Positions 1 to 64,000 of a stretch of 64,000 bases of DNA are shown here, one piece after another; position 1 is the first letter of the stretch, and every line of letters begins with the position of its first letter. Source of the DNA: Rossellomorea sp. y25 (GTDB lineage: Bacteria; Bacillota; Bacilli; Bacillales; Bacillaceae_B); assembly GCF_038049935.1 (NCBI RefSeq), contig NZ_CP145886.1, positions 2,488,501 to 2,552,500 of the forward strand, in the 5' to 3' direction. A program made the position numbers and the translations under genes. The notes under the pieces were generated by a model, which saw nothing but the letters and a program-made list of their open reading frames with translations, searched no databases and had not been told where the DNA came from.

Positions 1-919
1 CTATATCGGCAGCATATTTTTCATCTGTCCCTTGGGTGATGCATCGTTCATACATATCGATGATTTCATCAGATTCCCGGTCAGGAAAATATTCATGTGG
101 TGCTGTACTATCGAAAATAGCGATTCCTTTTTCTCTAATGATCAACATATCAAGACTATTAGGGTCAAATCCACAATGATAAACCTCTACGTCATAACCC
201 TTCTCTTCTCCAGCAGAAGCAATTTTCTTTAACATCGTTGACTTTCCGGATCCTGCACGCCCTTTGATGAAGTAGCGCTTACCGACATCCTCTGTTAAAT
301 TCTGAATGTAGTCAACTGCCCCATCAGGAGTAGCGGCACCTAAGAACCGATGTTTGACAGTAGAGGGTTTAGAAAGACTCTTATTATCAAAGAAGAGTGA
401 AATTAACTCATCTGCTAATTCATTCGCTTTTGGGAAGTTCATGTTGGAAATGTAGATTTCTTCTATGTCATCATGGGCACTCAGGGATGCGGCAAAGGTA
501 TCGTATGCTTTCTGAAAGAATGAGCCGATTTTATCGTTTAAGCCAAGGATTTCCTCTTTGTGCGGCAAAAGTTTATTTGAGTCCCATGCCGCTCCTAAAT
601 TCACATATTCTTCAATAACGCCGGGTGCTTTCGGTTCTATAATATGAGGAGCCGTCCCATCCACAATGCCAACCCCAAATTCCGGGAGTAGAACGCCATC
701 GATTGAGTGATTATCGGAAGCGCAATGTAAATAATCAACCTCTAACCCTTTACCCTCAAATCGTTCTCCAACCGACTTCATCAATGAGGATTTACCGGTC
801 CCGGGACCACCCTTAAGGATATAAATCCGCTCTAATCCATTTAACACCGAATCATATAGACTGTAAAAGCCTTTAGCCGTATTTCCCCCAGCATAATAAT
901 GACGAACCTTTCCTTTCAT
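1..919 (-). CDS. Tandem P-loop ATPase, PRK06851-like (C-terminus cut by window edge)
   Basis: The frame runs off the left window edge, leaving about 306 N-terminal residues. It has two similar halves, each with a Walker A motif: GGPGTGKSS near residues 37-45 and GRAGSGKST near 219-227. Each half is followed by a similar D/E-V-x-Y-H-C segment, which suggests an internal duplication. It resembles the uncharacterised Bacillus PRK06851 family, which I recall as about 360 residues; the substrate is unknown. The ATG at 919 follows a good AAAGGGTGA ribosome site. The ATPase call is firm from the motifs; the family name is from memory. Confidence 0.75.
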   Translation of the reverse strand, partial: MKGKVRHYYAGGNTAKGFYSLYDSVLNGLERIYILKGGPGTGKSSLMKSVGERFEGKGLEVDYLHCASDNHSIDGVLLPEFGVGIVDGTAPHIIEPKAPGVIEEYVNLGAAWDSNKLLPHKEEILGLNDKIGSFFQKAYDTFAASLSAHDDIEEIYISNMNFPKANELADELISLFFDNKSLSKPSTVKHRFLGAATPDGAVDYIQNLTEDVGKRYFIKGRAGSGKSTMLKKIASAGEEKGYDVEVYHCGFDPNSLDMLIIREKGIAIFDSTAPHEYFPDRESDEIIDMYERCITQGTDEKYAADI

Positions 920-990
920 GAAATCACCCTTTCGCATCATATATTTAAACATATGATGTGGGGTCTAAATAGGTGAATACCCACTGCAAA

Positions 991-1049
991 AGCGGGAGCG
1001 GCTTGTCGCCTCCCGCCGCTGGAGCTGGACGAAGCGAAAGCGGAAACGT
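991..1049. repeat. GC-rich inverted segment, possible dispersed repeat
   Basis: This block is much richer in GC than the flanking spacer. It begins with an imperfect palindrome (GCGGGAGCGGC facing GCCTCCCGC) and continues with CGCTGGAGCTGGAC. It resembles the CCAGCTCCAGCG-type intergenic repeats I recall from Bacillus and Geobacillus genomes. One copy cannot prove a repeat family. Confidence 0.35.
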
Positions 1050-1056
1050 TTGAAAA

Positions 1057-1090
1057 TAAAAAAACACTTCCACGAATGGAAATGCTTTTT
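1057..1090 (-). terminator. Rho-independent terminator after the AIM24 gene
   Basis: On the minus strand an 8-bp stem (CATTTCCA/TGGAAGTG) with a TTCG loop is followed by a run of T. It lies 16 bases past the AIM24 stop codon. Confidence 0.8.
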
Positions 1091-1105
1091 ATGTATAGCA
1101 CTAAA

Positions 1106-1906
1106 TCAATCGTCTCCGTTTAGAAAATCACCGATTCCACCAAGTAAACTTCCCTCACCAGTCGAACGACCTCCGCCCTGGGGAGCACTTGCATAAATTC
1201 TTTCAGCTAAACGACTGAATGGAAGTGACTGAATCCAGACAGTTCCAGGTCCACGGACTGTAGCAAAAAACAATCCTTCTCCTCCAAGGAAGGCAGATTT
1301 AATCTTTCCGACGTACTCGATATTGTAGTCCACATCTTTCGTCATGGCCACTAAGCAACCCGTATCTACCCGTAACATTTCGCCAGGTTGAAGTTCTTTT
1401 CTATAGATCGTACCTCCTGCATGAAGAAAGGCTAATCCGTCGCCCTCAAGCTTCTGCATAATAAATCCTTCACCGCCGAAGAAGCCTGTTCCTAATTTCT
1501 TTTGAAAATCGATCCCAACAGAAACTCCTTTTGCTGCACATAGAAAGGCATCCTTTTGACAAACAACTTTACCGCCTAATTCACTTAGATCAACCGGGAT
1601 GATTTTTCCTGGATAAGGGGCAGCGAATGATACATGCTTTTTACCCCTCCCCTCATTGGTGAATACGGTCATGAACAAGCTTTCACCCGTTAATACACGC
1701 TTCCCTGCACCAACAAGCTTTCCTAAAAACCCCCCGGTCCCGCTACCCTTGGAACCATCTCCAAAGATCGTTTCCATCTCTATGCCGTCTTCCATCATCA
1801 TCATTCCACCAGCTTCGGCTACGGCACTTTCTCCTGGATCCAATTCTATTTCAACAAACTGCATATCGTCCCCATGCAATTTATACTCAATTTCATGTGA
1901 ATTCAT
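1106..1906 (-). CDS. AIM24 / TIGR00266 family protein
   Basis: This 266-residue protein is of unknown molecular function. It matches the AIM24 (TIGR00266, PF01987) family: short repeated beta-rich units with Gly-rich turns such as GTGFFGGEG and [11 protein letters not shown], an early E-AGGMMMM patch, and the usual length of about 230-270 residues. No signal peptide or clear membrane segment is visible, so it is probably cytosolic. The ATG follows AGAAGGGGGAACAAGG. It is a single gene with its own terminator. In mitochondria the family affects membrane organisation; the bacterial role is not established. Confidence 0.85.
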
Positions 1907-2004
1907 TCCTTGTTCCCCCTTCTAATTTCAAGCATATTTACCTATTCTTCAAGACAGATGCATTTCCCTTCTCTAATTCTATTTTCGCAATAATGAGATT
2001 TCAT

Positions 2005-2050
2005 TAAAAAAACACATTCCGTCACGAATCTGCTCGTGACGAAGTGTGTC
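2005..2050 (-). terminator. Strong Rho-independent terminator after speD
   Basis: A 16-bp near-perfect stem (ACACATTCCGTCACGA and its complement) with a six-base loop is followed on the minus strand by seven T residues. It lies just past the speD stop. Confidence 0.9.
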
Positions 2051-2059
2051 TCCCCATTT

Positions 2060-2872
2060 TCATGGCTTAGGAATGTTCTTACCGTAAAAAATTTCATCCA
2101 TTTCCATTTTCACTTTATCTGTAATTTCATCCATTTCACTTTCATCCAGTTTATCTTTTGTATAGCCGAATAAATAGTTATTTAAATCAAATTCTTTCAA
2201 CTTACATTTTGTATGAAAAATATTCTGAGGATACACATTTACATCGATCATGTGATATTCATCTTTGATTTCCTCTGGTATGTAATTCTGAATTGAATTA
2301 ATATCATGATCGATAAATAATTTTCGTCCGTTGATATCACGTGTAAATCCTCTCACCCGATAATCCATCGTCATGATGTCTGTGTCGAAGGAGTGAATAA
2401 GATAATTCAACGCCTTAAGTGGAGAAATTTCCCCGCAAGTAGAGACATCTATATCTGCCCGGAAAGTAGAAATCCCTTCGTGAGGATGATACTCTGGATA
2501 CGTATGAACTGTGATATGGCTCTTATCAAGGTGCATCGTAACTGTGGATGGTAGTGGTCCCGGAGATTCATCAAAATGTTCCGTAGGCACTTCAACTATC
2601 GGCCCTTCAGAAACCAGGATTGTCACACTAGCTCCCTGCGGGACATAATCCTGCTTAGAAACGTTCAAGACGTGTGCGCCAATAATATCCGATACATGTG
2701 TCAGGATTTTTGTTAACCGATCAGCATTGTATTGTTCATCGATATATTCAATATACGCTTCACGTTCTTCACGGGTCTTAGTATAGCAAATATCGTACAT
2801 ATTAAAACTCAATGACTTCGTTAAGTTATTAAATTCATGTAGTTGAATCCGTTCTTCATGAGATAATTTCAT
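2060..2872 (-). CDS. speD: S-adenosylmethionine decarboxylase proenzyme, E. coli type (class 1A)
   Basis: The enzyme decarboxylates S-adenosylmethionine to supply the aminopropyl group for spermidine. At 270 residues it matches the long E. coli-type SpeD rather than the roughly 126-residue SpeH form known from Bacillus subtilis. The self-cleavage site is seen as [14 protein letters not shown], with Ser118 as the residue expected to become the pyruvoyl group. Other family blocks are [23 protein letters not shown] and [15 protein letters not shown]. No spermidine synthase gene is adjacent. The ATG follows AAGGGGAAATTCACA. The functional call is firm. Confidence 0.95.
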
Positions 2873-3065
2873 TGTGAATTTCCCCTTATATGTAAGTTTG
2901 TCGTGCCTGCCTATGCTTTTATCTTACCCAGAGCCAACCATACTAAAACAGGTTCTTTTGATTGAAGATGGTTGAAAATGGGTACTAAACATAGTGAATA
3001 AGCATTTCCCTTTTTACTTATTTCTAAATTTGGATACAATGGAAGATAGAATGGAGTGTTAGCAA

Positions 3066-4196
3066 TTGAGACGATTGTTTTTTCTTATTATGATAGTTGC
3101 TTTTGCCTATATATCAAAACCCGCATGGGAAGACAAAGTGGAAGCAACAGAATTCAATTCTGTGCTCACAAAAATTGAAGAAATAAAGAACAGTCCTAAA
3201 GTGAAAGACACCTTCGATCAACTTTACAACGAAGTAAACCTTCTGCTCATAAAGTTGGACGAGTCATTTAGAGATCTCGAAGATCCCTCTGATACAAAGG
3301 ATGAGAACCCTGTAGAAAAACCTGCTTTAACAGTACCAAGTGATCAAACCTTTTCTATCTATAATATTGTAATGGGAGATTCAAAAGATAAACTTGAACA
3401 GGAGCTGGGAGAGGCCAAGAGAAAATCCACTAATGAATACGGTGTTTCCTGGAATGCATATCACGAAAACTACCGTAATTTCTTAATGGTTTCTTATGAT
3501 GAAAATAACCGGGTTAACGGCCTTTACACCAATCAAGACCTCCTTTCCTCCTCATCAGGTATCGAAATGGGGGTATCCAAAGAGGTGGTTCAGAATGAAC
3601 TCGGTGAACCACTCTCAAATATCCGAAAAGGATTGACTCTATATCAGCTCCAAAACAATGGTGAACAGGAAGTCTATCAAGTGGATGGAAGCTACGTAAC
3701 CGTGTTCTATGACAAGCATGAAAATGACACCGTCACGGCCATACAAATAATCGATGAAAGCCTGGAAGCAAGTAAGAAGAATTTCTATTCAGAAGCAAGT
3801 AACGAGTTGAAAGAAGGATTTGAATTCCAGCTTTTCGATTTAACAAATGCTACACGTGTCGAAAAAGGGTTTAATGTTCTCTCATGGGATGATCAAGTTA
3901 GAGACACTGCTAGAAAACATAGTCTGGATATGGCAGAGCAGGACTACTTCAGTCATACGAATTTGGAAGGTGAATCCCCATTTGACCGTATGGAAGAAGA
4001 TCAGGTATCCTTCCGTACCGCAGGCGAAAATTTAGCCTACGGTCAATTAAGTTCAATCCACGCACATGAAGGATTAATGAACTCAAAAGGTCACAGGGAA
4101 AACATCCTGCAACCTCATTATGAACATCTAGGCGTAGGAGTCGCATTTAACGAAAAAGAACAGCCATATTTCACAGAGAATTTTTATAGTAAATAG
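3066..4196 (+). CDS. Exported CAP/SCP-domain protein, YlbC-like
   Basis: This 376-residue protein starts with a hydrophobic segment (about residues 2-20) that should act as a signal peptide or anchor. Residues about 95-235 contain two repeat-like units (MGDSKDKLEQELGE and MGVSKEVVQNELGE) typical of the CAP-associated N-terminal domain. The CAP (cysteine-rich secretory protein/PR-1) domain fills about 250-373 and shows YFSHTN, GENLA and SKGHRENIL. The architecture matches Bacillus YlbC; the biochemical role is unknown. The start is TTG at 3066, preceded by GGAG at a suitable distance. It ends at a terminator shared with the gene facing it. Confidence 0.85.
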   Translation: MRRLFFLIMIVAFAYISKPAWEDKVEATEFNSVLTKIEEIKNSPKVKDTFDQLYNEVNLLLIKLDESFRDLEDPSDTKDENPVEKPALTVPSDQTFSIYNIVMGDSKDKLEQELGEAKRKSTNEYGVSWNAYHENYRNFLMVSYDENNRVNGLYTNQDLLSSSSGIEMGVSKEVVQNELGEPLSNIRKGLTLYQLQNNGEQEVYQVDGSYVTVFYDKHENDTVTAIQIIDESLEASKKNFYSEASNELKEGFEFQLFDLTNATRVEKGFNVLSWDDQVRDTARKHSLDMAEQDYFSHTNLEGESPFDRMEEDQVSFRTAGENLAYGQLSSIHAHEGLMNSKGHRENILQPHYEHLGVGVAFNEKEQPYFTENFYSK

Positions 4197-4214
4197 CAAA
4201 AAAATTCATACCCA

Positions 4215-4252
4215 GTAAAAAAGCAAGTGAGCATCCCTCACTTGCTTTTTAC
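4215..4252. terminator. Bidirectional terminator
   Basis: AAAAAGCAAGTGAG and CTCACTTGCTTTTT form a stem with A and T tracts on both sides, between two convergent genes. Confidence 0.85.
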
Positions 4253-4275
4253 TTACTATTTAATGTCTCTTTGGA

Positions 4276-4995
4276 TTACGATTTAGATGGTGGAACATCG
4301 CATCCATTTTCATCACAAGCCATCCCCTCAGCTCCAAGAGGTTGTAGTGGTGAAGCTTCATTTTCCTCCTCCCAAACTTTTTGGATGGAATTCAAGAAAA
4401 CGTCACTTGGCTGCGCACCTGAAATAGCGTATTTACGGTTAATCACAAAGAATGGTACACCTTGTACTCCAATTTGTCTTGCTTGTTCTTCATCAGTTCG
4501 GACATCTTGAGAGAAGTCACTGCCTTCTAAAACAGCTTTTGATTCTATTTCCTCTAATCCGGCTTGTTTCGCTAATCCTAACAGAGTTTCCTTGTCACCA
4601 ATATGCTTTGAAAGAGTAAAGTGAGCGTGTAACAGTATTTCAGTAAGCTCTGCTTCCTTCCCCTTCGTTTCCGCATATTTTGTCAGGCGATGGGCGTCGA
4701 AAGTATTCGTCGGAATACTGGTATCAAAACGAAAATCCAGACCAACGGTTGCCGCTTGCTGCGTCATGCTGTCTGTCATGTTTTTTGCTTGTTCAAGAGA
4801 CGTACCATACTTTTTTGAAAGAATTTCTTGAATACTCATTTCTGTATGGACTGGCGCATTGGGATCTAGCTCAAAGCTTTTAAACACAATGTCAACTTGA
4901 TCTCTTTGAGGGAATTGTTGAAGCGCTTCTTCTAAATGGCGTTTTCCTATATAACAAAATGGACATACATAATCTGACCAAATTTCAATTTTCAT
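4276..4995 (-). CDS. DsbA-family thioredoxin-fold oxidoreductase, FrnE-like
   Basis: This 239-residue protein has a thioredoxin-fold active site near the N-terminus (SDYVCPFCYIGKR, CPFC) and the GVQGVPFFVINRKYAISGAQ block typical of FrnE/YwbO-type 2-hydroxychromene isomerase/DsbA-like proteins. There is no signal peptide, so it is probably a cytosolic dithiol oxidoreductase or isomerase. A GTG at 5004 is in frame, but it is part of the AGAGGTG ribosome site. ATG at 4995 is properly spaced from it and is the preferred start. Confidence 0.88.
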   Translation of the reverse strand: MKIEIWSDYVCPFCYIGKRHLEEALQQFPQRDQVDIVFKSFELDPNAPVHTEMSIQEILSKKYGTSLEQAKNMTDSMTQQAATVGLDFRFDTSIPTNTFDAHRLTKYAETKGKEAELTEILLHAHFTLSKHIGDKETLLGLAKQAGLEEIESKAVLEGSDFSQDVRTDEEQARQIGVQGVPFFVINRKYAISGAQPSDVFLNSIQKVWEEENEASPLQPLGAEGMACDENGCDVPPSKS

Positions 4996-5070
4996 CCTAT
5001 ACACCTCTATTTACATTTTCAATTCATATCTGATCGTATCATAAATCATGCATTCCTCCTTATGATTTGC

Positions 5071-7659
5071 TCATGAATTCGAATAAGGAGGCCTTCTTCT
5101 CGTTCTTCTTTTTACTCTGGCTGCATGGCACCGATCACATATAGGAAACCCAAAGTTTGGAGGGAGTTTCTTTCCACATTGTTTACACGTTTGAGTCATA
5201 CTGGTGACCTCTGTTCTGAGACTTTCGTGTACTCCATCAGCGATTTCACTTCGAATTCGCTCCCAGTAATATGCCTCTGTTTGTCTACCTAAACGATATA
5301 AGAACAAGAGATGCAGACCAACAGCCTTATAGGAAACCTCTTTTTGTTCCAGGTTTTTATTCTTAATAGCTGGTTCCGGTAATTCTTCTCCGTGTACAAT
5401 GGCGTACATACACTCTAACCACTGCTCAGTTAACTGAGCCTCTTTTTTCGAAAAGGGAAGATGTAAAAAACCGTACAGATCATTTAATGTTAGCTTCGCC
5501 TCAATATCGGTCCCACGGATTAATTCATATAGCTCTTTTTCTTCGTATAGAGTAGCTTTCTCTGTTCCGTAAGGACTTTTGAATTTCTCCCATAAATAGA
5601 AAAACGTGTCAAGGTCATGGTAATAGCGTTGAAAACGTTCAAACACACCACTTGTCGGTGCGATGGCGAATGTTTCGAGAGAGCGATCGGGCTGATCCAA
5701 AAGTTCTTTCATCACTTTAATATCCTTTGTGAAAGCGACTTTCCCTTCATTATAAAGACCTTTTCTACCAGCACGGCCTGCAATCTGCTTTACTTCCTGG
5801 GATGTCAGCCTTCTCCTTCTCGTTCCGTCAAATTTATCGGTTTCCAGGAATACGATTCTTCGTATCGGTAAATTTAAACCCATTCCAATTGCATCTGTTG
5901 CTACAATCATGTTCGTTTTCCCTTTAATAAATTGCATCATTTGTCTCTTTCTTGTTTCAGGAGGCATGCTACCGTAGATCATGCTCACTTTATGACCATT
6001 ATTTTGCAACCTTGAAGCTGTATCTAATACTTTCTTCCGGGAAAAGCAAACGAGAGCATCCCCTTTTTTCGCATGCCGCAGTTGAAATTCTTTTGATTCG
6101 ACTTGCAGTGGAATTTCTCTTTTATAATTATGAACCTCGATGTTCCCTTCTCCGACTAATTCCAAAAGCAGCTCTCGAACGTTTTCACTCCCGATGATAT
6201 GGACCTCTTTCGCCCTCGCTTTCGTAATGGCACGGTACCAAGAGAAACCTCTATCCTGATCGGCCAGCATTTGAGCTTCGTCAATAACAATCACTTCATA
6301 TTCGTCTTTTTCACGAAACATTTCAACTGTGGAGGAAGTATGTTTTGCATTAAAAACCTCTTTTTCCTCTTCTCCTGTTTTCAGATTACAAGGTACTCCA
6401 TCAGCATTTAATGTATCAAATACCTCCAGTGCCAGAAGTCTGAGTGGGGCCAAATACATGCCGCTATCGGCTTCTTTCATCCGGCTGATGGCATGATGGG
6501 TTTTCCCTGTATTGGTTTCCCCAATGTGGAGAATATACTTGATATCACCCCGAAATGAAGGACTGTACTCCCTTCCGAATATATCTTCCAGCATTCGCTG
6601 CTCTTCTTCTAGCTTCCGTTTTAACTCCGCTAACTCAGCAGCCTTTCTCTTCTCCCGCTCTTTTATGTCTCTTTCGTAAATGGAAAGGTGCATTTTCTCA
6701 TCAAATGGATATTCTATAAGTTTGAATAAATCCACGACATACTCCTCTTGAATCATGGTGAAAAAGGTTGATTTCAACGTCAGGAGAAAATGGTGACTAA
6801 GTCTGCTCAAGCGTTCTTCTGATAACTGTTGACCGAATATTTTAACGTAATCCGTCAATAATTTTTCCGGCATTTGATCAAGAAGAGAGCGATATACAAC
6901 TTGCTCTGAATAATAGAATACGAATCGTTCGTATGGATAGAAATAGGTTTCATATTCCCACACATGCCCATCCCAGTTCTCGCTCTTCTTGTGAATGGAG
7001 CCGGTAAATTCCTTAAGAAAGTCAGATACCGTTGTAAAGGAATCACTGGTGAATTTCCCTTCATCTTCCAGTTTTTCTTCCAGCATATATGGTTCCGTAT
7101 GTCGGAATTTTGTTTTTGTTCCTAAATCATGTATAAATTTCTTTGCAAATAAATACCGTAACTCCACATACCAATGTAGCTCAAACTCTTCCATTTGAGT
7201 GTTTATGAAGGAGATGATTTCTTTTTGGATATCTTTTTGGAGTGCTGCCTGTTTTTTTTCTTCAATTTTTTTCAGATAATTTTCTCTTACATGTTGATGG
7301 CGCCCTTTCCACGCGTCTGCTGAAGGTGGATTTTCGTTTAACCAGTTCAAAATATGAAATGGCTCAAAATCTCTAATTTCATTGCGAAATAATTTGTTTA
7401 TCAGTTTCTTATCTGTCCCCTCGATATCATAGCCTTTCTTTCTTAAAAAGGCTTTTTTATGGCTCCTAAGAACATCGTTGGTTACTTTGTTAAGCCAGAT
7501 ATTCGTCCAGATTTGGTGAAAGAAGGCACTTCTTTCACTAACATACTCCCTGAATGAAGGACAATTTTCATGTTTCTCTAAGTAAAGTGTGATATCATCT
7601 TCTATTTTTCGTTTTGTTTCCTCTATGGCTTCTTCTCTAAGTATGTGAAGGTTTTGCAC
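5071..7659 (-). CDS. SUV3-like superfamily 2 RNA helicase with C-terminal zinc ribbon
   Basis: This 862-residue protein carries a long N-terminal helical region without a recognised domain (about 1-360). A helicase core follows with motif I GETNTGKTHHA (380-390), motif II DEAQ (460-463), and the motif VI region QIAGRAGRKG. The C-terminus holds CKQCGKK...CDRCHAARVKRRTRRR, a four-cysteine zinc ribbon followed by a basic tail. DEAQ and the QIAGRAGR block are typical of the SUV3 mitochondrial/bacterial RNA helicase group. The substrate is inferred to be RNA. The start is GTG at 7659 behind AAAGGGG. It is a stand-alone gene. Confidence 0.82.
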   Translation of the reverse strand: MQNLHILREEAIEETKRKIEDDITLYLEKHENCPSFREYVSERSAFFHQIWTNIWLNKVTNDVLRSHKKAFLRKKGYDIEGTDKKLINKLFRNEIRDFEPFHILNWLNENPPSADAWKGRHQHVRENYLKKIEEKKQAALQKDIQKEIISFINTQMEEFELHWYVELRYLFAKKFIHDLGTKTKFRHTEPYMLEEKLEDEGKFTSDSFTTVSDFLKEFTGSIHKKSENWDGHVWEYETYFYPYERFVFYYSEQVVYRSLLDQMPEKLLTDYVKIFGQQLSEERLSRLSHHFLLTLKSTFFTMIQEEYVVDLFKLIEYPFDEKMHLSIYERDIKEREKRKAAELAELKRKLEEEQRMLEDIFGREYSPSFRGDIKYILHIGETNTGKTHHAISRMKEADSGMYLAPLRLLALEVFDTLNADGVPCNLKTGEEEKEVFNAKHTSSTVEMFREKDEYEVIVIDEAQMLADQDRGFSWYRAITKARAKEVHIIGSENVRELLLELVGEGNIEVHNYKREIPLQVESKEFQLRHAKKGDALVCFSRKKVLDTASRLQNNGHKVSMIYGSMPPETRKRQMMQFIKGKTNMIVATDAIGMGLNLPIRRIVFLETDKFDGTRRRRLTSQEVKQIAGRAGRKGLYNEGKVAFTKDIKVMKELLDQPDRSLETFAIAPTSGVFERFQRYYHDLDTFFYLWEKFKSPYGTEKATLYEEKELYELIRGTDIEAKLTLNDLYGFLHLPFSKKEAQLTEQWLECMYAIVHGEELPEPAIKNKNLEQKEVSYKAVGLHLLFLYRLGRQTEAYYWERIRSEIADGVHESLRTEVTSMTQTCKQCGKKLPPNFGFPICDRCHAARVKRRTRRRPPYSNS

Positions 7660-7839
7660 GGTAAGACCCCTTTATACGTTTTACAAATTATCTTAATATG
7701 TACTTTATAGTGTATGTATTTCTTCTCGATCTAACAATTCTCATGCTTACAAATAGTTCATTATAGCATAGAAGCTGCCCCTGAATGCGGATAAATTGAA
7801 CCAGAAGTATACATGGCCCCATTGATAAGGGCCTGCATT

Positions 7840-8286
7840 TTAGGTCACTTCTCTCTCGATTGCTTCTCCAACCGCTTCAGTTAGCTCCCTTGTGAGCTCT
7901 TGGACCATTTTATCAAATGTAGATTCAAGGATTTTAGCCAGTGAACTTGAGGATTCAATCTTTAAACATCCAGTCATAGCCGTATTGGAAGAGTTTACTT
8001 TTTCAGCTTTAAAAAAGCCTACACCAGTAAACTTTTGATTGATCCCACTTAATATAAACTTCACATGAGATGGTTCCTTCCAATCTGTAATAAGTACTTT
8101 CACATGAACCCTTTTGCTCACCACCCCATAATGAATGGTGAATTTCCACGTCGATTGAACGCCAGAAACAATGGAATGCTCCTTGTATCCATGAACAAGA
8201 GGAGCCCATGCATTCATATCACGAATGAATTCCCATACATGTGATTGTGAAGCATGTACGTTAACATGATGAATTCCCCGTACCAT
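7840..8286 (-). CDS. SRPBCC (START-like) family protein, CoxG-like
   Basis: This 148-residue protein has the SRPBCC helix-grip pattern: an N-terminal strand (HHVNVHASQSHVWEFIRDMNAWAPL), a middle run of alternating strands, and a long C-terminal helix (ILESTFDKMVQELTRELTEAVGEAIERE). It most resembles CoxG-like ligand-binding proteins; the ligand is unknown. The start at 8286 is chosen because AAGGAGGGGG lies just upstream. A longer frame to 8370 would put that site inside the gene. No functional partner is adjacent. Confidence 0.75.
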   Translation of the reverse strand: MVRGIHHVNVHASQSHVWEFIRDMNAWAPLVHGYKEHSIVSGVQSTWKFTIHYGVVSKRVHVKVLITDWKEPSHVKFILSGINQKFTGVGFFKAEKVNSSNTAMTGCLKIESSSSLAKILESTFDKMVQELTRELTEAVGEAIEREVT

Positions 8287-8367
8287 CAGAGTGACCCCCT
8301 CCTTATTAAATGAGATATCCGTGAATAGTATGAAGGGGTTGATGGTATTATGACTGATTGGAGTAGA

Positions 8368-8396
8368 CAAAAAAAGAAGCTTCGCTACGAAGCCTC
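8368..8396 (-). terminator. Terminator after the YsaA-like HAD gene
   Basis: On the minus strand AGGCTTCG-TAG-CGAAGCTT is followed by CTTTTTTT, immediately after the HAD gene stop. Confidence 0.85.
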
Positions 8397-9185
8397 TTAT
8401 TCCATATTATTTACGATTTCGAGTACTTCATAGAGCTCTTTAATTTCATAATCAGGTACAAGATCTTGAACTGTTTTCTGACCGCGATTAATCCAAACCG
8501 TTTTTATTCCTAGTCTAGAGGCCCCAAGTATGTCTGTATTTAAATTATCTCCTACCATGATCACTTCGTCCTTTTGAAGCTTAAGCCTCTCTAATGCATG
8601 AAGGAACATCGCGGAATCTGGTTTTCCTTTACCGATATTTCCTGAGATGATAATTTCTTCAAAGTAAGGCACAAGTTCAGGAGTCTTATCAAGTTTTGTA
8701 TTCTGTAAATGGGGAGAGCCATTCGTTAATAACAATAGTTGAAAATTCCCCTTCACTTCATTTAATACACGAAAGGTATCTTCATACACGTAAGGTCTAT
8801 CCTTTCTTTCTTTACGAAATCGCTCGGATAATTCCGCACCAAGCTCTACATCCGTAATGCCTAAAGATTGCAACCCAGACGTCCAAGCCTTTTTGCGGTA
8901 TGTAGGAACGATTTCTTTCATCTTAAGGAAGCCTTCATCATGCTCATCCAGAAAGTCTCCCCAAAGTCCTTCAAAGGGATTAATACCGATATTTTGTGTA
9001 AACTCATATGTATCATAGGTTTCATACAACTTTCTCGCAGCATCTCTAACACTAAGCTCTAGGCTTTTCGAATCTACCCCCACTTTCGCCTCTGCATAAC
9101 GGCAAGTTGCTTTAAACGCTTCTTCAATACTTTTGGAGTCCCATAATAATGTGTCATCCAAATCAAACATGATGGCTTTGATCAT
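8397..9185 (-). CDS. HAD-superfamily phosphatase, YsaA-like
   Basis: This 262-residue protein has the four HAD motifs: DLDDTLLWD near residue 8, TNGSPH, the lysine in GKGKPD, and GDNLNTDI. A helical cap lies between motifs I and II. It is close in length and layout to Bacillus YsaA and to YjjG-type nucleotidases, which act on phosphomonoesters; the true substrate cannot be read from the sequence. The ATG follows AAAGAGGGGGAGAAG. It is a single gene with its own terminator. Confidence 0.85.
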   Translation of the reverse strand: MIKAIMFDLDDTLLWDSKSIEEAFKATCRYAEAKVGVDSKSLELSVRDAARKLYETYDTYEFTQNIGINPFEGLWGDFLDEHDEGFLKMKEIVPTYRKKAWTSGLQSLGITDVELGAELSERFRKERKDRPYVYEDTFRVLNEVKGNFQLLLLTNGSPHLQNTKLDKTPELVPYFEEIIISGNIGKGKPDSAMFLHALERLKLQKDEVIMVGDNLNTDILGASRLGIKTVWINRGQKTVQDLVPDYEIKELYEVLEIVNNME

Positions 9186-9341
9186 CTTCTTCTCCCCCTC
9201 TTTCGTTTATGTTGACTTATATGTTAGATTACTAGCTATGCGGCAATTAGTAAACCAGCAATAGAAAATAATTTTCACGCGTTTTTTTCAAGGCTTTTAG
9301 GGAATATAACTAGAAACAACATTTATTGAGGTGAATTTAAC

Positions 9342-9638
9342 ATGTGGATTGTCTATGCAAGTATTGGGTTGATGGTGATTTCTTTAGTGATGTTGGGAGT
9401 CGCACTAATGAAAACAGTAAATACGACCCGACCCGTAATAAATGATATGAATCAAACGGTGGCAAGCATTCAAACCAGAATGGACAAAATTTCTACTGAA
9501 GCGAACCAGCTTCAAGAAACTCAAGGGGAGATTCAGGGAGATATAGAATACAAAAAAACGACTATCACCAGCACGATTCAAGAAGTCAAACGAACACCAG
9601 AAGTACTGAAGGGATTTTTAAGCAGCCTGAAGAAATAA
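9342..9638 (+). CDS. Small membrane-anchored coiled-coil protein, DUF948-like
   Basis: This 98-residue protein has one N-terminal transmembrane helix (about residues 2-22) and then a charged heptad-like helix (VINDMNQTVASIQTRMDKIS onward). The pattern resembles DUF948/YtxG-type general stress proteins, but no specific motif confirms this. The ATG follows GAGGTGAATTTAAC. No partner is adjacent. Confidence 0.6.
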   Translation: MWIVYASIGLMVISLVMLGVALMKTVNTTRPVINDMNQTVASIQTRMDKISTEANQLQETQGEIQGDIEYKKTTITSTIQEVKRTPEVLKGFLSSLKK

Positions 9639-9643
9639 ATACT

Positions 9644-9672
9644 CGTCACCTCACTCTATTGTGAGGTGATTC
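9644..9672 (+). terminator. Hairpin after the DUF948-like gene
   Basis: An 8-bp perfect stem (CACCTCAC/GTGAGGTG) with a six-base loop lies just past the stop codon. The following T tract is poor (ATTCGTT), so termination may be inefficient. Confidence 0.5.
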
Positions 9673-9790
9673 GTTATGTAGCTCATTACAATTTACATAA
9701 TCAAATTACCGTTAACCCCCTTCCCTTTACTTCCATCTGCCTCTTTAAACATGCTACAATCGACTAGATTAGTTACGAGGAGGATTCGGT

Positions 9791-10438
9791 ATGAAAAATT
9801 GGGCATTTGTTTCTGACTTTGACGGAACGATCTCTAAGAAGGATTTTTATCATCTTATACTGGAGAAATACTTTGTAGAGGGACAAGATTTATACAAACA
9901 ATGGAAGTCAGGCGAAATAAAGGATATCGAATTCTTGAGTCAGGTTTTCACATCCATCAATCAAGAAGAAAATCAGATTATTGATGACATCCATTCTCTC
10001 GAAATAGATGAATACGTCCCTTCCTTCATCCGTAAAGTGCAGGCTCAAGGTGGAGACTTCTATATATTAAGTGCAGGCACTGATTACTATATTCATCATA
10101 TTCTACAACAGCATGAAATTACGAATGTTAAAGTGTATTCAAATGAAGGGTACTACAAAGAGAAGAATGTACATATGAATATTGATCCCGGGCATCCCCA
10201 TCACTCTGCAAGATATGGAATTGACAAATCAAAGGTACTTACTGACCTTAAAAAAGAGTATGAAACCATCTATTTTGCAGGTGATAGTGAACCTGATAGC
10301 CATCCAGCAAAAGTAGCCGATGTAACCTTTGCGATGAAAGCACTACAGGCTATTTTAAAGGAAAACAATACTTCCTTTATTGAAGTGAATGATTTTAATG
10401 ACATTGACCGTTATCTAACACGTATTGGTGTGCTGTGA
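9791..10438 (+). CDS. HAD-IB phosphatase, MtnX-like
   Basis: This 215-residue protein has HAD motif I DFDGTISKKD, a serine motif II LSAGTDYY, and motif III/IV FAGDSEPDSHPA. The pattern matches the MtnX family (2-hydroxy-3-keto-5-methylthiopentenyl-1-phosphate phosphatase of methionine salvage), but no mtn gene lies nearby, so the substrate may differ. The ATG follows GAGGAGGATTCGGT. A promoter for a separate RNA begins ten bases past its stop. Confidence 0.8.
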   Translation: MKNWAFVSDFDGTISKKDFYHLILEKYFVEGQDLYKQWKSGEIKDIEFLSQVFTSINQEENQIIDDIHSLEIDEYVPSFIRKVQAQGGDFYILSAGTDYYIHHILQQHEITNVKVYSNEGYYKEKNVHMNIDPGHPHHSARYGIDKSKVLTDLKKEYETIYFAGDSEPDSHPAKVADVTFAMKALQAILKENNTSFIEVNDFNDIDRYLTRIGVL

Positions 10439-10447
10439 TAGACCGTT

Positions 10448-10477
10448 TTGCTATTTAGACTAATAGCGTGTTATAAT
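10448..10477 (+). promoter_or_regulatory. SigA-type promoter for an orphan small RNA
   Basis: TTGCTA (10448-10453), an 18-base spacer and a perfect TATAAT (10472-10477) lie downstream of the MtnX-like gene. No coding gene follows on this strand for over 1.1 kb. Confidence 0.75.
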
Positions 10478-10483
10478 ATTCTT

Positions 10484-10592
10484 GCCTCTCCCGAACATTC
10501 GCTTGTTGCGGGACACTTAACCATGTACGGACGGGAGGGGCCTCGATACAAAACTTACAGACTGAATTCCTATTAGGGGTTCGGTCTTTTTT
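10484..10592 (+). ncRNA. Unidentified structured small RNA, about 109 nt
   Basis: The transcript predicted from the adjacent promoter folds as a 9-bp stem, CCTCTCCCG (about 10484-10492) pairing with CGGGAGGGG (10532-10540). This stem encloses two small hairpins (AACA/TGTT and ACA/TGT). A second hairpin (GACTGAA/TTCGGTC, 10560-10586) and seven T residues form the terminator. No open frame with a ribosome site is seen. I do not recognise an Rfam family; RoxS/RsaE was considered and does not fit. Confidence 0.65.
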
Positions 10593-10633
10593 ATTTGGCA
10601 TTTTAATTAATCACAACGAAACTTTTTATAGAT

Positions 10634-10867
10634 ATGAAAAAGCCAGCCCCCGATTGGGAACTGGCTTGAGATACTAATGTAAGGAGCCACATTTGCCGTA
10701 ATTTGATATAAGAAAGTTTTAAACCACCACTCCTCAAAGTGGGTGTTTACAGAAGGTTTCCTGTCGTCCTCAAATCGTGGAGGCTTGACATTCCAACTTC
10801 GATGTAAAACTCCCTATTACAGTTTAAAGGTTAAAACTTCGTTATGATTACGTACAACGCAGCCTGT
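10634..10867 (-). ncRNA. ssrS: Probable 6S RNA (ssrS), about 234 nt
   Basis: This is a non-coding transcript with its own SigA promoter and an intrinsic terminator (AGCCAG/CTGGCT stem, 10641-10667, then T run). The 5' part (TGTAATAGGGAGTTTTACAT) can pair with the 3' part (ATGTGGCTCCTTACA), giving a long closing stem. The interior carries hairpins around ACAGG/CCTTCTGT and CACCCACT/AGTGGTG. The GGCAAATGTGGCTCC block and the rod-like layout recall Firmicute 6S RNA. Identity is by memory of family features, not by a covariance search. Confidence 0.55.
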
Positions 10868-10873
10868 ATTAGT

Positions 10874-10902
10874 ATAATACATCATCATGAATAACATTTC
10901 AA
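10874..10902 (-). promoter_or_regulatory. SigA promoter of the 6S-like RNA
   Basis: On the minus strand TTGAAA (10902-10897), a 17-base spacer and TATTAT (10879-10874) precede the RNA. Confidence 0.75.
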
Positions 10903-10973
10903 CTATTGTTTTTCTTTACCAGCAACAGATACTCGTTAATTAAAGCATCGGACCAAGGTCCGTCCCTCTTTCA

Positions 10974-11411
10974 TTACGCGTCGTATACTTCCATTTTCTC
11001 CATAACGTCGCCGTTTTTCATTGATTTAGCGATGTCGATTCCTGAAGTCACTTTTCCGAAGACGGTATGAACGCCGTTTAGATGAGGCTGTGGCTCATGA
11101 ACGATGAAGAACTGACTTCCTCCAGTATCTTTACCCGCGTGGGCCATGGATAATGAACCTTCTTCATGTTTATGTGGATTTCCTTCTGTTTCACATTTGA
11201 TTGTGTAACCAGGACCACCCATACCATTTCCATTAGGGCATCCGCCTTGGCTTACGAAACCAGGGATGACACGGTGGAAGCTTAAACCGTTGTAGAAACC
11301 TTCGTTTGCTAGTTTTTCGAAATTTGCCACTGTTCCAGGTGCTTCATTTGGAAATAGATCAAATTCGATTTTTTCACCTGTCTGAAATTGTATGTATCCT
11401 TTTTTCGCCAT
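10974..11411 (-). CDS. ppiB: Peptidyl-prolyl cis-trans isomerase B (cyclophilin)
   Basis: PpiB speeds proline cis-trans isomerisation during protein folding in the cytosol. The 145-residue protein has the cyclophilin core, including [13 protein letters not shown] with the catalytic Arg, [15 protein letters not shown], and [12 protein letters not shown]. There is no signal peptide. Length and motifs agree with Bacillus PpiB. The ATG follows AAAGGAGCTGTTAATA. In B. subtilis ppiB is near ypuA; here ypuA is about 9 kb away. Confidence 0.95.
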
Positions 11412-11653
11412 TATTAACAGCTCCTTTTTTATAATAGGTCAATCAATATAATATCATTGAACAATTCTAATGTCACTTTAAAGGTTTGTTTTAATCAGGA
11501 TGCACTTTATTGAACTTACCATTTTTGTTATTTTTATGTTAATGCTTGCTGTATTCACTTTCCCTAAAAACTTCGAGCACAGGTTGTCATGAAATACTAC
11601 TTTGTTCGAATAAGCTTTAAAGAAGTCATTTTTCATTTTAGGGAGTGAAACTT

Positions 11654-11950
11654 ATGATTGAAAATTTATTAAGCGGGATTTCCATTGACCCCCAAGTCAC
11701 CGTACTTGTTCCAATGTTATGGGTTTTAGGGTACGCATTGAAGAGGACTCCTCACATTCCGGATTGGTTGATTATCTGGATTTTGTTGCTGGTGGGGGTT
11801 GCTGCCAGTAGTTGGACTTTGGGATTTGATTTTAATGGAATTGCCAATGGGTTCATCGCAACGGGTGCAGCGATTACGACCCATCAATCTGTTAAACAGA
11901 CGTTTTTCTCAAGGGTGAACGATCGTAATAAAAGAGAAAAAAAGAAATAG
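11654..11950 (+). CDS. Phage holin-like membrane protein, stand-alone
   Basis: This 98-residue protein has three hydrophobic segments (around the SIDPQVTVLVPMLWVLGYAL region, LIIWILLLVGVAASS, and FNGIANGFIATGAAIT) and a strongly basic tail (VNDRNKREKKK). This layout matches the phage_holin_5_2 type. No endolysin or other phage gene is adjacent, so it is a domesticated or orphan copy. ATG at 11654 is preferred: the in-frame GTG at 11645 belongs to the AGGGAGTG ribosome site. Confidence 0.65.
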   Translation: MIENLLSGISIDPQVTVLVPMLWVLGYALKRTPHIPDWLIIWILLLVGVAASSWTLGFDFNGIANGFIATGAAITTHQSVKQTFFSRVNDRNKREKKK

Positions 11951-11956
11951 GGAAGA

Positions 11957-12017
11957 AAAAGGACTGGTCCATGTGAAACTGAAACACAAACACAGTTTTT
12001 CTTGGCCAATCCTTTTT
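11957..12017. terminator. Bidirectional terminator
   Basis: AAAAAGGACTGGTCCA pairs with TTGGCCAATCCTTTTT around an A-rich loop, between two convergent genes. A and T tracts flank both sides. Confidence 0.7.
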
Positions 12018-12026
12018 ATATTGTAT

Positions 12027-12548
12027 TTATTTTGACATCACTTCAATGAATTCTCTCATATAGTCTGGTAAATCGGGCGGTCTGCGGCTTGAAACGATAT
12101 GACCATCAGTGACGACCGGTTCGTTCACCCAGGTTGCCCCAGCGTTTTCCATGTCATCTTTTATTCCCGGTGTACTTGTGACTTTTACACCTTGAAGAAT
12201 TTTGGCTGAAATCAATACCCATCCCGCATGACAGATTTGACCGATCGGTTTCTTACTCCTATCCATGATTTGCACCATCGAGATGACATCTTCATAGCGG
12301 CGCAGCTTATCGGGAGACCACCCACCCGGTACCAGCATGGCATCATAGTCTTCAGGATTGATGTCTTTAAACGCATATTCTGAAACAATCGGAACTCCGT
12401 ACTTTCCGATAAATTCTTGATCGGCATTTTCTCCGACAATATGTACAGTTGCTCCTTCTTCCCGCAAACGCAATACAGGATACCACAGTTCAAGATCTTC
12501 GAAATCTGCACTTACTAATTGAATGACTTTTTTCCCCGTTAACCTCAA
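12027..12548 (-). CDS. DJ-1/PfpI family protein (class I glutamine amidotransferase-like)
   Basis: This 173-residue protein has the DJ-1/PfpI nucleophile elbow GQICHAGW with the conserved cysteine, plus the block MLVPGGWSPDKLRR. Bacillus members (YraA, YfkM) are described as stress-related proteins with proposed protein deglycase activity. The start is TTG at 12548, preceded by GAGGAGGGG; no ATG has comparable support. A very small membrane protein gene lies upstream on the same strand. Confidence 0.88.
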   Translation of the reverse strand: MRLTGKKVIQLVSADFEDLELWYPVLRLREEGATVHIVGENADQEFIGKYGVPIVSEYAFKDINPEDYDAMLVPGGWSPDKLRRYEDVISMVQIMDRSKKPIGQICHAGWVLISAKILQGVKVTSTPGIKDDMENAGATWVNEPVVTDGHIVSSRRPPDLPDYMREFIEVMSK

Positions 12549-12617
12549 CAGGACCCCTCCTCACTTTTCTTCACTATCATTGTCTAAGTTATATCTAAAT
12601 ATTGCAACCAATCAACC

Positions 12618-12758
12618 TTAATTATACGGACTATACTTCTTAATTGCTTGAATGATTGTTTTCGTTTGGAAATATGATACAAGGAAGGCAACCATGGTCA
12701 TGATAGAACCAATTGTGTATATAAGTTTCGAAAATTGCTTACTTGAATTTTTTCTCAA
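12618..12758 (-). CDS. 46-residue single-pass membrane protein, hypothetical
   Basis: This short frame starts at TTG (12758) after AGGTGATTCC and ends at TAA (12620-12618). The translation has a basic start (MRKNSSKQFSK), one hydrophobic helix (LIYTIGSIMTMVAFLVSYF) and a basic tail (IKKYSPYN). The positive-inside pattern and ribosome site support expression. It shares direction with the PfpI gene 69 bases downstream. I recognise no family. Confidence 0.5.
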   Translation of the reverse strand: MRKNSSKQFSKLIYTIGSIMTMVAFLVSYFQTKTIIQAIKKYSPYN

Positions 12759-12909
12759 AGGAATCACCTAACCTTCAAAATTGTAACAACACTCTCCTAT
12801 TATCCCCATTTTAAAAAGAAGTATGAAATGGAAAAGAACCGCTTATCCAATCATATAAAGTCATGACCTGGCATATGTTGATAGTACTTTTTGTGAAAGG
12901 GGTGATCCA

Positions 12910-13539
12910 ATGTATAACCCCCACTATTCATTTAATCGTGCGGTGAGAAGTGAAGATTGTACCTTACCGTTTTGTGCACAAACCAATGATCCTGCCCCTC
13001 TCTTTATTGCTGAGGCGTATGATAACGCACAAAAGAAAATAAACACCGTTAACTTAGAATCGTATCGGGGCAAATGGGTTATTCTGTTTTTTTATTCCAG
13101 CGATTTCACCTTCGTTTGACCAACTGAGCTGGCAGCGGTCGCTGCTATTCACCCTAAATTTCAAGCACTGCAAGCTGAAGTTCTCGGGATAAGTACAGAC
13201 AGTGTTTACGCCCACAAAGTTTTCACTGAAGTATCCCCGTCCGCATCTAAAGTGCAATTTCCGTTAGTGAGTGATCGAAATCATCAAATAAGTAAAGCTT
13301 ATCGGGTATTAAATGAGCGTGCTGGTGCTACGTTTAGAGCCACCATTATCATCGACCCTGAAGGCATCATTACATCTAAAATGATCTATCCGCCTGAGGT
13401 TGGGCGTAATACGTATGAAATATTGAGAGTACTGGAAGGTATACAATTTGGAAGAAAAACAGGAGCGGGCGTTCCTGCCAATTGGCTGCCGAACCAATCC
13501 GGAATTCAGAAAGATCCTGACTTCATTGGAAAAATATAA
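12910..13539 (+). CDS. Peroxiredoxin with in-frame TGA at the peroxidatic cysteine: candidate selenoprotein PrxU
   Basis: One frame of 209 residues runs from ATG 12910 (behind AAAGGGGTGATCCA) to TAA 13539 and contains a single TGA at 13117-13119, codon 70. The surrounding protein reads FYSSDFTFV-U-PTELAAV. In typical peroxiredoxins this is FTFVCPTE, so TGA falls exactly on the peroxidatic residue. The rest of the AhpC/Prx fold is intact: GISTDS, FPLVSDRN, GATFRATIIIDPEG with the conserved Arg, and a C-terminal GAGVPANW where 2-Cys enzymes have VCPANW, so the usual resolving Cys is missing. Cys17 and Cys22 are alternative partners. A SECIS-like hairpin follows. The alternative is a pseudogene with one nonsense change. 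Confidence 0.8.
13130..13147 (+). promoter_or_regulatory. Candidate bacterial SECIS hairpin of prxU
   Basis: TGGCAGC and GCTGCTA form a 7-bp stem (one G-U pair) around the loop GGTC (13137-13140). The loop begins 17 nt after the TGA, and GGU occupies +18 to +20. In E. coli fdhF, GGU lies at +19 to +21. This matches known geometry; function is inferred. Confidence 0.6.
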
Positions 13540-13575
13540 AAAGCCGTCCCTGTCGATGAGACGGCTTTATTTTTT
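13538..13575. terminator. Bidirectional terminator between prxU and the YkwC-like gene
   Basis: AAAGCCGTC and GACGGCTTT form the stem, followed by TATTTTT on the plus strand and ATATTTTTC on the minus strand. Confidence 0.85.
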
Positions 13576-14455
13576 ATGCTTCCAATAATTTAATAAGAGC
13601 TTGAGTACCGCTGTTCTCCTCACCTTTAAGAGCCAAATCTTCATATAGTGAAAGGGCTAACTCTAACCCAGGTGTCTTAATGTCCATTTCCTTGGCTGAA
13701 TCCAGGGCAATCTTAAGATCTTTGATAAAATGCTTTACATAAAAACCAGGAGCATAGTCTTCCTTGATCATTCGTGGTACCAGATTAATTAAGGACCAAC
13801 TTCCTGCTGCCCCGGACGTGATACTCTTAAGAACATTATTAGGATCCAAGCCTGATTTCTTGGCATAAAGAAGGGCTTCACTGACTCCCATCATGTTAGA
13901 AGCAATCGTGATTTGGTTACACATCTTCGTATACTGCCCCGCCCCTGCTTTTCCTTGATATACAACATTTGTACCTAGAAGGTCTAATAGAGGCTTTACA
14001 GTTTCGAATGGTTCTTTGTCTCCTCCTACCATGATAGAAAGCCTTGCTTCTTTTGCTCCTATGTCTCCCCCGGAAACAGGGGCATCTAATGTGAAAACCC
14101 CTTTATCAACCCCATATGTGTAGATTTCCTCTGCTAATCTTGGAGATGATGTGGTCATATCGATGGCAATCGAACCCTGTTTCAAGTGATGAAGAATTCC
14201 ACTTTCACCAAGGTAAATTTCATCTACATCAGATGGATAGCCCACGATCGTAATGACTATATCCGAAACTTCAGCAACTTCCTTTGGAGTGTCAGCCCAT
14301 TTTGCACCGTTTTGTATAAGCTTTAATGCTTTCTCTTTCGTGCGATTGTAAACGACCATCGGAAAACCAGAATCGAGTAGATGCCCAGCCATGCTTTGTC
14401 CCATCACACCTGTTCCAATAAATCCAATGACGCTTTCCTTCGTTAATTCCTTCAT
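13574..14455 (-). CDS. ykwC: NAD(P)-dependent beta-hydroxyacid dehydrogenase, YkwC-like
   Basis: This 293-residue enzyme belongs to the 3-hydroxyisobutyrate/tartronate semialdehyde dehydrogenase family. Visible features are the Rossmann motif GFIGTGVMGQSMAGHL (about 10-25), the substrate-binding block DAPVSGGDIGA, and the catalytic lysine region GQYTKMCNQ. The exact substrate is not fixed by sequence. The ATG at 14455 follows AAAGGGAGGATGAAGTA. It converges with prxU and shares its terminator. Confidence 0.88.
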   Translation of the reverse strand: MKELTKESVIGFIGTGVMGQSMAGHLLDSGFPMVVYNRTKEKALKLIQNGAKWADTPKEVAEVSDIVITIVGYPSDVDEIYLGESGILHHLKQGSIAIDMTTSSPRLAEEIYTYGVDKGVFTLDAPVSGGDIGAKEARLSIMVGGDKEPFETVKPLLDLLGTNVVYQGKAGAGQYTKMCNQITIASNMMGVSEALLYAKKSGLDPNNVLKSITSGAAGSWSLINLVPRMIKEDYAPGFYVKHFIKDLKIALDSAKEMDIKTPGLELALSLYEDLALKGEENSGTQALIKLLEA

Positions 14456-14621
14456 TTACTTCATCCTCCCTTTGCATTTCTTCTATGTATATTTTTAACT
14501 AGAACTCTAAAAATGTCCACTCCTGGATTTATTTGATTCAACCCCCGATGTTTAAATTCATGTACGCCGGGAAAATAAAGAGCATACCAAACAAACTCTA
14601 TTATTGGTAGGAGGAGAAAAA

Positions 14622-14882
14622 ATGAAAGTAAATAAAAGCTTACTTGTGGGTGCGACAGTTACGGCTGGTTCATTAGGATGGATTCTGTCATCAAAAGAGA
14701 AGCGTAATCAGCTGCATAATGTAAAAGAAGGATTGGTTACGAAATTCAAAAAGAGAAGAAAAGAAGATTTACCTGTAGAAAAAGGCGGTAATCCGGATCC
14801 CGCCAATATCGAAGACAATTCCATGGTGAGTGAAGGAGCCATGACATCGGTTCAATATTATAATGAGAAGAAACAAGATTAA
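14622..14882 (+). CDS. Hypothetical protein with N-terminal membrane segment
   Basis: This 86-residue protein has a short hydrophobic N-terminus (SLLVGATVTAGSLGWIL) followed by a basic stretch (TKFKKRRKEDLP) and an acidic, proline-containing tail. I do not recognise it with certainty. ATG at 14622 is chosen because GGAGGAG lies just upstream; the TTG at 14604 precedes that site. It is a single gene with its own terminator. Confidence 0.6.
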   Translation: MKVNKSLLVGATVTAGSLGWILSSKEKRNQLHNVKEGLVTKFKKRRKEDLPVEKGGNPDPANIEDNSMVSEGAMTSVQYYNEKKQD

Positions 14883-14885
14883 ATA

Positions 14886-14932
14886 AAAGCTGAACGCGGG
14901 GATTGAATCTCCTCCCTCGTTCAGCTCTTTTT
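14886..14932 (+). terminator. Rho-independent terminator
   Basis: AGCTGAACG and CGTTCAGCT form a 9-bp stem followed by CTTTTTAA, past the hypothetical gene. Read the other way it also ends the DUF202 gene. Confidence 0.8.
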
Positions 14933-15287
14933 AATTCAGTGTAAAAAAATAAACCGTTACAAATAGAAGAACAACAGTTGCAACAATGGCCATCATCTTA
15001 ATAATGGCATCTGCGGACACAAATGTTTGTGTGTTTATATGCTTTCTCGTCCTATAATAGTTAACAGTTGATCCAATAATGATAACTAATCCAATGATGA
15101 GAGCGATAGCACTGATGGCAACGGCGATTCGATCTTGGACCGCATCCCCTTGAAGCGAGTTATAATGCAAGCTTGTTGTTAAGAAACCGATCCCTATGAT
15201 GGCAATGGCTGTTCGAATCCATGCCAGAAACGTTCGTTCGTTTGCTAAGTGCTGCTGAATATATTTTGATTCATTGGTTTCATTCAT
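14931..15287 (-). CDS. DUF202 family membrane protein (YidH-like)
   Basis: This 118-residue protein has the DUF202 signature near its start (QHLANERTFLAWIRTAIAIIGIG) and three transmembrane helices: GIGFLTT, AISAIALIIGLVIIIG and AIVATVVLLFVTVYFF. The function is unknown. ATG at 15287 is chosen behind AGGGAAGTGGAAATC; a longer frame starting at 15326 has a poorly spaced ribosome site. Confidence 0.85.
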   Translation of the reverse strand: MNETNESKYIQQHLANERTFLAWIRTAIAIIGIGFLTTSLHYNSLQGDAVQDRIAVAISAIALIIGLVIIIGSTVNYYRTRKHINTQTFVSADAIIKMMAIVATVVLLFVTVYFFTLN

Positions 15288-15433
15288 GATTTCCACTTCC
15301 CTGGTTCTTCCATTCCATGCAATCATCCCCCTCTAATTCGGGGGATGATTTGTATATTAGTTGCTTATCCTTTATTTTAAACATTATGGTTTTTATCCAG
15401 CTGGCCAGCTAGAAGTTAAGGATAGCTTTCTTG

Positions 15434-16561
15434 TTATCTGACAGCACACCGGTTTGGTCCTGTTTCCATTTCCCGTTTTTCATCTTCTTCAGGATCCATT
15501 TTACCCATGTTGGTTTCACGAATTTTTTCATAGCTATTCGGTTGAGGTGGAAGATTTTCTGTGACCGTTTTTCTAAACTCTTTTTCATCTTCAATATTCA
15601 AACCGTGATTTTCCTTATATAGATCACTTAGAAGATGTGAGACTGATCCATCTTCATTCATCTCGTCTATCGTCATAAAGTGTGCAGGTAATACAGTTAA
15701 CTGATCCTCAAGGTTTTTGTATCTGGAATACAATGTTTTTCTCAAGTCCCCTACCCAATCTTCTGCTTTCCCGGCTAAATCAGGTCTACCTATTGAATCA
15801 ATAAATAGAATATCTCCTGTTAGCAAATAGTGGTGATCTACAATAAAGGAAGTGCTTCCTATCGTATGTCCAGGTGAGTATACAGCTTTAATGGTTGTGT
15901 CGCCCACTTTAATGACAGTATCATCGTTTAATTCTTCATATTCGTACTGAACTTCCTCTGCATCTTTAGGTGGTAAATAATAAGGAGTATTGTATTCATT
16001 GCTCAAAGTTTTACCTCCCGAAATGTGATCAGCATGCAGATGTGTATCAAGTACAGCTTGAACGGAAACTTTATGATCTTGAATAAATTCCTTATAAGGT
16101 TCTAGCAGTCGGCTGGGGTCAACGAAAGCCGCTTCTCCATTTGAGATGATGGCATAGGATAAACATCCTTTCCCGATCCGGACAAATTGATAAAGTGCAC
16201 CGCCTGAAATATCACCTATTTTAACAGGCTCTAAATATTCACTCCAAGCCTGCATGCCTCCTTCAACGGAATAAATGTTGTCCATCCCGGCATCAACAAG
16301 CATTTCTGCCGTTTTCGTCGAGGAATTTCCCTTGGCACAAATAACATAAATGGCTTCATCATTCGGTAGTGTAGATTGAATAGATTGAAGGTTGTCTTTC
16401 AATTCGGAAAAAGGCTTGTTAATAATTTTTACATTCTTGCCCTCAACCTTCCAATCATCAAAGGAATCTTTCGGGCGGACGTCCAGAATAAACATCCTGT
16501 CTCCATTAAGTATCTTTTTAGTAAGTTCCTTTGCCGTCAATTGATTTACTGTAGTTGTCAT
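15434..16561 (-). CDS. Rhodanese-metallo-beta-lactamase fusion, persulfide dioxygenase-like (copy 1)
   Basis: Residues about 1-110 form a rhodanese domain with catalytic Cys74 ([10 protein letters not shown]). The rest is a metallo-beta-lactamase domain with the metal motif [12 protein letters not shown] (His174, His176, Asp178, His179), GHTIGS and GRPDLAG. Fusions of this kind oxidise glutathione- or low-molecular-weight persulfides to sulfite, and CstB of Staphylococcus joins the same modules in the opposite order. The conserved C-terminus ends NRCAVR. A second copy of equal length lies at 22492-23619. A CstR-like palindrome sits upstream. Start ATG 16561 follows AAGGGAGGAATTCATA. Confidence 0.88.
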
Positions 16562-16629
16562 ATTATGAATTCCTCCCTTATCCTATTTTCATCCCATCGA
16601 AAATAAATTATCCTATTTCCCACATTTTA

Positions 16630-16645
16630 AACCTATTGGGGTATT
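16630..16645 (-). promoter_or_regulatory. CstR-like operator upstream of the first rhodanese-MBL gene
   Basis: On the minus strand AATACCCCAATAGGTT matches the ATACCC-N4-GGGTAT type palindrome found elsewhere in the locus, with one weaker arm. It lies 69-84 bases before the start codon. Confidence 0.55.
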
Positions 16646-16700
16646 ACAAAATTGAATATTCACCATACTTTGATGAAAATCAGAGAATAAAAGGAAAGAA

Positions 16701-16997
16701 TTATTCAACTTTCCCTTCCCATGCGAGCATTCCACCATTCATATTGATTACGTTGAATCCTTGATAGTCGAGAAACCTTACAGCTTGACTACTTCTACCA
16801 CCGGATTGACAAACCACAATGTACTCTTTCTTCTTATCTAATTCATTCATGCGAAATTCCAGTAGTCCTAACGGAAGGTGAATACTAGTTGGAATTTTCC
16901 CGGTTTGCACCTCTGCAACCTCTCGAACATCAATGATATTTAAGGGTTCTCCAGCTGACAATCGTTCAATCACTTCATTTGGTGAGATTGTTTTCAT
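16701..16997 (-). CDS. Single-domain rhodanese
   Basis: This 98-residue rhodanese has the Cys loop VCQSGGRSSQA and the N-terminal block NIIDVREVAEVQTGKIP. Such proteins carry sulfane sulfur as a Cys persulfide and pass it to partners. It is cytosolic, without a signal peptide. The ATG follows AGAGAGGGAATGTAA. It lies in the sulfur locus between the first fusion gene and a membrane-bound rhodanese. Confidence 0.9.
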   Translation of the reverse strand: MKTISPNEVIERLSAGEPLNIIDVREVAEVQTGKIPTSIHLPLGLLEFRMNELDKKKEYIVVCQSGGRSSQAVRFLDYQGFNVINMNGGMLAWEGKVE

Positions 16998-17132
16998 TTA
17001 CATTCCCTCTCTTTATTTAAAATTGTTTTCTTATAACGCACTTGCTTTTCATTTAGAATTAAGATTATCGTTCACCTTGTAATAAAAAACCCTTCTTATT
17101 CTGTAAAAACAAAGTCTAAAAATAGAACCTCA

Positions 17133-17504
17133 TTAATTGGACCAGGAATTCATTCCACCCTTAACATTTGTAACAGATGTGAACCCTTGCTGATTAAGCA
17201 CCTTGCATGCATTGGCACTTCTCATTCCGCTTTGACAGATCACGATGGTTTCTTTGTCTTTTGATAGTGTGTGAGCGTTTTGTTGTAAAGATTGTAATGG
17301 CATATTTTTAAATTGGGCAATGTGATTATGTTTGAATTCTCCTGGTGTTCGTACATCAATAAACTGCTTGGAGGTATCCCCCAGCAATGGTTTTAATTCA
17401 TTCGTTGAAATTTGGTTGATATTTTCACCTGGTTTTTTCATTCTCAAATAAAGAAAAATAAGTACAGCCAATAAGGTTAATCCTATAAACTCCAAAATAA
17501 GCAC
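17133..17504 (-). CDS. Membrane-anchored rhodanese
   Basis: This 123-residue protein has one N-terminal transmembrane helix (LEFIGLTLLAVLIFLYLRMK) and a rhodanese domain with ICQSGMRSANA and DVRTPGEFKHNHI. It resembles YibN/YqhL-type proteins. The promoter upstream contains a CstR-like operator placed between the -35 and -10 elements, so it should be induced by persulfide. Start ATG at 17504 follows AGGTGAGGTGCTT. Confidence 0.88.
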   Translation of the reverse strand: MLILEFIGLTLLAVLIFLYLRMKKPGENINQISTNELKPLLGDTSKQFIDVRTPGEFKHNHIAQFKNMPLQSLQQNAHTLSKDKETIVICQSGMRSANACKVLNQQGFTSVTNVKGGMNSWSN

Positions 17505-17556
17505 CTCACCTTTTTTATTTAGCTCGTGATTGCCAAAGCATTCACTTTATATCTAC

Positions 17557-17585
17557 ATAATATACCCCCATAGGTATTAAGTCAA
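17557..17585 (-). promoter_or_regulatory. Promoter with CstR-like operator for the membrane rhodanese
   Basis: On the minus strand TTGACT (17585-17580), a 17-base spacer and TATTAT (17562-17557) form a SigA promoter. The palindrome ATACCTATGGGGGTAT (17577-17562) fills the spacer. The cstR promoter has the same layout. Confidence 0.75.
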
Positions 17586-17629
17586 GTGCAACTTATTAGA
17601 ACCCTATCCCCTTATAGAACATCTTCATA

Positions 17630-17660
17630 GAAAAACCGACTCTGACCTTAGAGTCGGTTT
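17630..17660 (-). terminator. Terminator after the Gly/Tyr-rich gene
   Basis: On the minus strand AACCGACTCT-AAGGTC-AGAGTCGGTT is followed by TTTTC. Confidence 0.85.
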
Positions 17661-17666
17661 ACTTAT

Positions 17667-18050
17667 TTATAGATAATAATAGTAACGTTTATGTGGGCCT
17701 TTAAATGGGCTGTTCACGATTTGCCCTCCAAGAAACCCTAATCCTAGACCAATTAATCCTGCACCGATTGGATTTATACCATATCCATAGCCGCTTCCTG
17801 GCACGTAAGGTGATGGACCGAAACCTTGCTGTGGAAACCCTGGTGGCGGATACCCTTGTGGTCCATACCCACTATATGGCGCATATCCTCCGAAACCCGC
17901 CACTTGATCTTGGTAATCTGCCCAAGGTCCATATCCCTGATAGCCATTTCCACTGCCGTAATTAAATCCAGTCCCATTATTCGGAAATCCTGAGCCGGAA
18001 TTAAACATGTTCAATAAATTTTTTCTGTCTGTGGTTCCCCTCTCATACAT
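17667..18050 (-). CDS. Gly/Tyr/Pro-rich low-complexity protein, spore-coat-like
   Basis: This 127-residue protein is dominated by Gly, Tyr and Pro (repeats of the type GYGP, PQGYPPPGFPQQGF). A hydrophobic Gly-rich stretch (PIGAGLIGLGLGFLGGQIV) precedes a basic, tyrosine-rich end (KRYYYYL). The composition is like spore coat or coat-associated proteins of Bacillaceae, but there is no diagnostic motif. ATG at 18050 is chosen for its spacing from AGAGGAG; the in-frame GTG at 18059 overlaps that site. Confidence 0.65.
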   Translation of the reverse strand: MYERGTTDRKNLLNMFNSGSGFPNNGTGFNYGSGNGYQGYGPWADYQDQVAGFGGYAPYSGYGPQGYPPPGFPQQGFGPSPYVPGSGYGYGINPIGAGLIGLGLGFLGGQIVNSPFKGPHKRYYYYL

Positions 18051-18294
18051 CTTCGTCACTCCTCTTTATTAGCCTATTAATAAATGGGAAAAGGGGAAGG
18101 GCAGATGTCCCTGCCCAGGGGAAAAGTAGTGGACAAATGAAGGAATCCATTTCTTAATCCCTTCCTGTATTTCATGCTAAAATGGTGAAAACTGAAGATA
18201 TGTGGAAATAAACCTTATATCATAAAAAATTCACTAATTGCGACTATAATAAAACTCAGCAATTGCCTATGTTAATGGACGGGAGTGATTTACG

Positions 18295-18981
18295 TTGAAA
18301 AAATGGAATGTCTTAATTGTAGATGATGAACCTGAAATGAGACAGCTAATCAAACTATATTTAAAAAGGGATCATTATTTCTGTTTAGAAGCAGAGAATG
18401 GTCTCGCTGCTCTTGATCAACTGAAGAAAACACATGTGGATATCATGGTTGTGGATATTATGATGCCCTTCATGGATGGTTATCAGTTGCTAAAAGAGGT
18501 TAGGGAAACCAGTCAAATCCCCTTTATCTTCCTTTCTGCAAAGGGCGATGATTTAGACAAGGTGAAGGGACTTAAGCTGGGAAGTGACGATTATATGGTT
18601 AAACCGTTTAACGCCGAAGAACTTGTTGCACGAATCGAAACGATTCTGAGAAGATCTTACGGAACTCAATCCAGTCAACAGTCGATGATTGAGCGGTATG
18701 GGCCAGTGTCATTTAATTTAGCATCCAGAACTGTATCCGTTGGTGAACTTTCACCTCGATTGACCTTAAAGGAATATGAACTTTTTTTGTTCCTTGCCCG
18801 TAATCAAGGCAGGGTGTATAAGAGGGACCAGCTGCTCGATCAAATATGGGGAAGTGACTATGAAGGCAGTGATCGTACAGTCGACACCCATATTAAAACA
18901 TTACGACTTAAATTAAAGAGCTACGGCCATTTGATTGAAACCGTGTGGGGCCTTGGCTATAAGTTCGAGGGATCAGCTTGA
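18295..18981 (+). CDS. OmpR/PhoB-family response regulator
   Basis: The receiver domain (about 1-120) has the acidic pair VDDEPE, phosphoacceptor Asp54 (MVVDIMMPFMDG) and the conserved lysine SAKG. The winged-helix DNA-binding domain (about 130-228) has the TLKEYELFLFLARNQGRVYKR block and RTVDTHIKTLRLKL. The start is TTG at 18295 behind GGGAGTGATT. Its stop overlaps the start of the histidine kinase gene, so both are translated together. The regulated genes are not known. Confidence 0.92.
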   Translation: MKKWNVLIVDDEPEMRQLIKLYLKRDHYFCLEAENGLAALDQLKKTHVDIMVVDIMMPFMDGYQLLKEVRETSQIPFIFLSAKGDDLDKVKGLKLGSDDYMVKPFNAEELVARIETILRRSYGTQSSQQSMIERYGPVSFNLASRTVSVGELSPRLTLKEYELFLFLARNQGRVYKRDQLLDQIWGSDYEGSDRTVDTHIKTLRLKLKSYGHLIETVWGLGYKFEGSA

Positions 18982-20381
18982 AAAACGCAACCCTGACTCT
19001 CAATAAAAAAGTTTCTCTTCTATTATTAAGCAGCTTATTTTTAACCATTGTCTTTTCCTTTCTTTTTATTCATTTTCTCTACAAAGATTTATATATTGGC
19101 ACGGTTAAGGAGTCACTGCTTTATCAAGGACAAAGAACAGTCGCTCACTATCACTACGGTGACGTAAGCGGAAGTGTAAGGGATAAAATTCTTTGGTATA
19201 ACGTAATTTCCCCTTATGAAGTGTCTGTTGTCGAGAACCTTGACGACTTAACAAAAAGTTTCCCCTATCTTATTGACCAAAAGCCTCTCATCAATAACGA
19301 TGACAAAAGTGAATTGATCAAAGGTCATCGGGTAATGAAAGAAGGATATGTAGAAGAGTTTGATCGGAATGTGATTGGAGCGATCTTTCCTCTAATGAAT
19401 GAAGAAAGATTAATGGGGTATTTACTTATTTATATCCCCCTGGCTGAAATGACGGAGGTCTTTAGCAAGGGGATTCCTATATTGGTCCTCACTGGGGTAA
19501 TGTTTTATTTTGTACTGTTCCTAATCATTCAATCTTCTTTAGGGTCATTATTTAAACCTGTCCGGGAAATGCAGCTGTTTTCGAATAAAGTAGCCAAAGG
19601 GGATTTTTCGGACAGGCTCAATGTCACCTCTAAAGATGAAATGGCGGAGCTTGCACTAACATTCAATAGTATGGTCGACTCACTTCAACATCAAGAAGAA
19701 CGAAAACGTCAGTTTCTTTCGAATGTTGCGCATGAATTAAGGACCCCCCTTACTTATATTGGAGGATATGCAAAGGCATTGACTGACAGGGTACAAACGA
19801 ATCCTGAAGAAATGGAAGAAAGCCTGCACCTGATTCAAAAAGAAACGATACGGATGCAGAAATTAATTACAGAGCTACTGGAATTAAATAAATTGGAGGA
19901 TGCCTCTTTTTCTTTAGATATTGAACCGATTGTTCTCTCTCAGTTCATAATGGATTCTTTAACACTCATTCAGCCTCATGCCGAAAACAAAAAAATTGAT
20001 GTGCAACATCAGTTAAATGAAGAATCGATCATTAATGGGGATCCCAACCGGGTTATGCAGGTGTTTTATAATATTTTTGATAATGCATTGAAATATTCTC
20101 CTGAACAGAGTCGGATAATCATTCAATCCTATGAGGAAGATGGAATGGCTGTGGTGAAAATCGAAGATGCCGGAATTGGGATTCCAGCAGAATCTTTGTC
20201 TCAAATCGGGGAAAGATTTTTCCGATCGGATTTGTCGAGAACCAGGAATACGGGAGGATACGGTCTCGGTTTATCAATAGCGAAAGAAATCATGCATAAA
20301 CATCAAGGTTCTTTGTCAATAGATAGTGAAGAAGGCAAAGGAACAACAGTGTATCTAAGGTTCCCTTTGCTTGAAATATAA
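18978..20381 (+). CDS. Membrane sensor histidine kinase
   Basis: This 467-residue kinase has transmembrane helices at about 12-34 and 165-186 that flank a 130-residue extracellular sensor. A HAMP domain follows (about 188-240), then the H-box with His252 (FLSNVAHELRTPLTY), the N-box NIFDNALKYS, and G-boxes DAGIGIP and GGYGLGLSIA. The TTG start overlaps the stop of the response regulator. The signal is unknown; its place within the sulfur locus is suggestive only. Confidence 0.92.
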   Translation: MKNATLTLNKKVSLLLLSSLFLTIVFSFLFIHFLYKDLYIGTVKESLLYQGQRTVAHYHYGDVSGSVRDKILWYNVISPYEVSVVENLDDLTKSFPYLIDQKPLINNDDKSELIKGHRVMKEGYVEEFDRNVIGAIFPLMNEERLMGYLLIYIPLAEMTEVFSKGIPILVLTGVMFYFVLFLIIQSSLGSLFKPVREMQLFSNKVAKGDFSDRLNVTSKDEMAELALTFNSMVDSLQHQEERKRQFLSNVAHELRTPLTYIGGYAKALTDRVQTNPEEMEESLHLIQKETIRMQKLITELLELNKLEDASFSLDIEPIVLSQFIMDSLTLIQPHAENKKIDVQHQLNEESIINGDPNRVMQVFYNIFDNALKYSPEQSRIIIQSYEEDGMAVVKIEDAGIGIPAESLSQIGERFFRSDLSRTRNTGGYGLGLSIAKEIMHKHQGSLSIDSEEGKGTTVYLRFPLLEI

Positions 20382-20420
20382 CGAAAAAGACTGAGTCACG
20401 TGCTGACTCAGTCTTCTCGT
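20382..20420. terminator. Terminator after the two-component operon
   Basis: AAGACTGAGTCA and TGACTCAGTCTT form a 12-bp stem with a CGTGC loop. The T-rich tail is CTCGTT on the plus side and TTTCGT on the minus side. Confidence 0.7.
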
Positions 20421-20442
20421 TATGCTGCATACAAATAGTCCA

Positions 20443-21363
20443 TCACCCAAATAGATTTTTTATTGACTTAAAGAAATTAGCGATGGCCTCTAACAAGCCG
20501 GTAAAGAAGTCCGACACTTTTTGACCAAAACCTTCATCATTCACAATGTCTTTAATGGTAGTTTGGATATCTTTCGTTAAGTCGTCCAATTGTTGTTGAA
20601 CATTATCAAAATTTATATCAAGTGACCTCATTTTTTCAAACAGGTCGATTAATAGCTGGCGATCCTCCGGGCTGAGCTCGATGTTCAGGGTTTGGAGCTT
20701 TTCTTCGACGATTTTTTCAACTTCTTCTTTCGTAGCTGGATCTTGTTCGGCTATTTCCTTCTTGATTTCAGTTAACAGTTCGCTAACCTCTTCCTTATCA
20801 ATCCCGGCTTCTTTAGCAAGTTCTGTCGCTACGGTTAACTCCTCGTTGGCTACCTCCATGCGGACTGTATCAAGCTTCTCCCCACTGACATCATACGCTT
20901 TATAGATTCCCACCAATGCAGAGTGTCCGCTTACCTTTACAGGAGAAGCTACATCTACTACTGCGTTCTCAACCCCCGCAGTTAAAAGAGCATTAGAATA
21001 CATAGAATTCGTCACTTCCGTGATATTCCCGGGCGTCACAATATTAACCTTTAAACCTTCACCTTTATCTTTTCGTGTAATCATGGCAGAGGAGAACATA
21101 CGGGCATTTCGGTTTTCACCGTCAATATACTTCACCAAGTCTTCGCCTGTTGCCATAAACTCTTCTACTTCTGTTCCCTCTTCAATTCCTAATTGAGCCT
21201 GAACCTCTTTCTTTTGTTCATTAGTAAGTGTTTCTCCATAAACGACGATAGGTAATCCGAATTTTTCATTAATGCTTTCTTTATCATTATCTGCCGCCGA
21301 TGCCGGCTGAATGAGGCCCACCATTAGTGAAAACAGTAAGGCAATACCAATCAATTTTTTCAT
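20443..21363 (-). CDS. ypuA: Exported DUF1002 protein YpuA
   Basis: This 306-residue protein has a clear signal peptide (KKLIGIALLFSLMVGLIQPASA). The DUF1002 domain (about 40-260) includes PIVVYGETLTNEQKKEV, NARMFSSAMITRKDKGEGL and GHSALVGIYKAYDVSG. A C-terminal amphipathic region follows (TGLLEAIANFFKSIKNLFG). B. subtilis YpuA is linked to cell-wall stress (SigM regulon); whether that holds here is inference. The ATG follows AAAGGGAGAATGATTT. Confidence 0.9.
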   Translation of the reverse strand: MKKLIGIALLFSLMVGLIQPASAADNDKESINEKFGLPIVVYGETLTNEQKKEVQAQLGIEEGTEVEEFMATGEDLVKYIDGENRNARMFSSAMITRKDKGEGLKVNIVTPGNITEVTNSMYSNALLTAGVENAVVDVASPVKVSGHSALVGIYKAYDVSGEKLDTVRMEVANEELTVATELAKEAGIDKEEVSELLTEIKKEIAEQDPATKEEVEKIVEEKLQTLNIELSPEDRQLLIDLFEKMRSLDINFDNVQQQLDDLTKDIQTTIKDIVNDEGFGQKVSDFFTGLLEAIANFFKSIKNLFG

Positions 21364-21547
21364 AAATCATTCTCCCTTTTCATGTTGGATGGATAATAGA
21401 GCTGTTCCATTCATCCATTGTACTAGTGTCATTGAATATGTTCATCCATCCAGAGTCTTATTTCTAGCAATTGATTAGACGCACAATACCAGATGAAAGT
21501 TACAATGACTTTTTGTTAAATATTATAACAACCACGGATCTACAACA

Positions 21548-21623
21548 CAAAAAAGAGCTTAGTTCTGTTCACAACAAATCTTCTTTTAAAGCGAAGATGC
21601 AATGTAAATAAGAACTAAGCTTA
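21548..21623 (-). terminator. Long-stem terminator after the TauE gene
   Basis: AAGCTTAGTTCT and AGAACTAAGCTC pair around an inner hairpin (ATCTTC/GAAGAT), followed by TTTTTT on the minus strand. Confidence 0.75.
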
Positions 21624-21630
21624 AATAGTT

Positions 21631-22407
21631 TTATAGTATATCGAGCCAGATTTTAATCGCTGTAGCCAGGATTAAAACGGCTAAAATCATTTGAAGAATC
21701 TTTGTATTCATTTTCTTTCCTGCCATAGCGCCCAGTGGAGATGCAATCAAACTAGCTACCACCATGATCATAGCGGGTAAATAGTCCACTTGACCCGTCG
21801 ATATCTTACCAATCGTTGATCCAATTGAAGATATCAACGTAATTGCCAGGGATGAGGCAATTGTCATTCTTGTCGGGATTTTAAGAACAACAAGCATGAT
21901 CGGAACCAACAGGAAAGCTCCGGCAGCACCAACGATGCCTGCTCCAATACCAACGATCAAAGCTAGTGTTGCAGATAACCATTTGTTAAATGTAACGTCC
22001 TCGAGTTTTACATCATCTATTCCTTTTTTTGGGATGAACATCATGATAGCTGCAATTAATGCAAGTATTCCATACACAATATTTATTCCAGCTTCACTCA
22101 TGAATTTAGATCCGTACCCGCCAATGAAGCTACCGATTAAAATACTCACTCCCATGTATGTGATAAGAGTTTTATTAAGATAGCCTCCTTTACGGTAAGC
22201 CCAAACCCCACCAAGTGTGGCAAAGAATACTTGAACTGCGCTAATACCTGAAACTTCGTGTGCAGTGAATGTTGCTACTCCAAGCATTGGTGGAATATAA
22301 AGGAGCATGGGATATTTAATAATGCTCCCCCCGATACCTACCATTCCTGATATATAAGAGCCGACAAATCCGATTAGAAAGATCGTAATAATAAAGGCCA
22401 AATCCAT
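21631..22407 (-). CDS. TauE/SafE family anion exporter
   Basis: This 258-residue protein has seven to eight transmembrane helices and the TauE/SafE (DUF81) repeats, e.g. [21 protein letters not shown] near the start and [16 protein letters not shown] in the second half. Family members export sulfite, thiosulfate or sulfoacetate. Its position just after a persulfide dioxygenase-like gene suggests sulfite or thiosulfate export. The ATG follows AGAGGAGGAACTACACG. A hairpin lies in the spacer to the upstream gene. Confidence 0.88.
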
Positions 22408-22436
22408 CGTGTAGTTCCTCCTCTTCTAGTAAAACA

Positions 22437-22457
22437 GGAACCTCTTTAGCAGGTTCC
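22437..22457 (-). other. Intergenic hairpin between the second rhodanese-MBL gene and tauE
   Basis: GGAACCT and AGGTTCC form a 7-bp stem without a T tract. It may be a processing or partial termination site that sets the ratio of the two transcripts. Confidence 0.45.
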
Positions 22458-22491
22458 CATTTTGATTATTTGTTTAGATTTGTACGATTGA

Positions 22492-23619
22492 TTAACGAAC
22501 AGCACAACGGTTTGGTCCAATTTCCATCTCACGCTGTTTCTCTTCATCCGGAGTTACTTTACCCATGTTTGTTTCACGAATTTCTTGATACGCGTTTGGC
22601 TGAGGTGGAAGGTTTTCAGATACCAGCTTTCTGAATTCTTCTTCGCTCTCGATATTTAAACCATGGTTTTTTGCAAATAATGTTCCCAGCTTTTCACCTA
22701 CAGATCCATCTTCATTCAATTCCTCAATAATCATAAAATGAGCCGGTAAAACGGTAAGCTCCATAGAAAGGTCTTTATATCGTTTGTATAGACTTTCTCT
22801 AAGATCAGCTACCCAATCTTCTGCTTTCCCGGCAAGATCCGGACGTCCGATACTGTCCACAAATAGAATGTCACCTGATAATAAATACTTTCCATCAATG
22901 ACAAATGACGTTGAACCGATTGTATGCCCCGGTGAGTAGAGAGCTGTGATATCTATCGTTGTATTTCCAATCACGACTTTATTCCCGTCTTCAAGTGCTG
23001 CATACTCAAAGGTAACTTCTTCAGCATCTTTAGGAGGTAACCAATAGGTAGCATTTGTTGCTTCTGCAATGTTACGTCCTCCAGAAATATGATCGGCATG
23101 CAAGTGAGTATCGAATATATTTGTAATCGTTGCGCCTTTTTCTTTTGCGAAATCGATAAAGATATCAGTCATACGAGTAGCATCGACGATCGCTGCTTCA
23201 CCATTTGACACGACCATATAGGATAGACAACCTTTACCTAAACGAACAAATTGATAAAGCTCCCCGCCATTTGTTAATTCACCCACTCTGACAGGCTCCA
23301 AATGTTCGCTCCAAGCTTTCATGCCGCCTTCAAGGTAAGAAACATCTTTCCCTTCATCTGAAAGCATTTCCGCTACCATCATAGAAGAACCTTCTTTCGC
23401 ACACACGACAAGAACGTCTTTATCCGTTGGAAGTTGATTCATTATTTCTTCTACACCATCTAAAAGATCGAAGTATGGGATGTTCAGATATTCAAATTTT
23501 GCACCTTCAATTTTCCAATCTTCAAAGGCATCTTCATTACGTACATCTAAAATGAATAAATCTTCTTTTTTCATTACTTTTTGTGCTACTTCTTTTGAAT
23601 TCATTGGTTTAACTGCCAT
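22492..23619 (-). CDS. Rhodanese-metallo-beta-lactamase fusion, persulfide dioxygenase-like (copy 2)
   Basis: This paralogue of the gene at 15434-16561 has the same 375-residue length, the same domain order and the same C-terminal NRCAVR. The rhodanese Cys is Cys73 ([10 protein letters not shown]). The metal site is [11 protein letters not shown] (His172, His174, Asp176, His177), with GHTIGSTSF and GRPDLAG downstream. It lies in a run of same-strand genes: cstR, tusA, dsrE, tusA-rhodanese, this gene, tauE. The predicted role is persulfide oxidation to sulfite, coupled to export by TauE. The ATG follows AGGGAGGTTAAATGA. Confidence 0.88.
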
Positions 23620-23651
23620 TCATTTAACCTCCCTGTATTTGTGGTATCATC

Positions 23652-24224
23652 TTACTTCACGTTCGATTCAACGTCTCCAGTCCAATCGCTCATACCTGGA
23701 ACTACATTGATTACATTAAGAAAACCTTTTTCAGCTAATAGTTGCGCCGCCATGTCGCTTCTGTTTCCTGTACGGCATACTACATAAATATCCTTGTCTT
23801 TATTAAGTTCATCCACTCGGGTTTCCAGTTCTCCCAGTGGCATTGAAATCGAGCCTGGAATATGTTTGAATGCATATTCGGCCTTTTCACGGACATCCAG
23901 TACGACGATATTTTCATCGCCTAGTTTAGTAGACAATGTTTCATTATCTGTTACTGACTCATGTTTACGCTCTACAGTCTCTTCCCCGCTTGATTTGCGG
24001 ACAAAATGTTTCAGAACATCTCCTTCTTCAATGGTTCCGAGATAATCGTGCCCGGAACTTTTTGCCCACGCTTGAAGATCGGCCTTTGATCCTTTGTCTG
24101 TTGCCTGAACTTCAATCACTTGGCCAGCTTCCAGGTTATTCATGGCCTTTTTTGTTTTTACAATCGGCATTGGACAAGCTAATCCCTTTGCATCCAATAC
24201 GAAATTTGATTCAATCGTGTTCAT
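23652..24224 (-). CDS. TusA-rhodanese fusion sulfurtransferase
   Basis: This 190-residue protein has an N-terminal TusA domain (about 5-75) with LDAKGLACPMPIVKTKKAM and its sulfur-carrying Cys. A C-terminal rhodanese domain (about 95-185) has YVVCRTGNRSDMAA. It should relay persulfide sulfur. The ATG at 24224 is set by GGAGG at the right spacing; the in-frame TTG at 24239 overlaps that site. A CstR-like half-palindrome lies immediately upstream. Confidence 0.88.
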   Translation of the reverse strand: MNTIESNFVLDAKGLACPMPIVKTKKAMNNLEAGQVIEVQATDKGSKADLQAWAKSSGHDYLGTIEEGDVLKHFVRKSSGEETVERKHESVTDNETLSTKLGDENIVVLDVREKAEYAFKHIPGSISMPLGELETRVDELNKDKDIYVVCRTGNRSDMAAQLLAEKGFLNVINVVPGMSDWTGDVESNVK

Positions 24225-24239
24225 ATATAAAACCTCCAA

Positions 24240-24255
24240 TTACCTTATAGGGTAT
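24240..24255 (-). promoter_or_regulatory. CstR-like operator before tusA-rhodanese
   Basis: On the minus strand ATACCCTATAAGGTAA resembles the other palindromes of the locus. No convincing -35/-10 pair is seen, so it may be an internal or weak site. Confidence 0.5.
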
Positions 24256-24273
24256 ATTTCATTGCAAAAAAAA

Positions 24274-24753
24274 TTAGATGAATAGGTTCACGTTACCATT
24301 TTCAGCATCCGCTAAATACGCAGCTACTCCAGCATACTCGATTTCCTCTAATAATTCGTCTTTGTGTAATCCTAATAAATCCATTGTCATGGTACACGCA
24401 ACCAATTTGATTTCTTGTTCCCTTGCCATATCAATTAAATCAGGTAAAGGCATAGCATTATGCTTCTTCATAACACCTTTGATCATTTTAGGGCCCATGC
24501 CCATGAAATTCATGTTTGATAATCCTAGTTTATCTGCGCCACGAGGCATCATCCCCCCAAACATTTTCTCCATAAATCCTTTTTTCACAGGCACCATCTC
24601 TTCTTTTCTTAAAGCATTCAGTCCCCAGAATGTATGGAAAATGGTTACGTCATGATCATAAGCTGCAGCCCCGTTCGCAATGATATATGCAGCCATCGCT
24701 TTATCGTAATCTCCACTAAAGAGAATAATATTGGTTGTTTTTCTTTCAGTCAT
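24274..24753 (-). CDS. DsrE/DsrF/DrsH-like family protein (DsrE2 type)
   Basis: This 159-residue protein has the DsrE-like fold blocks NIILFSGDYDKAMAAYIIANGAAA and VTIFHTFWGLNAL, and the conserved Cys in VACTMTMDLLGL. DsrE2-type proteins sit beside TusA and rhodanese genes and take part in sulfur transfer. The Met-rich loop FGGMMPRGADKLGLSNMNFMG is usual for the type. The ATG follows AGGAGGAGATACA. Confidence 0.88.
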   Translation of the reverse strand: MTERKTTNIILFSGDYDKAMAAYIIANGAAAYDHDVTIFHTFWGLNALRKEEMVPVKKGFMEKMFGGMMPRGADKLGLSNMNFMGMGPKMIKGVMKKHNAMPLPDLIDMAREQEIKLVACTMTMDLLGLHKDELLEEIEYAGVAAYLADAENGNVNLFI

Positions 24754-24802
24754 TGTATCTCCTCCTATTTACTGTAAGGGGTGTTGATCCCCTTAAAAAA
24801 AT

Positions 24803-25030
24803 TTAAACTTTTTTAATCCAGAATGTAAATACATCATTTTCTTCATTTGAATCGAGCAATTCATGTCCTGTAGATTTAGCCCAGGCTGTCAGGTCACTTT
24901 TAGCTCCTTTATCCGTTGTTTGAACCTCTAAAATTTGACCAGATTCAATTTCTTTTATTGCCTTTCTTGTTTTCACAATCGGCATTGGACAAGCTAATCC
25001 TTTAGCATCTAGTACTTTATCTGCGTTCAT
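24803..25030 (-). CDS. tusA: TusA-family sulfur carrier
   Basis: This 75-residue protein has the TusA motif LDAKGLACPMPIVKTRKAI, where the Cys carries the persulfide. It is nearly identical in this motif to the TusA domain of the fusion gene downstream. The promoter carries a perfect CstR-like palindrome. The ATG follows AGGAGGAATTATTA. Confidence 0.92.
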   Translation of the reverse strand: MNADKVLDAKGLACPMPIVKTRKAIKEIESGQILEVQTTDKGAKSDLTAWAKSTGHELLDSNEENDVFTFWIKKV

Positions 25031-25061
25031 TAATAATTCCTCCTAAGAATGATTGTTTCTA

Positions 25062-25077
25062 ATACCCACAAGGGTAT
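25062..25077 (-). promoter_or_regulatory. Perfect CstR-like palindrome upstream of tusA
   Basis: ATACCCACAAGGGTAT is a 16-base palindrome just downstream of a TTGACA/TATAAT-type promoter on the minus strand. It would overlap the transcription start. Confidence 0.75.
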
Positions 25078-25113
25078 ATTATATGATATAAAAAAAGATG
25101 TCAACTCTTTTCT

Positions 25114-25374
25114 TTATCGACTCTTAACTAATAAATTCACAGCTTCTTTTACAAGGTCTTCCGTATTTTCACCAGTCTCTTGTGAATCTCTTACGCATTC
25201 AACAAGATTCATACTGACAATTAAGCCTACGGAACGGTCAAGAGCTGTTTTTGCTGCGGAAAGTTGTGTAATAACGTCTTTACAATCTTCCCCTTGCTCC
25301 ATCATTCTTACGATTCCACGGAGCTGCCCTTCAACACGTTTAATTCGATTCTGAACTTGTGAATTGTATTCCAT
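25114..25374 (-). CDS. cstR: CstR-type persulfide-sensing repressor (CsoR/FrmR family)
   Basis: This 86-residue protein has the CsoR/FrmR helical fold (NRIKRVEGQLRGIVRMMEQG). Its two sensor cysteines are Cys31 and Cys60, the same numbers as in Staphylococcus CstR. At the position where copper-sensing CsoR has a His ligand before the second Cys, this protein has NLVEC, so a thiol/persulfide sensor is more likely than a copper sensor. ATG 25374 follows GGAGGTGTCTTT; an upstream extension is not supported. Its own promoter carries an operator, which implies autoregulation. Confidence 0.88.
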   Translation of the reverse strand: MEYNSQVQNRIKRVEGQLRGIVRMMEQGEDCKDVITQLSAAKTALDRSVGLIVSMNLVECVRDSQETGENTEDLVKEAVNLLVKSR

Positions 25375-25417
25375 AAAGACACCTCCTGTTGGCTTATTGT
25401 TTCTTGCTACAATTACA

Positions 25418-25446
25418 ATAATATACCCCGTTAGGTATAAAGTCAA
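25418..25446 (-). promoter_or_regulatory. cstR promoter with embedded operator
   Basis: On the minus strand TTGACT (25446-25441), 17 bases and TATTAT (25423-25418) form the promoter. ATACCTAACGGGGTAT (25438-25423) occupies the spacer. Confidence 0.78.
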
Positions 25447-25533
25447 GGAATAATCAACAATTTTATTAAAGGGAATGGATGATTGTAGAAATTATTATGA
25501 TCGTTTCGGAATGACAGGCCATGCAGCCACAAT

Positions 25534-25574
25534 GAAAAAAGAACTTGAGTACGATTCTCACTGTACTCAAGCTC
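25534..25574 (-). terminator. Terminator after the M24 peptidase gene
   Basis: On the minus strand CTTGAGTAC and GTACTCAAG form a 9-bp stem followed by TTCTTTTTTC. Confidence 0.8.
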
Positions 25575-25606
25575 CTTAGTCAATAACCTATCATCCATTC
25601 CCTTCA

Positions 25607-26863
25607 TTATATAAGATAAAAGGACACTTGCCTTTTTGCCATGTATTCGACTCGATTTTGAATAATAGCGACAGGTTCCTCCAGATAGATCGGCACAATC
25701 TGATTCCATTCAGGAATGTATTGCTTGATGTTGAACTCCATAGCATAGCAGGTATTTGCTGTTAGTGGCAGGTCGCCTTTTATCGGGATATCTCTTTGTT
25801 GATCATATAATCCCATTATGGCCCCTGCTTCATGACAGTGGTTTCCTAAGGGGTGAGAATAAAGCATCGCCTCAATCCCCTCATCGCTTGCCTTTTTCAT
25901 TACCCGCTGAAACACTTCGTTTCCTGTTCTACCCACTCTCATTTCTTCTGATACAATATCCTCAAACCTTAAGGCTGACTGTAACGCTGATTGAATTCCT
26001 TCAGGAGCGTCTTCTTCGCCTGGATAGAGAACGTAAGCAAGCTGCTGAGTGTCTGTCGCTAAACCAAGATAACGAATACCAAAATCCAAATGGACAATGT
26101 CTCCACATCGTATGATTTCCCCCTCTAATCGATCCATATCAGCACCTTTTCTTTGTAAATCGACCGTAGGGTAAAATGACGTTTCCATTCCTAAATCCAA
26201 GACGCGTTGCCTTATCCAATCGACTACATCTTCAGTCGTTGTGATACCTGGATGAATCACCGCTCCCGATAAAGCTTCTGCTGCTATTTGCCGCGCCAGC
26301 TCCGCTATTGAAGGATAGGCGATGAGTTCTTTCGATGTCCTCATTGATAGCCAATCAACTATGATGTGTTGGGCAGATACAAATTTATGAGTGTACTCAT
26401 CTAGTAACATCCCCAAATGTTGGTAAAACGAATGACTTAAACCATCCCCTGCGGCAAAGGTAGTGGAATAGTTTAACGCAATTGTATCAGGGTCATGATC
26501 TTCTACTAGTCGTTTGAGGCACTCCCATTGATCACAATCTTCGGGATTCCATACCCGTTCATAAAACGGCTCAAAGTTCGGATTGGGGTGCAGTACCCAT
26601 CTTTTTACCTGTTGATTTCCGTCGAGGAAGAACACCAGGATCGTCAATCTTCTTGAACTGTCTATTGATGATGGATAAAGCGTCTTCAGGACAGGATCTT
26701 CATTATACTCCCTGCCCGCAATAATCCACATATCTAGATTATGTTTTTTCATTAACGAAGGTAAAAGGGTATTAAGTCGGTGAAATAGCCAACGATTCTG
26801 TGTTTCTTCTCTTTTCTTCAACGGGAGAATTCCCGGTAAATGCTTCATGTCACTATTCCTCAT
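25607..26863 (-). CDS. M24-family metallopeptidase (Xaa-Pro aminopeptidase-like)
   Basis: This 418-residue protein has an N-terminal creatinase-like domain (about 25-170) and a C-terminal pita-bread domain. Metal-ligand blocks include DIVHLDFGIRYLGLATDTQQ with the Asp ligands, HPLGNHCHEAG with the His, and CYAMEFNI with Glu. It is longer than a methionine aminopeptidase and resembles Xaa-Pro dipeptidase or creatinase homologues; the substrate is open. ATG 26863 fits the GGGAGTG ribosome site. The in-frame GTG at 26872 overlaps it. Confidence 0.85.
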   Translation of the reverse strand: MRNSDMKHLPGILPLKKREETQNRWLFHRLNTLLPSLMKKHNLDMWIIAGREYNEDPVLKTLYPSSIDSSRRLTILVFFLDGNQQVKRWVLHPNPNFEPFYERVWNPEDCDQWECLKRLVEDHDPDTIALNYSTTFAAGDGLSHSFYQHLGMLLDEYTHKFVSAQHIIVDWLSMRTSKELIAYPSIAELARQIAAEALSGAVIHPGITTTEDVVDWIRQRVLDLGMETSFYPTVDLQRKGADMDRLEGEIIRCGDIVHLDFGIRYLGLATDTQQLAYVLYPGEEDAPEGIQSALQSALRFEDIVSEEMRVGRTGNEVFQRVMKKASDEGIEAMLYSHPLGNHCHEAGAIMGLYDQQRDIPIKGDLPLTANTCYAMEFNIKQYIPEWNQIVPIYLEEPVAIIQNRVEYMAKRQVSFYLI

Positions 26864-26933
26864 GGGTATCACTCCCTTATTCCAATGTTTTCATTACACT
26901 CTTTCGACAAAAAATGATTTATCCCTTCTGAAA

Positions 26934-26973
26934 AATAAAAATGACCGTTAGAGGAAATAGCCTAACGGTCATT
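26934..26973 (-). terminator. Terminator after the ArsA-type ATPase gene
   Basis: ATGACCGTTAG and CTAACGGTCAT form an 11-bp stem followed on the minus strand by TTTTATTTTT. Confidence 0.88.
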
Positions 26974-26995
26974 GGTTGAAGAGTTCATATGTATG

Positions 26996-27955
26996 CTAAA
27001 TGCTTCGTTCACCTAAAAAAACTTCTTTTTGTAGATGGTCTACAAAATTTTCAAGATGCCGGATTGAACAGATATCTTCTTCTAGTAGTGGAATCCGATA
27101 TAACGTTTGGTTTGTAAACTTCTCCATCATCATCTTTAAATATAGCTTTTCCTGCTCTTTCCTTTTTTCCAAGAACTCTCCATCCGCCTGAATGGGCAGG
27201 ATCTTATTTATGATCAGTCCCCCTATATTCAATCCGTAATTGGACATCATTTCAATGGCCTTCTCAGTTTCAAGTATCGGGAGCCTTTCGGGAATGAGTA
27301 CGAAAATGAATCCTGTTCTTTTTTGATCCAGAAGAATCCCCCGTACTTTTGAGAACTTTTCACGACGCCTTTGCAGCACATCATAAATGGGATCTTCGAC
27401 CGGCTCCCCATCATTTAATAGTTGTGAATAATTCTTATTTGTTTTCTTTCGCCTTTCAAGCATCCCGTCCATCCATACTCCCATCAATTCGGGAAGGGAT
27501 AATAGTCGGATTGTGTGGCCTGTAGGGGCTGTGTCAAAGATGATTTTATCGAACTCATTTCCTTCTTCGAGAATGATGGAAACCATCCGATCAAATAATG
27601 CAGCTTCTTCTGCCCCGGGTGCCGAGGCAGCCATATCAATTTGACGGTGTACCTCATTCACCATTTTTGATTTAACCATTCCCTTTAAATTCCGTTTCAC
27701 TCCGTTGATATATCGCTGTGTTTCGATGTGTGGGTTTATTTCTATTCCCCATAGATTTTCAAGTAATGGCGTTTTATATTCCATGATCTCTTGATGGAAG
27801 ATATCACCTAAATTATGAGCAGGATCCGTTGAAATGATTAACGTCTTCTTCCCCATATTCGCAAACATTACGGCTAAAGCAGAGGCAGATGTTGATTTTC
27901 CTACTCCTCCTTTTCCTCCTACAAAAAGAATTTTCTGGTGTTGTAATTCATTCAT
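26996..27955 (-). CDS. ArsA/Get3-type ATPase
   Basis: This 319-residue ATPase has the deviant Walker A KGGVGKST (about 17-24), the switch I block STDPAHNLGD, and switch II FDTAPTGHTIRLLSLPELM. It has one ArsA unit, like Get3/TRC40, not the two-unit enzyme of classical arsenite pumps. It ends an operon that starts with a probable selenoprotein and a Cys-Cys-terminated protein, which points to soft-metal or thiol chemistry rather than tail-anchored protein insertion. Two ATGs (27961 and 27955) are possible; the second is better spaced from GAGGGGG. Confidence 0.85.
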   Translation of the reverse strand: MNELQHQKILFVGGKGGVGKSTSASALAVMFANMGKKTLIISTDPAHNLGDIFHQEIMEYKTPLLENLWGIEINPHIETQRYINGVKRNLKGMVKSKMVNEVHRQIDMAASAPGAEEAALFDRMVSIILEEGNEFDKIIFDTAPTGHTIRLLSLPELMGVWMDGMLERRKKTNKNYSQLLNDGEPVEDPIYDVLQRRREKFSKVRGILLDQKRTGFIFVLIPERLPILETEKAIEMMSNYGLNIGGLIINKILPIQADGEFLEKRKEQEKLYLKMMMEKFTNQTLYRIPLLEEDICSIRHLENFVDHLQKEVFLGERSI

Positions 27956-27978
27956 GTACATATCCCCCTCACTTTACT

Positions 27979-28248
27979 TCAACAACATCTGATGCCATCC
28001 AAGGGTGAGTGCTCCATTCCCATTCTTAAATGCCAATCATGAAATTTCTCTATTATATACGGATAAAGTTCCAATGTGTAATAAAAAACGGGATTCGGCA
28101 GGCCTAGCATATCTGAATAGAGCAATAATAAGAATAAATCATCCTCATCTCTTAATTCCCTTGCAATTTCCGTTTTATGAGGAAGGCGAATCATGTCATC
28201 GTAAAGCTGTATGATTCTTTTGAACTTTTCTTTCATAGACGAATCCAT
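27979..28248 (-). CDS. Small protein ending in Cys-Cys ('CC-star' type), operon partner of ArsA-type ATPase
   Basis: This 89-residue, largely helical, acidic protein ends ...LDGIRCC followed directly by the stop. I recall an NCBI family called cory-CC-star for small proteins ending in CC; assignment to it is tentative. The terminal cysteine pair could bind a soft metal or take part in disulfide exchange. The ATG at 28248 follows AAGGAGGGGAGCACGA. It is 14 bases after the candidate selenoprotein gene and 23 bases before the ATPase gene, so the three genes form one operon. Its stop is TGA; reading through would add only 11 residues after the Sec. Confidence 0.7.
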   Translation of the reverse strand: MDSSMKEKFKRIIQLYDDMIRLPHKTEIARELRDEDDLFLLLLYSDMLGLPNPVFYYTLELYPYIIEKFHDWHLRMGMEHSPLDGIRCC

Positions 28249-28262
28249 TCGTGCTCCCCTCC

Positions 28263-28634
28263 TTAAAGATGTCTCTGTAATGTGGCATGATAATTTAGAT
28301 TATCTTGTAGATAATGACCATTAATGAAAATAGCTTGTCTTTTAATTGAGAAGAGAAGGTAAAAAAAAGCTTTATATAGAGGTATATGCTTTCTTCTCAC
28401 CTGCCTCACCAAATAATAGATGATGGCCAAGAGATTTCTAGGGTCGCAGTATAGAATGGACACGGCCTCCCGATATTTTTCACTTGTTTCACAATAAAGT
28501 TTTCCAAGGGAACTTCTTTCGTGATGATGATGAGAGAAATCATGTTTCATTGTGATGAACCTGTCACCACTTACTCCACCACATCACCCCATGCCTACTT
28601 CAAGCTCTGAGCGAATCATTAGGACTTCTACCAT
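28263..28634 (-). CDS. Candidate selenoprotein with UCGG motif, head of the ArsA operon
   Basis: From ATG 28634 (behind AAGGAGGG, spacing 8) one frame of 123 residues runs to the stop at 28263 with a single TGA at codon 17 (28586-28584). The start reads MVEVLMIRSELEVGMG, then U-CGGVSGDRF, giving a UCGG motif like a CxxC or vicinal thiol site. Conventional calling would start at ATG 28550 (MKHDFSHHHHERSSLG), but that ATG lacks a ribosome site. The rest has Cys residues in KLYCETS and LYCDPRN and two hydrophobic segments (LLAIIYYLV, AFFYLLFSI). A SECIS-like hairpin follows the TGA. I do not recognise the family. Confidence 0.65.
28552..28570 (-). promoter_or_regulatory. Candidate SECIS hairpin of the UCGG gene
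   Basis: On the minus strand GTGGTGA and TCATCAC form a 7-bp stem (one G-U pair) around CAGGT. The loop begins after 20 nt from the TGA. The CAGGU loop repeats the CAGGU of the E. coli fdhF element. Confidence 0.6.
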
Positions 28635-28662
28635 ACATAATCCCTCCTTCAAAAGGATGTAG

Positions 28663-28692
28663 AAAAAGGGGACTCGAGCACGAGTCACCCTT
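28663..28692 (-). terminator. Terminator between cstA and the UCGG operon
   Basis: On the minus strand GGGTGACTCG-TGCT-CGAGTCCCC is followed by TTTTT. It ends only 16 bases before the ribosome site of the next gene. Confidence 0.82.
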
Positions 28693-28701
28693 ATCTTATA
28701 A

Positions 28702-30441
28702 CTAAGCAGAGAACTGTGAAGGGTCATCTCCCTTTTTAGACAGTGAAGATGCAGCAGTAATAAGGATCCACAAGGTGAAAATCAGAATGATACTTCCAAA
28801 GATAAAGAGCAGCATATTCCCTTCTGATTCACCGACACCTGACCATTCAAATACGACTTGGTTAATCATCGCCCATAAGGTCATGAACATAAGGAATACC
28901 ATTGGAATTAAGGTAGCTATATAATTCCTTCCTTGACGCTTTAGCCAGATGGTAATGAGAAGTAAACTGATTCCTGCAAGCAATTGATTCGAAGTACCAA
29001 AAAGCGGCCATAGCAGGTATCCACCTGACCCGAATCCTTTAGGGCCTTGAGGTAATAAAGTTAAGGCTGCACTTGAAACGACGGCAATCGTCGTTGCAAC
29101 ATGAGCATTTGTTAAAGGATTTACGTTGTACTCTTCTCCCAACTCGGCAATGATATAACGCATCAGTCGAACAGAGGAGTCCAATGTTGTTGCTGCGAAG
29201 CTCACAATGATCACTGAAACAATCGTAGCTGCGATATCCGCCGGAATTCCAACACCTGTAGCAAGTTGTCCGGCTCCTTGAATGAAGACACCCAAACCGG
29301 CACCACTTGCTGCAGCAAAACCGCTGTAAGTGGCTTGGAATTCTTCCACGTTCGGGAAAAATGTTATACATGCAATGATCGCAATCAATGCCAGTGCCCC
29401 CTCCCCAACAGCACCTAAATATCCTACAAAGCGTGCATCCGTTTCTTTGTCCAACTGTTTTGACGATGTACCAGAAGAAACCAGGCCGTGAAACCCGGAA
29501 ATCGCACCGCAGGCAATTGTGATAAATAGTAACGGGAACCAGGAAACATCTGCAGCTCCGTTCGTCATTGGTGCTGTAATTTCAGGATTTGTAAACAGGA
29601 GGCCAAGATATAACAATCCTAAACCAACAATTAATTGATGGGAGTTGATATAATCACGTGGCTGCAATAGCTTCCAAACAGGTAGAGTTGAAGCTATGTA
29701 GACATAAATCATCAGAATGACGATCCACACCAGGAAAGCCATGCTTGTTGAACTCAAGCCAAACAATGATGTGGCCTCTTGACCACCGAAATAACGAACT
29801 AAATCTATTTGCAAAAATCCAACCCGGCTGGCAATGACAGCTGATGCATACATGACTGCCAGTGCTACGATTGAAGGTAGCAACATGCTGCCATTTCGCT
29901 TATAAACCGAATACCCAATCCAAACTGCTAATGGAATCTGAATGAACACCGAAATGACACTAGCAGGGAAAGTAATGAACAGATTTGCAATTACCCAGGC
30001 AAAAACTGCGTTCACCATCAACACAAGAATTAAAATAATAAATAGAAAAAGTACTTTTGCTCTTTTCCCTATTAACTTATTGGCTAATGAACCGACGGAT
30101 TGTCCTTTATTTCGAACTGAAAGAACCAACGTTCCAAAATCATGCACCCCGGCTGCAAATACTGTTCCTAATATGACCCAAAGAAATGCTGGAAGCCATC
30201 CCCAGTAAACGGCGATTGCAGGTCCTACAATCGGAGCCGCCCCCGCTACAGAAGTAAAATGGTGACCCCACAGAACAAACTTATTCGTTGGGACGAAATC
30301 GACACCATCTTTATATTGGTGTGCCGGCGTCACATAATTGGGATCCAGACGGTACACCCGCTCAGCAATAAGCTTGGAATAATATTTATACCCAACTAAA
30401 AAAACAAGCCCTCCTATTACCGCCAACCATATTCCACCCAT
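28702..30441 (-). CDS. cstA: CstA-family carbon starvation transporter
   Basis: This 579-residue protein has about 14-16 transmembrane helices and the CstA signatures HHFTSVAGAAPIVGPAIAVYWGWLPA near the start, GAISGFHGLVSSGTSSKQL in the middle, and FAATTLDSSVRLMRYI later. CstA-type proteins take up peptides or pyruvate during carbon limitation. No YbdD partner is adjacent. ATG 30441 follows AAGGAGGAATTTG. It is followed after a terminator by the UCGG-CC-ArsA operon, which has no room for its own promoter. Confidence 0.93.
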   Translation of the reverse strand: MGGIWLAVIGGLVFLVGYKYYSKLIAERVYRLDPNYVTPAHQYKDGVDFVPTNKFVLWGHHFTSVAGAAPIVGPAIAVYWGWLPAFLWVILGTVFAAGVHDFGTLVLSVRNKGQSVGSLANKLIGKRAKVLFLFIILILVLMVNAVFAWVIANLFITFPASVISVFIQIPLAVWIGYSVYKRNGSMLLPSIVALAVMYASAVIASRVGFLQIDLVRYFGGQEATSLFGLSSTSMAFLVWIVILMIYVYIASTLPVWKLLQPRDYINSHQLIVGLGLLYLGLLFTNPEITAPMTNGAADVSWFPLLFITIACGAISGFHGLVSSGTSSKQLDKETDARFVGYLGAVGEGALALIAIIACITFFPNVEEFQATYSGFAAASGAGLGVFIQGAGQLATGVGIPADIAATIVSVIIVSFAATTLDSSVRLMRYIIAELGEEYNVNPLTNAHVATTIAVVSSAALTLLPQGPKGFGSGGYLLWPLFGTSNQLLAGISLLLITIWLKRQGRNYIATLIPMVFLMFMTLWAMINQVVFEWSGVGESEGNMLLFIFGSIILIFTLWILITAASSLSKKGDDPSQFSA

Positions 30442-30579
30442 CAAATTCCTCCTTTTTATTATAAGTTGTATACATTCAAATATCTGAATTTTTAGAATGT
30501 ATACGCTTACTACATTTTACATTGGGTTTTTATGGATTTCAATGAGAACATTTACTCTTATTCGGTCTTAGAACTAAAT

Positions 30580-30612
30580 AAAAAGACAGATTCAATAATA
30601 GAATCTGCCTTA
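30580..30612 (-). terminator. Terminator after the Spo0M-like gene
   Basis: On the minus strand GCAGATTC-TATTAT-TGAATCTGT is followed by CTTTTTATTT. Confidence 0.85.
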
Positions 30613-30615
30613 AGG

Positions 30616-31020
30616 TTATACGACGTATATGCTATCTTCATCTGTGGGATCTACCGCTTGGGGTATGTCTACTGTGGTTCTTAATATGGTTTTGTTGGAA
30701 TCCGATGTTTTGGGATGATCGGAAGATGTAGGAAATATAAAAGAGATTCTCTTTTCTTCACCCGCACGGATTGTACCGATCTTATCTAGGATAATCGTGT
30801 CCAAATCTTTTTCATGATAGGAAAAATCACTATCTTTTTTATCCTCCTCATATTTCTCTAAAAGCAATAACTGAATTTCATTAATAGGCTGATCGGCCAT
30901 TCCCCCGACTAAAACGACTTCCCCTTCAATCGAATCCCCAGGAGAAATTTCAGTTTTGTGCACAATTGTATCCACTTTTACATGTCCTATCCCTATACTG
31001 GACAAAAATTGTTTAATCAT
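30616..31020 (-). CDS. Short Spo0M-like arrestin-fold protein
   Basis: This 134-residue protein matches the N-terminal half of Spo0M (sporulation control protein, about 258 residues): IGHVKVDTIVHKTEISPGDSIEGEVVLVGG, then EEKRISFIFPTSSDHP and DIPQAVDPTDED. The C-terminal half is missing and the frame ends in TAA without a degraded remainder after it, so this is a genuine short form or an old truncation. It is cytosolic. The ATG follows AAAGGTGGCTGAAAA. Confidence 0.8.
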   Translation of the reverse strand: MIKQFLSSIGIGHVKVDTIVHKTEISPGDSIEGEVVLVGGMADQPINEIQLLLLEKYEEDKKDSDFSYHEKDLDTIILDKIGTIRAGEEKRISFIFPTSSDHPKTSDSNKTILRTTVDIPQAVDPTDEDSIYVV

Positions 31021-31149
31021 TTTTCAGCCACCTTTCCTATACCTAATTATCTTTACCCTATCATGTACCCTTCATATTCGTCTATTCCTACATATTCTGC
31101 GAGTATTCGGCAAAGAATATGAGAGAAACATTGGAAAGGAGTGAATAAT

Positions 31150-31479
31150 ATGAAAAAAATGGTCACATCTATTTTAGCTGTCTTCATGATTAGTCTTACT
31201 GTCGGTACATTTGCAGCAGCAGAAGGTGAGCCACAAACGCCTAAGGTAAACCTTACTGAAGAACAAAAAACGGAGCTTGCCAAGTTGCATGAACAAATGT
31301 ATTCAACCAAAAAAGAACTTGTGAACAAATATGTAGAATATGGCGTCTTCTCAAAAGAACAGGGAGACAACGTACTTAAAATGATGGAAGCTAAGTATCA
31401 AAAATTGAAAGAAAATGACTACATGATGAGATGGCATCCACATCCACATCACGGTAAACAACTGAATCACAAAGAATAG
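31150..31479 (+). CDS. Exported YckD-like (DUF2680) protein
   Basis: This 109-residue protein has a signal peptide (KKMVTSILAVFMISLTVGTFAAA) and the DUF2680 core (LTEEQKTELAKLHEQMYSTKKELVNKYVEYGVFSKEQ split over its length), ending in a His-rich tail (WHPHPHHGKQLNH). B. subtilis YckD has the same design. The His-rich end could bind metal. ATG 31150 fits the AAAGGAGTG ribosome site; GTG 31141 lies inside it. Confidence 0.82.
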   Translation: MKKMVTSILAVFMISLTVGTFAAAEGEPQTPKVNLTEEQKTELAKLHEQMYSTKKELVNKYVEYGVFSKEQGDNVLKMMEAKYQKLKENDYMMRWHPHPHHGKQLNHKE

Positions 31480-31489
31480 GAAAAATGGT

Positions 31490-31514
31490 GGAAGGGTCTC
31501 CTCCCCTTCCACTC
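31490..31514 (+). terminator. Hairpin after the YckD-like gene
   Basis: GTGGAAGGG and CCCTTCCAC form a 9-bp stem, but no T tract follows. It is a possible weak terminator or 3' end protector. Confidence 0.45.
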
Positions 31515-31565
31515 CACCCCAATATCTGCCTCACCCCACTGGAAAGAGGAAAAGTTTCTCACATT

Positions 31566-31661
31566 TCATTCTGCATGTTCCCTCAATATCAGAATCAGGA
31601 ATGAAACACCATACAAAATACCCATAAAAAATATAATTATAGGAATATTCAAAACATTCAT
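31566..31661 (-). CDS. Possible 31-residue hydrophobic peptide
   Basis: A short minus-strand frame encodes MNVLNIPIIIFFMGILYG and a second hydrophobic part ending ILREHAE. It reads like a single-pass micropeptide. AAAAGG directly abuts the ATG, which is poor spacing; a TTG four codons in is better placed. Only composition supports it. Confidence 0.25.
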   Translation of the reverse strand: MNVLNIPIIIFFMGILYGVSFLILILREHAE

Positions 31662-31743
31662 CCTTTTAATATGTTACTATTTTAATAGCTCATTTACATG
31701 AAAGTAATGAGTTATTAAAGCCCAGTCAGAGGAGAAGGATCAT

Positions 31744-33000
31744 ATGACAATCGGTTCTAAAATCCGCTTTCACAGACTTAAACGGAATTTAACACAAGAA
31801 GATTTATCAAAAGGGATTATTTCCGTATCATATCTTTCCAAACTGGAAAACAATCAAGTTTCTCCGTCAAATGACATAATTAATCTGCTCTGTGAGCGAT
31901 TAGGTGTAAATAATCTGCTTGATAACCCAAACCATTTGAACAAGCTTCTAGAAAACTGGAACCATGCATTGCTGTGGAATAAAACAGAGGAAGCTGAGTC
32001 CATCAATAAGGTCATTAAGAAGGAACTTGAACAATCGGATGACCTCACTCCTCATTTATTCCATAAGATCCTTTGCTTCCGTGTCCATTTAATTAAAGGG
32101 AGCCTTCAGAAAGCTTTTGAGCATATGATACAGATCCAAGCCAATTATAAAGAACTCTCAGATACGCTTAAATTCTATTATCACAAATACAAAGGGAATT
32201 ACTATTATTTGATTGAAGAGTACGATAAAGCCCAAGGAGAACTGAAAGAAGCTGAAACCTACTATGTACTTGGTAATGTGATTAATGAAGAGGAACGGGC
32301 AGATTTATATTATTTATTCAGCTTAGTCTTGACCCGCTTAGGCACGTACCGTTTAGCAATCTTTTATGGAGAGAAGGCACTTTCCATTTTCCAGGGCGTC
32401 TACTACCAGAAAAGATGCGCTGAGGTACATTTGATTTTAGGGATTTGCTATCGGCGTATACGTTATAGTGAAGAAGCAATGAAGCATTATGAGTGGGCCA
32501 ATTTCATTTCACATTCCATAAACTATACGTCATTAAATTCCAAGGTGGAGCAGAACCTAGGGTATTTGAAATCATTTATGAATAAGAGTGAAGAAGCCAT
32601 TCAGCATTATTTGCGAAGCATTGAATTGAAAGATTCAGACGAAGAAGGAAAGTTATACTCCATTCTCTCTCTGGTCAAAGAATATTATAAAAAAAACCAA
32701 TTTTCAGAGGTGCGTTTCTGGTTACCTAAAGGATTACATCTTTGCTCTAAACAAAAGTACCCGGATAAATTCTATCAATTATCTTATTATCAGTTTGCTT
32801 TAAATGATTTCCCACAAGGTTTTGAAACGTTTATGAAGGAGTATACACTGCCCTTTTTTAAAAAGAGCGGCTCCCATCTATTATATGCTGAGTATTCTAA
32901 ATTCCTTGGTCAGTATTACCAGGGGATTAGAAAATATAAACATGCAGCATTTCATCTAAATGAAGCGAATGTCATTTATGAAGAAATGTTAACTTTATAG
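31744..33000 (+). CDS. RRNPP-type quorum-sensing regulator (HTH plus TPR)
   Basis: This 418-residue protein has an N-terminal Xre helix-turn-helix (about 5-60: IRFHRLKRNLTQEDLSKGIISVSYLSKLE), then a TPR superhelix (about 70-415) with repeats such as YYLIEEYDKAQGELKEAE and RRIRYSEEAMKHYEWA. This layout matches NprR/PlcR/PrgX-type regulators that bind short secreted peptides brought back by Opp. A small exported peptide gene follows after 11 bases with its ribosome site overlapping the stop. The ATG follows AGAGGAGAAGGATCAT. Confidence 0.88.
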   Translation: MTIGSKIRFHRLKRNLTQEDLSKGIISVSYLSKLENNQVSPSNDIINLLCERLGVNNLLDNPNHLNKLLENWNHALLWNKTEEAESINKVIKKELEQSDDLTPHLFHKILCFRVHLIKGSLQKAFEHMIQIQANYKELSDTLKFYYHKYKGNYYYLIEEYDKAQGELKEAETYYVLGNVINEEERADLYYLFSLVLTRLGTYRLAIFYGEKALSIFQGVYYQKRCAEVHLILGICYRRIRYSEEAMKHYEWANFISHSINYTSLNSKVEQNLGYLKSFMNKSEEAIQHYLRSIELKDSDEEGKLYSILSLVKEYYKKNQFSEVRFWLPKGLHLCSKQKYPDKFYQLSYYQFALNDFPQGFETFMKEYTLPFFKKSGSHLLYAEYSKFLGQYYQGIRKYKHAAFHLNEANVIYEEMLTL

Positions 33001-33011
33001 GAGGTGAAATG

Positions 33012-33128
33012 ATGAAAAAGTTGAAAAAGTTATTACTAATCACCAGCCTGACTGCTATGGCACTCTCCGGTATTGTCGTAATCAATGGCAATGAAGAAGA
33101 GTTCCCGCCATTCTCTAGTAAACTATAA
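33012..33128 (+). CDS. Pre-pro-peptide of a quorum-sensing pair
   Basis: This 38-residue frame encodes MKKLKKLLLITSLTAMAL, a basic-hydrophobic export signal, then GIVVINGNEEEFPPFSSKL. It is too short for most gene finders. The ribosome site AGGAGGTG overlaps the regulator stop codon. The design matches NprX/Phr-type precursors whose C-terminal 5-8 residues are the signal, here within EEFPPFSSKL. An ATG at 33009 is also possible. A terminator follows. Confidence 0.8.
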   Translation: MKKLKKLLLITSLTAMALSGIVVINGNEEEFPPFSSKL

Positions 33129-33135
33129 AATAATA

Positions 33136-33167
33136 CAGGACTAGCCTAATCCGGGCCAGTCCTTTTT
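33136..33167 (+). terminator. Terminator after the regulator-peptide pair
   Basis: AGGACTAGC and GCCAGTCCT form the stem, followed by TTTTTC. Confidence 0.85.
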
Positions 33168-33214
33168 CTATTTTTATTTCGCTTTTTTTGCAAAAGATTG
33201 TTGCTTTTTAACAT

Positions 33215-33350
33215 ACGCTCTGCAAGGCCCTGTCAATTAGCGTGTGCTGGATGGTGGGGGGAACTGCCCAACTGGCAGCTAGCGTTCGGCCGAGCCTACT
33301 CAGTTTCGCTTCAATGGTCTCGGCACGCCCGTACTTCCTCAGGACCTAGT
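33215..33350. other. GC-rich spacer of unknown origin
   Basis: The spacer 33168-33456 has no convincing gene. Within it, this stretch is far richer in G and C than its AT-rich flanks and contains CTGCC-CAACT-GGCAG and other small inverted repeats. A plus-strand open frame exists but has no ribosome site. It may be a remnant repeat or a transferred fragment. Confidence 0.4.
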
Positions 33351-33456
33351 CAACTCAATTCCATCTCTTCATTAAGTACTTCATAAACATTATCAATGAA
33401 ATTTTCTGAATAAAGAGATATAGTTAGTATTGAATACATATTAAGGGGGATTTCAG

Positions 33457-34689
33457 ATGAATCATGCATTTGAAAAAAAATTAGAGAGATATGCAGATTT
33501 AATCGTACAGGTAGGACTAAACCTGCAAAAGGATCAGGAACTATTGATCTCCGCACCTGTTACAGCGTACAAGTTTGTTCGCCTTGTTACTGAGAAGGCA
33601 TATGAAGCCGGGGTTTTAAATGTATTAACGGACTTCTACGATGAAGAGTTAAAGAAAATCCGCTTAGAGAATTCTTCTGAGGAAGGATTGAGAGTGTTTC
33701 CTGATTGGAAAGCAAAAGGATATATCGAGATGGCAGAAAATAATGTGGCTCTCCTGAATTTGGCAGCACCAAATCCTTTCCTATTAAGAGATACAAATGC
33801 TAAAAGGGTTGCTATATTAAATAGAACATCAGCGGAAGCCATGAAAGATTTTTCTGCATATATAGGCGGGGGGAAAATAAGCTGGTTAATAGCTGCGTTC
33901 CCTACAGTCGAATGGGCTCATACCGTTTTCCCGGAACTTTCTCAAGAAGAAGCAATTGATAAACTATGGGAAAACATTTTTTATACAACAAGAACAGATA
34001 AAGAGAATACAGTTGCCTTATGGGAAACACATATTAGTAACCTCAATAAGAACGCCGACCGTTTAAACCAAAACAATTATAAAAAGCTTCATTATAAAGG
34101 ACCTGGAACAGATCTTACAATTGAATTCCATCCTCAAACGAAATGGATCAGTGCCCAGTTCACAAATGATCAGGGAATTCCCTTTGTTCCTAATCTACCA
34201 ACGGAAGAAGTGTTTACAATTCCGGTTAAACATGGTGTGAACGGGGTAGTTTCAAGCACGAAGCCACTTAACTATAGCGGTACGTTAATTAAGAACTTTT
34301 CACTAACGTTTAAAGAGGGAAAAGTCGTAGATTTCACAGCCGAGGAAGGGTATGAAACCTTAAAAAATCTACTACAAACAGATGAAGGGTCTTCCTATTT
34401 AGGAGAAGTGGCATTAGTTCCCCACAACTCCCCTATTTCTAATACAAACATTGTCTTCAATAACACACTTTTTGATGAAAATGCTTCTTGTCATATAGCG
34501 CTGGGGAGAGCCTTATCCGTCTGTGTAGAAGATGGTAATAGTATGACGGCTGAACAGTTACGGGAAGTAGGTTTTAACGAAAGCATGATACATGTAGATT
34601 TCATGATAGGATCGGATCAGTTAGATATCGACGGCCAAAAGGAAGACGGGACGATCGAACCTATTTTCAAAGCTGGTGATTGGGTTTAA
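33457..34689 (+). CDS. M29-family aminopeptidase
   Basis: This 410-residue protein matches thermophilic M29 aminopeptidases (AmpS, aminopeptidase T), metalloenzymes that remove N-terminal residues. Blocks include NVVSTKPLNYSG-like GVVSSTKPLNYSGTLI, EVALVPHNSPISNTNIVF with the His, and HIALGRALSVCVEDG. Length is normal. The ATG follows AAGGGGGATTTCAG. It is cytosolic and stands alone with its own terminator. Confidence 0.9.
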   Translation: MNHAFEKKLERYADLIVQVGLNLQKDQELLISAPVTAYKFVRLVTEKAYEAGVLNVLTDFYDEELKKIRLENSSEEGLRVFPDWKAKGYIEMAENNVALLNLAAPNPFLLRDTNAKRVAILNRTSAEAMKDFSAYIGGGKISWLIAAFPTVEWAHTVFPELSQEEAIDKLWENIFYTTRTDKENTVALWETHISNLNKNADRLNQNNYKKLHYKGPGTDLTIEFHPQTKWISAQFTNDQGIPFVPNLPTEEVFTIPVKHGVNGVVSSTKPLNYSGTLIKNFSLTFKEGKVVDFTAEEGYETLKNLLQTDEGSSYLGEVALVPHNSPISNTNIVFNNTLFDENASCHIALGRALSVCVEDGNSMTAEQLREVGFNESMIHVDFMIGSDQLDIDGQKEDGTIEPIFKAGDWV

Positions 34690-34718
34690 AATTTTGATTT
34701 CCAAGGGAGAATAAGGTT

Positions 34719-34750
34719 AAGGCTTAAATGCTTCATTTAAGCCTTTTTTT
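34719..34750 (+). terminator. Terminator after the M29 aminopeptidase gene
   Basis: AAGGCTTAAATG and CATTTAAGCCTT form a 12-bp stem with a CTT loop, followed by TTTTTTT. Confidence 0.92.
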
Positions 34751-34926
34751 AATGTCATCATACAATTTCGACTTCCACATACGACATTAGGACGTACACA
34801 TTTAAATACTGCCGCATTATTGGTAAAAGTTACATATAATATGACAAATAAATTTCTTTTTTAACATATTCAATACTTCACGAATACTTTACAATAGAAG
34901 TATACCTTTTTAAAGGAGCGGTTTCC

Positions 34927-35760
34927 TTGTCAATCAATCATAAACATTCGTTTTTGTGGAGTGGCATAATCTTCACTTTCTTCACTTTATATATCATATT
35001 TCGCACTACAAATGTACAATCCAGTGAAAAGCCTTTAACAGCTGAAGAAAAATATCCTACCGTCTTTGTACACGGGTACAAAGGTACATACAATTCTTTC
35101 AGAACGATGTTAGAACGATTTGAAAACCAGCATGGCTGGGGTCAAAAAACGTTGGAGATTTATGTATCTGAGAATGGCAGTGTAGTGTATAAAGGATCTC
35201 TTTCCACAAATCCCACTTCACCTCCTCTCGTTCAAGTCATCTTTGAAGATAACCGTGCATCATTAGAGAAGCAAGCAATTTGGTTAGAGAATGCAATGAA
35301 GCTCTTGTACCACCAATTTGACGTTTCAAACGTAAATATCGTAGGACACTCCATGGGTGGGCTTGCTTCAACTAAATATATTCTAAATACAAGGGATAAC
35401 TCATTTGTTCCGAAGACCCATAAATTTATTACGATTGCTACACCTTTCCTTGGCGTTACCAAGGAATCTTATGACCAGATTAATACAGGCGCAGCTGTTA
35501 TTGACTTAAAACCAGAATCACGGGCATTGAAAGATTTATTTATGAATCGCCATTTAATCCCTTCATATATACATGTATTATCCATCGCAGGATCAGGTGA
35601 TGATGTGGTAAATGTTCAAAGTGCTATGGGCAGTCAATCACTATTTGAAGAAAGTCATTTTCAATCCAAGATCGTTTATGATCCATCTATTTCTCATAGC
35701 GGCTTACATGAAACGATTAAAGTAGACCGTCTTGTTGGAGATTACCTATGGAGTAAATAA
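34927..35760 (+). CDS. Exported alpha/beta hydrolase, DUF915 lipase-like
   Basis: This 277-residue protein has an N-terminal transmembrane or signal segment (FLWSGIIFTFFTLYIIF). The hydrolase fold shows PTVFVHGYKGTYNSF (oxyanion region), the nucleophile elbow VGHSMGGLAS, and a later SHSGLHE with the likely catalytic His. DUF915 proteins are secreted or anchored lipase-like enzymes; the substrate is unknown. The start is TTG at 34927 behind AAAGGAGCGG. Confidence 0.85.
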   Translation: MSINHKHSFLWSGIIFTFFTLYIIFRTTNVQSSEKPLTAEEKYPTVFVHGYKGTYNSFRTMLERFENQHGWGQKTLEIYVSENGSVVYKGSLSTNPTSPPLVQVIFEDNRASLEKQAIWLENAMKLLYHQFDVSNVNIVGHSMGGLASTKYILNTRDNSFVPKTHKFITIATPFLGVTKESYDQINTGAAVIDLKPESRALKDLFMNRHLIPSYIHVLSIAGSGDDVVNVQSAMGSQSLFEESHFQSKIVYDPSISHSGLHETIKVDRLVGDYLWSK

Positions 35761-35770
35761 GGGAAATTTT

Positions 35771-35819
35771 CACTTCCGTACTCAAATAGAGTTTCTATTC
35801 TGATACGGAAGTTTTTTTC
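35771..35819 (+). terminator. Terminator after the DUF915 gene
   Basis: ACTTCCGTA and TACGGAAGT form the stem, followed by TTTTTTC. Confidence 0.88.
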
Positions 35820-35881
35820 TGTGCAGTTGCGTAAAATTCCTTTACGTTCTATACTACACAAGACTAAACCTCAAGGTTAGG

Positions 35882-37084
35882 ATGAGTAGAATGACAAAAG
35901 AAAGAATCATTAAAGCAAACCCTAAATACATACAACAATTCCAGAAAGGTTTTCCCCTCATAAATAAAGAAAATGTGACATCATCAATTGAGCATGTAGA
36001 AGACGGAGAAATTTTTAAGCTTGTTGACAATAAGAATACCTTTATTGCAAAAGGCTACTTCGGAATTCAGAACAAAGGGATCGGCTGGCTTCTGAGCTGG
36101 AAAGAAAAAGAAGAAATTGATAAAGACTTTATCTTTAAAAAACTTCAAGCTGCAATCAATCAACGACTTCACTTCTTCTATAGTGAAGATACTACAGCAT
36201 TTCGGGTATTTAATGGTGAAGGAGATGGTTTCGGGGGCATCACCATTGACTACTTTGATGGATACTATCTCGTTCAATGGTATTCAAAAGGAGCCTATTC
36301 ATTCCACGAAGAGGTTATGCAATCGTTAAGAGAATTAACGGATTTCAAAGGGATTTATCAAAAAAAGCGGTTTGCACAGGAAGGGAAATATGTGGATGAA
36401 GATGATTTCGTTGAAGGAAACCGTCCTTCATTCCCCCTTCTCGTCAAAGAAAATGGCGTTCAATTTGCCATCTATTTAAATGACGGGGCCATGGTAGGGG
36501 TTTTCCTTGATCAACGTGAAGTGCGCAAACGAATTCGCGACTCTTATTCTGAAGGAAAACGGGTATTAAATACGTTCTCTTACACAGGAGCATTTTCTGT
36601 TTTCGCTGCACTCGGTGGTGCATCTCTGACCACCAGTGTAGACCTTGCTAATCGCAGTCTAAGCAAAACGATTGAACAATTCAGTATAAACGGGATTGAT
36701 TATGAAGCACAAAACATCATTGTGGAAGATGTCTTTAAGTACTTTAAATATGCCGTAAAAAAAGAACTCTCCTTTGATCTTGTGATTCTTGATCCACCAA
36801 GCTTTGCCCGCTCAAAGAAACATACATTCAGTGCTGCAAAGGATTATAAAGATTTGTTAAAGGAAGCGATTGCCATTACTGAAAAAAACGGTACCATTGT
36901 GGCATCCACTAATTGCAGTACATTTAATATGAAAAAATTCAAAAGCTTTATTGAAGCAGCCTTTAAAGAAACCAATGGTAAATACAAAATACTTGAAGAG
37001 TACACTCTGCCAGAAGACTTTAAAACCCTCAGTCAATACAAACAGAGTGATTACCTTAAAGTCGCTTTTATTCAAAAACTATAA
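35882..37084 (+). CDS. 23S rRNA (cytosine-C5)-methyltransferase, RlmI/YwbD-like
   Basis: This 400-residue protein has an N-terminal PUA-like domain (RIIKANPKYIQQFQKGFP, about 8-80), a middle domain with DGEGDGFGGITIDYFDG-like FNGEGDGFGG, and a class I methyltransferase core with VLNTFSYTGAFSVFAA, DLVILDPPSFARS and a Cys in ASTNCST. This is the RlmI/RlmO type that methylates cytosine in 23S rRNA. ATG 35882 and ATG 35891 are both possible starts; ribosome site spacing does not decide firmly. Confidence 0.88.
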   Translation: MSRMTKERIIKANPKYIQQFQKGFPLINKENVTSSIEHVEDGEIFKLVDNKNTFIAKGYFGIQNKGIGWLLSWKEKEEIDKDFIFKKLQAAINQRLHFFYSEDTTAFRVFNGEGDGFGGITIDYFDGYYLVQWYSKGAYSFHEEVMQSLRELTDFKGIYQKKRFAQEGKYVDEDDFVEGNRPSFPLLVKENGVQFAIYLNDGAMVGVFLDQREVRKRIRDSYSEGKRVLNTFSYTGAFSVFAALGGASLTTSVDLANRSLSKTIEQFSINGIDYEAQNIIVEDVFKYFKYAVKKELSFDLVILDPPSFARSKKHTFSAAKDYKDLLKEAIAITEKNGTIVASTNCSTFNMKKFKSFIEAAFKETNGKYKILEEYTLPEDFKTLSQYKQSDYLKVAFIQKL

Positions 37085-37090
37085 TAGATA

Positions 37091-37118
37091 GGGACGGACC
37101 TTTCAAAGGTCCGTCCCT
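37091..37118. repeat. Perfect GGGACGGACC palindrome
   Basis: GGGACGGACCTTT and AAAGGTCCGTCCC form a perfect 13-bp inverted repeat with a two-base loop, just past the methyltransferase gene, without a strong T tract. Related forms lie at 10949-10966 and 43256-43301. Confidence 0.7.
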
Positions 37119-37322
37119 ATTCCTGTTTGTTTATCTGTAGGATAAGTCCTACTCCCCTTATTTATTTTTGTAAAGAATCTGTGGTAAGATTTCATTGATA
37201 AGTATACGTTCATTGCTTTCCATAAATGACAGAATACTCTGTCATTATTTCCTCGGAAACCGCAAAAAGCGACACACAATAAGGATATTTTAGAGAAAAA
37301 GATCGAATGAGGAGGTTTGCTG

Positions 37323-37853
37323 ATGAAAAAAGCTGTTTTTCTCGATCGTGATGGAGTAATCAATGAGGTAAAAACCGAGAGAGTGACATTTGTTAATACA
37401 TCAGATCAATTTTATTTCCTGCAGGGAGTTCTTGAAGCGATTAAATTATTGACTGACTCCAACTTTCTGATTTTCGTCGTCACCAACCAGGGTGGAGTTG
37501 GGTTAGGATATCTCTCTCATGAACAACTTGATTCCATACACGATTATATGGTGAAGGAAATTGAAAAGGCTGGTGGATTCATTCAAGAAGTTTCTTGTTG
37601 TACTCACAAGCCACACGAGGGTTGTGAATGCAGAAAGCCTGAAGCTGGGATGATTTTGGACTTAGCCAAAAAGTACGATTTAGATACTGCCCGATCATAT
37701 ATGGTAGGTGATCGCGATGTAGATATTGAAGCTGGCCGCAAAGCGGGATGCACTACTATCTTACTTGCAGACGGGCCCTCCCCTCTATATAACGCCGATT
37801 ACATGTTTACTAACTTAATGGAAGCTGCTGAATTAATTGTCACTAATAAGTAA
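37323..37853 (+). CDS. HAD-IIIA phosphatase, GmhB-like
   Basis: This 176-residue protein has motif I FLDRDGVINE, motif II VTNQGGVG, a zinc-binding loop CCTHKPHEGCECRKP, and motif III/IV GDRDVDIEAG. That is the pattern of D-glycero-D-manno-heptose 1,7-bisphosphate phosphatase and histidinol phosphatase. No heptose genes lie nearby, so the substrate is open. ATG 37323 is 7 bases after GGAGG; the TTG at 37317 is too close. Confidence 0.88.
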   Translation: MKKAVFLDRDGVINEVKTERVTFVNTSDQFYFLQGVLEAIKLLTDSNFLIFVVTNQGGVGLGYLSHEQLDSIHDYMVKEIEKAGGFIQEVSCCTHKPHEGCECRKPEAGMILDLAKKYDLDTARSYMVGDRDVDIEAGRKAGCTTILLADGPSPLYNADYMFTNLMEAAELIVTNK

Positions 37854-38047
37854 GTCCCCTTTGTTCCTGTAAGGACGGGACACCATTTTCTTTTCCCATT
37901 CGTTCAGCAAGAATAACCAAGAACTATAAACATATAAAGCTATAGCATCTGGGTGTTTTATGTAAGTATCGAGCCTGTTTTATCGTTTTCAAAATAGGGA
38001 ATTCTATGGTAAAGTACTATGGAACTAATGAGAATGGGAGGTATTCG

Positions 38048-39964
38048 ATGAACCAGCAGGAACTATTACACATTATACGAGATCACTATCCCTTTGATGT
38101 TCTAACCACAGAACAGTTAGATTACATTATTTCCGGTTCTAAATACACTACCTTCAAAAAAGGTGAATTCCTTTTTCATGAAGATGAAACAGTAGAAGAA
38201 CTGGATATATATTTCCTTGTCTCGGGACTTGCGAAAAACGTTCTGCATCGATCAAGTGGCAAGCAGTATTCCCTCCGATTCTATTATCCTGGGGACTTGA
38301 TCGGGATCATGATTATGCTCACGAGCGGTGAAATGACCTTTTCCGTACAGGCAATAGAGAATTGCACCGTCTTCCGTATTCAGAAGGCCCGGCTCTTGGA
38401 GGTTATGACCAAGAACAATGACTTTTCAAAAATCATCTTTGAAAGTATCGGAAATCGCATGAAAACTTTGTACGATGAAATAAAAGCGAAGTCTGCCACT
38501 GATACCGACGACGAAAATATCAGCCTGTTTCGTACCAAAGTCCATACGCTAATGGATCGCCCCACTTTCATTGACGGCAATGCCACTGTTTTGGACGCAG
38601 CAAGAAAGATGAAAGAAGAAGATACATATGGTTTAGTGGTAGTAGACCAAGAGAAGAAAATGCAAGGCATTCTCACCCAACGAGAAATCCTGTCTTATAT
38701 TACAAACCCAAGTATCAGTGAATCAGTAAAAGATTGGATGAAGAAAAAACCGTTTTGGATTCGTGATGAATCCTTTGCCTATGAAGCCCTTTCTTATTTC
38801 AAGCATGAAGAAGTCGACTTTGTCCCAATTATCCGCAACGATGAAGTTGTGGGAGTTCTGACCAGTACTTCATTTCTCAATATTCAGGATTCAAATTATT
38901 TGGATCTTTCGTATAAAATCCAAAAAGCCATTACGAACGACGAACTGGTAGAACTGGCAACTGTGAAAAGTAAGACTTTTCAACAGTTCATTCAAGATCT
39001 ACTCCTTCAGGATAGTTTTGGCTACGATATTTGCGAAGTGATCTCAAACTATAATGATCGCCTGCACCGAAAAATCATTCAATTAACTGAAAAAGAAATG
39101 CGTAAGGAAGGATTCGGATCTGCGCCTATCAATTATTGTTTTATCGTCATGGGCAGTCAAGGCAGGAGTGAGCAAGGCTTTCATACGGATCAGGATAATG
39201 GAATCATACTCGATGATTATAATCACTTATCCGATCTCAAGAAGGTTGATTTGTATTTCCAGGCATTTACTGAAAAACTCAATTTAAAGCTGGCAGCATG
39301 CGGTTTTCCTGAATGTACTGGCGGGATCATGGCGAAGGAACAAAAATGGAAACGTTCCTATACCGATTGGAAAAAAGCGATTGATGAATGGCTTTACGAA
39401 ATAGATGCACAGGAAGTCCAAAACATTACAATGTTTTATGATTTTCGTCCGATTTACGGTGATTACTCCATCGCTGAAGAAATCCGAAATTATTTAGCGG
39501 AAAAATCGAAACGATCTCTTAATATGCAGCAACTATTAAGAAAAGATGCCCTTCGCTTCAAGCTTCCTGTCGGTCCTTTGGGACGCGTGAACCTGAAACC
39601 CAGAAATCATTTATTTAATATTAAGAAGTCAGGTCTTTTGCAGATCGTCAATATGATACGTATACATTCTGTAAAGTACGGAATCAAGGAAGTCAATACA
39701 ATTAAACGTGTTCACGCATTGAAAAATATGCAGGCGTTTCATCCCAGGGATGCAGAAAATGTTAAAACAGCTATGCATATCCTTCTCACTCTGCGTACTA
39801 AGCAAAACCTTCTTGAACTTAAAGAAGGAAAGACATTAAGTAACGATATTGATGTACGTACTCTTTCAAAAGATGATCGTCAGAAATTAAAAGAATCCAT
39901 CCAAATTGCTAATCGACTTCAACAAGTGATGGAAATTAGTTTTAATAGGAACCGGGTGGTTTAA
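38048..39964 (+). CDS. cNMP-binding/CBS/DUF294 nucleotidyltransferase-like signalling protein
   Basis: This 638-residue protein has a cyclic-nucleotide-binding domain (about 1-135: FHEDETVEELDIYFLVSGLAKN), two CBS domains (about 160-280: FIDGNATVLDAARKM, GILTQREILSYI), and a DUF294 nucleotidyltransferase-like domain (about 310-630) with MGSQGRSEQGFHTDQDNG, where GS and the DxD supply the NTase site. ATG 38048 is set by GGGAGG; the frame to 38006 lacks a ribosome site. The exonuclease gene starts within its stop codon (TAATG), so the two are coupled. Confidence 0.87.
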   Translation: MNQQELLHIIRDHYPFDVLTTEQLDYIISGSKYTTFKKGEFLFHEDETVEELDIYFLVSGLAKNVLHRSSGKQYSLRFYYPGDLIGIMIMLTSGEMTFSVQAIENCTVFRIQKARLLEVMTKNNDFSKIIFESIGNRMKTLYDEIKAKSATDTDDENISLFRTKVHTLMDRPTFIDGNATVLDAARKMKEEDTYGLVVVDQEKKMQGILTQREILSYITNPSISESVKDWMKKKPFWIRDESFAYEALSYFKHEEVDFVPIIRNDEVVGVLTSTSFLNIQDSNYLDLSYKIQKAITNDELVELATVKSKTFQQFIQDLLLQDSFGYDICEVISNYNDRLHRKIIQLTEKEMRKEGFGSAPINYCFIVMGSQGRSEQGFHTDQDNGIILDDYNHLSDLKKVDLYFQAFTEKLNLKLAACGFPECTGGIMAKEQKWKRSYTDWKKAIDEWLYEIDAQEVQNITMFYDFRPIYGDYSIAEEIRNYLAEKSKRSLNMQQLLRKDALRFKLPVGPLGRVNLKPRNHLFNIKKSGLLQIVNMIRIHSVKYGIKEVNTIKRVHALKNMQAFHPRDAENVKTAMHILLTLRTKQNLLELKEGKTLSNDIDVRTLSKDDRQKLKESIQIANRLQQVMEISFNRNRVV

Positions 39965-40719
39965 TGAATGATATTGGAATTAATGTGGGTTACCGCATTC
40001 TGAAATATTATTTATGGCAGCAATTTTTCTTTCGCTTTCAAGTGAAACGGGAAAAAGAAAAGCTTTCCTACCATAAATTATCTCGTGCCCTAAAAGAGTT
40101 TGAAGAGGAAAAACCCACGCTTCAACAAAAGCATTTATTCGATTGTGACTTTACCATTTTCGACCTTGAGACAACGGGCTTTTTTCCGGAGGTGGGAGAT
40201 GAAATCATCTCAATCGGAGCCGTAAAGGTCAAGGAAGGTAAAGTCCAGCGAAATGACACGTTCTATCAGGTCATAAATCCCCTTCAAACGGTGTCAAGGG
40301 ATACGAAACGATTTACTGGTCTAAGAAGAAAAGATTTTTTAAACGGAGTTACACTGCCGATTGGGTTGCAGCGATTTTTAGAGTTCAGCAAAGGTACCAT
40401 CCTTGTTGCCCATCCTGCTAGTTTTGACATAAATTTTCTTCAGAAACGCATTTACAAGTGGCAGCTACCATCATTTAATCCGGAATATGTTGACTCCTTT
40501 TCACTTGCAAATGGATTACTGGAACGGGACGATTGTTACCTGGACGCCCTTGTAAAGAAATTTGACATCGACTCACGGACCCGTCATCATGCTCTAAATG
40601 ATGCGATCATGACCGCCGAAATCTTCGAAGAACTATTAAAAATCTGTTATCAGCAAGAAGTCCACACGATACGGGGATTGAATGAGTTTATATTGGAGGA
40701 GACAAGCTCCGGGTTCTGA
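39964..40719 (+). CDS. DnaQ-like 3'-5' exonuclease
   Basis: This 251-residue protein has the DEDDh pattern: Exo I DLETTGFFPEVGDEII, Exo II VAHPASFDINFL, and Exo III HHALNDAIMTAEIF. This matches the DNA polymerase III epsilon-like exonucleases. About 55 residues of unknown role precede the domain. The ATG overlaps the stop of the DUF294 gene. Pairs of DUF294/CBS proteins with DnaQ-like exonucleases occur in other bacteria; the role is not established. Confidence 0.88.
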   Translation: MNDIGINVGYRILKYYLWQQFFFRFQVKREKEKLSYHKLSRALKEFEEEKPTLQQKHLFDCDFTIFDLETTGFFPEVGDEIISIGAVKVKEGKVQRNDTFYQVINPLQTVSRDTKRFTGLRRKDFLNGVTLPIGLQRFLEFSKGTILVAHPASFDINFLQKRIYKWQLPSFNPEYVDSFSLANGLLERDDCYLDALVKKFDIDSRTRHHALNDAIMTAEIFEELLKICYQQEVHTIRGLNEFILEETSSGF

Positions 40720-40743
40720 TAAGATTTCTTCCCCTGATAAAAG

Positions 40744-40782
40744 AGAAAAAACGCTTGAGAACATTTCCTCAAGCGTTTTGCA
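40744..40782. terminator. Bidirectional terminator between the exonuclease gene and proA
   Basis: AAAACGCTTGAG and CTCAAGCGTTTT form a 12-bp stem with T tracts on both sides. Confidence 0.88.
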
Positions 40783-40788
40783 TGTTTA

Positions 40789-42051
40789 TTATCGAATTTG
40801 TCCGGTTCCATGCATCATATACTTAACGGTTGTTAAAGCTGGTAGCCCCATTGGTCCTCTAGCATGAAGTTTCTGTGTAGAGATTCCAATTTCAGCACCA
40901 AATCCTAACGCTCCTCCATCAGTGAAACGAGTGGAAGCATTATGATAGAGAGCGGCTGCATCCACGAGCATCATGAATTTCTTCGCTGTTTCTGTGTTTT
41001 CCGTGACAATGGCTTCTGAATGCTTTGTACCATATTGTTCGATGTGATCGACTGCTTCATCCAAAGAAGGTACAATCTTCACGGCAATATCCAGACTTAG
41101 ATATTCATTTGCCCAATCTTCTTCTCCAGCAAGCTTCGCATCTTCAATCGCTTCGACTACTTTTTCATCTCCGTGAATAGATACATTGTGTTCTTTAAGC
41201 TTTTCTACAAATGCACCCTTATTTTCTTTAAACCAGTCTTCATGCAGGATGACGGTTTCAGCTGCATTACATACCGCTGGACGGTCTGTTTTTGCATTGA
41301 TGATGATGTTTAATGCTTTATCCACTTGAGCTTCTTTGTCAATATAGATATGACAGTTTCCTACGCCAGTCTCAAGGACAGGTACAGTTGCATTATTAAC
41401 GACAGCATTGATTAATGCACCTCCACCGCGGGGAATCAGCACATCAATATGCTCTTTCATCGTGAATAACTCACTTGTTGCATCTCGATCGGTTGTATTA
41501 ATGAATTGTACTGCATCTTTAGGAATATCCGTTTTCTCAAGTGCTTCATGCATGACGTCCACAATTGCTTTGTTCGAGGTAATGGCATTTGACCCACCTT
41601 TCAGGACAATGGCATTGCCGGATTTTAGTGCTAATCCGGTTGCATCAACCGTTACATTAGGACGTGCTTCATAAATCATTCCAATGACACCAAGTGGAAC
41701 CGTTACTTTTTGAACTTGCAGTTGATTTTCAAGAGTCCAATCGGATACCACTTTTCCAGTGGGATCTTCCAAGTCAGCTACTTGACGGAGACCACTTGCG
41801 AAATCTTCAACACGTTCTTTAGAAAGTGATAAACGATCCATAAATGCAGCTTCGAAGCCCTTTTCTTTCCCTCTTTCAAGGTCTTTTTCATTTTGTTTTA
41901 GTATAGATTCGTAATTCTCCTCTAAATGATCGGCAAGGATATGAAGGGCTTTATTTTTTTGGTCGGTAGTCAGCATACTTAATGTTTTAGAAGCTTTCTT
42001 TGCTAGTATCGCTTGTTTTTTTACATCCGTTTTTTCTATAGTTAAAGTCAT
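40789..42051 (-). CDS. proA: Gamma-glutamyl phosphate reductase
   Basis: ProA reduces gamma-glutamyl phosphate to glutamate-5-semialdehyde in proline synthesis. The 420-residue protein has the aldehyde dehydrogenase-like fold with VPLGVIGMIYEARPNVTVDA, the catalytic Cys in DRPAVCNAAETVILH, and HNASTRFTDGGALGFGAEIGIST. ATG 42051 follows AGGAGGTATTTG; a longer frame is not supported. It follows proB after 73 bases. Confidence 0.97.
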   Translation of the reverse strand: MTLTIEKTDVKKQAILAKKASKTLSMLTTDQKNKALHILADHLEENYESILKQNEKDLERGKEKGFEAAFMDRLSLSKERVEDFASGLRQVADLEDPTGKVVSDWTLENQLQVQKVTVPLGVIGMIYEARPNVTVDATGLALKSGNAIVLKGGSNAITSNKAIVDVMHEALEKTDIPKDAVQFINTTDRDATSELFTMKEHIDVLIPRGGGALINAVVNNATVPVLETGVGNCHIYIDKEAQVDKALNIIINAKTDRPAVCNAAETVILHEDWFKENKGAFVEKLKEHNVSIHGDEKVVEAIEDAKLAGEEDWANEYLSLDIAVKIVPSLDEAVDHIEQYGTKHSEAIVTENTETAKKFMMLVDAAALYHNASTRFTDGGALGFGAEIGISTQKLHARGPMGLPALTTVKYMMHGTGQIR

Positions 42052-42124
42052 CAAATACCTCCTGTTTTTTTGAAAAAGAATTCGACCGGATTGTGCAGGG
42101 GAAGAAGGAGACAAACTCCTTCTT

Positions 42125-43240
42125 TTATACTCCTACTGGAATGGGTAAATCGACATGACATACTAGTTGGTCAATTTCGACTGCGATTTGATCCGCTTTG
42201 ATGTCTGTAGGATTTTTCAGTTGTCCTGAACGGAAATTTACCATTCCCAAACCAATTTCTTCATTTCGATTATCAAGGATTCGCACGACTGCACCTTTAT
42301 TAAATCGGCCTTTTACAGTATAAATATCATCAATTGTTAAACTTTCTTTTTGTTCCAGAATACGTTCTTTCGCATCTGAGTCGATGGTGATTTCACCTTC
42401 GGGACCTGAGTTGAACGCAATCCACTGCTTTTTGGAATCAAGGTTTACGGAATCTTCTGCAGATTCAAAGTACGTTCCTTTAGCAGTATGTTGGACAGCA
42501 TCGTAAATAACATTTGAGTTGCCTGATTTACCTAGAAACGCAGGAATTCCAGAAGCCATTGTGATCTTAAATGCATCGATTTTGGATCTCATTCCACCTG
42601 TTCCTACAGAACTTCCAGGCTCTCCTGCCATGTCTTCGATATCTTCAGTAATTTCCGTTACGCTTTCTAACAGTTCAGCATCTGGATTTTTGCGTGGATC
42701 AGAATCATATAATCCATCAATGTCAGATAGAATGATGAGTTGATCAGCATCCACTAATGCCGCAACTTTAGCAGATAGTGTATCATTATCTCCAAATTTC
42801 AATCGGTCGATCGTTACGGTATCATTTTCATTTACAATCGGAATAATCCCTCGTTCAAGAAGAACATTGATTGTGTTTCTTGCATTGTTGTATCGGTCTT
42901 CATCAGAAAAATCACTACGAGTGATCAGAATTTGAGAAGCCACGTATCCGTTGGAGATTAACAGATCAGAATACGCTTCAATCAATAGTCCTTGGCCAAT
43001 AGCTGCTGCTGCCTGCTTCTCGGGAAGAGAGCTTGGGCGTGTTAAGCATCCTAATTTACGATAGCCCGCAGCGACGGCTCCTGATGAAACAAGCAATACT
43101 TCATGACCGTCATCCTTTAATCGAACAACTTCATCAACAAGTCGCTCCAGCTTCCTGCGACTCATTTCTCCATGCAAGCTTGTTAATGAACTACTTCCAA
43201 TCTTAATTACGATACGTTTCTTCTGATTATTTTGGGACAT
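42125..43240 (-). CDS. proB: Glutamate 5-kinase
   Basis: ProB phosphorylates glutamate at the gamma position, the first and feedback-controlled step of proline synthesis. The 371-residue protein has the amino-acid kinase domain (VIKIGSSSLT near the start, VSSGAVAAGYRKLG, NENDTVTIDRLKFGDNDTLSA, GTGGMRSKIDAFK) and a C-terminal PUA domain (about 280-360: VKGRFNKGAVVRILD). The ATG follows AGGAGTGATTGA. It forms an operon with proA. Confidence 0.97.
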   Translation of the reverse strand: MSQNNQKKRIVIKIGSSSLTSLHGEMSRRKLERLVDEVVRLKDDGHEVLLVSSGAVAAGYRKLGCLTRPSSLPEKQAAAAIGQGLLIEAYSDLLISNGYVASQILITRSDFSDEDRYNNARNTINVLLERGIIPIVNENDTVTIDRLKFGDNDTLSAKVAALVDADQLIILSDIDGLYDSDPRKNPDAELLESVTEITEDIEDMAGEPGSSVGTGGMRSKIDAFKITMASGIPAFLGKSGNSNVIYDAVQHTAKGTYFESAEDSVNLDSKKQWIAFNSGPEGEITIDSDAKERILEQKESLTIDDIYTVKGRFNKGAVVRILDNRNEEIGLGMVNFRSGQLKNPTDIKADQIAVEIDQLVCHVDLPIPVGV

Positions 43241-43255
43241 TCAATCACTCCTAGT

Positions 43256-43301
43256 AAAAAGGTCCGTCCCTCGCCCCTCTTTATGTGTGTAGGGACGGAC
43301 T
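43256..43301 (-). terminator. Terminator after proI, GGGACGGACC type
   Basis: On the minus strand GTCCGTCCCT and AGGGACGGAC pair across a loop, followed by CTTTTTAC. It separates proI from proB and shares its stem sequence with the palindromes at 37091 and 10949. Confidence 0.78.
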
Positions 43302-43359
43302 TGTATTTCTTGTTTGGTTGGTAATGTTTATATGGGGTGTTTAATAGTCGATGTTTGTT

Positions 43360-44205
43360 TTAGCTAGTTACTAATTGTTTGGACTGTAAGGATGAGCTGA
43401 TTTCTTTCGAACGTTTTTCTGCTCCCTTGACAGCTTCTGAGATAGCCTTACCTCCGCCGAACTCTGCTAATGCATCAAGTCCTGCAGCTGTAGTACCATT
43501 TGGGGATGTTACATTTTCTCTAAGTTGAGTTGGTGATTCTTCTCGCTCAAGCATCATTTTAGCTGCGCCGAAAATGGTTTGAGCTCCGATTTTACGAGCT
43601 AATTTAGGGTCTAATCCTGCTTCAGCACCCGTCTTTTCAATGTGTTCCATTAAATAATAGAAGTATGCTGGACCACTACCGGCAATTCCAGTGAAAATGT
43701 CCATTTGGCTTTCTTCGATAACGAAAACTTCTCCGATGCTTGATAATAATTCTTCTGCATTCTCCATGTCTTCTCTAGAAGTAAAACGCCCTGCACTTAT
43801 GGCTGTAGCAGATTCTTTCAACATACTTGACGTATTTGGCATGACCCGGATAACAGGCTGCCCTGCTGGTAGTTGCTCTTCCATATGAGAAGTGGTGATT
43901 CCTGCAAGCACTGACATAATCACCGTATCGTTCCTTACTAAGTGATTAATGGAATCTAATGCTTTATCAATATCCTTCGGTTTCATCGCCAGAATAAGAA
44001 TATCTATTTCATTAAAGGGTAGATCATCTTTTGTTAAAGCTGTTATATCGTATTTGGCTTTCATTTCCTGAAGTCTTCCTTGATTGCTTCGATTTGAAAC
44101 AATAATTTGTCCGGATGGGATTTTTCCACTTTGTACAGTTCCTGAAATCATAGCTTCAGCCATATTTCCTGCACCTAAAAAAGCAATCGTTTTATGTTTT
44201 AACAA
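43360..44205 (-). CDS. proI: Pyrroline-5-carboxylate reductase
   Basis: This enzyme reduces pyrroline-5-carboxylate to proline with NAD(P)H. The 281-residue protein has the Rossmann motif AFLGAGNMAEAMISG, VIRVMPNTSSML, and the C-terminal helical block GIAGSGPAYFYYLMEHI with TSPNGTTAAGLDAL. The name proI follows the Bacillus form beside proBA; proC would be equivalent. The start is TTG at 44205, behind AGGAGTGGATATGA. No T-box leader is seen upstream. Confidence 0.93.
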   Translation of the reverse strand: MLKHKTIAFLGAGNMAEAMISGTVQSGKIPSGQIIVSNRSNQGRLQEMKAKYDITALTKDDLPFNEIDILILAMKPKDIDKALDSINHLVRNDTVIMSVLAGITTSHMEEQLPAGQPVIRVMPNTSSMLKESATAISAGRFTSREDMENAEELLSSIGEVFVIEESQMDIFTGIAGSGPAYFYYLMEHIEKTGAEAGLDPKLARKIGAQTIFGAAKMMLEREESPTQLRENVTSPNGTTAAGLDALAEFGGGKAISEAVKGAEKRSKEISSSLQSKQLVTS

Positions 44206-44597
44206 TCATATCCACTCCTGTTCGTATATTTTCTGTTTGGTTTTTAATCGTGCATTCATTTTTAAATTTAGTATTAATATAAAGGATTGTTTGTTGTTAA
44301 ATTTCCTGGTTCATGTCTCTAAAAACCTTTGTTGGCGTGTGTTTTGTTCACAACGTTTATTATCGTAACATGCTGGTAAATGATATCAAGGGCAATATAG
44401 GAAGTAGTAAGGAATTGGCCGAAATAGCTAGTGGAAGCGTTATCATCACCATTTATGTTAGTCAGATTCCTTCTAAAGGCCATATATTGGCTCAGAGAGC
44501 GTATAATCAGAATTTCAAATTCTGCCTCCACTTGAATTGGCATCAATATTTTTTATGATGAAGACTGTTAGGAACGTATTCTTTCTTCCATTTGTAC
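44206..44597. other. 392-base spacer without recognised gene
   Basis: Two overlapping open frames on opposite strands (44313-44558 and 44319-44546) lack a good ribosome site and resemble nothing I know. I looked for the T-box GGGUGGNACCGCG block upstream of proI and did not find it. Confidence 0.4.
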
Positions 44598-44638
44598 AAA
44601 AAAACCCGTTAAGCCATTTACCAGCTTAACGGGCTTTA
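44598..44638 (-). terminator. Terminator after the LCP gene
   Basis: AGCCCGTTAAGC and GCTTAACGGGTT form the stem, followed on the minus strand by TTTTTTG. Confidence 0.9.
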
Positions 44639-44643
44639 CGAAT

Positions 44644-45597
44644 TCATTCAGTTGCAGCTTCATCCGAGCTTTTTCCATTTAGGAAGTCTTTTAGTGCTTT
44701 GGTGTTTTCTTCAAAATCGATTTCAAGTACTGATCCTACACCGCTATAGCTTCCAAAACCATAACTACCTTCAACTGGAATGGTGAGCTTATCCATATCA
44801 CTCGTGTTACTCAACAAGATATCCTTTGCGATGGAAATCTGATCTAGCTTACTCATATTCGTCTTAATATAGGGTTGAATGGATCCTGCCATTTTCGGAA
44901 GTTTTGTGACGCCGCCTATTGAGAGTACCTCATCTTTAAGAGCGTTAATGACTTTTTGCTGTCTTTCAACCCTTCCAAAGTCCCCCTCTGCATCAGCACG
45001 GAACCTGGCATATCCTAATAATTCTTTCCCATTTAAATTTTGGACACCCGGCTGGAGGGAAACACCGATGTTTTCTGACATCGCCTTTTCAACATCCATT
45101 TCAATACCTTCAGGAGCAAGTATATCAACGGATTGTTCAAACCCCTTAAAGTCGACCACCATAAAATATTGTATATCAATGTCAAAATTGTGTTTGATGG
45201 TTTTCCTGAGTAATTCGGGTCCACCTAAATAAAAAGCTGTATTCAGCTTGTAGTTTTTATATCCGGGTATTTCAACATAGATATCTCTCATAAAGGAAAC
45301 AAGTTTGGTTTCATTTGTTTTTGGATCAATCTGTGCGAGCATCATCGTGTCGGTTCTTGATTTTTCCTCGCCCCTGCTATCGACTCCTAATAACAAAACA
45401 TTAACCTTACCGTTTTCATCTTTGACTCCGTTAAATTTATAATCTCCTTGAAGCTGGTCGTTTCCAGCCATTTTATATCCACTATAAAATTGATAAGCAG
45501 CATAACCGAGCAAGCTAAAGATAAGTAATAATAATACCAATATCACTTTTCTTCCTCGTTTTTTCTTTCTACTCTTGCGATCTAATCGTGAATCCAT
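44644..45597 (-). CDS. LytR-CpsA-Psr (LCP) family wall-polymer transferase, TagU-like
   Basis: LCP proteins attach teichoic acids or other glycopolymers to peptidoglycan. The 317-residue protein has a basic N-terminus, one transmembrane helix (VILVLLLLIFSLLGYAAYQFY) and the extracellular LCP domain with VNVLLLGVDSRGEEKSRTDTMML, SFMRDIYVEIPGYKNYKLN and GYARFRADAEGDFGRVERQQ. The conserved Arg and Asp residues of the pyrophosphate-binding pocket are present. ATG 45597 follows AGGTGAAGAA. Confidence 0.92.
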   Translation of the reverse strand: MDSRLDRKSRKKKRGRKVILVLLLLIFSLLGYAAYQFYSGYKMAGNDQLQGDYKFNGVKDENGKVNVLLLGVDSRGEEKSRTDTMMLAQIDPKTNETKLVSFMRDIYVEIPGYKNYKLNTAFYLGGPELLRKTIKHNFDIDIQYFMVVDFKGFEQSVDILAPEGIEMDVEKAMSENIGVSLQPGVQNLNGKELLGYARFRADAEGDFGRVERQQKVINALKDEVLSIGGVTKLPKMAGSIQPYIKTNMSKLDQISIAKDILLSNTSDMDKLTIPVEGSYGFGSYSGVGSVLEIDFEENTKALKDFLNGKSSDEAATE

Positions 45598-45764
45598 TTC
45601 TTCACCTACTTTTATGACATTCATGAATTACTGATGATAGTATGAAATAGTACTCTATCCAAATACAATTGACAATCGCAGAATGCTGGATAAACTAACA
45701 TATTTCTCCATACCATTTGAAAGTATATTTTATCATAAATATCCTAAAAAGTATTTATTTGTTC

Positions 45765-46484
45765 CTAGCATGATAAATGTAGTGAATGAAAATGCCTCCC
45801 GGTAAGTTCTCGTACATCATGTTCATCCTCTTTCTTGTAAGAAATGATAAATGAAGTAGAAGGTCCGCTAGATTTATACAAGTCTTGAATAGAGGTAACA
45901 CCCTCTCTTTTTAAAGGCTTCCCCAATAAGAGAGAAAGTTCATGAAAAACGCCTTTGGAGCCCACTGGCAGAATATCTATGATGGAAGGGTGGTGTATAC
46001 AGTCCATGAACAGGGATAGAGGGGCAACAGACGCAACATTTGTGATTACTTCATTTCCTACTAATGGCGTTCCGATAAGGGCATGAGCAAGGTTATGACA
46101 AGAGGTAAAAGGTCTCTCTTTTTTTCTCATCCCAATACAAGTAACTCCAAGAGCAGATTGATGTAGAACGATATTCGATTCAGAGCTTCCCGTTATGGGA
46201 ATATCCTCTATGTTTAATTCACTCAAACCTTTCTTGACACCACTATAATAACTCTCCCATGCAGAATTACTCGTAAAGTTCAATACTTGAACAGCTTTTA
46301 GGGTTGCTCCCACGGATAAGCATTCCATCGCTGCTACACGAAAGCAGTAATACCCCACAGTCTCCGGTTCAGCAATGACCGCATCCCCTTTTTTGCTTCC
46401 AATCCCTCCGCTGCAATCTGATGCCAGGATCAGCTCTTCTTCATCTGAGATCGATATGGATATAACATCCCGATGTTGAATCAT
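45765..46484 (-). CDS. cblS: Alpha-ribazole kinase CblS (PurM-like)
   Basis: This 239-residue protein has the AIR-synthase/PurM-like fold: ILASDCSGGIGSKKGDAV with the nucleotide-binding Asp, ITGSSESNIV, and a C-terminal glycine-poor region. In Listeria and Geobacillus, CblS phosphorylates alpha-ribazole so the lower ligand of B12 can be salvaged, and it is encoded beside the transporter CblT. Here its start overlaps the end of cblT and it is the last gene of the B12 operon. It was tested as SelD because SelD is also PurM-like; the operon argues for CblS. Confidence 0.82.
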   Translation of the reverse strand: MIQHRDVISISISDEEELILASDCSGGIGSKKGDAVIAEPETVGYYCFRVAAMECLSVGATLKAVQVLNFTSNSAWESYYSGVKKGLSELNIEDIPITGSSESNIVLHQSALGVTCIGMRKKERPFTSCHNLAHALIGTPLVGNEVITNVASVAPLSLFMDCIHHPSIIDILPVGSKGVFHELSLLLGKPLKREGVTSIQDLYKSSGPSTSFIISYKKEDEHDVRELTGRHFHSLHLSC

Positions 46485-46966
46485 GCGATTTCTCCCCTTC
46501 TAATTCTTGAAACAAGAGGAGGGTACAGGAAGTGGGCAATCGTCAAATTAATGAAACTGGCCAATAATAAGGATGGAACAATGGTGTAATAAAAAGAAGG
46601 ACTCAGGATAAATATAAATGGAATCCCTGCCAGTACCCCGTTTCCTATAAGAAACAGGATGGCTGCAAGTACACGTTTACCCTTCGAAAACACATATCCA
46701 AATATCCATACGAAGAAGGCCATTTCAATAGCAATGAGAACATGAAGCGGTCCCAGCGGGAATCCAACGTATAAGCTTGATAGCAAGTGTCCTCCCCCTG
46801 CAACGATTGCACCCCATCTCCGATTGTAAAGGGATGCAATTAATAGTGCAGGCATACTATCTAAAGCAATGGTCCCAATTACAGCAGGTATCTTTACCAT
46901 TCCACCGATCGCAGAAAAAGCCATAAACAAGGAAAGTATTAAAAGAGTCCTTAGATTACTATTCAT
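46481..46966 (-). CDS. cblT: Alpha-ribazole transporter CblT (ECF S-component-like)
   Basis: This 161-residue membrane protein has five to six helices and resembles ECF-type S components (LILSLFMAFSAIGGMVKIPAVIG, GGGHLLSSLYVGFPLGPLHVLIAIEMA). With CblS it supplies alpha-ribazole for nucleotide-loop assembly. ATG 46966 overlaps the last codons of the adenosyltransferase gene (ATGAATAG). A longer frame would run deep into that gene. Confidence 0.82.
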   Translation of the reverse strand: MNSNLRTLLILSLFMAFSAIGGMVKIPAVIGTIALDSMPALLIASLYNRRWGAIVAGGGHLLSSLYVGFPLGPLHVLIAIEMAFFVWIFGYVFSKGKRVLAAILFLIGNGVLAGIPFIFILSPSFYYTIVPSLLLASFINLTIAHFLYPPLVSRIRRGEIA

Positions 46967-47546
46967 TTTTTTTCTGAACTTTACCTGTTGAAAATACGTT
47001 TGCGCTGCGAATATATTCAACATCTTTTACATTACAACGAAAATTGATCACACGTGCTAAGGCAAAAAAGTAGTCGGATAATCGATTGATATACTGCAAT
47101 GTCACAATGGGAAAGTCCTCGTCCGTTTTTGAAAGCGAAACCATGATTCTCTCTGCTCTTCTTGTAACCGTTCTCGCAATATGAATACTTGAAGAGGCTT
47201 TCACACCACCTGGTAAAATGAATTTTTCCAGAGGGGGCGCTTCCTTAGTGAAGCGATCAATCTTCTCTTCCAACGCCTGGACGGATTGGGACTGAAGCTT
47301 GATCGTTTTATTTTTAGAAACGTTGGATAGATCACCTCCGCAATCAAAGAGCTCATGCTGAATCGTCTCAAGATCCTCTAACAAATCTGTAAAACGCTCA
47401 TCATGAAGTTCAGAAATGGCTTGTCCAACGAATGAATTGACTTCATCTAATGTACCATATGCTTCGACACGAATATCATCTTTATCTACTCTTCCACCGA
47501 TTAAACTCGTCTGACCTTTATCACCAGTTCTTGTGTAAAGCTGCAT
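46959..47546 (-). CDS. PduO-type cob(I)alamin adenosyltransferase
   Basis: The enzyme transfers the adenosyl group of ATP to cob(I)alamin or its precursors. The 195-residue protein has the N-terminal YTRTGDKGQTSLIGG and the helical bundle block RTVTRRAERIMV with QYINRLSDYFFALAR, both signatures of the PduO/YvqK family. ATG 47546 follows GAGAGGGTAGGT; the longer frame overlaps the upstream gene without a ribosome site. Confidence 0.93.
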   Translation of the reverse strand: MQLYTRTGDKGQTSLIGGRVDKDDIRVEAYGTLDEVNSFVGQAISELHDERFTDLLEDLETIQHELFDCGGDLSNVSKNKTIKLQSQSVQALEEKIDRFTKEAPPLEKFILPGGVKASSSIHIARTVTRRAERIMVSLSKTDEDFPIVTLQYINRLSDYFFALARVINFRCNVKDVEYIRSANVFSTGKVQKKNE

Positions 47547-47560
47547 ACCTACCCTCTCCT

Positions 47561-47998
47561 TTATCCTTTTAATGATGTAGCAAGCCCGTACCAAACCAGC
47601 CATACTTCTTGAGAAATTTTCGCCAGATCTTGATAAACCCATCCTGTCATATCCCGCCATTCCCTGGACAGCTTTTCCATCGGGACAATTCCTTTCCCGA
47701 CCTCTGAACCTATCCAGATCACTCTGCGATCAGGGTCTTCTTCTTCCCACTGTTGTAAGGTTTGCATCAGAATTGCATAAGACTTTCTGACTTCAGGCTC
47801 ATTATTTAAAATAGTTGATCGAATCCCATACTCAAGTCCCTCTATTACGATGACAGAGTTTGAAAAGTTGATATCATCCAAATGAAACCTTTCTCCACTA
47901 AATAATGGAATCCAGGTTGTATCAGTTTCTTTAAGATTAAAATGGTTTTTCACCCATATGCTTTTCCCATTAAAGGAACCTCCCGTAACGAAGTACAT
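47561..47998 (-). CDS. CobU-like protein (second, shorter copy)
   Basis: This 145-residue protein has a P-loop variant at its start (FVTGGSFNGKSIW) and the CobU-like late block WIGSEVGKGIVPMEKLSREWRDMTGWVYQDLA. It is shorter than the true CobU at 49315-49896 and lacks the usual GxRSGKS. It may be a kinase-only or regulatory paralogue. ATG 47998 follows GGAGGAATCAAAC. It overlaps cobC by 49 bases. Confidence 0.75.
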   Translation of the reverse strand: MYFVTGGSFNGKSIWVKNHFNLKETDTTWIPLFSGERFHLDDINFSNSVIVIEGLEYGIRSTILNNEPEVRKSYAILMQTLQQWEEEDPDRRVIWIGSEVGKGIVPMEKLSREWRDMTGWVYQDLAKISQEVWLVWYGLATSLKG

Positions 47999-48579
47999 GT
48001 TTGATTCCTCCAATCACTTTCTGTCTTCCATACCATTTCATACCCTTCTCCGTGGTTGACCTTCCACTCCCAAAACGTTCTGTGAACATGTCTGGGAGAT
48101 AAAGAAGTTAATAGGTGTCGAATGACTCCGCCATGAGTAATAACGGCGTACCTCTTTCCATTGTGCTCTTCTATCTGAGCTACGATCTGTGCCCAGGCTA
48201 AATCGACTCGTTTTCCAAATTGTTCTATCCCTTCTCCATTTGGTGGAGAAATGGATGGGTCCATTAACCATTCTTGATAAACATCGTCATCCTTTAAGCT
48301 CTCATAGGTTAAACCTTCCCAGCCTCCAAAGTGTATCTCTCTTAAAAGGGATGAAGAGATCAATGGAGCATGAGGAAACAGAAAATGAGCGGTTTCTAAA
48401 CAGCGGTTTAGATCACTCGAAAAGCATCGTTCATACTCTTGAAAAAAAGTATTTCGACTTTTAAGTAATTCGATTCCTTTTCGAGATAAACTGGAATTGG
48501 TCCAGCCGAGGTATTTCCCTTTCTCATTTTCCTCTGTTAAACCATGGCGAATACATGCAATAACCATATAGTCATCCAT
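47950..48579 (-). CDS. cobC: Histidine phosphatase, alpha-ribazole phosphatase-like
   Basis: This 209-residue protein has the phosphoglycerate mutase-like catalytic motif ACIRHGLTEENEKG, then FSSDLNRCLETAHFLF, and the second His in VITHGGVIRHLL. In this operon the likely role is CobC: removing phosphate from alpha-ribazole or adenosylcobalamin 5'-phosphate. ATG 48579 follows GGTGGAG; the longer frame overlaps cobS further. Assignment rests partly on context. Confidence 0.85.
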   Translation of the reverse strand: MDDYMVIACIRHGLTEENEKGKYLGWTNSSLSRKGIELLKSRNTFFQEYERCFSSDLNRCLETAHFLFPHAPLISSSLLREIHFGGWEGLTYESLKDDDVYQEWLMDPSISPPNGEGIEQFGKRVDLAWAQIVAQIEEHNGKRYAVITHGGVIRHLLTSLSPRHVHRTFWEWKVNHGEGYEMVWKTESDWRNQTCTSLREVPLMGKAYG

Positions 48580-49349
48580 AAAAACAACTCCACCCCCTCT
48601 ACACTGCCCCCGATTGTATCGCCGGTCATACCGCCAAACCATTTGATGGATCTAGAATAAACAAAGCAGAATAAAGCAAACGTCACCAGGGTAAATAAAG
48701 CATAAAAATAAAAGCAATTTAAAAAGTAGCTGCCGACTCCACCCAGTAATAAACCAGAAACAATCCAAATAAGATCATAACCCGTCACATTCTTACTGAA
48801 ACCGTATCCCATTCCTGACGCCTGGGCTGGAGGGATAAGAATTAGACCCGCCCCCATCATCATTCGACTTAAAAAGGGAATCGACACAAGGACCATACCA
48901 ATCAAAATAGTGGAATGGGTTTGAAGGATGGTTTCATAAATAAATAAAAACCGTGATGAAAGCAATACCGCCAGTGACAAAACGCCAAAGGCACCTACCC
49001 TCGGGTCTTTCATGATGTCTAATCGCTTCTCCCTATCTCTATAGGAAAAAAAGGCATCACTTGCATCCATATAACCATCTAAATGGATACCACCCGTTAA
49101 TACGATTGGCATTACCCAAATATAGAATGATATTCCTAAAGAGCTTATGTGGGTAAAAGCATTCAAAAAAACATATCCTCCTAGAAGAATCGCACCTACA
49201 AATAAACCCAGCAGTGGAAATGTACGGACCATCCATTTCATTTCCCTATTCCCTATTGAGAATTCTTTTCGAATCGGCAGAATTGTAAAAAACTGCAGGT
49301 TCAGGAGAAAGCTTTTAAATAGGATCATGAGGCAACCGTCCTTCCTCAT
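48537..49349 (-). CDS. cobS: Cobalamin synthase (adenosylcobinamide-GDP ribazoletransferase)
   Basis: CobS joins adenosylcobinamide-GDP with alpha-ribazole at the membrane. The 270-residue protein has several transmembrane helices and the motif GGIHLDGYMDASDAFFSYRDREKRLDIMKDP split along its length, with the DGxxD pattern typical of the family, and GGMTGDTIGG near the end. ATG 49349 has AGAGGGG five bases upstream; ATG 49328 matches the usual family start and is an alternative. It overlaps cobU. Confidence 0.93.
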   Translation of the reverse strand: MRKDGCLMILFKSFLLNLQFFTILPIRKEFSIGNREMKWMVRTFPLLGLFVGAILLGGYVFLNAFTHISSLGISFYIWVMPIVLTGGIHLDGYMDASDAFFSYRDREKRLDIMKDPRVGAFGVLSLAVLLSSRFLFIYETILQTHSTILIGMVLVSIPFLSRMMMGAGLILIPPAQASGMGYGFSKNVTGYDLIWIVSGLLLGGVGSYFLNCFYFYALFTLVTFALFCFVYSRSIKWFGGMTGDTIGGSVEGVELFLWMTIWLLHVFAMV

Positions 49350-49896
49350 TGTGACCCCTCTTTTTCACAATAGGGATTCCCGCCGTCATTTCAATCGCCA
49401 CACATGCTTTCTTCACCATTCTTATATGTAATGCACCAAGTCGTTTCTGGAAAGTAAGAAGATCGTTTGAATCAATTGGAAGGTCAGAAACCAATTCATT
49501 ACTAACCAGGATCAGTACATTTACTCTATTTAGTAACTGTATGATAGACTGATAGATTTTCTCTTCTATATTCTGACCTTTCCCATCTCCATTACCATAC
49601 ATCTCATTTGTTAAAAGAGTCGTGAGGCAGTCTAACAGAACAACGGAGTGTTGAGGTATGTGGTTGACTATCCATTCAATCGAATCGGGACATTCAATCG
49701 TCCTCCATTCACCAGCAGACGCTTGCCGGTCCTGCTGGTGTTTCAAGATTCTTTGCTCCATCTCCCTGTCAGTGTTCACACCACAAGCAAGATAGACCAA
49801 TGGAACGTTTGACTTTTTCATCTCTATTGCCCATTTTTCAGCAAAAGAGCTTTTGCCACTTCTAACCCCTCCGGTAATAAAATATAGGGTTCCCAA
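49315..49896 (-). CDS. cobU: Adenosylcobinamide kinase / guanylyltransferase
   Basis: CobU phosphorylates adenosylcobinamide and adds GMP. The 193-residue protein has the P-loop FITGGVRSGKSSFAEKWA, HQQDRQASAGEWRTIECP, VVLLDCLTTLLTNEM, and the block LVSNELVSDLPIDSNDLLTFQKRLG. TTG 49896 is set by GGGGGAG; an in-frame TTG farther upstream precedes that site. Confidence 0.93.
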   Translation of the reverse strand: MGTLYFITGGVRSGKSSFAEKWAIEMKKSNVPLVYLACGVNTDREMEQRILKHQQDRQASAGEWRTIECPDSIEWIVNHIPQHSVVLLDCLTTLLTNEMYGNGDGKGQNIEEKIYQSIIQLLNRVNVLILVSNELVSDLPIDSNDLLTFQKRLGALHIRMVKKACVAIEMTAGIPIVKKRGHNEEGRLPHDPI

Positions 49897-49942
49897 GTCG
49901 ACTCCCCCTCTCCACAATCACTCTGTCGTTGAAATAATTCTA

Positions 49943-51400
49943 CTATGTTTGATCCAAATAGCGTTGAATGGCTTTTTTCGTTACCTCATACACACCGCGC
50001 CCAATCAACTTCCCTATCGGCGTAATCGGCCCGGCAAAGGGTTCCAGCTCACCTTTTTGACTGGAGGCAATCAAAATACTGTCGGTCGGTGTCCCGGTTG
50101 CAAGCTGACCTGTTCGTCTGTCCCTCACATTCATGTCGTGAAGGGCTCTCACTTTCGCTTCTGTTGAAGTTACAAGGGCTTCAATATATGCTTCATCTGA
50201 TAGATTCCCATTTAGGAACACCCACATATTAATCGTGCCTGGCCTTGTATCTATATCAAATTGATAACTTGTAGAGATATCAATCGCATTCCCGATACCT
50301 GCTGTCACCACAACGAATATGGAATGCCCCTGAACTTCGAAATGATCACATACCATATTATTTAAAGGAAGAGCCGTCATCATGCCTACAGACAATGAGG
50401 GATCCAGGTTCCTTTGAACAAGAAATTCTTTCATATCCTCTTGATAATCCGGGCAGTCATAATCTGCAGGGACTTTACGATTGATAAAGTGCTTGTACCA
50501 GCCTATTCCTGCACCAATAATCCCTGAGGACATGCATTTTAATGGATAAGGGGCAGAGAAATGTATGTATTCTCCCTTCACGTTTAGGTAACTTTCATCT
50601 AACACAAAGTTCTCTGTCGCACTCTCCTCAGGAACGATTACCATTTGAGGTTTTGCCACTAAAGGATGAGCCTGTTTTTGAACCTTTGTATGATACACCT
50701 CTTCTATATGTTTCTCTTTCAGAACCTCTTCCGGGTGGTGGAGAAGTTTGGTTCTTCCTTTGTCTAAGAGAAGTAAGCGATCACAGTATAAACTTGCTAA
50801 ATTTAAATCATGAAAGATCGCGATTACCGTTAATTTTTCGTGTACCGTTTGATTCTTGATTAAATCCAATAGTGATTTCTGATACGATAGATCAAGATGA
50901 TTAGTAGGTTCATCAAGCAACAGGACCTGTGGTTCCTGAGCCAGAGCCTGTGCTAGGAACACCCGCTGCCGTTCTCCCCCTGACAATTCATGAAGGTAGC
51001 GGTGCTGAAAGGACGTAATGCCCGTTTGGTTCATTACCCTCTCTACGATTTCAACATCACGTTCAGTCGTTCCTTTAAAAAAACCTTTCTGGTGAGCATA
51101 TCTCCCAAGCATAACCGTTTCCCTCACTTCATAGGAGAAGGATTCTGTCGATATCTGAGGAAGTACCGCTAACTGTGTTGCTAAATCCCTTGAAGAAAAA
51201 TGATGCAGTTTTTTTCCTTTTAACGTGATGGTTCCATCCATTAATGGAAGCAGACCCGTCATGGCTTTTAACAGCGTCGTCTTTCCACTGCCGTTAGGTC
51301 CAAGAATCCCAAAGAATTCTCCTTTATCTATATGAAAATTCATGTCTTCCACGATTTTTTTATCGTTGTATCCAACAGTCACCCCGTTTATATCAATCAT
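49943..51400 (-). CDS. BtuD-CbiZ fusion: corrinoid ABC ATPase joined to adenosylcobinamide amidohydrolase
   Basis: Residues about 1-255 are an ABC ATPase with Walker A GPNGSGKTTLL, signature LSGGERQRVFLAQALA, Walker B VLLLDEPTNHLDL and the switch His in AIFHDLN. Residues about 275-485 match CbiZ, which cleaves the nucleotide loop of imported pseudo-corrinoids so they can be rebuilt: PLKCMSSGIIGAGIGWYKHFINR, VVVTAGIGNAIDIS, and GTPTDSILIASSQKG. Uptake and remodelling are thus encoded in one chain. The last base of its start codon region overlaps btuC (4 bases). Confidence 0.92.
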   Translation of the reverse strand: MIDINGVTVGYNDKKIVEDMNFHIDKGEFFGILGPNGSGKTTLLKAMTGLLPLMDGTITLKGKKLHHFSSRDLATQLAVLPQISTESFSYEVRETVMLGRYAHQKGFFKGTTERDVEIVERVMNQTGITSFQHRYLHELSGGERQRVFLAQALAQEPQVLLLDEPTNHLDLSYQKSLLDLIKNQTVHEKLTVIAIFHDLNLASLYCDRLLLLDKGRTKLLHHPEEVLKEKHIEEVYHTKVQKQAHPLVAKPQMVIVPEESATENFVLDESYLNVKGEYIHFSAPYPLKCMSSGIIGAGIGWYKHFINRKVPADYDCPDYQEDMKEFLVQRNLDPSLSVGMMTALPLNNMVCDHFEVQGHSIFVVVTAGIGNAIDISTSYQFDIDTRPGTINMWVFLNGNLSDEAYIEALVTSTEAKVRALHDMNVRDRRTGQLATGTPTDSILIASSQKGELEPFAGPITPIGKLIGRGVYEVTKKAIQRYLDQT

Positions 51401-52455
51401 GATGAAAGACCTCTTTTCTTTAGGAGAATATAAGCAAACATGGGGGCACCGATTAGGGATGTTATCACTCCGATTGGAAGTTCTGTGGGTGCAATGATGG
51501 TTCTCGAGATAAGATCCGCCAGAACGAGAAAGCCTCCGCCTACTATGATAGACAAAGGAAGTAAATGCTTATGATCATGCCCTACCATCCTCCGTAGAAA
51601 ATGAGGGACCACAAGACCAACAAATCCGATCGTACCTGAAACGGCGACAGCCGCTCCTGTCAGGATACTTCCTGCAATTAAGATGAGAAGTTTTCTCTTT
51701 TGTACGGATATCCCGATATGATGGGCTTGTTCTTCACCAAAACTCATGCCATTCAGTTCCTTGCTATTAAAAAACAACAAAATCACTCCAATAAGGAAAA
51801 ACGGGAATATAATCGCAATGTAATCCCACCCTCTCATGGATACACTTCCAAGAAGCCAACCAATGATTTGCCTTAATTCTTCTCCAGTTAGGGCGATCAT
51901 TAAGGAAATAAAGGACCCTAAAAAAGAGCTGAAAATAATTCCTGTTAATATGATTGTTTCTACCTTCATTGTTCTTTCAACTTTTTGCGCAAACCATAAT
52001 ACGAGGAACACGGTAATAATCGAACAAAGAATACTGAGAAAAGGAAGCGTAAACTTACCAATGAACGGAATGCTCCAATTAAAAAACAATGTAATAACAG
52101 CTCCGACTGATGCTCCTGAAGACACACCCAATGTATACGGATCTGCCAGCGGGTTGCGCAAAAGTCCTTGAAAAGAAGCTCCTGCGATTGCTAAGGAGCT
52201 TCCAACCAAAAGTGCCAATAATACTCTGGGTAATCTAATTGAAAAGACAATGTTTGTAAACATCGGATCAATCTCTTCTGGTAAATGGTATCCTAACCAT
52301 TTAGCTCCGACGATGTACAAAATGTCCTTCGGCGGCACCGGAATGGTTCCAATCGATATACCGGCAAGAAGAGCGAATAGTAAAAACGATACTGCCAATC
52401 CGTATGTTATCCATATTTTATTCTGTAAATAACTCCGGATAGATCGACTTTGCAA
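51397..52455 (-). CDS. btuC: Corrinoid ABC transporter permease BtuC
   Basis: This 352-residue FecCD/BtuC-family permease has about ten transmembrane helices with IRLPRVLLALLVGSSLAIAGASFQG, NPLADPYTLGVSSGAS and GTIGFVGLVVPHFLRRMVG. The start is TTG at 52455, placed behind GTAGAGGAAA and inside the end of btuF (38-base overlap). The B12 riboswitch and the neighbouring genes make cobalamin the likely substrate rather than siderophore. Confidence 0.93.
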   Translation of the reverse strand: MQSRSIRSYLQNKIWITYGLAVSFLLFALLAGISIGTIPVPPKDILYIVGAKWLGYHLPEEIDPMFTNIVFSIRLPRVLLALLVGSSLAIAGASFQGLLRNPLADPYTLGVSSGASVGAVITLFFNWSIPFIGKFTLPFLSILCSIITVFLVLWFAQKVERTMKVETIILTGIIFSSFLGSFISLMIALTGEELRQIIGWLLGSVSMRGWDYIAIIFPFFLIGVILLFFNSKELNGMSFGEEQAHHIGISVQKRKLLILIAGSILTGAAVAVSGTIGFVGLVVPHFLRRMVGHDHKHLLPLSIIVGGGFLVLADLISRTIIAPTELPIGVITSLIGAPMFAYILLKKRGLSS

Positions 52456-53380
52456 TTTCCTCTACTCCTTCAACCAGTCTTGGGCCAGTACGTGTGACCA
52501 GGTCAGAATGTACGTCATGAACTTCCTCATTTTTCACAGCACTCACGTCTTTCCATCCTTCCCGGCCCATCACTTGTTCTTTAGGATTTTCGCTGTAGTA
52601 ACCATATGTTGTAATGATGATGTCTGGATTTGATGCGATGACTGCTTCCTGGTTTACTTGGATCCATCCCTCTTGATCACTCATCACATTTTCGGCATTT
52701 ACAAGTGATAGCATTTGATCGATGAATGTATTTTTACCTGTAGAATATATGTCAGGCGAAGGTGACACCTCTATATACACTTTTTTCTTTTCGGAGACAC
52801 CACTGACTTTTTCCTTAATGGATTCTAGATCAGCTTTCATCTCCGAAATGATGGATTCAGCTTCATCTTTCTTGCCAACCAATGTGCCGATGTTTTCCAT
52901 CGTGGTGTATACTTCCTCAAAGTTATTGGCATCACGTACGATATATACCTTTACCCCTGCACCTCGAAGCTGTTCTAACCCCTCTTCTGCCGAAACAGCA
53001 GTGGACTCATGAGCGAGAACCAAATCCGGATTCAGACTGATAATCTTCTCAACGTTAAATTCCATTCCACCTATTTTTTCTTTCTCCGCCGCTTCTTTTG
53101 GATAATTATCAAAATCTGAAACCCCCACAATTTCCTTATTCAACCCTAACTCGAATAAGATTTCTGTGTTGCTTGGAATCAATGAAACAATATGCTTAGG
53201 TTGCTCTTCCAGCGTAACTTTATTACTAAGAGCGTCGCTTACCGACAAAGGGAAATCAGATTGTCCCTTAGTGACTTCTCCATTTCCTTTTCCCTTTTCT
53301 ACATTTTCACCATCAGCACCGCATGCTGAGAGGATCCCTAAAGATAATAATAGTGCGAAAATGATTTTGAAGTGTTTCAT
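52418..53380 (-). CDS. btuF: Corrinoid-binding lipoprotein BtuF
   Basis: This 320-residue protein has a lipoprotein signal with lipobox LSAC (Cys20) and the BtuF/FepB fold: HIVSLIPSNTEILFELGLNKEIVGVSDFDNYP, then SLNPDLVLAH and a late ASNPDIIITTYG. It is the first gene of the operon, directly after the riboswitch terminator. The ATG follows AGGGGGAAAAAAC. Confidence 0.93.
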   Translation of the reverse strand: MKHFKIIFALLLSLGILSACGADGENVEKGKGNGEVTKGQSDFPLSVSDALSNKVTLEEQPKHIVSLIPSNTEILFELGLNKEIVGVSDFDNYPKEAAEKEKIGGMEFNVEKIISLNPDLVLAHESTAVSAEEGLEQLRGAGVKVYIVRDANNFEEVYTTMENIGTLVGKKDEAESIISEMKADLESIKEKVSGVSEKKKVYIEVSPSPDIYSTGKNTFIDQMLSLVNAENVMSDQEGWIQVNQEAVIASNPDIIITTYGYYSENPKEQVMGREGWKDVSAVKNEEVHDVHSDLVTRTGPRLVEGVEEIAKSIYPELFTE

Positions 53381-53415
53381 GTTTTTTCCCCCTGTGAATT
53401 GAACTTATTGTCAGA

Positions 53416-53448
53416 CAAAAAAACACCTCTAGTGGGACTAGAGATGTT
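53416..53448 (-). terminator. Riboswitch-controlled terminator before btuF
   Basis: On the minus strand ACATCTCTAG-TCCC-ACTAGAGGTGT is followed by TTTTTT. It lies between the B12 aptamer and btuF, which suggests control by transcription termination. Confidence 0.88.
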
Positions 53449-53519
53449 GTGTAAGATGCAAAAATGGCTTCCATACCGTCAAACATGCACATTACACCTT
53501 TCTATCCGCGTAGATTTGG

Positions 53520-53705
53520 TGCGAAAGACATTAGGCAGGTCTCCTGGCTCATGGTCAATGTTTGCTGCACCTTCCCATACCTATTAGTACAGTGGCATTC
53601 ATACAGCGCACTTCCATTTACAGTGGCGGGACCGCGTTGGAATTACACCAACTTCCCTATTATGAAGCTAAAAGTTTGCTACCGAAACTTCCGCTTCACC
53701 TAATC
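53520..53705 (-). promoter_or_regulatory. Cobalamin (B12) riboswitch aptamer
   Basis: On the minus strand the conserved elements appear in order: AATAGGGAA, GGTGTAATTCC, a CCCGCCACTGTA block, GCCACTG again, GGGAAGG, and the B12 box GAGCCAGGAGACCTGCC. It should bind adenosylcobalamin and turn off the operon that follows. Confidence 0.95.
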
Positions 53706-53719
53706 TCGTATCATATGTA

Positions 53720-54018
53720 ATTGTTCCGTTCACATGAATTATACACAAGTTATCATCGTTAGTGAATTGATTTTTATGAATTTGTGGAAATTTGCAGAAT
53801 GATTGAATCTACCTCTATAATGCATGTTGATGCCTGGGCTATAGAATAGGAAAAGAGCTTTGGCTTATGTGATTTATCAATTGCCCACTTATAGTAAACC
53901 ATATAGGCAAAGAAGCTTTGATGCTAATTGATTGTCGCTTCCTCCCTTTCATGATAGAATCTTTTTCAAGCTATTGCTTTACTACTTTAGAGTGGCATAT
54001 GTATAGGAGGTTTTCGCA
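53720..54018. other. Spacer between the B12 riboswitch and msrA
   Basis: No gene is seen. An imperfect inverted repeat lies at about 53851-53920 (AAAGAGCTTTGGCTTATGTG facing CATATAGGCAAAGAAGCTTT), which could fold into a long hairpin in RNA. It has no T tract. Promoters for the riboswitch (minus) and msrA (plus) must also lie here. Confidence 0.4.
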
Positions 54019-54558
54019 ATGAATGAAAAGAAAGAGTTCGCTACTTTTGCCGGGGGTTGTTTTTGGTGTATGGTAAAACCATTTGATGAACTACCGGGTA
54101 TTATTGACGTCGTATCAGGTTATTCAGGGGGCCATCTTGAAAACCCTACCTATCAGGATATCAAAGCCGGTAACAGCGGACATTATGAAGCTGTTCAAAT
54201 TACCTTCGACCCTGCTCTCTTTCCCTATGAAAGATTATTAAAACTATACTGGCCGCAAATTGATCCGACTGATGACGGAGGACAATTCCATGATCGCGGT
54301 GACCAGTATCGCACAGCTATTTTCTATCACAATGATCATCAAAAACAATTAGCAGAAAACTCGAAGAAAGAAATAGAAGAAAGTGGACGATTCAAAAATC
54401 CAATCGTCACAAAGATCCTACCTGCCTCAACCTTCTACCAGGCAGAAGAATATCATCAAAAGTTCTACAAAAAGAATCCCGATGAATATAAACAAGACCG
54501 GGCGAAATCCGGTCGTGACGAATTTATTGAGAGTCATTGGGATAACCCAAAAGCTTAA
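54019..54558 (+). CDS. msrA: Peptide methionine sulfoxide reductase A
   Basis: MsrA reduces methionine-S-sulfoxide in proteins. The 179-residue protein has the catalytic motif FAGGCFWCM (Cys14), VVSGYSGG, and [12 protein letters not shown]. The active site is a normal TGT cysteine here, unlike the two UGA genes of this window. The ATG follows AGGAGGTTTTCGCA. Confidence 0.96.
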
Positions 54559-54594
54559 GGGCTTTAAAAAAATGTATCATTCCCCGAGAATGAA

Positions 54595-54638
54595 AAAAAC
54601 TCCTTTCGCCAAACTAATTGGCAGAAAGGAGTTTTTAT
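54595..54638 (+). terminator. Terminator of msrA that also buries the next ribosome site
   Basis: AAACTCCTTTC and GAAAGGAGTTT form the outer stem and CCAA/TTGG the inner one, followed by TTTTTAT. The 3' arm contains AAAGGAG, the ribosome site of the small gene at 54639. Confidence 0.82.
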
Positions 54639-54791
54639 ATGAAGAAAAATGATCACGTTAAAGAAGATAAAGAGCAAGTCGTTGGATATGAAGGGCCAGG
54701 GAAACTGGTGAACTTCTTTGATCCCTATCCAGCTGAAGACGAGGCGAAAGTGAATAATTCTGATACGGTGGATAATCATAGTTCTGAATGA
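54639..54791 (+). CDS. 50-residue acidic hydrophilic protein, hypothetical
   Basis: This short frame encodes MKKNDHVKEDKEQVVGYEGPG, then LVNFFDPYPAEDEA and a Ser/Asp-rich tail ending SSE. It has no membrane segment. The ribosome site AAAGGAG has ideal spacing, and a strong terminator follows the stop. I recognise no family; the composition resembles small, disordered stress or spore proteins. Confidence 0.6.
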   Translation: MKKNDHVKEDKEQVVGYEGPGKLVNFFDPYPAEDEAKVNNSDTVDNHSSE

Positions 54792-54796
54792 AAATG

Positions 54797-54848
54797 AAAA
54801 TATAAGGTGATGGTAATCATGCAAACCATCACCTTATATTTTTTTTAT
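54797..54848. terminator. Bidirectional terminator before crtN
   Basis: AATATAAGGTGATGGT and ACCATCACCTTATATT form a 16-bp perfect stem with T tracts on both strands. Confidence 0.92.
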
Positions 54849-56350
54849 CCTATAAAACGGTTTACCTTCACTTGTTCATCTAAGATCAATTCCGCCGTAA
54901 GTTGTCCAGAAAGCGTGACCATTGGCACACCTCCACCCGGATGGGTTGAACCTCCAACAAAATACATATTAGAGAGCACTCTGCTCTTGTTCGGAATCTT
55001 GAAACCGCCGTTAAGCTTCCGGTCTGTGACAGTACCATAGATCGATCCACCATTCGCCCCATAAAGGGTTTGAATGTCGTTTGGAGTGAAGGTATATTCG
55101 TATTCTATATGATCCCTTAAATTGGTTACGCCCATTTTCTCAAGCTTATCCAGAACTTTGAGGCGATAAGATTCTTTGTATTGTGCCCAATCTTCCCCCT
55201 CTTTTAATGGAGGCACATGTGTTAACACAAACATGTTTTCTTTCCCTTCAGGAGCCTGTGTGGAATCCGATTTCGACGAGATGCCGATGTAAATCGTCGG
55301 ATCGTCAGAAAGCTTTTGCTCATCGAAGATCTGTCTGAATTCTTTTTTTGGATCCTTACTGAAAAAGAAATTATGGTGAGCGAGGTGATCATATTTACGA
55401 TCTACCCCGAGTAGCAGCACCAGTCCTGAAACCGTTGGAGCAAATTTGCTTAATTCATCGACTTCCTTAGAAGATTCATGATAATCAGCTAAGAGGGATT
55501 TGTAGCAAGGAATGGCCTCTAAGTTGGATACAACGATGTCCGCCATCAGCTCTTCTCCAATTTTTGTTCGGACTCCTTCAGCACGGCTGCCTGATGTAAG
55601 TATATCTTCAACTTCACAATTTAAGCGGACCTCTACATTGAGTTCCTCCAACACCTTGGCCATTGCCTCAGCAATTTTGTACATTCCGCCTTTTACGTAA
55701 TGGACTCCAAGACCTAACTGAACATGGGTAAGCTGTGACATGATGGCTGGTGCATGGTAAGGCGAAGACCCTACGTACATGATAAGGAAGTTAAATAGCT
55801 GCTGTAGATGCTTGTCTTTAATGAATTTACGATTTGCAGCATCCATGGATTTCATTGGATCCATTTGCAGTAATTCTTTGACCGGATGCATCGTGCGCAA
55901 GTCTTGCAAGCCATTGATGCTCTTTTTATAGAAACTTTTCATTGTAAGTTCATACATTTTTCCACAGTAGCTTAAATAGTTAAAGAAGTTATTCGCATCC
56001 TCTGTGGATGTCTTCTTCATTTCTTCTAACATGGTCGGGAGATCCGAAGAAACATCAAGGACCCTTCCATCTTCAAAAAATGTCCTCCAGCCCGGATCCA
56101 CTCTGATGATATCTACATAATCATTAAGATCACGGTCCGCATGAGCAAATACTTTCTCCAGTACCCATGGCATCGTAAGGATGGAAGGTCCTGTATCGAA
56201 AGAAAAGCCTTTTCCTTTTCTTTTATTTAATTTTCCGCCAAGTCTTTCCCCTTTTTCAACAATCGTAACGTCATATCCTTCTGAGGCAAGACGGATGGCT
56301 GTTGACATACCTCCCAAGCCGCCTCCTACTACTATTACTTTCTTCTTCAT
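54845..56350 (-). CDS. CrtN/CrtI-family carotenoid desaturase or oxidase
   Basis: This 501-residue flavoprotein has the FAD motif VVGGGLGGMSTAIRLASEGYDV at its start, then GGKLNKRKGKGFSFDTGPS and the C-terminal GGSTHPGGGVPMVTLSG. It belongs to the bacterial phytoene/diapophytoene desaturase group. With a CrtQ-like and a CrtO-like gene divergent beside it, C30 staphyloxanthin-type synthesis is likely. Whether it desaturates (CrtN) or oxidises the terminal methyl (CrtP/CrtNb) cannot be told. The ATG follows AGGAGGAAATGAA. Confidence 0.85.
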   Translation of the reverse strand: MKKKVIVVGGGLGGMSTAIRLASEGYDVTIVEKGERLGGKLNKRKGKGFSFDTGPSILTMPWVLEKVFAHADRDLNDYVDIIRVDPGWRTFFEDGRVLDVSSDLPTMLEEMKKTSTEDANNFFNYLSYCGKMYELTMKSFYKKSINGLQDLRTMHPVKELLQMDPMKSMDAANRKFIKDKHLQQLFNFLIMYVGSSPYHAPAIMSQLTHVQLGLGVHYVKGGMYKIAEAMAKVLEELNVEVRLNCEVEDILTSGSRAEGVRTKIGEELMADIVVSNLEAIPCYKSLLADYHESSKEVDELSKFAPTVSGLVLLLGVDRKYDHLAHHNFFFSKDPKKEFRQIFDEQKLSDDPTIYIGISSKSDSTQAPEGKENMFVLTHVPPLKEGEDWAQYKESYRLKVLDKLEKMGVTNLRDHIEYEYTFTPNDIQTLYGANGGSIYGTVTDRKLNGGFKIPNKSRVLSNMYFVGGSTHPGGGVPMVTLSGQLTAELILDEQVKVNRFIG

Positions 56351-56561
56351 TTCATTTCCTCCTAACGAGAAAGATCGTTTTCGACTGAATCGTCTATTCA
56401 GCTTTCCATTGTGCCCATTTTGTAGGATTTCAAACCAACTTTAACATGAATTCATGCAAGAGAATTCAGCACAAAACATCCAATCCTGATGAATAAACGT
56501 ATCACCTTTAACGAAAATGGTTAAAATGTCGATACAAATCAATAGATTAGAGGGTGAAAAA

Positions 56562-57677
56562 ATGTATATTTGGTTAGGGACTGTTATTCTTACCGTTTTC
56601 CTTTTCACTAGAATTCCTACCGTCAAAAAGTCCATTCATGTAAGGAATAGTTTTCTCGTGAAAAAATGCTCCATCATCATTCCTGCAAGAAATGAAGAGC
56701 AGACGATTGGAAATCTATTATCCAGTATTCAGAAGCAATTTATTCAGCCCGTAGAAGTGATCGTTGTGAATGATGGATCAAAGGATCGAACGAAGGAAAT
56801 AGCTGAAGGATACGGAGCAACAGTCATCGATCCACTCCCTCTGCCAAGTGGATGGAACGGGAAATCCTGGGCTTGTTGGAATGGGATGAAAGCATCAAAG
56901 GGTGAATTCTTATTGTTTGTTGATTCTGACACATGGTTTGAGCAAGCAGGACTGCTTAGAATATGCGAGACTTATCAACAACAGCAATGTCAGGGAGTTC
57001 TGAGCATTCACCCTTATCATCGGATGAATAGTGGATATGAGGCATTATCCATGATTTTTCATTTAATGGTTTTCGCCTCAACCGGTGTCACCCATCTCCT
57101 TTCCGGGTTGTTCACCCCTTCCGGTGGCTTTGGTCAGTGCTTCCTGTGTTCAAGAGATGTATATCGTCGAATCGGTGGCCACGAAGCAATCAAAGGAGAA
57201 ATGGTGGAGCATTTTGCCTTAAGTCGACACGCTAAAAAATGTGGAGAATCAGTAGAAGCAGTCAGCGGAAGTAATGCGATTTCCATGAGAATGTATGGGA
57301 ACGGTTTACGTGAGTTAATGCAAGGATGGTCGAAGAGTTTCGCTTCCGGGGCAAAATCGACAAATATCATATTATTGGGACTTTCTTCTTTGTGGATTGC
57401 CGCTTTCACTTCTTTAATCATTCATTCGCCGGTAATGGTATGGACAAACCCATATATTTATATGATTCAGTACATTTTTTTAAGTGTTTACTTGTATTTC
57501 ATAATTAGTAGGATAGGGAATTTCACCGTTTTTGATACGCTCTTATTTCCAATCCATATTCTATTTTTTATTGTGACTTTTTCCCACTCCGTTTTGACTA
57601 CATTTTTCACGAAAAACACGAAGTGGAAGGATCGATATGTTTATATAGAAAAAGGGAAGGATGAAAAAATGAAATGA
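56562..57677 (+). CDS. Family 2 glycosyltransferase, CrtQ-like
   Basis: This 371-residue protein has an N-terminal membrane helix, the GT-A domain with CSIIIPARNEEQTIGNLL, EVIVVNDGSKDRTKEIA and LLFVDSDTWFE (DxD), and C-terminal transmembrane helices. CrtQ adds glucose to diaponeurosporenoate in staphyloxanthin synthesis; the neighbouring acyltransferase and desaturase support that. ATG 56562 follows AGAGGGTGAAAAA. Its stop overlaps the acyltransferase start (ATGA). Confidence 0.85.
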   Translation: MYIWLGTVILTVFLFTRIPTVKKSIHVRNSFLVKKCSIIIPARNEEQTIGNLLSSIQKQFIQPVEVIVVNDGSKDRTKEIAEGYGATVIDPLPLPSGWNGKSWACWNGMKASKGEFLLFVDSDTWFEQAGLLRICETYQQQQCQGVLSIHPYHRMNSGYEALSMIFHLMVFASTGVTHLLSGLFTPSGGFGQCFLCSRDVYRRIGGHEAIKGEMVEHFALSRHAKKCGESVEAVSGSNAISMRMYGNGLRELMQGWSKSFASGAKSTNIILLGLSSLWIAAFTSLIIHSPVMVWTNPYIYMIQYIFLSVYLYFIISRIGNFTVFDTLLFPIHILFFIVTFSHSVLTTFFTKNTKWKDRYVYIEKGKDEKMK

Positions 57678-58195
57678 TCATCCTTCTGAATGTTGTCGCA
57701 TGGGTAAGTATTCATTTCTTTGTTTCCTATATGGCTTCCAGATTGACCCCACACCAACTCCAGAAATTGTCCACCCTCTTCCAACCATTGGAAATGGAAG
57801 CGGGTGGCGGAATGTATAGGTTTATAAGGATCAAAAAATGGAAGAAGCATATACCCGATGCAGGAGGATGGTTTCGGGGAGGAGTGAATAAGAATGAAAT
57901 CGGGCTATCTTCTCATCAGGGTAGAGTGGCCTTCCTTAACGAATTGAAACGTGCCGAATGATCTCACTGGCTGCAAATGATACCGGCACCATTTTTTTAT
58001 ATTCTAAATAATGGCGTTGTGTCCTGGGTGATGTTTTTATATGGAATTCTATTTAATCTCCCACTTATCTTGGTGCAGCGCTACAATCGAATGAGAATTG
58101 TCCAGATAATGGTCCAATATGCTCCACCTGAGGAATCGGGGCCACCAGGGGAGACTAATACCCCGACTTTTAACCATTTTTCAAATAGTGCATAA
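57674..58195 (+). pseudogene. CrtO-like carotenoid acyltransferase interrupted by in-frame TGA
   Basis: One frame from ATG 57674 to TAA 58195 would give 173 residues, close to CrtO of Staphylococcus aureus (165). It is broken by TGA at 57959-57961. Before it the protein reads FLNELKRAE; after it SHWLQMIPAPFF, with LILVQRYNRMR later, matching CrtO blocks KRAELIHW and VQRYNRPR. The TGA thus falls where CrtO has Leu, not Cys, and no SECIS-like hairpin follows, so a nonsense mutation (or a sequencing error) is more likely than recoding. If real, the final acylation of the pigment would be lost. Confidence 0.75.
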
Positions 58196-58403
58196 ATTTA
58201 TAAAAATTTGTACATTTTAAGAATAAGAACCGAGGAAGTCCTCCACTACAATAAGCCATAAATCGCCCGATTTGCTCGGTTCCCTTCTCTAATTCCCTCC
58301 TTCTTCAATAAAACCATTATGCAGAAATTTGTCGAACAAATAGTCTCTTCTTTTTCTCATCATTATGCTAAACTAATTGCATCAATGACGAGGGGGAAAT
58401 AAC

Positions 58404-58454
58404 ATGCAAAAAACGTTCAAAACACTTTCATTTCAAGAAGGAGTGAACGTTTAG
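58404..58454 (+). CDS. 16-residue leader peptide before the MFS gene
   Basis: ATG 58404 follows GAGGGGGAAATAAC and encodes MQKTFKTLSFQEGVNV, ending in TAG. Its codons 11-14 contain AAGAAGGAG, the first arm of a hairpin with CTCCTTCTT. Length, position and pairing are typical of translational attenuation leaders of resistance genes. Confidence 0.6.
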   Translation: MQKTFKTLSFQEGVNV

Positions 58455-58519
58455 GATCCTTATACATGAAACGACGCTCCTTCTTCCGGGACATATAGTA
58501 CAACAAAAGGAAGTAGGAG
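58435..58519 (+). promoter_or_regulatory. Candidate translational attenuator of the MFS exporter
   Basis: Segment 1 AAGAAGGAG (58435-58443) pairs with segment 2 CTCCTTCTT (58477-58485) over 9 bp. Segment 2 extended (58477-58487) also pairs with the ribosome site GGAAGTAGGAG (58509-58519) at 10 of 11 positions. The two pairings exclude each other. A ribosome held early in the leader would favour 1:2 and expose the exporter's ribosome site. Confidence 0.6.
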
Positions 58520-58525
58520 ACATGA

Positions 58526-59746
58526 ATGAACAAACAAACGATTGCATCCCATAATATCCGGATGCTATTTTGGATTTCTTTTTTTGGTACGATCAGTTTT
58601 CTTCAACCAGTCTTAACTTTATTCTATTTTGAAAGAGGATTATCTTCTTCCCAAATTTTGATTTTACTCATGTTTTGGAGTGGAGCTGTATTAATTGGAG
58701 AAGTGCCAACTGGAATGTTTGCTGATCGGTTTGGGGCAAAGTATTCCTTTTTATTTGGATCTATTCTTAAAATCCTTAGTATTGCGCTGCTTTTATTCGC
58801 CTATGAGCCATGGGTGTTTTTCCTGTACAGCTTTATAAATGGGTTTAGCGTGACCTTTTTTTCCGGGGCTGATGAGGCACTTATCTATGACTCACTCAAA
58901 GAATCCAATGAAGAAAATCGCATGGATCATGCAATGGGCAAAATTCAATCTGCCACATTTATCAGTATGTTGATTGCGGTTATGTTCGGCTCTTATTTAG
59001 CTAAAGATTTAGCTGACAGCCAATTTAATCTACTCATTACCTTAGGCTTGGCGTTCCATTTAATAGAGGTTTTCTTCGTCTTCAGAATTAAGCAGCCCAC
59101 TATGGACTCCTTCAAAAAAGAGAATCCTTTTTCTCAAATTAAAAGCGGTCTGCTCGTGATTCGTCAAGCACCGGAGCTTTTGCTGATGTTTCTAAACGTA
59201 ACATTGGTCTTCATTCCTGCAGGTGCTGTATATCAATACTTTGATCAGCCCTTGATGAAGGAGGCAGGGTTGCCTGTTTATCTAATTGGAGTTTTTTATG
59301 CCATTTCGGCAGTCATGGGTTTTCTTGCTTCTAATTCCATTGGATGGATGACTGCAAAAGTTTCGAGGGTGAAGCTTATGAGTGTATCTGGTTTGTTAGC
59401 GGTAGTTGGGTTACTATTATCCGCCATATTCGGTTCTTCTTTATGGATTGTTCTTGGATCTTTTTTCGTATTAAGACTCGTTCGAGCCATCCGTTATCCG
59501 ATATACTCTCAATTAAGCAATGATTTGATTCCATCCGGGATCAGGGCGACAACGATCTCATTGCTATCCATTGTAGATTCCGGCTTGGACCTTGCAGTGT
59601 TTGGAGTGTTATCCACAATTGCAGTGACAGGATATTCCTCTGTATTGATTGGATGTGCCTTTATCGCATTAATCGGTACGCTCCTGCCTATTAAATCCGT
59701 AAGTGTACAGAAAGGCCAGCAAAATGTGAATCAAATAGAATCATAA
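58526..59746 (+). CDS. MFS transporter, drug-exporter-like
   Basis: This 406-residue protein has 12 transmembrane helices. The loop between helices 2 and 3 reads EVPTGMFADRFGAKYS, an MFS motif A variant. It resembles macrolide/tetracycline-type exporters in general but no specific group can be fixed. The ATG follows AAGTAGGAGACATGA, and this ribosome site can be masked by the upstream hairpin, which supports a resistance role. Confidence 0.85.
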   Translation: MNKQTIASHNIRMLFWISFFGTISFLQPVLTLFYFERGLSSSQILILLMFWSGAVLIGEVPTGMFADRFGAKYSFLFGSILKILSIALLLFAYEPWVFFLYSFINGFSVTFFSGADEALIYDSLKESNEENRMDHAMGKIQSATFISMLIAVMFGSYLAKDLADSQFNLLITLGLAFHLIEVFFVFRIKQPTMDSFKKENPFSQIKSGLLVIRQAPELLLMFLNVTLVFIPAGAVYQYFDQPLMKEAGLPVYLIGVFYAISAVMGFLASNSIGWMTAKVSRVKLMSVSGLLAVVGLLLSAIFGSSLWIVLGSFFVLRLVRAIRYPIYSQLSNDLIPSGIRATTISLLSIVDSGLDLAVFGVLSTIAVTGYSSVLIGCAFIALIGTLLPIKSVSVQKGQQNVNQIES

Positions 59747-59749
59747 TAC

Positions 59750-59787
59750 AAAAGAGTGCTGACAGTTATTGTCAGCACTCTTTTGTA
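59750..59787 (+). terminator. Terminator after the MFS gene
   Basis: AAAGAGTGCTGACA and TGTCAGCACTCTTT form a 14-bp stem, followed by TTG; the A/T flanks make it partly bidirectional. Confidence 0.82.
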
Positions 59788-59842
59788 TGTTTAAGGAAAT
59801 CAAAGAGGGGCCACACTCTCAGCCGGAGCCTCCTCGCTATTT

Positions 59843-60703
59843 TTATTGCTTTTTCAAGTACGTCCAGCCTTCTTCTTGATAAACCCGGCCTTCCTTCATG
59901 AGTTTCCCAAGGGCTCGTTTGAAAGAAGCTTTGCTCATATTAAAGCGGTCTTTGATGTCATCCGGCTGGCTCTTATCCCAAAAAGGAATGGCTCCATTTC
60001 TTTCTTCCAGATACTCAAGAATGACTTCTGCATCATCCAACATCTTGTCCTGCTTTAACGGTAAGAACGATACATTTAAGTTCCCGTCATCCTTAACGTC
60101 GATGACTCTTCCTTCAACCAGCTCTCCCAGTCTTGGCTCCGCTTTGCGTTCATTCTCGTGAACGAAGCATCGATATCCTTGTTCGGATAAAAAGAACGTT
60201 CCGACTCTCAGCAGTCGATATACTCTTCCTTGCACTTTTGCGTTCATCATTTCTGCAGATGCTCTTCTAGATACCTGTTCAATGATATTTTCAGTGGCTA
60301 ATCGTCCGTATAAACGATCCTGCTTATCACGATTCAATGTTAAAAACAACTGATCGCCCGGGTTTGGCCAAAGTTCAAGGAATTTAGGAAGATCATCTGC
60401 TGACACTAAAATATCTTTAGGCAAGCCAATGTTAACGAAAACGCCTAAATCCTCCCGTTTATCCACTACCTCAGCCCATCCGTAAGCACCTACTTGTACT
60501 TTAGGGATACGCATTGTCGCTGTCAGACGAACATCCTTATCATGATAAAGAAATACCTTCACAGTATCTCCTTCTTGAATTTCTTCTGTAATTTCAGAAT
60601 GGTGCAGTAACACACGATCTATTTCATTCGTTAGAAAGAAACCATACGGTACTTCATGATCAACGAATAAATCCACTACCGTACCTGGTTTTAAAGAAGA
60701 CAT
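59843..60703 (-). CDS. cvfB: CvfB-family S1 RNA-binding regulator
   Basis: This 286-residue protein has the CvfB/YitL layout: S1 domains in series (TVVDLFVDHEVPYGFFLTNE; VGAYGWAEVVDKREDLGVFVNIG; GELVEGRVIDVKDDGNLNVSF) and a C-terminal winged helix (SQPDDIKDRFNMSKASFKRALGKLMKEG split over the end). In Staphylococcus CvfB binds RNA and affects virulence genes. ATG 60703 follows TAGGAGGAAATAG; the frame to 60757 lacks a ribosome site. Confidence 0.9.
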   Translation of the reverse strand: MSSLKPGTVVDLFVDHEVPYGFFLTNEIDRVLLHHSEITEEIQEGDTVKVFLYHDKDVRLTATMRIPKVQVGAYGWAEVVDKREDLGVFVNIGLPKDILVSADDLPKFLELWPNPGDQLFLTLNRDKQDRLYGRLATENIIEQVSRRASAEMMNAKVQGRVYRLLRVGTFFLSEQGYRCFVHENERKAEPRLGELVEGRVIDVKDDGNLNVSFLPLKQDKMLDDAEVILEYLEERNGAIPFWDKSQPDDIKDRFNMSKASFKRALGKLMKEGRVYQEEGWTYLKKQ

Positions 60704-60892
60704 TATTCTATTTCCTCCTATTTCAATTAAGTATTTACTTAAGTTCTCTCTATTCAACGTTTGTATTCACTAAATATAGCTTTTTTAGATGATTATGTAT
60801 AGTACATGCGGCGATCTTTATAATAAACCATCAATTTAGAAAATAATGAATTCACGAACATTTTTTACTTCCATTGACCTGATGAAAGTGAC

Positions 60893-60922
60893 TTGATATG
60901 ATGCTTCTAATTCAATTATAAC
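60893..60922 (+). promoter_or_regulatory. Promoter of the purine permease transcript
   Basis: TTGATA (60893-60898), an 18-base spacer and TATAAC (60917-60922) lie just upstream of the aptamer. Confidence 0.6.
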
Positions 60923-60929
60923 AAAATCT

Positions 60930-61010
60930 CATACACCTTGTATAAGTTCAAGAATACGGCTTGAACGTTTCTACCAGCTACCTTAAATGGCTTGTCTACA
61001 AGAATAAAGT
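60930..61010 (+). promoter_or_regulatory. Guanine-class purine riboswitch
   Basis: The aptamer shows P1 CTTGTA/TACAAG, TATAA, P2 TTCAAG/CTTGAA around AATACGG, the TTTCTACC joining region, and P3 AGCTACC-TTAAA-TGGCT. The discriminating base in J3-1 is C (60996, in GTCTAC), which selects guanine or hypoxanthine rather than adenine. A terminator follows, so binding should stop transcription. Confidence 0.92.
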
Positions 61011-61041
61011 AATTCTTTAACAATTATTTTATCCTGTGGAT

Positions 61042-61078
61042 ATAACTCTGGTTGATTTTGAACCAGAGTTTTTTTATT
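61042..61078 (+). terminator. Riboswitch terminator before the purine permease
   Basis: AACTCTGGTT and AACCAGAGTT form a 10-bp stem, followed by a TTTTTTTATTTT tract. Confidence 0.9.
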
Positions 61079-61103
61079 TTATCTTCTTGGAGGGTTATAA
61101 TAC

Positions 61104-62396
61104 ATGAAAACATTCTTTCAATTTGCTGAAAGAGAAACAACTTATAGAAAAGAAACATTAGCAGGGGTAACGACCTTCCTTTCAATGGCCTATATTCTTG
61201 TCGTCAATCCAATCATTCTTAGCCAGGCGGGAATGGATAAAGGCGCTTTATTTACGGCTACTGCCCTGTCGGCGATTGTAGGGTCCCTTCTAATTGGATT
61301 ACTTGCAAACTTCCCGATAGGTATTGCCCCCAGCATGGGACTTAACTCTTTCTTCACCTTTTCAGTATGCATAGGAATGGGTGTTCCATGGGAAATTGCA
61401 CTGACAGGAGTATTTGTTGCAGGCATCATATTTATGATCCTAAGTGTCATGAAAATACGCGAGAAAATCATCAATGTCATTCCACAGGATTTAAAATATG
61501 CGATTGCAGGTGGAATTGGTTTCTTCGTAGCGTTTATAGGATTTAAAAATGCCGGACTTGTGGTTGCCAACCCAGAAACCTTTGTCTCTATCGGAAACCT
61601 TTCTTCTCCTACTACACTTCTTGCAGTCTTTGGATTCGTTATTACATTGATGATGTTAGTCAGAGGCATTCGAGGAGGAATATTTTACGGAATGGTGGCA
61701 ACCACCGTCCTGGGTATGATTACTGGGAAGATTGAGGTGCCTCACTCCATTATTGGGAAGGTTCCTAGCTTAGAGCCTACATTTGGAGTTGTTTTTACTC
61801 ATTTAGGTGACATTTTCACCCTTGAAATCATGGCGGTGATCTTCACATTCCTATTTGTAGCATTTTTTGACACTGCAGGGGCATTGATTGCTGTTGCCAG
61901 CCAAGCAGGTATAATGAAAGATAATAAGATTCCGAATGCAGGTAGAGCTCTTTTAGCTGATTCCACTTCAGGAGTGGCGGGAGCGATCTTTGGGACTTCA
62001 ACGACAGCCTCCTTTGTAGAATCCTCTGCAGGAGTAGCCGTTGGAGGCAGAACGGGATTCACTTCTATAGTGATTGCATTCTGTTTCTCTATTGCTCTCT
62101 TCTTTTCTCCTATATTATCTGTTATTACTCCTGAGGTGACAGCTCCAGCATTGATTATTGTCGGTGCTTTAATGGCTACCGAGGTAAGGCATATTAACTG
62201 GAGCCGATTGGAAATCGTTATTCCTACATTTGTAACAATCATTATGATGCCCTTAACCTTCAGTGTTGCAACCGGGATTGCCTTAGGATTTGTCCTTTAT
62301 CCACTAGCGATGATCTCGTTAAAAAAATGGAAAGACGTTCATCCGATCATGTACATACTTTGTGCATTATTCATTGTTTACTTTGCTTTTTCTTAA
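61104..62396 (+). CDS. NCS2-family guanine/hypoxanthine permease, PbuG-like
   Basis: This 430-residue protein has 12 or more hydrophobic segments and the AzgA-type NCS2 blocks FLSMAYILVVNPIILSQAG, GIAPSMGLNSFFTF and FGTSTTASFVESSAGVAVGGRTG. The guanine riboswitch upstream supports guanine/hypoxanthine as substrate (PbuG or PbuO type). The ATG follows TTGGAGGGTTATAATAC. Confidence 0.93.
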   Translation: MKTFFQFAERETTYRKETLAGVTTFLSMAYILVVNPIILSQAGMDKGALFTATALSAIVGSLLIGLLANFPIGIAPSMGLNSFFTFSVCIGMGVPWEIALTGVFVAGIIFMILSVMKIREKIINVIPQDLKYAIAGGIGFFVAFIGFKNAGLVVANPETFVSIGNLSSPTTLLAVFGFVITLMMLVRGIRGGIFYGMVATTVLGMITGKIEVPHSIIGKVPSLEPTFGVVFTHLGDIFTLEIMAVIFTFLFVAFFDTAGALIAVASQAGIMKDNKIPNAGRALLADSTSGVAGAIFGTSTTASFVESSAGVAVGGRTGFTSIVIAFCFSIALFFSPILSVITPEVTAPALIIVGALMATEVRHINWSRLEIVIPTFVTIIMMPLTFSVATGIALGFVLYPLAMISLKKWKDVHPIMYILCALFIVYFAFS

Positions 62397-62401
62397 AATT
62401 A

Positions 62402-62450
62402 AGAGAGTGATTGCTGGACTATCAACTTTGCAATCACTCTCTATTTTCTT
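62402..62450. terminator. Bidirectional terminator between the permease and the MFS gene
   Basis: GAGAGTGATTGC and GCAATCACTCTC form a 12-bp stem, followed by TATTTTCTTTC. Confidence 0.82.
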
Positions 62451-62451
62451 T

Positions 62452-63672
62452 CTATAGATATTTATGAAAACTCCGTACCGTTTCGTCGGAAGGAAGCAGG
62501 AACGTCATCATCCCCAGTAGTGGGAGAAAGCTGCAAAGTATCATGACGAAACGAATGGTGTATAGATCTGCCAATCCCCCGAAAATGACTGCACCTACAG
62601 CTCCCATTCCAAAGGCAAGTCCAACGGTTAGTCCTGACACCATTCCAATCTTTTGTGGCAAAAGTTCTTGTGCATAGACAACGATTACACTAAAGCTTGA
62701 AGACAAGATAAATCCGATGCAAAAGATAAATGGATAGACAATACTTAAAGATAAGTAAGGTAATGCAAGGGTTAACGGCGCAGCACCTAACATTGAAAAG
62801 AAAATGATATTCCTTTTTCCAAAACGGTCTGCAAGCGGCCCTCCCAAAAAGGTTCCCAGTACTCCAGCAAACATAAATACAAAAATGTATGCTTGAGCTT
62901 CTTTAATTGAAAGACCGTAATCTTCAATTAAATAAAACTGGTAGTAATTTGATAATCCAGCTCCATACCACGAACGGGCAAACACTAAAAACACAACTAA
63001 TACCATTGCCCATTTAATTCTAGGATGAATCGGGATCTTCTTCGCGCTTTTCTTGTTATGACGTTTCATCTTTTCATTAGAACGTAATTGTTCAGAGTAC
63101 CAATTGGATACATGAAATAAAACGATGACCCCTAAGATTGCTACAACGGAAAACCACAGGGCCCCTTTTTGGCCAAATGGAACAAATATAAATGCCGTAA
63201 TCAATGGAGCAAGTGACTGCCCTGTATTCCCACCAACTTGATAAATCGATTGAGCCAGGCCCCTGCGATTTCCGGCTGCCATATACGCTACCCTGGAACC
63301 TTCAGGATGAAAGATGGCCGAGCCGAACCCGATAAATAACACAGATAGAATAATCCAGATAAAATGACCGGATAATGCAAAGCCCACTAAACCTATTAAG
63401 CTTGACAGCATTCCTAATGGAAGTAAATAAGGTTTTGAACGCATATCCGCATAATAACCGAATACCGGCTGCAACAATGAAGAAGTCATATTGAGTGAAA
63501 ATGCGATCCAGCCAATTTGGGTATAACTCAGCTGTAAGGATTTCTCAATGATCGGAAACATGGCTGGAACAACTGCCTGTAACGTATCATTGATAAAATG
63601 ACCGGAACTGATGGCTAATAGAATACCGTAAATGGTAGGATTCTGCATGGGCTTTACAGCAGGTTGAGTCAA
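62452..63672 (-). CDS. MFS exporter, fosmidomycin-resistance (Fsr) type
   Basis: This 406-residue protein has 12 helices and matches the Fsr group: GHFINDTLQAVVPAMFPIIEKSLQLSYTQIGWIAF split over its start, FGYYADMRSKPYLLPLGM, and GFGSAIFHPEGSRVAY. Fsr-type proteins export fosmidomycin and similar compounds. The start is TTG at 63672 behind AAGGAGTGACAATAT. It is a single gene. Confidence 0.87.
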   Translation of the reverse strand: MTQPAVKPMQNPTIYGILLAISSGHFINDTLQAVVPAMFPIIEKSLQLSYTQIGWIAFSLNMTSSLLQPVFGYYADMRSKPYLLPLGMLSSLIGLVGFALSGHFIWIILSVLFIGFGSAIFHPEGSRVAYMAAGNRRGLAQSIYQVGGNTGQSLAPLITAFIFVPFGQKGALWFSVVAILGVIVLFHVSNWYSEQLRSNEKMKRHNKKSAKKIPIHPRIKWAMVLVVFLVFARSWYGAGLSNYYQFYLIEDYGLSIKEAQAYIFVFMFAGVLGTFLGGPLADRFGKRNIIFFSMLGAAPLTLALPYLSLSIVYPFIFCIGFILSSSFSVIVVYAQELLPQKIGMVSGLTVGLAFGMGAVGAVIFGGLADLYTIRFVMILCSFLPLLGMMTFLLPSDETVRSFHKYL

Positions 63673-63746
63673 ATATTGTCACTCCTTCTTATTATTTCGT
63701 TACTCTAAATATTATACTGAATTCCTTTTCCATTTCCTACAGGCAA

Positions 63747-63778
63747 ATAAAAAAAGCCGAAGCAATGTTCGACTTTTA
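63747..63778 (-). terminator. Terminator after the YhcN/YlaJ gene
   Basis: On the minus strand AGTCGAA-CATTG-CTTCGGCT is followed by TTTTTTATTT. Confidence 0.8.
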
Positions 63779-63788
63779 ACCATTAGGA

Positions 63789-64000
63789 TTAGCCTCTGTT
63801 CGGAAATACTCGTCTCAGCATTTCTGCAATCTCTTCACCTAGTCCCTCAATGGGTTTCCCATTCTCTGCTTTGTTTGCATAATCTCGCATACGATCAGTG
63901 AAATCAGGATTTGTTGAAATGTAAACATTATTTATATTTCCGTTTTGACTTTTCACTTGATCTGAGATCTTTTTCTCCAAGTCCTTTGAAACTTTTCCAT
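63789..64000 (-). CDS. YhcN/YlaJ-family sporulation lipoprotein (N-terminus cut by window edge)
   Basis: The frame runs off the right edge without a start. The visible 70 residues (ending NNVYISTNPDFTDRMRDYA and EEIAEMLRRVFPNRG) match the C-terminal end of YhcN/YlaJ spore lipoproteins. The lipobox would lie outside the window. A TTG inside the visible part is not preceded by a ribosome site and is not taken as the start. Confidence 0.8.
   Translation of the reverse strand, partial: GKVSKDLEKKISDQVKSQNGNINNVYISTNPDFTDRMRDYANKAENGKPIEGLGEEIAEMLRRVFPNRG

What the first reader, a model, noticed from the sequence alone, without database searches (positions are those of the whole stretch)
26996..28634. 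Three-gene operon: UCGG selenoprotein candidate, Cys-Cys-ending protein, ArsA-type ATPase
Seen: the first gene, if started at the ATG that has a proper ribosome site (28634), contains TGA in a U-C-G-G motif and continues in frame into what would otherwise be an ATG (28550) without a ribosome site. The next gene ends in Cys-Cys; the third is a one-unit ArsA/Get3 ATPase. Spacings are 14 and 23 bases. Inference: a vicinal selenol/thiol protein next to an ArsA-type ATPase recalls ArsD-ArsA, so this may be a soft-metal or organometal handling system that has not been described. It is my best candidate for a novel system in the window.
Basis: partly seen in the sequence, partly recalled or inferred. 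Interest (0 to 1): 0.95.

Follow-up and report, generated by a model that had tools for sequence, protein, structure and literature searches.

The report
New selenoprotein in CstA transporter operon
A small bacterial gene that databases cut short is very probably a selenium-containing protein of a family we found in no catalogue we searched, and it travels with a nutrient-transporter operon rather than with metal resistance.

Summary
Confirmed and extended. Gene A (28634-28263, minus) has an in-frame TGA at codon 17 (GMG-U-CGG) and is very probably a real selenoprotein. The TGA is kept at the aligned position in 8 of 8 genus copies and 13 of 24 other order genomes with the gene; the other 11 have Cys. 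selA is over cut-off in 12 of those 13 and 0 of the 11. A hairpin after the TGA is kept in 19 of 19 distinct intact Sec copies aligned, with a C-G/G-C swap. Codons before the TGA are under purifying selection. The genome has selA, selB and tRNA-Sec. No NCBIfam, Pfam or 2026 review-table entry fits.

The metal reading is not supported. The module is CstA - gene A - cory-CC-star - ArsA (CstA and ArsA flank CC-star in 30 of 30 CC-star loci read); CstA-CstX-ArsA was proposed in 2010, the selenoprotein is the new part. ArsA lacks conserved cysteines.

Best reading: a thioredoxin-like Sec-Cys accessory of CstA-type (pyruvate-type) transport, acting on the Cys-Cys tail of CC-star or the one conserved CstA cysteine. 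That mechanism is inferred.

The parts
28263..28634 (-). Gene A ('UCGG protein'): 123-aa selenoprotein candidate, probably thioredoxin-like; Sec17-Cys18, highly conserved D64-P-R66-N67
28584..28586 (-). In-frame TGA read as selenocysteine (codon 17)
   Evidence: TGA in 8/8 genus copies and 13/24 other order genomes with the gene, Cys in 11/24
28552..28570 (-). SECIS-like hairpin GUGGUGA-CAGGU-UCAUCAC, starting 13 bases after the TGA
   Evidence: 99.2% of cells paired in 19 distinct sequences, outer pair C-G x9 / G-C x9 / unpaired x1; frozen codons. The window copy alone has A at the second loop base
28642..28649 (-). Ribosome-binding site AAGGAGGG for the upstream ATG
   Evidence: purine-rich sites before most listed relatives
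28548..28550 (-). Later ATG where public annotation of close relatives starts (95-aa truncated proteins)
   Evidence: P0002-P0004
27979..28248 (-). Gene B: cory-CC-star protein (89 aa, ends Cys-Cys)
   Evidence: NF041419, 126 bits, cut-off 80
26996..27961 (-). Gene C: single-unit GET3/ArsA-family ATPase (321 aa)
   Evidence: TIGR00345, 287 bits; PF02374, 277 bits
28702..30444 (-). CstA-family transporter, upstream member of the module
   Evidence: PF02554, 501 bits; next to gene A in 22 of 23 named loci (the last cut by a contig end) and 14 of 15 fetched stretches
28671..28686 (-). Terminator-like hairpin between cstA and gene A (possible partial terminator)
   Evidence: inverted sequence seen by eye at this place in several genus relatives
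26940..26973 (-). Terminator-like hairpin after gene C

Best explanation
Gene A encodes a new bacterial selenoprotein family: a small, probably thioredoxin-like and cytoplasmic protein with a vicinal Sec17-Cys18 pair. It is an optional fourth member of the CstA - cory-CC-star - ArsA transporter module. SelB inserts Sec at the UGA through the hairpin just downstream; in the order, relatives without selA carry Cys-Cys instead (one exception, G405). Proposed action (inferred): the Sec-Cys pair exchanges with the C-terminal Cys-Cys of CC-star and/or the one conserved cysteine of CstA (C312), keeping the transporter or its ArsA coupling in the reduced, active state. The substrate is probably pyruvate or a similar small acid, by analogy with E. 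coli CstA-YbdD. Well supported here by sequence: selenoprotein gene, module membership, invariance of the vicinal pair. Inferred: fold-based redox role, location, target, substrate.
Against: G405 has the TGA but no selA found. The window copy itself is the only one of 19 with A instead of G at the second loop base (Gly25 to Arg), so its own hairpin departs from the consensus. Inside the genus selA is common without gene A (22 of 28), so co-occurrence there has no power. All Cys forms in the order sample lie in one family (two genera), so the Sec/Cys contrast may be a single event. Only one hairpin pair changes on both sides, G166 breaks it, shuffles ignore relatedness, and single-sequence folding favours other pairings in several copies. 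Foldseek gives no match below E 0.38 and the motif loop has pLDDT about 50. G166 has gene A away from CstA, 3 of 12 class-level stretches show no CstA, and the G021 copy is broken. The authors of PMC5847655 allow indirect effects, and a later CstA paper does not mention YbdD (PMC7730263, term search). No experiment shows Se, redox activity or substrate.
Confidence: 0.58

Rival explanations
1. Transporter assembly: ArsA acts Get3-like and CC-star plus gene A form a thiol-based chaperone that inserts, folds or couples CstA, without redox cycling or metal.
For: ArsA/GET3 family; constant linkage to a polytopic transporter; Castillo and Saier suggest CstX as linker between CstA and ArsA.
Against: Does not explain strict conservation of the vicinal pair or the upkeep of Sec; the CstA type in L148-L150, L152 and L155 has the Cys protein but no hit for the window's ArsA or CC-star in the stretches read.
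Confidence: 0.22
2. Soft-metal or organometal handling: the Sec-Cys protein is an ArsD-like metallochaperone that hands a metal(loid) to the ArsA ATPase.
For: Vicinal Sec-Cys plus, in the Cys forms of the order, a third Cys (CCGGxC) recalls ArsD's CC...C (recalled); thioredoxin-like topology of the model; an ArsA-family ATPase in the operon.
Against: Six ArsA proteins compared share no Cys; no PF06953 hit in 25 members up to E 10; no arsenic family in the lists shown for the other window proteins; the partner is CstA; Castillo and Saier report no arsenic genes in ArsA-CstA operons.
Confidence: 0.12
3. Reactive-sulfur link: the Sec-Cys protein is a persulfide relay or reductase joining CstA to sulfur detoxification.
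For: A CsoR-TusA-DsrE2 cluster follows the module in the window, in 6 of 6 named Rossellomorea-like loci and in G021; CsoR and DsrE2 genes also lie beside the second CstA type in L148.
Against: No CsoR, TusA or DsrE2 hit in the 17 Halobacillus loci, the 14 stretches outside the genus or the other 11 class-level stretches; a peptidase gene intervenes in Rossellomorea.
Confidence: 0.08
4. Ordinary gene starting at the later ATG; the upstream conservation is a regulatory leader.
For: Public annotation starts there.
Against: Codons 2-16 under purifying selection; upstream ribosome site in most relatives listed; Cys homologues translate straight through; the later ATG is absent in 3 of 19 relatives.
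Confidence: 0.03

Closest known systems
CstA-CstX-ArsA operons (Castillo and Saier 2010, PMC2963123)
   Same: CstA transporter, small CstX of about 90 aa and single-domain ArsA of about 330 aa in one operon; Bacillus halodurans and Oceanobacillus ArsA among their clusters
   Different: No fourth gene like gene A and no selenocysteine in the passages read; whether their CstX is cory-CC-star was not tested
cory-CC-star protein, NF041419
   Same: Gene B is a member by curated score
   Different: Gene A is not part of that model; no paper found by name
YbdD / DUF466 / KCU-star (NF033934)
   Same: Small protein, in E. coli next to cstA, ending Cys-Cys, or Cys-Sec in epsilonproteobacteria (PMC4607533); E. 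coli YbdD is reported as needed with CstA for pyruvate uptake (PMC5847655)
   Different: No detectable homology to gene A or gene B beyond the RCC tail; Sec at the C-terminus, here near the N-terminus
ArsD (PF06953) with ArsA
   Same: Small vicinal-cysteine protein encoded beside an ArsA ATPase
   Different: No sequence match; partner is CstA; ArsA lacks metal cysteines
Thioredoxin-like selenoproteins (SelW/T/H, Trx, Sao proteins)
   Same: Probable thioredoxin-like fold with Sec after the first strand
   Different: No CxxU/UxxC; Sec-Cys directly adjacent; conserved DPRN; no NCBIfam hit to gene A (one distant relative touches SelW/T/H far below cut-off)

Membership tests
Bacterial selenoprotein | In-frame UGA aligned with Cys in homologues | tested here: met
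Bacterial selenoprotein | Conserved SECIS hairpin shortly after the UGA with a G-bearing small loop | tested here: met
   (the bSECIS rule is recalled); loop CGGGU in most, CAGGU in the window copy, which departs from it; Rfam gave no SECIS match at E up to 10
Bacterial selenoprotein | SelA, SelB and tRNA-Sec in the genome | tested here: met
   for the own genome; G405 is an exception for selA among relatives
Bacterial selenoprotein | Selenium shown in the protein | not testable with these tools
   needs 75Se labelling or mass spectrometry
cory-CC-star (NF041419) | Curated score | tested here: met
   Gene B 126 bits, cut-off 80
TRC40/GET3/ArsA ATPase (TIGR00345) | Curated score | tested here: met
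   Gene C 287 bits, cut-off 135
Arsenical pump ATPase ArsA (TIGR04291) | Curated score; two units; metal cysteines | tested here: not met
   157 bits, cut-off 650, one unit; one non-conserved Cys
CstA-CstX-ArsA module | CstA and single-unit ArsA in one gene cluster | tested here: met
CstA-CstX-ArsA module | Small gene homologous to published CstX | not tested
   CstX sequences not fetched; position and size agree
ArsD | PF06953 match | tested here: not met
   0 of 25 members up to E 10 (the filters drop most weak matches)
DUF466/YbdD/KCU-star | NF033934 match | tested here: not met
   Gene B none up to E 10, while E. coli YbdD scores 70 bits, below the 85-bit cut-off; gene A none
Thioredoxin-like fold | Fold similarity | tested here: inconclusive
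Thioredoxin-like redox enzyme | CxxC, UxxC or CxxU active site | tested here: not met
   Adjacent Sec-Cys or Cys-Cys instead

The most novel reading that the evidence does not exclude
CstA-family transporters generally need a small partner with a vicinal Cys-Cys or Sec-Cys pair, met separately by YbdD/KCU-star (Cys-Cys or Cys-Sec tail), cory-CC-star (Cys-Cys tail) and this new thioredoxin-like family (Sec-Cys or Cys-Cys loop). Transport of a keto acid would then depend on thiol/selenol chemistry, either redox switching of the one conserved CstA cysteine or transient capture of the carbonyl. That would be a mode of transport control that I found described in no paper searched, with selenium recruited to it at least twice.
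Probability: 0.3. Interest if true: 0.92.

Novelty: new variant of a known kind. Interest (0 to 1): 0.8.

Why it matters
It adds a selenoprotein family in Bacillus-related bacteria that public annotation cuts short, and ties selenium to a transporter class with physiological work in E. coli. It also makes an open question testable: why do CstA transporters travel with small proteins carrying a vicinal Cys-Cys or Cys-Sec pair? Natural Sec and Cys versions of the same protein, in the same gene order, allow a direct comparison.

Tried and rejected
Metal-handling reading: tested by partners, ArsA cysteines and ArsD model; not supported. Homology of CC-star to YbdD: hhalign aligned only the last 8 residues (one YbdD sequence against a narrow profile). 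PDB sequence search with the gene A profile: only chance hits, best E 0.35. Rfam: no SECIS match. Neither VIA listing shows an ArsD structure among its 50 rows, which excludes nothing. Hypothetical protein DG of deep-Sep (motif GUxG) was considered: it is from Desulfosediminicola, and no NCBIfam model matched gene A; whether NF049953 is in that release was not checked. Sao selenoproteins (names recalled, then seen): no NCBIfam match. Phylum-wide sample: only the own genome of 398, although the protein search lists Gemmatimonadota and Gracilibacter relatives. The neighbouring CsoR/TusA/DsrE2 cluster was considered as part of the system and kept only as a weak rival: it follows the module in the Rossellomorea-like loci but was not hit in the Halobacillus loci or in the 14 stretches outside the genus; L148 has CsoR and DsrE2 genes beside its CstA. 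On rechecking I added that rival and moved the main confidence from 0.60 to 0.58 and assembly from 0.25 to 0.22.

The statement that gene A is not in print rests on searches (listings), passages or sections of papers and Table 1 of PMC13188914. The two Haft papers (PMC9879109, PMC12013261) are not held and were not read.

Full report
1. On the minus strand gene A begins at ATG 28634 behind AAGGAGGG, reads through TGA at 28586-28584 (codon 17) and ends at 28263; gene B is 28248-27979 and gene C 27961-26996. Gene B is the cory-CC-star protein NF041419 (126 bits, cut-off 80) and gene C a GET3/ArsA-family ATPase (287 bits, cut-off 135). Gene A matches no Pfam or NCBIfam family up to E 1; 25 aligned members show only scattered weak matches up to E 10, in at most 3 members each.

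2. Is the TGA selenocysteine? Homologues. The first protein search gave 8 proteins; 5 (three named Halobacillus, two unnamed) have Cys-Cys where gene A has TGA-Cys; 3 are 95-aa versions starting at the later ATG. In the genus (36 genomes, probably Rossellomorea by the named loci) 8 carry gene A and 8 of 8 have TGA there. In an order sample of 397 genomes, 27 from 13 genera carry it. Reading the sites: 16 have TGA (3 of the genus and 13 others, 11 genera in all) and 11 have Cys (2 genera). One genome, G050, was reported without stops because its match began late; its sequence shows the TGA.

3. Sec machinery. The own genome has selA (547 bits), selB (354 bits) and a tRNA-Sec with anticodon TCA. 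selA over cut-off: 8 of 8 TGA genomes and 22 of 28 others in the genus, so nothing can be learned there. Outside the genus: 12 of 13 TGA genomes and 0 of 11 Cys genomes (Fisher p 1e-5). The exception is G405, TGA without selA. The Cys genomes all lie in one family, two genera, so this is not 11 independent events. Seven control genomes without a listed gene A: selA over cut-off in 5.

4. Signal in the DNA. Before the TGA, codons 2-16 have pS 0.54 and pN 0.054 (ratio 0.10; 15 pairs of 6 genus sequences), so they are coding. After it, a 7-pair hairpin with a 5-base loop is kept in 19 distinct Sec sequences (the broken G021 copy, and G024, whose gene A protein is identical to that of G025, were left out): 99.2% of cells paired; the outer pair is C-G in 9, G-C in 9 and unpaired in 1 (G166); 0 of 500 shuffles reach the covariation score (0.237), and slid partners give at most 76.7% paired and 0.074. 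Only this one pair changes on both sides, and shuffles do not correct for relatedness. The window copy is the only one with A at the second loop base. The codons in the hairpin are frozen (GGG 18 of 18 glycines, TTC 19 of 19, ATC 19 of 19) while the two glycines just after the Sec-Cys use all four codons. In 28 Cys loci (some genomes counted twice through two collections) the longest uninterrupted stem near there is 3 to 7 pairs, 7 in one (the same script was not run on the Sec forms). Two far relatives with TGA have hairpins of different sequence, 9 and 7 pairs, loops GGT and GTC. Single-sequence folding favours a competing pairing in several sequences.

5. Cassette. All 23 named loci from one scan of a collection of 84,980 species genomes (6 with TGA from Rossellomorea or Bacillus sp., 17 with Cys from Halobacillus) have gene A, CC-star and ArsA; CstA is seen in 22, and the last is cut by a contig end. 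Of 15 stretches fetched (14 outside the genus, plus G021), 14 show CstA, gene A, CC-star, ArsA in this order; in G166 gene A stands elsewhere. CC-star itself occurs in 144 of 397 order genomes, including 27 of 27 with gene A and 117 of 370 without (the same draw assumed; p 2e-13). Of the 30 best CC-star loci read, 30 have CstA and ArsA beside it and 15 have gene A between CstA and CC-star. So CstA-CCstar-ArsA is the core and gene A an optional addition. In G036 no stop codon separates gene A from CC-star, so a fused protein is possible, but a ribosome-site-like sequence also precedes the CC-star start.

6. A wider family. A class-level search (398 genomes) found 12 genomes, 11 of them new, each of another genus. 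Twelve loci were read: SG-[C/U]-CGR, AACCVPF or similar at the site; TGA in one locus each of G435 and G438, Cys-Cys in the other ten. Of 12 stretches, 9 have a CstA beside the gene: three with CC-star and ArsA, one (57% identical CstA) without them, and five next to a second CstA type (36-38% identical) without them; 3 show no CstA. In two of the five a LytS-type sensor and a LytTR regulator lie upstream. In E. coli such a pair, BtsS/BtsR, senses pyruvate and drives btsT (PMC10653868, abstract start seen). The last protein search gives 173 proteins at E up to 1e-5, the best 120 listed, without Pfam domains in the list, among them Brevibacillus, Tepidibacillus, Gracilibacter and Gemmatimonadota. 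A phylum sample of 398 genomes gave only the own genome. Over 154 aligned rows the vicinal pair is present in 146 of 146 that reach it (Sec written as C), D64 and R66 in 154 of 154.

8. What it does. Known: E. coli CstA and YbdD together import pyruvate, and deletion of either lowers uptake, though the authors allow indirect effects (PMC5847655, passages); a later CstA paper does not mention YbdD (PMC7730263, term search). YbdD ends Cys-Cys and scores 70 bits against the KCU-star model, below its cut-off of 85; that family was reported as a selenoprotein with Cys-Sec at the C-terminus (PMC4607533, passages). Castillo and Saier proposed that ArsA energises CstA through CstX (PMC2963123, abstract, passages and section 3.2). 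Found here: one cysteine is invariant in 10 of 10 CstA proteins (window C312, ITIACGA), and six ArsA proteins share no cysteine. Inference: gene A is a Sec-Cys partner of the transporter, most simply an exchange partner of the CC-star tail or of C312. Where Sec is absent in the order, the Cys forms have CC and a further Cys three residues on (CCGGxC against UCGGxS), as if a thiol trio replaced the selenol.

9. Confidence by step: selenoprotein 0.93; member of the CstA module 0.9; thioredoxin-like fold 0.75; thiol/selenol exchange with CC-star or CstA 0.4; substrate pyruvate-like 0.5. The metal reading I put at 0.12.

10. Novelty. The 2026 review table of 119 prokaryotic selenoprotein families (PMC13188914, section 7 parts 1 and 2) lists no such protein; it has KCU-star/DUF466 and the Sao families. 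Text searches for CstA with selenocysteine, and for selenoprotein with carbon starvation protein, gave nothing relevant in the listings. Other papers seen as passages only: PMC9312934, PMC12013277. The two papers by Haft and colleagues are not held, so their text was not checked.

Noticed in passing
window 21631-25446, minus strand: CsoR-family repressor, two TusA-type genes (one fused to rhodanese), DsrE2, rhodanese/metallo-beta-lactamase-fold protein and a TauE-like permease (last name recalled): resembles persulfide-detoxification (cst-type) clusters (recalled). CsoR, TusA and DsrE2 also follow the module in the Rossellomorea-like loci.
   Followed up: partly
L148 (G545), 4332-8738: CsoR, DsrE2 and a rhodanese-type gene lie downstream of the second CstA type and its Cys-Cys protein, a second case of the sulfur cluster beside CstA.
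   Followed up: no
L101 (G021): Gene A copy with the TGA kept but a 12-base deletion through the hairpin and an in-frame TAG: a decaying copy in a genome that still has selA.
   Followed up: partly
window 28562: The window copy alone of 19 has A at the second loop base of the hairpin (Gly25 to Arg); whether this weakens Sec insertion is unknown.
   Followed up: no
L091 (G405): TGA form with an intact hairpin but no selA found in a genome listed as 99% complete: recent loss, a gap, or an unusual machinery.
   Followed up: no
L090:7764-8435 (G036): Gene A and CC-star in one frame with no stop between, giving a possible 224-aa fusion with Sec-Cys near the start and Cys-Cys at the end.
   Followed up: partly
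Halobacillus loci L044-L060: Cys forms carry a third cysteine (CCGGxC) where Sec forms have Ser, Ala or Thr.
   Followed up: partly
L148, L149, L150, L152, L155: A second CstA type with its own Cys-Cys partner of this family (AACCVPF, SCCGTF or QCCAAL), overlapping or directly after cstA, in L148 and L155 with LytS/LytTR genes upstream; no CC-star or ArsA hit.
   Followed up: partly
L041 and selA of G024: cstA, dsrE2 and selA each split between frames in one genome, which looks like sequencing errors.
   Followed up: no
L099 (G050): Gene A with an insertion of about 30 residues containing Cys-Cys just after the hairpin.
   Followed up: no
window 28671-28686: Terminator-like hairpin between cstA and gene A, with inverted sequences at this place in several genus relatives; may set the ratio of CstA to the accessory genes.
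   Followed up: no
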